A stretch of DNA of 15,161 nucleotides. It comes from a bacterium. Its GTDB lineage: Bacteria > CSSED10-310 > JAJRTK01. The position numbers and the translations under genes are program-made. Positions within the stretch are counted from its first letter, which is position 1, and every line of letters starts with the position of its first letter. The notes below the pieces were generated by a model. The model ran no database searches, was not told the DNA's origin, and was given only the letters and a program-made list of their open reading frames with translations. Location of the stretch: contig JAJRTK010000123.1 in the NCBI GenBank assembly GCA_024278345.1, positions 1-15,161 on the forward strand, read 5' to 3'. Shown here piece after piece: positions 1 through 15,161 of this stretch.

Positions 1-370
1 CCGATTCCAAGTGTGCCCCACCGCCTTCCATGACAATGGCGCGATCCATCCGTGCGCGGTTTTGAGGGTTCTTCAGGGCCCGGGCCAAGAGGGGAACCGC
101 CTTGGGGTCTTTGAGGCGTCCCAGTCCATCGGCTGCCCACTCCCGCACATCGGCGAACGGGTTTTCCTCAAGTTGCCGGGCAAGAAACGCCAACCCGCAT
201 TGACGGGGATGCCACACACTCTCCGTCGCCTTCACCCGGACGGAATAAGAGCTGTCCGCAAGCTGCCCCGCAAGCTGATCCAGATCGATCTCGATTTCCC
301 TGCTACAGCTTGCCAGAGCGAAAACCAAGCCCGCCAAAAAAAGAAACACACCATAACTCGGATTTCTCAT
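1..370 (-). CDS. HEAT-repeat lipoprotein, N-terminal part (3' end outside window)
   Basis: The minus-strand frame from the ATG at 368-370 stays open to the left edge, giving 123 codons. The protein starts with a short basic N-terminus and a hydrophobic stretch (residues 7-20) ending in the lipobox LASC, so Cys22 should be lipidated and the protein anchored to a membrane facing the periplasm or outside. Residues 40-70 and especially 72-104 look like HEAT/armadillo-type helical repeats, with a pattern such as DVREWAADGLG followed by KAVPLLARAL. HEAT repeats usually act as protein-binding scaffolds, and no catalytic motif is visible. The start was chosen because it places the signal peptide at the N-terminus, although no strong Shine-Dalgarno sequence precedes it. 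The start codon lies inside one arm of an inverted repeat (366-378). It is 280 bp downstream of the STAS gene, so it probably has separate control. The partner of the scaffold is unknown. Confidence 0.75.
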   Translation of the reverse strand, partial: MRNPSYGVFLFLAGLVFALASCSREIEIDLDQLAGQLADSSYSVRVKATESVWHPRQCGLAFLARQLEENPFADVREWAADGLGRLKDPKAVPLLARALKNPQNRARMDRAIVMEGGGAHLES

Positions 371-522
371 CAAATCCCGTCGCGAGGCGGCGCGGACGAG
401 CCGCCAGCGAGTCCGACGACAGGCAGGCCCCGGAGGCGTAGTAGAACGACGTTGAGGATGCCTGACCGGGGAGGGCGCTGTTGGCTGCGATGATTGCGTT
501 GACGCAGCAGGGATTTGATGAG
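366..522. repeat. 13-bp perfect inverted repeat with structured interior
   Basis: CTCATCAAATCCC at 366-378 is the exact reverse complement of 510-522. The match continues imperfectly outward to about 357 and 531. The 131-bp interior holds a smaller hairpin, GGCGGC (386-391) against GCCGCC (400-405). A further hairpin, CCGGG/CCCGG, lies just outside at 527-542. The left arm covers the start codon of the HEAT lipoprotein gene. No flanking target-site duplication is evident. It could be a small non-autonomous element, a leader structure or chance. Confidence 0.6.
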
Positions 523-650
523 ATTTCCGGGCATAACCCCGGCATTTCATTATGGCTCGTGACAGGCCATGCAATTCATGGTGAGGGCGCCGGGTCCTGG
601 CAGGTGGCCCCGGGATTCGAAAATCGGATGGAGATTCCATTCTGACGAAA

Positions 651-998
651 CTAATTCCTGGGTGCAAAAGCGTTCAGGGCTTCCTCTTCGTCATCATAGT
701 GATCGAAGACAGTGATCAACTTTGTGATGGTGAGCAGACTTTTGGTTTTCTTTCCCAAGCGCAGGAGCTTGAGCTGCCCCTGGCGATTCGCGACGGTGGT
801 ATAGCAGCGGATGATTTCGCCAAGGCCGGCGCTATCAAGATAGGAGACCTCTTCCAAATCGATGAGGATCTTGATTCTATCGGTATCCAAAAGAGAGTTG
901 ACCGTTTCGCGAAGCTCGAGAGCCCCTTCGCTAAGGGTGAGTTGCCCCTGAATGCGAAGGATCGTGACTCCATTTGATTCTCGTTGACTGATCTTCAT
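651..998 (-). CDS. STAS-domain protein, anti-sigma factor antagonist-like
   Basis: This 115-residue protein is a single STAS domain, the size of SpoIIAA/RsbV-type anti-anti-sigma factors. It opens with the strand pattern GVTILRIQGQLTL and has the hallmark loop YLDSAGLGEI, in which Ser56 occupies the position that partner-switching kinases phosphorylate. In the family, the unphosphorylated protein binds an anti-sigma factor kinase and frees the sigma factor. Some STAS proteins instead regulate other enzymes. The C-terminal helix and the final strand (LITVFDHYDDEEEAL) match the family fold. No RsbW-like kinase, PP2C phosphatase or sigma factor lies in the window, so the partner must be elsewhere. 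The gene starts 79 bp after the TVP38-family gene and may be co-transcribed with it. The Shine-Dalgarno sequence is weak (AGGG). Family assignment is firm; the regulatory target is unknown. Confidence 0.9.
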   Translation of the reverse strand: MKISQRESNGVTILRIQGQLTLSEGALELRETVNSLLDTDRIKILIDLEEVSYLDSAGLGEIIRCYTTVANRQGQLKLLRLGKKTKSLLTITKLITVFDHYDDEEEALNAFAPRN

Positions 999-1077
999 CT
1001 GGAAGCCCTATGAGAATGGAAGGTCAGAGCGCGAACGCAAGAACCGCACGCCCTTATACCTGTCCGGGAGATCTCTG

Positions 1078-1752
1078 TCAAAGCGTGTTTTCTTGCCTCT
1101 TCTTCACCATGGTGGGTAGCACGCTCACCAGAGCCAACAGAGCCAGGGCGATCAGCGCCGTCCGCACGAAGCCCGCCCCCCCCTCGGCAGCCTGCTTTCC
1201 CGCGTGGCCAAGATAGACATAGGCGGCTGTCCCCGGCAGCATCGCAAAGAAGGATGTCACGGCGAAGACCGAAAGTCGAATCCTTGTCAATCCCAACAGG
1301 ATGTTGAGCAGGTTGAACGGCACCACGGGCACGAGCCTGAGCAACACGACGAATTTCCACCCCTCCTTCTCGATTCCGGCCTTGATTCTCCCCAGTTTTC
1401 CCCATGCCTTGCGTTCCACCCAATCCGCCCCCAGGTAGCGGGCGGCCAAAAAGGAGAGGCAGGCTCCTCCCGTCGCGCCGATAATCGTGTACAGCGTTCC
1501 CCAGATCGGCCCGAAAAGAACTCCCGAGGCGATGGTCAAAGGCGAGCCCGGTAGAAGGAACAACGGAGCGACGAAGTAGAGGGCGATGTAGGCGATGGGG
1601 CCCCAGGGCCCCGCCTTCCTCACAAGACCTTCCATCGCTTGGGCATCGATCCGGTTTCCAGCCAAGAAGATCCCCGCGAGTATCGCGCTCACAAGAAGGA
1701 ACAGACAGAGAAGCTTCACGATTTTGCGGCGCGATGGACGGGGGGAGTTCAT
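1078..1752 (-). CDS. TVP38/TMEM64 (SNARE-associated, DedA-like) membrane protein
   Basis: This 224-residue polytopic membrane protein has a basic N-terminus (MNSPRPSRRK), a first membrane helix at about 12-32, further helices through 52-105 and a C-terminal helix near 195-215. The signature LPGSPLTIASGVLFG (residues 67-81) and the second re-entrant motif RLVPVVPFNLLN (139-150), followed by PGTAAYVYLG, are typical of the TVP38/TMEM64 family. Eukaryotic members of this superfamily are linked to lipid scrambling, and bacterial DedA relatives to envelope lipid carrier recycling and membrane potential. The specific bacterial function is not established. The frame is open up to 1836, but the ATG at 1752 is preceded by GGAGAG at good spacing and removes a 28-residue proline-rich extension, so I prefer it. 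It lies upstream of the STAS gene with a 79-bp gap. Confidence 0.9.
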   Translation of the reverse strand: MNSPRPSRRKIVKLLCLFLLVSAILAGIFLAGNRIDAQAMEGLVRKAGPWGPIAYIALYFVAPLFLLPGSPLTIASGVLFGPIWGTLYTIIGATGGACLSFLAARYLGADWVERKAWGKLGRIKAGIEKEGWKFVVLLRLVPVVPFNLLNILLGLTRIRLSVFAVTSFFAMLPGTAAYVYLGHAGKQAAEGGAGFVRTALIALALLALVSVLPTMVKKRQENTL

Positions 1753-1983
1753 CGGTCTCTCCAGGCTCGATGGTGGACTGCACGGGGTTGGGCTGAAATC
1801 GACCGGTCCTCGATTCTCTGGACGGGCTGCTAACACAACGTTTCCGAGTGGTGGCCTATTCCCGCCGGGATGGGGCGAGTAGCGGGTGCCGGACGGCGCC
1901 CGATGGGAGCGGAACGCAACAAAAAGAAGGATGGAGAGTCGAGATCAGGTCTTGTCAGAAAGGGGTTTCTTTTCCGGGGAAGA

Positions 1984-2787
1984 CTAGAGATAGTGCTGCA
2001 ACGTCAGGCATTTGAGGCCGCCGCCCAGTTTCAAGAACTCGCTGATATCGGTGGGGATCACCGAGTATCCTCGTTTTTGTAGGGTGCGGATGAAGCTTTT
2101 GGACTCGGTATGGGTGATGACGTGATCCTCGAAGACGATGGAGTTGCAGGCGAATCCCCGGGCTTCCTCCTCGGTGATCGGCAAGAGTTCGCAGTCCAGG
2201 GAATTGAGTGTTTCGGTGTCGATGGGACCGAAGGCGTTGGGGAAATAGACGATGAGGTCGTCATCCAGGGGAAAAAGGGCGGTGTCGAGATGGTAGAAGC
2301 GTTCCAGCTCCATCTCGAATCCGTGGACCTTGCGGTGAAAGGTCTGTTCCAGGAAAACCCGCGCCTCCTCGTGACTGCGCTGGCCAAAGCCAAAGAGAAT
2401 AGAGTCGCGCCAGAGCATGGTCTCTCCCGAGCCTTCGTACCGGATTGCCTGCGGCACAAAGCGGCCCGAGAAGCCCCATGTCGTCATCATTTCTACGACG
2501 TAGTGGCGCTCGGGTTCCCGCTCCGGGTGCCGAAAATTCCCGTAAAGCGCCTTGTTTTGCACGGCGAAGACCGAGTCACCCACGAAGCAAAGCTCCGTGA
2601 GCCCTTTGCGCGGGGGCAGGATATGTACTTTGCGCGGGGCAAGTTTCTGGTAGAGTTCCACCAGGGTCCACCACTGTTCGTGGGCCTTCTGCTTATCGAA
2701 GGGTTGCGACGTGTCCATCCAGGGGTTGATTTCGTATTTGAGCTCCAGATAGAGGGGAGGGCAGAGGAACAACTCTTTGTCATGCAT
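1984..2787 (-). CDS. Arginine deiminase-superfamily protein (amidinotransferase/DDAH-like)
   Basis: This 267-residue protein has the layout of the guanidino-group-modifying superfamily (COG1834-like: dimethylarginine dimethylaminohydrolases, amidinotransferases, citrulline or ornithine-related hydrolases). It begins with CPPLYLELKYEINPWM, typical of this group. The likely catalytic residues are His166 and Asp168 in FYHLDTALF and the nucleophile Cys260 in GGGLKCLTL near the C-terminus. The acidic loop YEGSGETM (117-124) probably supplies the catalytic or substrate-binding Glu. The expected chemistry is a covalent thiouronium intermediate on Cys260, but substrate (arginine, methylarginine, citrulline) cannot be read from sequence. 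Start: ATG after AAGGGAG with a 5-nt spacer. It lies just downstream of the terminator that ends the flotillin operon, so it must have its own promoter, which I could not place. No arginine pathway genes are adjacent. Confidence 0.85.
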   Translation of the reverse strand: MHDKELFLCPPLYLELKYEINPWMDTSQPFDKQKAHEQWWTLVELYQKLAPRKVHILPPRKGLTELCFVGDSVFAVQNKALYGNFRHPEREPERHYVVEMMTTWGFSGRFVPQAIRYEGSGETMLWRDSILFGFGQRSHEEARVFLEQTFHRKVHGFEMELERFYHLDTALFPLDDDLIVYFPNAFGPIDTETLNSLDCELLPITEEEARGFACNSIVFEDHVITHTESKSFIRTLQKRGYSVIPTDISEFLKLGGGLKCLTLQHYL

Positions 2788-2853
2788 GAAAACTCCCTTG
2801 ATCCCAGTGGCCGTGTCACCGTGAAGGGCAAGAGTGGGTTCGTCAGGGGAGAC

Positions 2854-2892
2854 AAAAAAAGGGCACGCAGGACAGGATCGTCATGCGTGCCC
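2854..2892 (-). terminator. Rho-independent terminator of the flotillin operon
   Basis: On the minus strand, GGGCACGCA pairs perfectly with TGCGTGCCC (9-bp stem, 14-nt loop) and is followed by seven T residues (2854-2860 on the plus strand are all A). It begins 33 bp past the stop codon of the second flotillin gene, as expected for the end of that transcript. Confidence 0.9.
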
Positions 2893-2925
2893 GGTTTGTC
2901 CAGCGGAAGGGCGCTGAGAAGGAGA

Positions 2926-4212
2926 CTAGCTTTGCGAGGTGCTGACTTTGGCGTTGCCGGCCTGGGAGTTGCCGGCCAGGGAGTTGAGAAGCGCGGGGAC
3001 GTCAAGCCCCAGCGTTTGCTTGAGTTGCTCGTTCATGGCCACAGCGCTGGCGGCGGTGTTCCCCCCGCCATTTTTGCCGGTCATGGCCGAATCGATGAAG
3101 GTCACCCTGTCGATCCTTGTCTGGCCGATGGTACCGGTCATGATCTTGATGAGGGCTTCGAGTTTCTGAGTCAAGAAGACTTCCCGTGCGGAAGATCCCG
3201 CTTTTTTCCAGGTGCCGGAGATCTCCCGAAGGGAAAAGGCAGCCGCGCGGCCTTCCTCGATGATCTTGGCCGCCGCGGCTTTGGCCGCGGCTTCCATGAC
3301 GATCTTTTGGGCTTCCGCGGGGCGTACCTTGTCGGCTAGGAGCTGGAGCTTGACCTGCTCGATGCGCGCCCGCTGGACTTCGAGTTCACCCCGCGCCCTG
3401 GCCACCTGAGCCGTCACGGTGGATTTCTCCTCGGCGATCATCGCCTCCTTTTTCGTCTGAGCATCGATGATGCGCCGCTTGGCCTCGGCCTTGGCGACCT
3501 CGATCTCGGCGTTGATTCGGGCGATGGATTTCTCCTGGGTATTCTGGGCGTCCCGGACGGTGGCCAGTGCCTTATTCTCCGCTTCGGCCACGCGAGACTT
3601 CATCTCGAGCTCCGCGGATTGCTTCCGACCGATGGAATCGAGATAAGCTACATCGTCCGAGACGTTCTGAATCTTGAGGTTGTCGAGATCGAGGCCGAGG
3701 CTCCGCATGTCGCGATCAGCTTCGTGGACAAGGTTCTTCTGGAACAACACCCGGTTCTGGTTGACCTCTTCGGGGGTGAGGGTTGCCAGGACGCCACGGA
3801 GGTTACCCTCGAGGGTTTCCTGGGCGATCTTCATGATCTGGTTGCGGCTCTTGCCCAGAAATCGCTCAATGGCATTGCCGATGAGGGGCTCACCACTGGC
3901 GATCTTGATGTTGGCGACGCCCAGGACGTGGAGGGGAATCCCGCCCTTGGCGTAAGCATCTTTGACCTGGAGCTCGATGATCATGTTGGTCAGGTCCAGC
4001 TTATCGACGACTTCCGTCAGCGGATTGCGGATCGTTCGACCACCGTGGACGATGCGGTAGCCTCTTTGCTTTCCTTCCACGGTTCGCTTTGATCCGGAAA
4101 CGACCAACGCCTCGTTAGGTCCGCAGATGTAAAGCAATTTCCTGAGGTTGACGACAATAGCCAGGATGCCGATGACCACAATAATGGTAATAGCGCCAAT
4201 TCCTTCGAACAT
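2926..4212 (-). CDS. Flotillin-like SPFH protein, second paralogue
   Basis: This 428-residue protein has an N-terminal membrane helix (about 8-28), the flotillin-type junction YICGPNEALVVSG (28-40), an SPFH/band 7 domain to about 195, and a long charged coiled coil at about 200-320 rich in Ala, Glu, Lys and Arg. A C-terminal region (325-411) ends with helices like those used for flotillin oligomerisation. Flotillins form multimeric scaffolds that organise membrane microdomains. It shares with the upstream gene product the pattern NAIERFLG and the block TPEEVN, so the two are paralogues, but the C-terminal tails differ. This one ends in a Ser/Asn-rich tail. The frame is open further upstream, but the ATG at 4212 follows AGGAGG with an 8-nt spacer and places the membrane helix at the N-terminus. 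It is the last gene before the terminator at 2854-2892. Confidence 0.92.
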   Translation of the reverse strand: MFEGIGAITIIVVIGILAIVVNLRKLLYICGPNEALVVSGSKRTVEGKQRGYRIVHGGRTIRNPLTEVVDKLDLTNMIIELQVKDAYAKGGIPLHVLGVANIKIASGEPLIGNAIERFLGKSRNQIMKIAQETLEGNLRGVLATLTPEEVNQNRVLFQKNLVHEADRDMRSLGLDLDNLKIQNVSDDVAYLDSIGRKQSAELEMKSRVAEAENKALATVRDAQNTQEKSIARINAEIEVAKAEAKRRIIDAQTKKEAMIAEEKSTVTAQVARARGELEVQRARIEQVKLQLLADKVRPAEAQKIVMEAAAKAAAAKIIEEGRAAAFSLREISGTWKKAGSSAREVFLTQKLEALIKIMTGTIGQTRIDRVTFIDSAMTGKNGGGNTAASAVAMNEQLKQTLGLDVPALLNSLAGNSQAGNAKVSTSQS

Positions 4213-4220
4213 GGTGACTT

Positions 4221-4226
4221 CCTCCT
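4221..4226 (-). promoter_or_regulatory. Shine-Dalgarno site overlapping upstream stop codon (translational coupling)
   Basis: A perfect AGGAGG uses the final A of the first flotillin's TGA stop (4226-4228) and lies 8 nt before the ATG at 4212. This decides the start of the second flotillin and implies that ribosomes terminating on the first can reinitiate on the second, keeping the two subunits in proportion. Confidence 0.8.
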
Positions 4227-5536
4227 CAGGCCTGTGCCGTTTCTTGCGTGATTTGGGCGGCCGCCACAAGGGCTGCGGCATCGTGTCTGATCCTGCCAGA
4301 AAGCGCACCGGCGATATCGACGCCCAGTGTTGAGCAGATCTCCTGGAGCACCGAGCTCACGATGGCGGGATAGGTCCGGACGTAATTGCCCACGGTGGAC
4401 CCATCTCCCGAGTCGATGAGCGAGACTTCGCCCACGTCCAACTGCGTGGCGGCCTCGGCGACGCTGCCAAGAATCTTGTCGATGCGCTGGAGGACAAACA
4501 TTTCCATGGCCTGGTCACCGCAATCCTTCCAAGCATCGGTGAGCATGGAGAGAGAAGCTGCCATGGCCCGACCGTTTTCAGCCACTGGGGCTGCTTCTCC
4601 GGCTGCCAGGAGCTTTCGTGCCTTCAGTTCCATCTGTGCGGGGATGACGCGTTCGGCCTCGTAACGGAGCTGCGCCAGCTCCGCACGGATACCCTGGAGC
4701 TCTTTTTCCGCCTGTGCTCGGGCCTCTTGCGCGGCCATTTCGGCACGTTCCTCTTCGGAGCGCGCCTTGGCATCGAGCTCGGCCTTGATCTGGCGCAGCT
4801 CGTTTTGGCTGCGCTTGATGGCGGCCGATGCCTTTTCCTTGGCGACGCCGCCACGGCCCAGAGCCTCAGCCTCAGCCTTTTCCGCTGCTCGGGCGGCATC
4901 GGATTCGGCGACTTCCGCTTCCTTATGGATAACGGCGATCTGCTGGCGACCGATGTTGTCCAGGTAGCTCACGTCATCGGCGACGTGCTGGATTTTGAGG
5001 GTATCGAGCTGGAGTCCCAGCTTCTGGAGGTCGTTGATGGCCTCCTTGGCAAGGCTGTCGGCGAATTTGAGCCTGTCTTCGTTCACCTCTTCCGGCGTCA
5101 TCTCGGCTAGCACGCCACGAAGATGCCCTTCCAGTGTCTCCTTGGCAACCCTCGCGATCTCGCTGCGCCCGCGACCCAGAAACCGCTCCACGGCGTTGTT
5201 GATGAACTTCGGGTCAGAAGAAACCTTGATGTTTGCGATGGCCTTGAGGGAGAGGGGAATCCCCCCCTCGGAGTAGGCGCCGTCGATGCTCATGGATACG
5301 GAGATGAGAGTCATGTCCATCCGATCGACATGCTCGATAATCGGCTTGCGGAACGTCCAACCGCCTGTGACGATGCGGATGCCGGTGTCTCCCGTTGCGA
5401 CGTCCTTGTTCGCGCCACCCGAAATGATCAGAATCTCATTGGGACGACAGATGTAGATGAAGTTCTTGAGGGCAATGAGCAGGGCAAATAGCCCGCCCGC
5501 AAGCATGATGACCAGGATTCCTAGAACATTTTCCAT
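4226..5536 (-). CDS. Flotillin-like SPFH protein, first paralogue
   Basis: This 436-residue protein has an N-terminal hydrophobic helix (3-24) and the flotillin junction FIYICRPNEILIISGG (26-41). The SPFH domain runs to about 195 and contains VERFLGRGRSEIARVAKETLEGHLRG-like sequence near 117-141 (given here only in part by position). A coiled coil at about 203-310 has EA- and ER-rich heptads, and a C-terminal domain (about 320-412) carries the LIDSGDG turn also seen in the second paralogue as FIDSAM. Bacterial homologues include FloT/YuaG and YqiK, which sit in the inner membrane as large oligomeric scaffolds. Start: ATG at 5536 preceded by AGGAG. It lies 132 bp after the NfeD-like gene and 13 bp before the second flotillin. 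A hetero-oligomer with the downstream paralogue is likely but inferred. Confidence 0.92.
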   Translation of the reverse strand: MENVLGILVIMLAGGLFALLIALKNFIYICRPNEILIISGGANKDVATGDTGIRIVTGGWTFRKPIIEHVDRMDMTLISVSMSIDGAYSEGGIPLSLKAIANIKVSSDPKFINNAVERFLGRGRSEIARVAKETLEGHLRGVLAEMTPEEVNEDRLKFADSLAKEAINDLQKLGLQLDTLKIQHVADDVSYLDNIGRQQIAVIHKEAEVAESDAARAAEKAEAEALGRGGVAKEKASAAIKRSQNELRQIKAELDAKARSEEERAEMAAQEARAQAEKELQGIRAELAQLRYEAERVIPAQMELKARKLLAAGEAAPVAENGRAMAASLSMLTDAWKDCGDQAMEMFVLQRIDKILGSVAEAATQLDVGEVSLIDSGDGSTVGNYVRTYPAIVSSVLQEICSTLGVDIAGALSGRIRHDAAALVAAAQITQETAQA

Positions 5537-5668
5537 CTTCGTGTCAGCTCCTTTTTGGCATTTGAGTCCGGAATCGGAGAAGAGGACGCTGGCTTCCGTT
5601 GTGGTCCGAGGTGTGCGTGGCTGTCTGGTCTCCTGTTGTGGAGGCCTCCCGAAGGTCTGGAAACCACT

Positions 5669-6397
5669 TCAGGATTTTCCTTTAAAGTCCCTTTGCCTCC
5701 TGTGGTTGGTGACTCGCAAGACATCTCCGTCGATGCCGTACACCAAAATGGGTTGACCGATATCGATTGGCTTTGGATCCTCCGTTCTTGCCGTCATGTC
5801 AATGAGTTGACCGCGAATCGTGATGCGCACTTTCCCCAGCTCCCCAGGCTCCAGTGGAAGAAGGGCCTTGCCTTCCGATCCGATGTAGTCCCGGACCTTG
5901 ACAGAGGAATCCACCACCTGCCTCCGAAGTCTCTGGATAATGGCTGCCGCTCCGTAGCCCAATGCTCCACCAGTCCCCAACGCGGCTGTAAAGATCGCGG
6001 TTTGGCTCGCCCAAAGGGCCGTGAGCACCGTGCCTGTTAGGCCAAAGAAGGCCGAGAAGAAGGTCCAAAATCGCAGAGAGACAAAGGGCAGCCAGAGGTC
6101 CGACGCGGCATGGAGCATCAGATCCTGATCATGGTGGACAGGAACCAAGGCACCGGCGTCGTGATCTCCGTCGAAATCAGCATCCATGTCAACATCGAGA
6201 TCGCCGTCGAAATCGGCATCCAGATCGGCATCCAGATCGGCATCGAAACCTCCGTCAATCCCAACGTCCACGTGGAGATCGAGGTCGGTGCCTACGTCCG
6301 CATCCATCTCGACATCACTGTCGTGGTGACCCAGCAGCGTCGAGGCCGCTACGAAGCCGCCACCGGCGATGAGGCAGACAACATAAACCGTCAGCAT
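5669..6397 (-). CDS. NfeD/YqiJ/YuaF-like membrane protein with Asp-rich repeat
   Basis: This 242-residue protein has a first membrane helix (1-22), a very acidic segment (about 26-92), two further membrane helices (about 104-131 and 134-156) and a C-terminal beta-rich domain (165-232) that fits an OB-fold, as in NfeD-family proteins. Its position directly upstream of flotillins matches yuaF-floT in Bacillus and yqiJ-yqiK in Escherichia coli, where the NfeD-like protein accompanies the flotillin. The acidic segment is built from repeats such as DADLDADLDADFDGD and includes DxDxDG sequences resembling calcium-binding loops. It should lie outside the cytoplasm if the first helix exports it. The frame extends upstream to 6496, but the ATG at 6397 follows GAAGGAGA and puts the membrane helix first. 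It is the first gene of the flotillin operon. Confidence 0.85.
   Translation of the reverse strand: MLTVYVVCLIAGGGFVAASTLLGHHDSDVEMDADVGTDLDLHVDVGIDGGFDADLDADLDADFDGDLDVDMDADFDGDHDAGALVPVHHDQDLMLHAASDLWLPFVSLRFWTFFSAFFGLTGTVLTALWASQTAIFTAALGTGGALGYGAAAIIQRLRRQVVDSSVKVRDYIGSEGKALLPLEPGELGKVRITIRGQLIDMTARTEDPKPIDIGQPILVYGIDGDVLRVTNHRRQRDFKGKS
6212..6247. repeat. 12-bp tandem repeat within the Asp-rich coding segment
   Basis: ATCGGCATCCAG occurs at 6212-6223 and 6224-6235, with a third partial copy at 6236-6247. On the coding strand these give Asp-Ala-Asp-Leu units. The surrounding segment 6130-6325 continues the pattern in degenerate form, as expected if slippage expanded the acidic region. 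Confidence 0.75.
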
Positions 6398-6467
6398 CTT
6401 GTCTCCTTCGCGACTCGGTTCGGGAATAGCGTCTTGCTCCCAAAGCTCCCAAAGGGCCTGCCGCCCC

Positions 6468-6496
6468 AGGCTAAGCGGAGTTCCCCGAACTGTCAA
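6468..6496 (-). promoter_or_regulatory. Candidate promoter of the NfeD-flotillin operon
   Basis: A perfect TTGACA (plus-strand 6491-6496) is followed 17 nt later by TAGCCT (6468-6473), which matches the -10 consensus at only three positions. It lies between the terminator of the preceding gene and the start at 6397, leaving a leader of about 65 nt. The spacer begins with GTTCGGGGAAC, a short inverted repeat that could be an operator. Confidence 0.35.
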
Positions 6497-6541
6497 GTCG
6501 CTTGGCTCTTTTTATAGAGTTAAAACCCCGGTTGGTCACGC

Positions 6542-6572
6542 AAAAGAAAACCCGCCCCTTTCGCATGGCGGG
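6542..6572 (-). terminator. Rho-independent terminator after the epimerase gene
   Basis: On the minus strand, CCCGCC pairs with GGCGGG (6-bp stem, 10-nt loop) and is followed by TTTTCTTTT. It lies about 36 bp beyond the stop codon at 6609 and separates the epimerase gene from the flotillin operon. Confidence 0.8.
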
Positions 6573-6608
6573 ATTTCCCGGGGTGAGATCGACGACCAAA
6601 GCCCGGTC

Positions 6609-7538
6609 TTAACGACGATGCGCCGCCGCGAACGAGTCGAACGTCTCTTCGGTGGTGTACCGGTATTCAAAGCCAGTTTCTGATTTGAGGCGCTGATTGT
6701 CCACTAGCCAGGGGTAGATGATGTAGTGGAGCATGCCCGGAGGCGCCTCGGTGATCATCTTGAGACCCAGCCCCCAACCAAGGATCAGAATGGCCTGGAG
6801 CATGGTCACCGGAAGCCTGATGACGGTGCGGCCCAGCTTCTTGGCCATCGTGTCGATGTCCAGAAAACCGTCTCCCGCAAGGTTGTAGGGACCGGCCGGA
6901 CCTTCGTGCAGCAGGAGCGCCAACGCCCGAGCAACATCGTCCTCATGCACGAATTGACCCATGGGACTGTGGTTCCTGCCCGCGATCACCACGGGCTTCG
7001 TCAGGTAGCGGGAGATGTAGTTTTGGATCGTCGGCCCCAGCACCACCACGGGCCGGACAATCTTCACACAGATCCCCTCGTCGCGAAGCGAATTGAAGAG
7101 CGCCTCCTGCCGCACTTTGTCCCGAGCATAGGCAAACTCGACGTTGCCCCGCAGCGGATGCTCTTCGGTCAAGAGCTCGGGATTGTCCGGATGCGCGCCA
7201 TACGCAACCGACGAGGTGAGGCCAATGACCGTCGGTACCTTGTGCTTGCGGACGGCCCGGATGAAGTTTGCCGTGCCCCCCAGATTGATCCGCTCTTGCA
7301 GCGCCTCGTCACTCATGGGGTTCAGAACAAAGGCCAGATGAATCGCCGCATCGACTCCAGAGCAAAGCTGATCAAAGGGGATGGTCACGTCCTGGTGGAC
7401 ATGGTGAAGCTTGGCAGGCGCTCCCTTCGGTGGAACAATATCGAGGCCGAGGATCGTCTCAACCTTTGGATCTTCCGCAAGCAGCCGAATCACTCGTTGC
7501 CCGATATATCCCGAGCTGCCTGTCACAAGGACTCTCAT
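6609..7538 (-). CDS. NAD-dependent epimerase/dehydratase (extended SDR family)
   Basis: This 309-residue protein begins MRVLVTGSSGYIGQ, with the dinucleotide-binding motif GSSGYIG at residues 7-13. Asp33 at the end of the second strand (LGLDIV) favours NAD(H) over NADP(H). The active-site set is present: Ser in LTSSVAYG (107-114) and YARDK (Tyr137, Lys141). Length and layout fit extended short-chain dehydrogenases acting on nucleotide-linked sugars or similar substrates. The motif FVHEDDVARAL in the C-terminal half is typical. Substrate cannot be assigned. The frame is open upstream to 7658, but the ATG at 7538 follows AGGAG at 7 nt and starts directly at the first beta strand. It lies 253 bp after the aldehyde dehydrogenase gene and ends in a clear terminator. 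A perfect TTGACA at 7604-7609 may be its -35 box, though the -10 is poor. Confidence 0.9.
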   Translation of the reverse strand: MRVLVTGSSGYIGQRVIRLLAEDPKVETILGLDIVPPKGAPAKLHHVHQDVTIPFDQLCSGVDAAIHLAFVLNPMSDEALQERINLGGTANFIRAVRKHKVPTVIGLTSSVAYGAHPDNPELLTEEHPLRGNVEFAYARDKVRQEALFNSLRDEGICVKIVRPVVVLGPTIQNYISRYLTKPVVIAGRNHSPMGQFVHEDDVARALALLLHEGPAGPYNLAGDGFLDIDTMAKKLGRTVIRLPVTMLQAILILGWGLGLKMITEAPPGMLHYIIYPWLVDNQRLKSETGFEYRYTTEETFDSFAAAHRR

Positions 7539-7760
7539 TCTAGTCTCCTGGTGAGATGTTTGGGGCCCCATTCCAACCCGAGCCTCCCCCAGCGCACTCC
7601 GCTTGTCAAGACTCCATCCCCTTTCTGCACGAGGCATTTTAGCCGAATTCGCGGCCACAAGCCTGGCGAGCCGTTCAGTTCAATGGCTTCCTTGGGTTGC
7701 GTTCCGGTCGCGTCACTCGCAGCCGCTCCCGCCGCTCCCCTTTCCGCCCAAAACCCGGAC

Positions 7761-7788
7761 TCTGGCCGCCTGGATTTGGCGGCCCAGA
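7761..7788 (-). terminator. Stem-loop just after aldehyde dehydrogenase gene
   Basis: GGCCGCC (7764-7770) pairs perfectly with GGCGGCC (7778-7784) around a 7-nt loop, with TCT/AGA extending the stem past one bulge. It starts 3 bp past the stop codon. There is no immediate U-tract on the minus strand, so it may be an mRNA-stabilising or Rho-assisted structure rather than a true intrinsic terminator. Confidence 0.4.
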
Positions 7789-7791
7789 ACG

Positions 7792-9255
7792 CTACCGCAG
7801 GCTGACGTAGACGCTCTTCGTTTCCGTGTACTGCTCCAGGGCCGCTTCTCCCAACTCTCGCCCGAAGCCGCTCTCCTTGAATCCACCAAATGGCATGGCC
7901 GGGTCGTAGAAGTTGTACGCGTTGATCCAAATCGTTCCCGCGCGAAGAGCCTGTGCCGCCCGATGGGCTTTCTTGATGTCCCGCGTCCAGACCGCCGCCG
8001 CAAGTCCATAACGGGTCTGGTTCGCCTGTTCCAGAGCCTCCTCCAGAGAACCAACCCGAATGGCCGCCAAAACCGGCCCAAAGATCTCTTCCTGGGCGAT
8101 GCGCATCTCGTTTCGGACTTCCGTAAAAAGCGTTGGGCGGTGGAAGAAGCCACGGCCAGAGCCCACACTCGCCCGTTCTCCACCGTAGGCTAGATGGGCG
8201 CCTTCTTCCTTCCCAACACCCACATATTTCATGACCCTCTCCAGCTGGGCTTGGCTGTTGATGGCGCCCATCCGAGTTGCTTCGTGGAGCGGGTCGGCCG
8301 GCTCGAAACGGGGAAGCCTGGAGGTAATGGCTTCTACGAAACGATCATAGATCGAGTCCTCCAGGAACAAGCGGCTTCCCGCGGCGCAAACTTCGCCCTT
8401 CCCGTAAAACAAGCCGTTGATGGCGCCGCGAACCGCCGCGTCAAAATCGGCGTCAGCCAAGACGATGTTCGGACTCTTTCCGCCAAGTTCCAGGCTGACT
8501 CGCTTGAACGTGTCGGCCGCGGTTCGGGCGATCCGCCGGCCCACCTCACCACTTCCCGTAAAGGCGATCTTGTCCACACCGGGATGCCTGACAAGCGCGG
8601 CACCCGCAACCTCACCGGCCCCCGTGAGAATGTTGAGGCAGCCTGGAGGCAGACCCGCTTCCAGGGCGATTTCACCCAGCTTGAGCGTCGTGAGGCTTGC
8701 GGTCTCCGCGGGCTTGATCACCACCGTATTGCCGCAGCAAAGCGCCGGTGCAATCTTCCAGCTCGACAGCAGAAGCGGAAAGTTCCAGGCCGTGATCGCC
8801 CCCACAACGCCCACCGGCTCCCGGAGCGTGTAGGAGAGAAAAGGGCCGTCCGTGGGAATCGTCTTGCCGCAGACCTTGTCGGTCCAACCGGCATAATAGC
8901 GGAACACATTGGCCACGGACGGGATATCGACGTACTTGCTTTCGAAGATCGGCTTGCCATTGTCCAGCGTTTCCAGGGTCGCCAGCTCGTCCCGATACTT
9001 GCCGTCCACCAGATCGCCGATTTTCCACAAGATCCGACCCCGTTGGCGGGCTGTCAGCTTGCGCCAGGCCTTGCTTTCCAGAGCCTGCCGTGCCGCGGAA
9101 ACCGCACGATCCACATCCTCGGGGCCCGCGGCGGCAAGCGATGCCAGCTCCACTTCCGTCGAAGGGCTCAGGGTCGTCAGGCGCTGGCCGTCGTCGGCTT
9201 CAACCCATTCACCGCCGATCAAGAGTCGTTGAGGGGGAAGCGGTATGATGATCAT
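7792..9255 (-). CDS. NAD(P)-dependent aldehyde dehydrogenase
   Basis: This 487-residue protein has the usual length of the aldehyde dehydrogenase superfamily and oxidises an aldehyde to a carboxylic acid in the cytoplasm. Visible motifs are AWNFPLLLSSWKIAPAL with Asn158, FTGSGEVGRRIA (232-243) in the cofactor domain, the general base Glu256 in LELGGKSPN, and the nucleophile Cys290 in GKGEVCAAGSRL. The C-terminal blocks EEIFGPVLA and PFGGFKESGFGRELG are also family-typical. It resembles betaine-, phenylacetaldehyde- or general aliphatic aldehyde dehydrogenases, and the substrate is not decided. A GTG at 9294 could add 13 residues, but the ATG at 9255 follows GGAG and is closer to usual N-termini. 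It stands alone between queA and the epimerase gene, with a stem-loop right after its stop. Confidence 0.95.
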   Translation of the reverse strand: MIIIPLPPQRLLIGGEWVEADDGQRLTTLSPSTEVELASLAAAGPEDVDRAVSAARQALESKAWRKLTARQRGRILWKIGDLVDGKYRDELATLETLDNGKPIFESKYVDIPSVANVFRYYAGWTDKVCGKTIPTDGPFLSYTLREPVGVVGAITAWNFPLLLSSWKIAPALCCGNTVVIKPAETASLTTLKLGEIALEAGLPPGCLNILTGAGEVAGAALVRHPGVDKIAFTGSGEVGRRIARTAADTFKRVSLELGGKSPNIVLADADFDAAVRGAINGLFYGKGEVCAAGSRLFLEDSIYDRFVEAITSRLPRFEPADPLHEATRMGAINSQAQLERVMKYVGVGKEEGAHLAYGGERASVGSGRGFFHRPTLFTEVRNEMRIAQEEIFGPVLAAIRVGSLEEALEQANQTRYGLAAAVWTRDIKKAHRAAQALRAGTIWINAYNFYDPAMPFGGFKESGFGRELGEAALEQYTETKSVYVSLR

Positions 9256-9309
9256 GTGGCGATCTCCGTCGTGGGAAGGAAAAAACGGCGGCACGCGACG
9301 AGCAACAAA

Positions 9310-9337
9310 AATCTAACCGAAGCCAATGAGCTTCCAA
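9310..9337 (-). promoter_or_regulatory. Possible promoter of the aldehyde dehydrogenase gene
   Basis: TTGGAA (plus-strand 9332-9337) and TAGATT (9310-9315) each match consensus at four of six positions with a 16-nt spacer, about 50 nt before the start. A perfect TTGACA farther up (9389-9394) is an alternative, but its -10 (TAACCA) is poor. Confidence 0.25.
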
Positions 9338-9498
9338 ACAATCCAAACCTGTGTCGCTTCAAACTTGGTTAGGCTGCTGGAGGGGAAGTGTCAACACCGG
9401 CACCAATGCAAGGGGAAGCCATCCCGTTCATCTCACGGCTCGTGACGAAGCAGGCTTGGGCGCGGCTCCGCAAGGACCGAGGAATCCGTGCAACCAGC

Positions 9499-10575
9499 CT
9501 AATCCGCACGTTCCAGGAGCGTGACATCACCATAACTGTAAAAACGATAGCCTTTTGCCATGGCTTCGCCGTAGGCATCAAGAATTCGCCGGCGGCCAGC
9601 CAAGGCGCATACCAGCAAGAGCAGGCTGGAACGCGGCAAATGGAAATTGCTGATCAAAAGATCGACGACCCGGAAACGGTGCCCTGGAACGATGGTCAAA
9701 TCGGCAGCGCCGGCAAGGCAAGGAGAGATCCCGCCGGCGGCGCTTTCCAAAGCGCGGCAGGTTGTCGTTCCCACGGCCACGATCCGCCGTCCGTCCCGCT
9801 TGGCCCGCTCGACGGCAGTCCAGGTGTCCGAGGGAATGGAGTAGCTTTCCGCCTCCACCCGGTGCTCCCCAATTTGCGGCGTCTTCACCGGTTCGAACGT
9901 TCCCGGTCCCACCAACAGAGTCAGCTCCCGCCATTCGATCTTCTTTTCCCGGAGAAACTCCACCAGCGACGGTGTGAAATGCAATCCGGCTGTTGGCGCC
10001 GCGACGGCGCCATCCGCAGTGGCGTAGACCGTCTGATACCTTTCCCGGTCCACCGGCTGATCCACCGCCTCGCCCCGCTTCTTCCGCTGTGCGATGACGT
10101 AGGGTGGCAGCGGCATTTGCCCCAATCGCTCCAACTGCTCAAATGCCTTCGCCGCCATCTTGAGCGTACAGCGGCCTTCGTCTTGGCGGAGGACCGTCGC
10201 TTGAAGCGACTCTCCAAAGCAGAGGGTTTCCCCGGGTTTCACTTTTCGGGCAGGGCGGCAGAGAGCTTCCACCAGGCCTTTCCGGGGGGCGTGAAGAAGG
10301 AGCAGCTCCACTCGCCCTCCAGTTTTTTCCCGCCGTGCCTCCAGACGCCACGGCCGAACCCGGGCGTTGTTGGCGATGAGCAGGTCTCCAGGCCGCAAAT
10401 AGCTCCCGACCGAGTCGAAGGTCGTGTGGACGACGCCACCCTTCGCGGGAAGGAACAGCAGCCTCGCGGCTTCCCTCTGTTTGCGGGGGTGCGTGGCGAT
10501 CTGCCTCGGTGGCAGATGGAAGTCGTAGGCGTCGAGAGTTGCGGCGGTTTCGATGGCGGGGTATCTTTCGTGCAT
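9499..10575 (-). CDS. queA: S-adenosylmethionine:tRNA ribosyltransferase-isomerase (QueA)
   Basis: This 358-residue enzyme transfers and isomerises the ribosyl part of S-adenosylmethionine onto preQ1-modified tRNA, giving epoxyqueuosine at the wobble position of GUN anticodons. The family signatures are plain: YDFHLPPRQIA (17-27), DLLIANNARVRPWRL (64-78), DRERYQTVYA (176-185), APTAGLHFT (193-201), VGPGTFEPV (222-230), NFHLPRSSLLLLV (310-322) and the C-terminal YRFYSYGDVTLL. Length is normal to slightly long. The ATG at 10575 is chosen because the family begins near the YDF motif; an ATG at 10614 would add 13 atypical residues. Neither has a strong Shine-Dalgarno sequence. No other queuosine gene (tgt, queG) is next to it, so it seems to be a single-gene unit. 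Identification is secure. Confidence 0.97.
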   Translation of the reverse strand: MHERYPAIETAATLDAYDFHLPPRQIATHPRKQREAARLLFLPAKGGVVHTTFDSVGSYLRPGDLLIANNARVRPWRLEARREKTGGRVELLLLHAPRKGLVEALCRPARKVKPGETLCFGESLQATVLRQDEGRCTLKMAAKAFEQLERLGQMPLPPYVIAQRKKRGEAVDQPVDRERYQTVYATADGAVAAPTAGLHFTPSLVEFLREKKIEWRELTLLVGPGTFEPVKTPQIGEHRVEAESYSIPSDTWTAVERAKRDGRRIVAVGTTTCRALESAAGGISPCLAGAADLTIVPGHRFRVVDLLISNFHLPRSSLLLLVCALAGRRRILDAYGEAMAKGYRFYSYGDVTLLERAD

Positions 10576-10612
10576 GCCAGAGATTCTACAAGTAGCCGAC
10601 GCAGGTGTCACC

Positions 10613-10798
10613 ATGTTGTTCGTGGTTTTCGGGACTTGGGCACTCTTCTACCTGCCTGGCCCCCAGTCGCTCCGGTTGCTCCGGAGGCTGTCCCCCCCCG
10701 CCCGGCGGCTCCTGTTTCGGGCTACAGGCTGCTTGTTCTGCACGTGGGGCTTCGCGCGTTTTTTCGGCTCCCTGGCTGGATGGCTTGCCTTTCGCTAA
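10613..10798 (+). CDS. Possible small membrane protein (only plus-strand candidate)
   Basis: This frame encodes 61 residues from the ATG at 10613, or 74 from an ATG at 10574 that would overlap the queA start codon. It fits almost exactly in the gap between the queA start and the end of the nucleotidyltransferase gene. The product would have two hydrophobic segments (MLFVVFGTWALFYLP and GCLFCTWGFARFFGSLAGW) joined by an Arg/Leu-rich loop, a reasonable two-helix membrane hairpin. I do not recognise a family. The upstream sequence has only a weak purine stretch (GCAGG). Against it: GC-rich gaps often contain open frames by chance and every other gene is on the minus strand. It would be divergent from queA and convergent with the next gene. 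Confidence 0.3.
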   Translation: MLFVVFGTWALFYLPGPQSLRLLRRLSPPARRLLFRATGCLFCTWGFARFFGSLAGWLAFR

Positions 10799-10816
10799 AG
10801 GAGCGGTCTTCTCCGG

Positions 10817-11584
10817 TTAACCTGGGAGGGATATTTCCAGGTTGTTGGCTCCATCTTTCGCCACCAGCGTATTCGCTTTGTGGAGCGCCCCTTTCGAGGA
10901 TCCGGCATCGGTCCACCAGCCATGGAGAATATCGTAGGTCATTTTGCCCTGGCCGATGTAGGCATTGTTGACATCCGTGATCTCTAATTCTCCGCGATCC
11001 GATGGCTTGAGGGTCTTGATGATGTTGAACACGCTGAAATCATAAAAGTAGATCCCGATGACCGCGTAGCTCGTTGGCGGATCGGCTGGTTTTTCGATAA
11101 TTCGCGTAATCCGATCACCCTCGATGACCGGGCAGCCGAAACGCCGGGGATCGGAAACGGGATGCAGCAAAATCTTGGCGCCTGATTCTTGCTGGAGGAA
11201 CTTCTTGGTGGCCTCGATAATGTTGCCCTGGATAATGTTGTCGCCCAGCATCACCACAATCGGTTGGCCATCGGCAAAGGTCTCGGCTAGGCCCAAGGCC
11301 TCGGCAATGCCGCCGTTGCCCTCCTGGTAGGCGTAGTTCAGGTGCTTGAGTCCAAAATCTCGGCCATTCCTCAAGAGCTTGAGGAAATCTCCGGCGCTGT
11401 TGCCTCCCGTCACCACCAAAATGTCTTCAATCCCCCCGTTGACCAGAGTCTCGATGGGGTGAAAGATCATCGGCTTATCGTAGACGGGCAGCAGGTGCTT
11501 GTTCGTGACCCGTGTCAAGGGGAAGAGTCGCGTGCCCAGGCCACCGGCCAAGATGACGCCCTTCAGGTGGTTGACCTCTTTCAC
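10817..11584 (-). CDS. Sugar-1-phosphate nucleotidyltransferase (RmlA-like)
   Basis: This 255-residue protein belongs to the nucleotidyltransferase family that makes NDP-sugars from NTP and sugar 1-phosphate. The signature GVILAGGLGTRLFPLT (9-24) with the following KPMIFHPIETL (37-47) forms the nucleotide site. GDN (114-116) carries the metal-binding Asp. EKP (164-166), GELEITDVNN (198-207) and the Asp in WWTDAGS (226) match glucose-1-phosphate thymidylyltransferases, which are usually about 290 residues, so this is a shorter form. The likely product is dTDP-glucose, although UDP- or other NDP-sugars are possible. The start is GTG at 11584, preceded by GGGAG at 7 nt. It follows the unknown membrane protein gene by 39 bp and is probably co-transcribed with it. 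No rmlB, C or D is adjacent. Confidence 0.92.
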   Translation of the reverse strand: MKEVNHLKGVILAGGLGTRLFPLTRVTNKHLLPVYDKPMIFHPIETLVNGGIEDILVVTGGNSAGDFLKLLRNGRDFGLKHLNYAYQEGNGGIAEALGLAETFADGQPIVVMLGDNIIQGNIIEATKKFLQQESGAKILLHPVSDPRRFGCPVIEGDRITRIIEKPADPPTSYAVIGIYFYDFSVFNIIKTLKPSDRGELEITDVNNAYIGQGKMTYDILHGWWTDAGSSKGALHKANTLVAKDGANNLEISLPG

Positions 11585-11623
11585 TGGAATGCTCCCTTTG
11601 GTTGGCCAAATAGAAGAAATAAA

Positions 11624-12355
11624 CTAGGGGGCCGCTGGCTCCTCGGCTGGCAGGCGAGCAGTTGGCTCCGCTGGCGCCTCGGTTCCCACGAGTCGGATGC
11701 CCTCCTCCACCCGGCCCAGCTCGCTCAAGCAGACTCCTGCCTCCGGGGAAACGATCTGAACCTCCGAGTCCGTCGTGGAGTTTCCTCCCAAGGCGTTGAG
11801 CTTCCGCCCAAGGTCGAGAATGCTCCCCAGTGAGCCAATCCCGAGATCGACCACGGACCAATAGAGCTTGCAGTCGTTGACGCCGGCCAAAGTCGTCATC
11901 CTAAAGTACAGGAGCCAAGAATCCTCGCCTGGAGCTGCAAAGTTCACCGCGACGATGGCCTCGAGTTGGATGCTTTCCGAAAGAGGAACGGGATACTTTT
12001 GGGGAATGGCGAAGGATGGCAGGGAGGCCGCATCCCTCACATCCACCTGCACGTCACTGACACGGGGATCCCAGTGTCCTTCTCTTATCGCGTCTTGGAG
12101 GTTTGTCGCCAGAAGCGAGCGCAAATCCTGCTCCGAGAGGGTCAACTCCGCGGAGCGCCCGAAAAGGCCAGGCTTGATCTGGGATGTGAAGTCACCGACG
12201 CGCTTCTCTCCCAGAGGGACCTCGGAACGAGTGTAACCCGAAGGAGGCTCCATGCCCTTCTGGACGACCCAGAAAGCAAGCACCGCCAAAGCTACCGCCA
12301 CCATAAGAAGTATCAAGCAACAGCAACAGTTAACAAGACAACAAGCCTTCTTCAT
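11624..12355 (-). CDS. Unknown membrane-anchored protein with Cys-rich N-terminus
   Basis: This 243-residue protein is not one I recognise. It starts MKKACCLVNCCCCLILL, so six cysteines (5, 6, 10-13) precede or enter a single membrane helix at about 14-33. The rest is predicted outside the cytoplasm: a mixed domain with segments such as LTLSEQDLRSLLATNL (71-86) and a beta-rich part around 95-165. It ends in a Pro/Ala/Glu-rich tail (about 227-243). The beginning of a lipid- or ligand-binding sandwich fold is possible but cannot be shown. No lipobox in the usual form is seen, although cysteines near a membrane helix could be acylated or coordinate metal. The ATG follows GGGAG at about 10 nt. 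It is 39 bp upstream of the nucleotidyltransferase gene, so the pair likely shares a transcript whose candidate promoter is at 12687-12716. Confidence 0.75.
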   Translation of the reverse strand: MKKACCLVNCCCCLILLMVAVALAVLAFWVVQKGMEPPSGYTRSEVPLGEKRVGDFTSQIKPGLFGRSAELTLSEQDLRSLLATNLQDAIREGHWDPRVSDVQVDVRDAASLPSFAIPQKYPVPLSESIQLEAIVAVNFAAPGEDSWLLYFRMTTLAGVNDCKLYWSVVDLGIGSLGSILDLGRKLNALGGNSTTDSEVQIVSPEAGVCLSELGRVEEGIRLVGTEAPAEPTARLPAEEPAAP

Positions 12356-12773
12356 TTTGGCGAACTCCCAACTGCGGCAGTGCCCAAAAATCGGTCGCGG
12401 GACGTTTCAAGGGCATGATGATTGTCCATGGCTTTGCTCTCTTAGTGTTGCGGTCCACTGGCGGCGCCGGCAATCCGTCCGCCGCCACTCGCCCTTCATG
12501 GCCTTGGGTCTGCCCAGAGCCCTCAAAACGTAACACAAGCCAACAGTCCGACCGGTGCCGGCGGCGAGGGCATCGGGAAAAACAGAGTTCAGGGGCCGCG
12601 GGAGCTTCGTTGTAAGAGTTCCGGCAAAAACCGCTTCCAGATCCCGCTGAGTGCGCGGAGCACCCAAGCGTGACTCCAGAAATTACAAGATATCCGAGGG
12701 GTGTTTGTCGTGTCAATATGGTTTCAAGAGAGCGCGGACATTCCCGGCCAACCAGAACCTTGGGATGGTGTTT
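12356..12773. other. 418-bp gap without a supported gene
   Basis: No frame here has a convincing start, ribosome site or protein-like composition. It contains a candidate promoter (12687-12716) and a stem-loop with TGGCGGC (12459-12465) pairing to GCCGCCA (12481-12487) in what would be the leader of the gene at 12355. That leader would be about 325 nt long. No U-tract follows the stem. Confidence 0.5.
12687..12716 (-). promoter_or_regulatory. Candidate sigma-70-type promoter
   Basis: TTGACA (plus-strand 12711-12716) is perfect and TATCTT (12687-12692) matches the -10 consensus at four of six positions, with an 18-nt spacer. It is the best promoter-like pair in the window. It would drive the membrane protein and nucleotidyltransferase genes through a long leader. 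Confidence 0.4.
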
Positions 12774-14414
12774 TCAAAAAAATCCCGGAAACTCGGCCTT
12801 CACAGGCCGCACCAGCGGCGTGTCCCCCTTGGCGCTGAACCAAGTGTCGCCGGTTTTCATGTAGATGGCCAGGTTCGAGCTGGGGTAGGCGGCGGGGTCG
12901 GTCCAAGGGGCCGGCTGGCTGAAAGTCACGAGGACCGTCTCGCCGAAGCCGATGTTGCCGGGGATTTCCGAAAGGATGCCCTCTTTCAGCACCGAGCCGC
13001 CAAGACTGTGGATCCGGTACCCCAAACGGGTCTCGCCCGGTTTCCAGGTAAGCTCCCCATCGTTCCGAAGCTCGAGGCTCCAAAGGCGGCCCGTGCCGTC
13101 GGATCTTGCGGAAACGATAGTGAAATCATGGTCCCGGAATCCCGGCCTCTGGCGCTTGAGCTGCCGGAGTGCCTCGATGTAGGTATCGGGTCGGACCGGC
13201 TGGGTGGGGCTGAACTGGAGCCAGTCTGACATGTCGGCGATACCGGAGCCTTCATAAAGCTCGTTCCACGTCTCCACCAGAATGAGATCCGAATCGGGGT
13301 GGACGCCGTGATGAGGCCAGTTGGCCAGGGGCTCCGTCAGCAGATACTCGTTCTTGAAAAAGGCCGCCGGGTCGGGATCGAGGGACTGTTCCCCCCGGGC
13401 GTTGTGGACCAGGTTCCGTCTGCGGTGACGCCCAGTGGTGGTGCCCCGCAGCAGCCGATCATCGTAGCCGGGGCCCACGGCGCTGACGATGTAGCCGTTC
13501 TTCTCCTCCCAGATGGAATGGAACGCCGCGGCACCCCAGTTGTACTGCGCGTCGGCGGCGGTGCTCTCCTTCAAAGCCGGTGCTTCGTGGAACCAGCTCG
13601 ATTCCAACACCAGGAACGGCTCCACCCCGAACTCCTGCTGGAAACGCTCCTTCACTGTTTTCCAAAGCTCTGGAGCCACCTCCAGGCTGAAGAAGGAGGG
13701 CCGGGTCCCGTCCTGGATCGTGCTGCTGGCCACCCAGACGATGATGAGGGGGCGGCCCCCTTCTTCCACCGGCAACCCGTTGTGCGTGGCCCAGATGGAG
13801 CGAGGAACCACACGGTAAAACCGGGCGATCTTATCCGAAAAATAGGTCCAAAGCCGGATGTCACCCAGATTCATCGCCGGCGTGGGCTGGAAAAGACGCC
13901 CCAAATCCCAGTTCCATTGCGCCACCTGCGACGTCGTATCGTCGAACATCCCGATCTTGATGTCCGAGCCCAGCAGCCCAATCGCCTGGGCAAGAAGCGC
14001 CACCGCGCGAGTATCGAACCAGGCCTTGGTCGGGTGATCGCCCCAATAGACGGGGAAAACGTCATCGATCCCGGCCCGCTTCATCCGCTGGAGCTCGTCC
14101 ACATACCACGCCAGGTTCCGGGAACTGTAACGGAGGCCCGGCTGCGTCATACTCACCGGGTGGTAGACGAATTTCCGGTAGTTACAGTCTTCAGCCGGCC
14201 CGAACGGATAGGGGTAGTCGTAGTTGGGGCGCGGGTTGACTTGGCAGTCGTGCCAGAAAAAAAGATAGGTTCCCACCCGTGCTTTCACCGTCTCCGAAGG
14301 ATCCGGAGGTGAGTTTTTGGTTCCACAGTTCTGCAAAAGAAGCGGTATCCCCAAAAGAAAAAACGCGAGCCTGCAGGCCCGGTGACCAGCTCGAAACGAT
14401 GGATGTTTCCGCAT
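12774..14414 (-). CDS. GH99/DUF5010-like lipoprotein, probable glycoside hydrolase
   Basis: This 546-residue protein begins with a basic N-terminus and a hydrophobic stretch ending in LLLQNC, so Cys30 may be lipidated. QNC is an unusual lipobox, and plain secretion is also possible. Residues 45-420 resemble the TIM-barrel GH99/DUF5010-type proteins: VGTYLFFWHD (47-56), YVDELQRMKRAGIDDVFPVY (104-123), then DIKIGMFDD (151-159) and the late strand LILVETWNELYEGSGI (377-392), whose NELYEG matches the acidic NEW-EG type motif of that group. Residues 430-540 look like an Ig-like beta-sandwich with SLELRNDGELTWKPGETRLG, similar to NBR1-type Ig domains. Expected role: breakdown or trimming of extracellular polysaccharide or glycan, substrate unknown. 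The ATG at 14414 is chosen because it puts the signal peptide first; upstream codons lie in repeat-rich DNA. Confidence 0.7.
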   Translation of the reverse strand: MRKHPSFRAGHRACRLAFFLLGIPLLLQNCGTKNSPPDPSETVKARVGTYLFFWHDCQVNPRPNYDYPYPFGPAEDCNYRKFVYHPVSMTQPGLRYSSRNLAWYVDELQRMKRAGIDDVFPVYWGDHPTKAWFDTRAVALLAQAIGLLGSDIKIGMFDDTTSQVAQWNWDLGRLFQPTPAMNLGDIRLWTYFSDKIARFYRVVPRSIWATHNGLPVEEGGRPLIIVWVASSTIQDGTRPSFFSLEVAPELWKTVKERFQQEFGVEPFLVLESSWFHEAPALKESTAADAQYNWGAAAFHSIWEEKNGYIVSAVGPGYDDRLLRGTTTGRHRRRNLVHNARGEQSLDPDPAAFFKNEYLLTEPLANWPHHGVHPDSDLILVETWNELYEGSGIADMSDWLQFSPTQPVRPDTYIEALRQLKRQRPGFRDHDFTIVSARSDGTGRLWSLELRNDGELTWKPGETRLGYRIHSLGGSVLKEGILSEIPGNIGFGETVLVTFSQPAPWTDPAAYPSSNLAIYMKTGDTWFSAKGDTPLVRPVKAEFPGFF

Positions 14415-14476
14415 GGTGGATCGTCTTTCCCAAGAATCCAAGGGTTGTTGTTGAAAGGGGAAGAGGTACCGAGGCT

Positions 14477-14746
14477 GGGTATCCACGCAAGGCGGGACAA
14501 AGTTGGAAATAAAAGGAAAACGCGCAGCGCACAAAAATGTGGGCTGGGATCCCGTTGCCCTTCGTTGCAACGGGAAGGTGAGCGAACTCCCTGGTGGGTG
14601 CAGGGCGAAGTCCTGCCAGGGGACCGGGGACGGAGTCCCCGGACGACCTTCGAGTCACGCAAACGTGACCCGCCGAGCGGAGCGCGGCGCTCCCCGATGC
14701 CAAGTTTTTTTTCCGCGACCCATTGTCCCGCTTTGCGTGGATACCC
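14477..14746. repeat. 270-bp segment with 24-bp terminal inverted repeats (MITE-like)
   Basis: Positions 14477-14500 are the reverse complement of 14723-14746 with one mismatch in 24. Similarity continues weakly inward, where both ends have a T-rich stretch before the repeat. CCGAGG occurs just outside each end (14469-14474 and 14748-14753), as a target-site duplication might, with 1-2 nt offset. There is no transposase gene inside. The interior is dominated by the hairpin series at 14551-14693. It could be a non-autonomous element or an extragenic palindromic repeat family. Confidence 0.6.
14551..14693. repeat. Five consecutive hairpins
   Basis: In order: CCCGTTGC/GCAACGGG (14551-14558 with 14567-14574); CCCTGG/CCAGGG (14589-14594 with 14616-14621), enclosing CAGG/CCTG; CCGGGGAC/GTCCCCGG (14624-14631 with 14635-14642, 3-nt loop); GTCACG/CGTGAC (14654-14659 with 14664-14669); and GGAGCG/CGCTCC (14679-14684 with 14688-14693). 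All stems are perfect. No stem is followed by a U-tract, so these are not ordinary terminators. The block could fold as a structured RNA or as a DNA-level repeat. Confidence 0.7.
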
Positions 14747-14759
14747 GCCGAGGTTCTTT

Positions 14760-14775
14760 CGCGGTCGCGACCGCG
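14760..14775. repeat. 16-bp perfect palindrome
   Basis: CGCGGTCGCGACCGCG is fully self-complementary and lies just outside the inverted-repeat segment. It may be a binding site for a dimeric protein or part of the same repeat family. Confidence 0.6.
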
Positions 14776-14936
14776 GACCTTGGTGTCCCTGGCATCCCGG
14801 AGGCTGATGAGAGCACCGGATTGGGGAAAGAGTCGGTGCGGCGCTTCCGGTGGCGTCCGCTGCGGATCGGTTAGGGGAATCCACTTAAAGTCCCCGGATG
14901 ACGGCGCAGCGGGGCGAGCGCAAGCGACCGCCAAGC

Positions 14937-14961
14937 TGTCCCGCCTTAGGTGGGTACCCGC
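14937..14961. repeat. Third copy of the inverted-repeat motif
   Basis: This 25-bp stretch matches 14725-14749 in the same orientation, differing at four positions. It shares the blocks TGTCCCGC and TACCCGC. It starts 2 bp beyond the stop codon of the coiled-coil gene. Three related copies within 500 bp point to a repeat family rather than chance. Confidence 0.6.
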
Positions 14962-14963
14962 TT

Positions 14964-15161
14964 TCATGGGCTTTTTCGGGCGGATTCCAGCTCCCGGATG
15001 CGTGCCATCAGGCGTTCTTCTTTGGCTTCCGCCCGCTCTCTTTCACTCCGCGCAGCTTGCTCGGCGGCTTCGGCGCGTTCTTTTTCGGCTTCGGCGCGTT
15101 CTTTTTCGGCTTCGGCGCGTTCTTTTTCGGCTTCGGCGCGTTCTTTTTCGGCTTCGGCGCG
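14964..15161 (-). CDS. C-terminal tail of a coiled-coil protein, possibly Uma2-family (5' end outside window)
   Basis: The minus-strand frame enters from the right edge and ends at the TGA at 14964-14966, giving 65 codons. It consists of near-identical heptads AEAEKER, then a diverged part (AEAAEQAARSERERAEAKEE) and the ending RLMARIRELESARKSP. A continuous charged coiled coil is certain. Uma2-family (DUF820) nucleases often end in such Ala/Glu/Arg-rich heptads followed by a short Leu-rich helix, so that is my first guess, but the catalytic domain is outside the window. Other coiled-coil proteins could look the same. The heptads are encoded by a perfect 21-bp tandem repeat, which suggests recent expansion. 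A repeat copy (14937-14961) follows the stop at once. Confidence 0.7.
   Translation of the reverse strand, partial: RAEAEKERAEAEKERAEAEKERAEAEKERAEAAEQAARSERERAEAKEERLMARIRELESARKSP
15065..15161. repeat. Perfect 21-bp tandem repeat, at least 4.6 copies
   Basis: Every base from 15065 to the window edge repeats with period 21 and no mismatch, and the array continues outside. Each unit encodes one heptad (AEAEKER) on the minus strand, so copy-number change keeps the reading frame and lengthens the coiled coil by one heptad. Confidence 0.95.

Follow-up and report, generated by a model that had tools for sequence, protein, structure and literature searches.

The window, i.e., the whole 15,161-nucleotide stretch of bacterial DNA analysed here, encodes a protein in which an extremely Asp-rich segment lies between the first and second hydrophobic helices. 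The gene is an ordinary, if Asp-extreme, member of a known family, the NfeD2-type (YuaF/YqiJ-like) partners of flotillins, and the newer point is that a loop nearly free of basic residues occupies this position throughout the family and is kept by selection. The original prediction knew of no described role for such a domain, and no paper describing such a loop was found among the open-access papers searched. The features of the locus, in window coordinates, are as follows.

6403..6408, minus strand: Shine-Dalgarno-like AAGGAG (from the sequence), 5 nt before the ATG at 6397 of the nfeD2-type gene
5669..6397, minus strand: nfeD2-type gene (YuaF/YqiJ-like flotillin partner), 242 aa plus stop, ATG at 6397
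6332..6394, minus strand: TM1, residues 2-22, with zero charged residues (AF2 helix 2-22 and hydropathy)
6080..6331, minus strand: whole TM1–TM2 loop, residues 23-106; within it a helix is weakly predicted at 91-105
6122..6322, minus strand: Asp-repeat core, residues 26-92, predicted disordered
6193..6244, minus strand: 12-bp tandem repeat, 4.3 copies, 85% match (Tandem Repeats Finder)
6159-6248: 36-bp array enclosing the 12-bp repeat, 2.5 copies, 81% (Tandem Repeats Finder)
6014..6076, minus strand: TM2, residues 108-128 (AF2 helix), with Arg109 at the loop-side boundary
5906..6001, minus strand: TM3 and its extension, residues 133-164 (AF2 helix), with a basic QRLRRQ at 155-160
5705..5890, minus strand: NfeD C-terminal OB fold, residues 170-231 (AF2 pLDDT 83-90)
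4226..5536, minus strand: flotillin paralogue 1 (SPFH/Band_7, FloT-like), 436 aa (PF01145, E 4.4e-21; flotillin-1/2 structures 9bq2, E 4e-35)
2926..4212, minus strand: flotillin paralogue 2, 428 aa (PF01145, E 3e-19)

The two Band_7/FloT-like genes lie directly downstream of the nfeD2-type gene on the same strand; they are 38% identical to each other, and the second starts 13 bp past the stop of the first. No sigma-70-like promoter was detected on the minus strand of 2700-6700. The locus is of the NfeD2-SPFH2 operon type of Hinderhofer et al. 2009 (PMC2636767), with the flotillin doubled, and tandem flotillin paralogues are also found in cyanobacterial operons (PMC2636767). The OB domain matches that of YuaF (2k14; Foldseek 3.6e-6; VIA Z 9.3 over 82 residues) and 3wwv (Z 11.2), and Foldseek also matched the barrel to other NfeD soluble domains and to the QmcA-YbbJ complex (8z5g, chain AA). 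Together with the two downstream flotillins, these matches bear out the proposal of an NfeD-like flotillin partner. The match to the NfeD C-terminal domain family PF01957 (22.1 bits, E 1.8e-4) falls below the curated cut-off of 29.1 bits. Known NfeD2 proteins are very divergent, being about 21% identical to NfeD (PMC2636767), so that this shortfall limits the Pfam label and not the structural assignment. PF21001 (YqiJ_N) gave no match in the window protein at E up to 1, and one relative (L004) matches it at 5e-9. A long NfeD of the NfeD1b type was rejected, since TM1 begins at residue 2 and an N-terminal ClpP-like protease domain was not found.

The Asp-repeat segment itself was located correctly in the original prediction: the core corresponds to exactly residues 26-92, between hydrophobic helices 1 and 2, and the 12-bp tandem repeat in the underlying DNA was recovered independently by Tandem Repeats Finder. 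Its description as polyanionic is equally sound, since the 67 residues comprise 25 Asp, 1 Glu and 4 His with 0 Lys/Arg, giving a net charge of −26 (about −27 per chain for the window protein). Over the inter-helix loop, Asp falls on alternate positions, with DxD occurring 18 times (z = +5.3) and DD 0 times (z = −3.8) relative to composition-preserving shuffles. The Asp codons of this loop are mixed (16 GAT, 10 GAC), showing that the Asp repeat is not a plain nucleotide repeat.

A family survey was required to judge whether this loop is particular to the window protein. A single-protein search of genome contigs gave only two relatives, and whole-genome profile searches were therefore used. The Asp loop was still part of the first profile, A1, and drew in Asp-rich, seemingly unrelated frames (L006, L012), which were rejected, as was a similar frame from the single-protein search (L002). 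The survey was consequently redone with a profile called A2, which covers TM2-TM3-OB only and omits the loop, because a loop-containing query would favour Asp-rich relatives. A2 was run on 386 diverse genomes and on 121 genomes of one further phylum; its rows came from the Asp-biased first search, but the choice of the second phylum sample did not depend on it. One phylum, that of genome G097, is represented by a single genome in the sample. A scan of viral contigs gave a single match (L145), which proved to be an unrelated reading frame spanning a repeat of low complexity.

The A2 survey yielded 68 non-redundant strong homologues, 60 of which have a flotillin neighbour at E<1e-20 within the fetched stretch. 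The TM1–TM2 loop ranges from 14 to 108 aa (median 43.5); because a simple hydropathy rule defined where it starts and ends, a few loops take in some TM1 residues and one or two weaker rows outside the 68 (e.g., L116) are misplaced. Pooled, the loops contain 17.9% Asp, 19.5% Gly, 10.9% His, 4.0% Glu and 0.52% Lys+Arg; outside the loops, the corresponding figures for these proteins are 2.9% Asp, 1.2% His and 8.3% Lys+Arg. The composition outside the loops predicts 271 Lys+Arg residues within them, yet only 17 were observed; 56 of the 68 loops have none at all, and the net charge is negative in every one (median −9.5). The window protein is an Asp-extreme example of this loop family, and the implied uniqueness of its segment does not hold, as the segment is present family-wide with varying length. 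On the tree, Asp-rich loops occur in every main clade, and the state has changed between Asp-richer and Asp-poorer about ten times. Four NfeD1-type relatives (L117, L119, L122, L124) are without the insert.

Some of these loops carry His in place of Asp. Two adjacent nfeD2 genes at one locus (L087) encode loops of different character, one with 10 Asp and 2 His and the second with 0 Asp and 17 His. The loops of four weaker relatives (L130, L131, L136, L137) are His/Gly-rich (8-23 His) rather than Asp-rich, which suggests that His loops and Asp loops are alternative states. A negative correlation between Asp and His content (rho −0.37) was weighed as a possible sign of metal ligands and then set aside, since Asp also anticorrelates with Glu and Gly, as compositional closure would yield.

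The order of residues in the surveyed loops is as distinctive as their composition. DxDxD was observed 107 times vs. 20 expected (z 19.8) and DD 11 times vs. 106 expected (z −11.9); DHD (z 8.0) and GHD (z 6.1) are enriched, HH (z −4.4) and HxH (z −2.8) are depleted, and Cys is nearly absent. The pooled Asp codons are again mixed (GAT/GAC, 270 to 315). Two homologues from one genus (L014 and L015), nearly identical otherwise, differ by a 12-residue in-frame indel equal to two 6-residue GDLDVH-like units, and their aligned loop contains 13 synonymous and 0 nonsynonymous changes. Repeat copy-number variation of this kind could potentially provide fast-evolving markers. Across nine close pairs, loop dN/dS was 0-0.14 in six, 0.37 in one and uninformative in two, values that should not be taken too exactly, since dN can come out artificially low when codons are aligned across repeats. 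The amino-acid sequence of the loop is under purifying selection. Taken together, the indel, the low dN/dS and the non-random residue order show that length is loose while composition and spacing are kept. Presence in nearly all strong homologues, combined with selection, makes the loop a family-wide module and not an oddity of the window genome.

These data bear directly on the reading of the loop as neutral low-complexity filler, generated when GAY-GCN-like repeats slip during replication within a loop that tolerates such changes. The 12- and 36-bp DNA repeats, the different copy number in the two congeners and the unfixed length are what such a process would produce. However, the low dN/dS in six of nine pairs, the mixed Asp codons, the scarcity of Lys/Arg, the strong residue spacing and the persistence of the loop across very divergent homologues make neutral filler quite improbable. 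Slippage may create loop length; the retained composition is not explained by it.

The side of the membrane on which the loop lies was examined through structure models and characterized homologues. The AF2 model of the window protein consists of a helix (2-22), a stretch modelled as disordered (pLDDT about 32-46), helices at 91-105, 108-128 and 133-164, and then an OB barrel modelled with confidence; the loop is thus very probably disordered, judging from this model. The order of the three hydrophobic helices preceding the OB domain (2-22, 108-128 and 133-164, of modest confidence) is repeated in the model of a homologue (L009), the membrane helices of the models having pLDDT of about 50-70 from three-sequence alignments. 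Both models contain a TM2–TM3 hairpin (108-128/133-164 in the window protein, 63-83/87-119 in L009), which would place the loop on the OB-domain side whether the hairpin crosses the membrane fully or only dips in. Lys/Arg residues lie at both hairpin ends, at the loop-side boundary in 56% of homologues and at several positions after TM3. Because of how YFP folds, a fluorescent C-terminal fusion implies a cytosolic C-terminus. B. subtilis NfeD2-YFP gives fluorescent foci (PMC4928834), pointing to a cytosolic C-terminus if YFP sits C-terminally, as the strain names suggest. In S. aureus, the OB domain of NfeD is cytosolic and binds FloA directly (PMC11222466), while the cage formed by QmcA and YbbJ extends into the cytoplasm (cited in PMC13086221). 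With the loop on the OB side in the models and the OB domain cytosolic in the family, the loop is most likely cytosolic, sharing that side of the membrane with the OB domain and the flotillin ring.

This topology bears on the original reading of the segment, which linked a calcium-responsive domain outside the cytoplasm to a membrane scaffold. An acidic loop without Lys/Arg is typically what an exported segment looks like, and the missing Lys/Arg on their own would favour a location outside. Two DxDxDG motifs, both DADFDG, are indeed present in the window loop. However, the hairpin puts the loop on the side of the OB domain, which is cytosolic in S. aureus NfeD (PMC11222466) and for which the cytoplasmic QmcA-YbbJ cage (cited in PMC13086221) points the same way, so that the models and cited homologues point to the cytoplasmic placement that the original prediction had itself named as refuting it. 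The calcium-type character of the motifs was not supported either: neither the window loop nor any of the other loops containing 5 or more Asp matches the EF-hand loop D-x-[DNS]-x-[DNSG]-G-x5-[DE], no flanking helix pair is predicted by AF2 in the window protein, and just 6 of 63 loops contain DxDxDG. Among the homologues, loop length varies (14-108 aa, and the L014/L015 indel) and DxDxDG itself is not conserved. Overall, an extracytoplasmic calcium-responsive domain appears very improbable. The RTX nonapeptide repeat GGxGxDxUx was not seen on inspection of residues 23-106. Matches to the MSCRAMM Ser-Asp adhesins (SdrC/D, ClfA/B) were discarded as low-complexity only (NCBIfam 18-20 bits vs. 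cut-offs of 999-2500).

The best explanation, which is held tentatively and at somewhat less than even confidence, casts the disordered cytosolic TM1–TM2 loop as a polyanionic bristle that sits at the flotillin cage base and binds either divalent cations or basic partners. Each partner copy may add one flexible bristle near the cage mouth, a step for which the support is weak, and the bristles together might, as a guess, bind and concentrate divalent cations, chiefly via the one-sided Asp face of DxDxD strands, with the His of DHD/GHD possibly assisting in many relatives. Neutralization by cations or by a basic partner could then collapse the loops and so adjust how the cage assembles, its charge or the access of clients. 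Several observations count against parts of this explanation. HH and HxH, typical of Zn sites, are depleted, and the second L087 copy and similar loops are nearly without Asp, showing that a polyanion alone is not universal. In addition, deletion of nfeD2 in B. subtilis leaves the structure of the FloT assembly visibly unaffected (PMC4928834).

A related but doubtful reading is that the loop is a cytosolic polyanionic element acting entropically or electrostatically, with no specific metal role, serving to repel or shield, or to dock onto a basic surface (flotillin, RNA, clients), and to keep the cage mouth open or hydrated. The uniformly negative charge of all 68 loops, the nearly absolute avoidance of Lys/Arg and the wholly acidic face left by the DxDxD pattern are consistent with this reading, as is the direct binding of NfeD to flotillin (PMC11222466). 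However, a pure charge effect predicts neither the strong preference for Asp over Glu (17.9% vs. 4.0%) nor the enrichment of DHD and GHD, and the almost complete replacement of Asp by His in some relatives also argues against it. The His content instead recalls a buffer or relay loop for transition metals (Zn/Ni): His makes up 10.9% of the loops vs. 1.2% elsewhere, DHD and GHD are enriched, the DLHDHDH motif of PacL1 binds Zn2+ (PMC9374683), and a disordered acidic region of P. aeruginosa ZnuA resembles the His-rich loop of other Zn substrate-binding proteins (PMC4542158). Such a role is nevertheless unlikely, given the depletion of HH and HxH, the near absence of Cys, the Asp-dominated window loop with its few His and the fact that no metal gene was recognized adjoining the window gene.

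Among known systems, the closest is YuaF/NfeD2 of B. subtilis, the partner of FloT (YuaG) in the SPFH2 subgroup (PMC2636767), which shares the OB fold, three hydrophobic stretches before it and a flotillin operon. Sequence similarity to the window protein is very low (phmmer E 0.52), whereas the homologue profile finds YuaF at 3.5e-9; the window loop is long and Asp-extreme, and the comparison rests on the fold, the hydrophobic stretches and the operon. E. coli YqiJ (DUF1449; PF21001 YqiJ_N), the partner of YqiK, has the same order of helices and OB domain, and its TM1–TM2 loop of 32 residues contains 3 Asp and 5 His with no Lys/Arg, being far less acidic than the window loop. In QmcA-YbbJ (8z5g), whose YbbJ is an NfeD1-type partner, YbbJ 28-152 aligns with window residues 107-234 (TM2-TM3-OB), although the middling Z and high rmsd (VIA-align Z 7.1, rmsd 8.9, 119 residues) support the helix order and not the exact geometry. 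That system is stomatin-type, in contrast to the flotillin-type window system, and the start of the alignment leaves room in YbbJ for TM1 only, without a TM1–TM2 insert. S. aureus NfeD-FloA offers a likeness in its cytosolic OB-like domain that binds flotillin, but that NfeD has six predicted TM segments, and an Asp loop is not mentioned in the available part of the report (PMC11222466). PacL1 of M. tuberculosis is comparable in being a membrane scaffold whose disordered, D/H-alternating motif lies in the cytosol and binds Zn2+ (PMC9374683), the DLHDHDH tail peptide having a KD of about 6 uM (PMC9374683). However, PacL1 is an unrelated DUF1490 protein with a single TM and a C-terminal motif, and its foci are independent of flotillin.

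Flotillin partners, unlike the sampled stomatin-type NfeD, thus share a selected, charge-extreme loop, which would lie at the membrane face of the flotillin ring. It is conceivable, if rather doubtful, that flotillin-type NfeD partners across bacteria carry a cytosolic, Lys/Arg-free, Asp/His-alternating loop, conserved in kind, that makes the mouth or lumen of the cage a cation-responsive polyanion gate or reservoir. If true, such a gate or reservoir would add to bacterial membrane microdomains a level of regulation that has not been described so far. The loop also provides a concrete, removable element for probing the role of NfeD with flotillins, and E. coli YqiJ has a weak version of it. 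Elsewhere in the window, a perfect 21-bp tandem repeat of 4.6 copies, CGGCTTCGGCGCGTTCTTTTT, with a 63-bp higher-order unit, was observed at 15012-15161; it reaches the contig end and may be the cause of the contig break.
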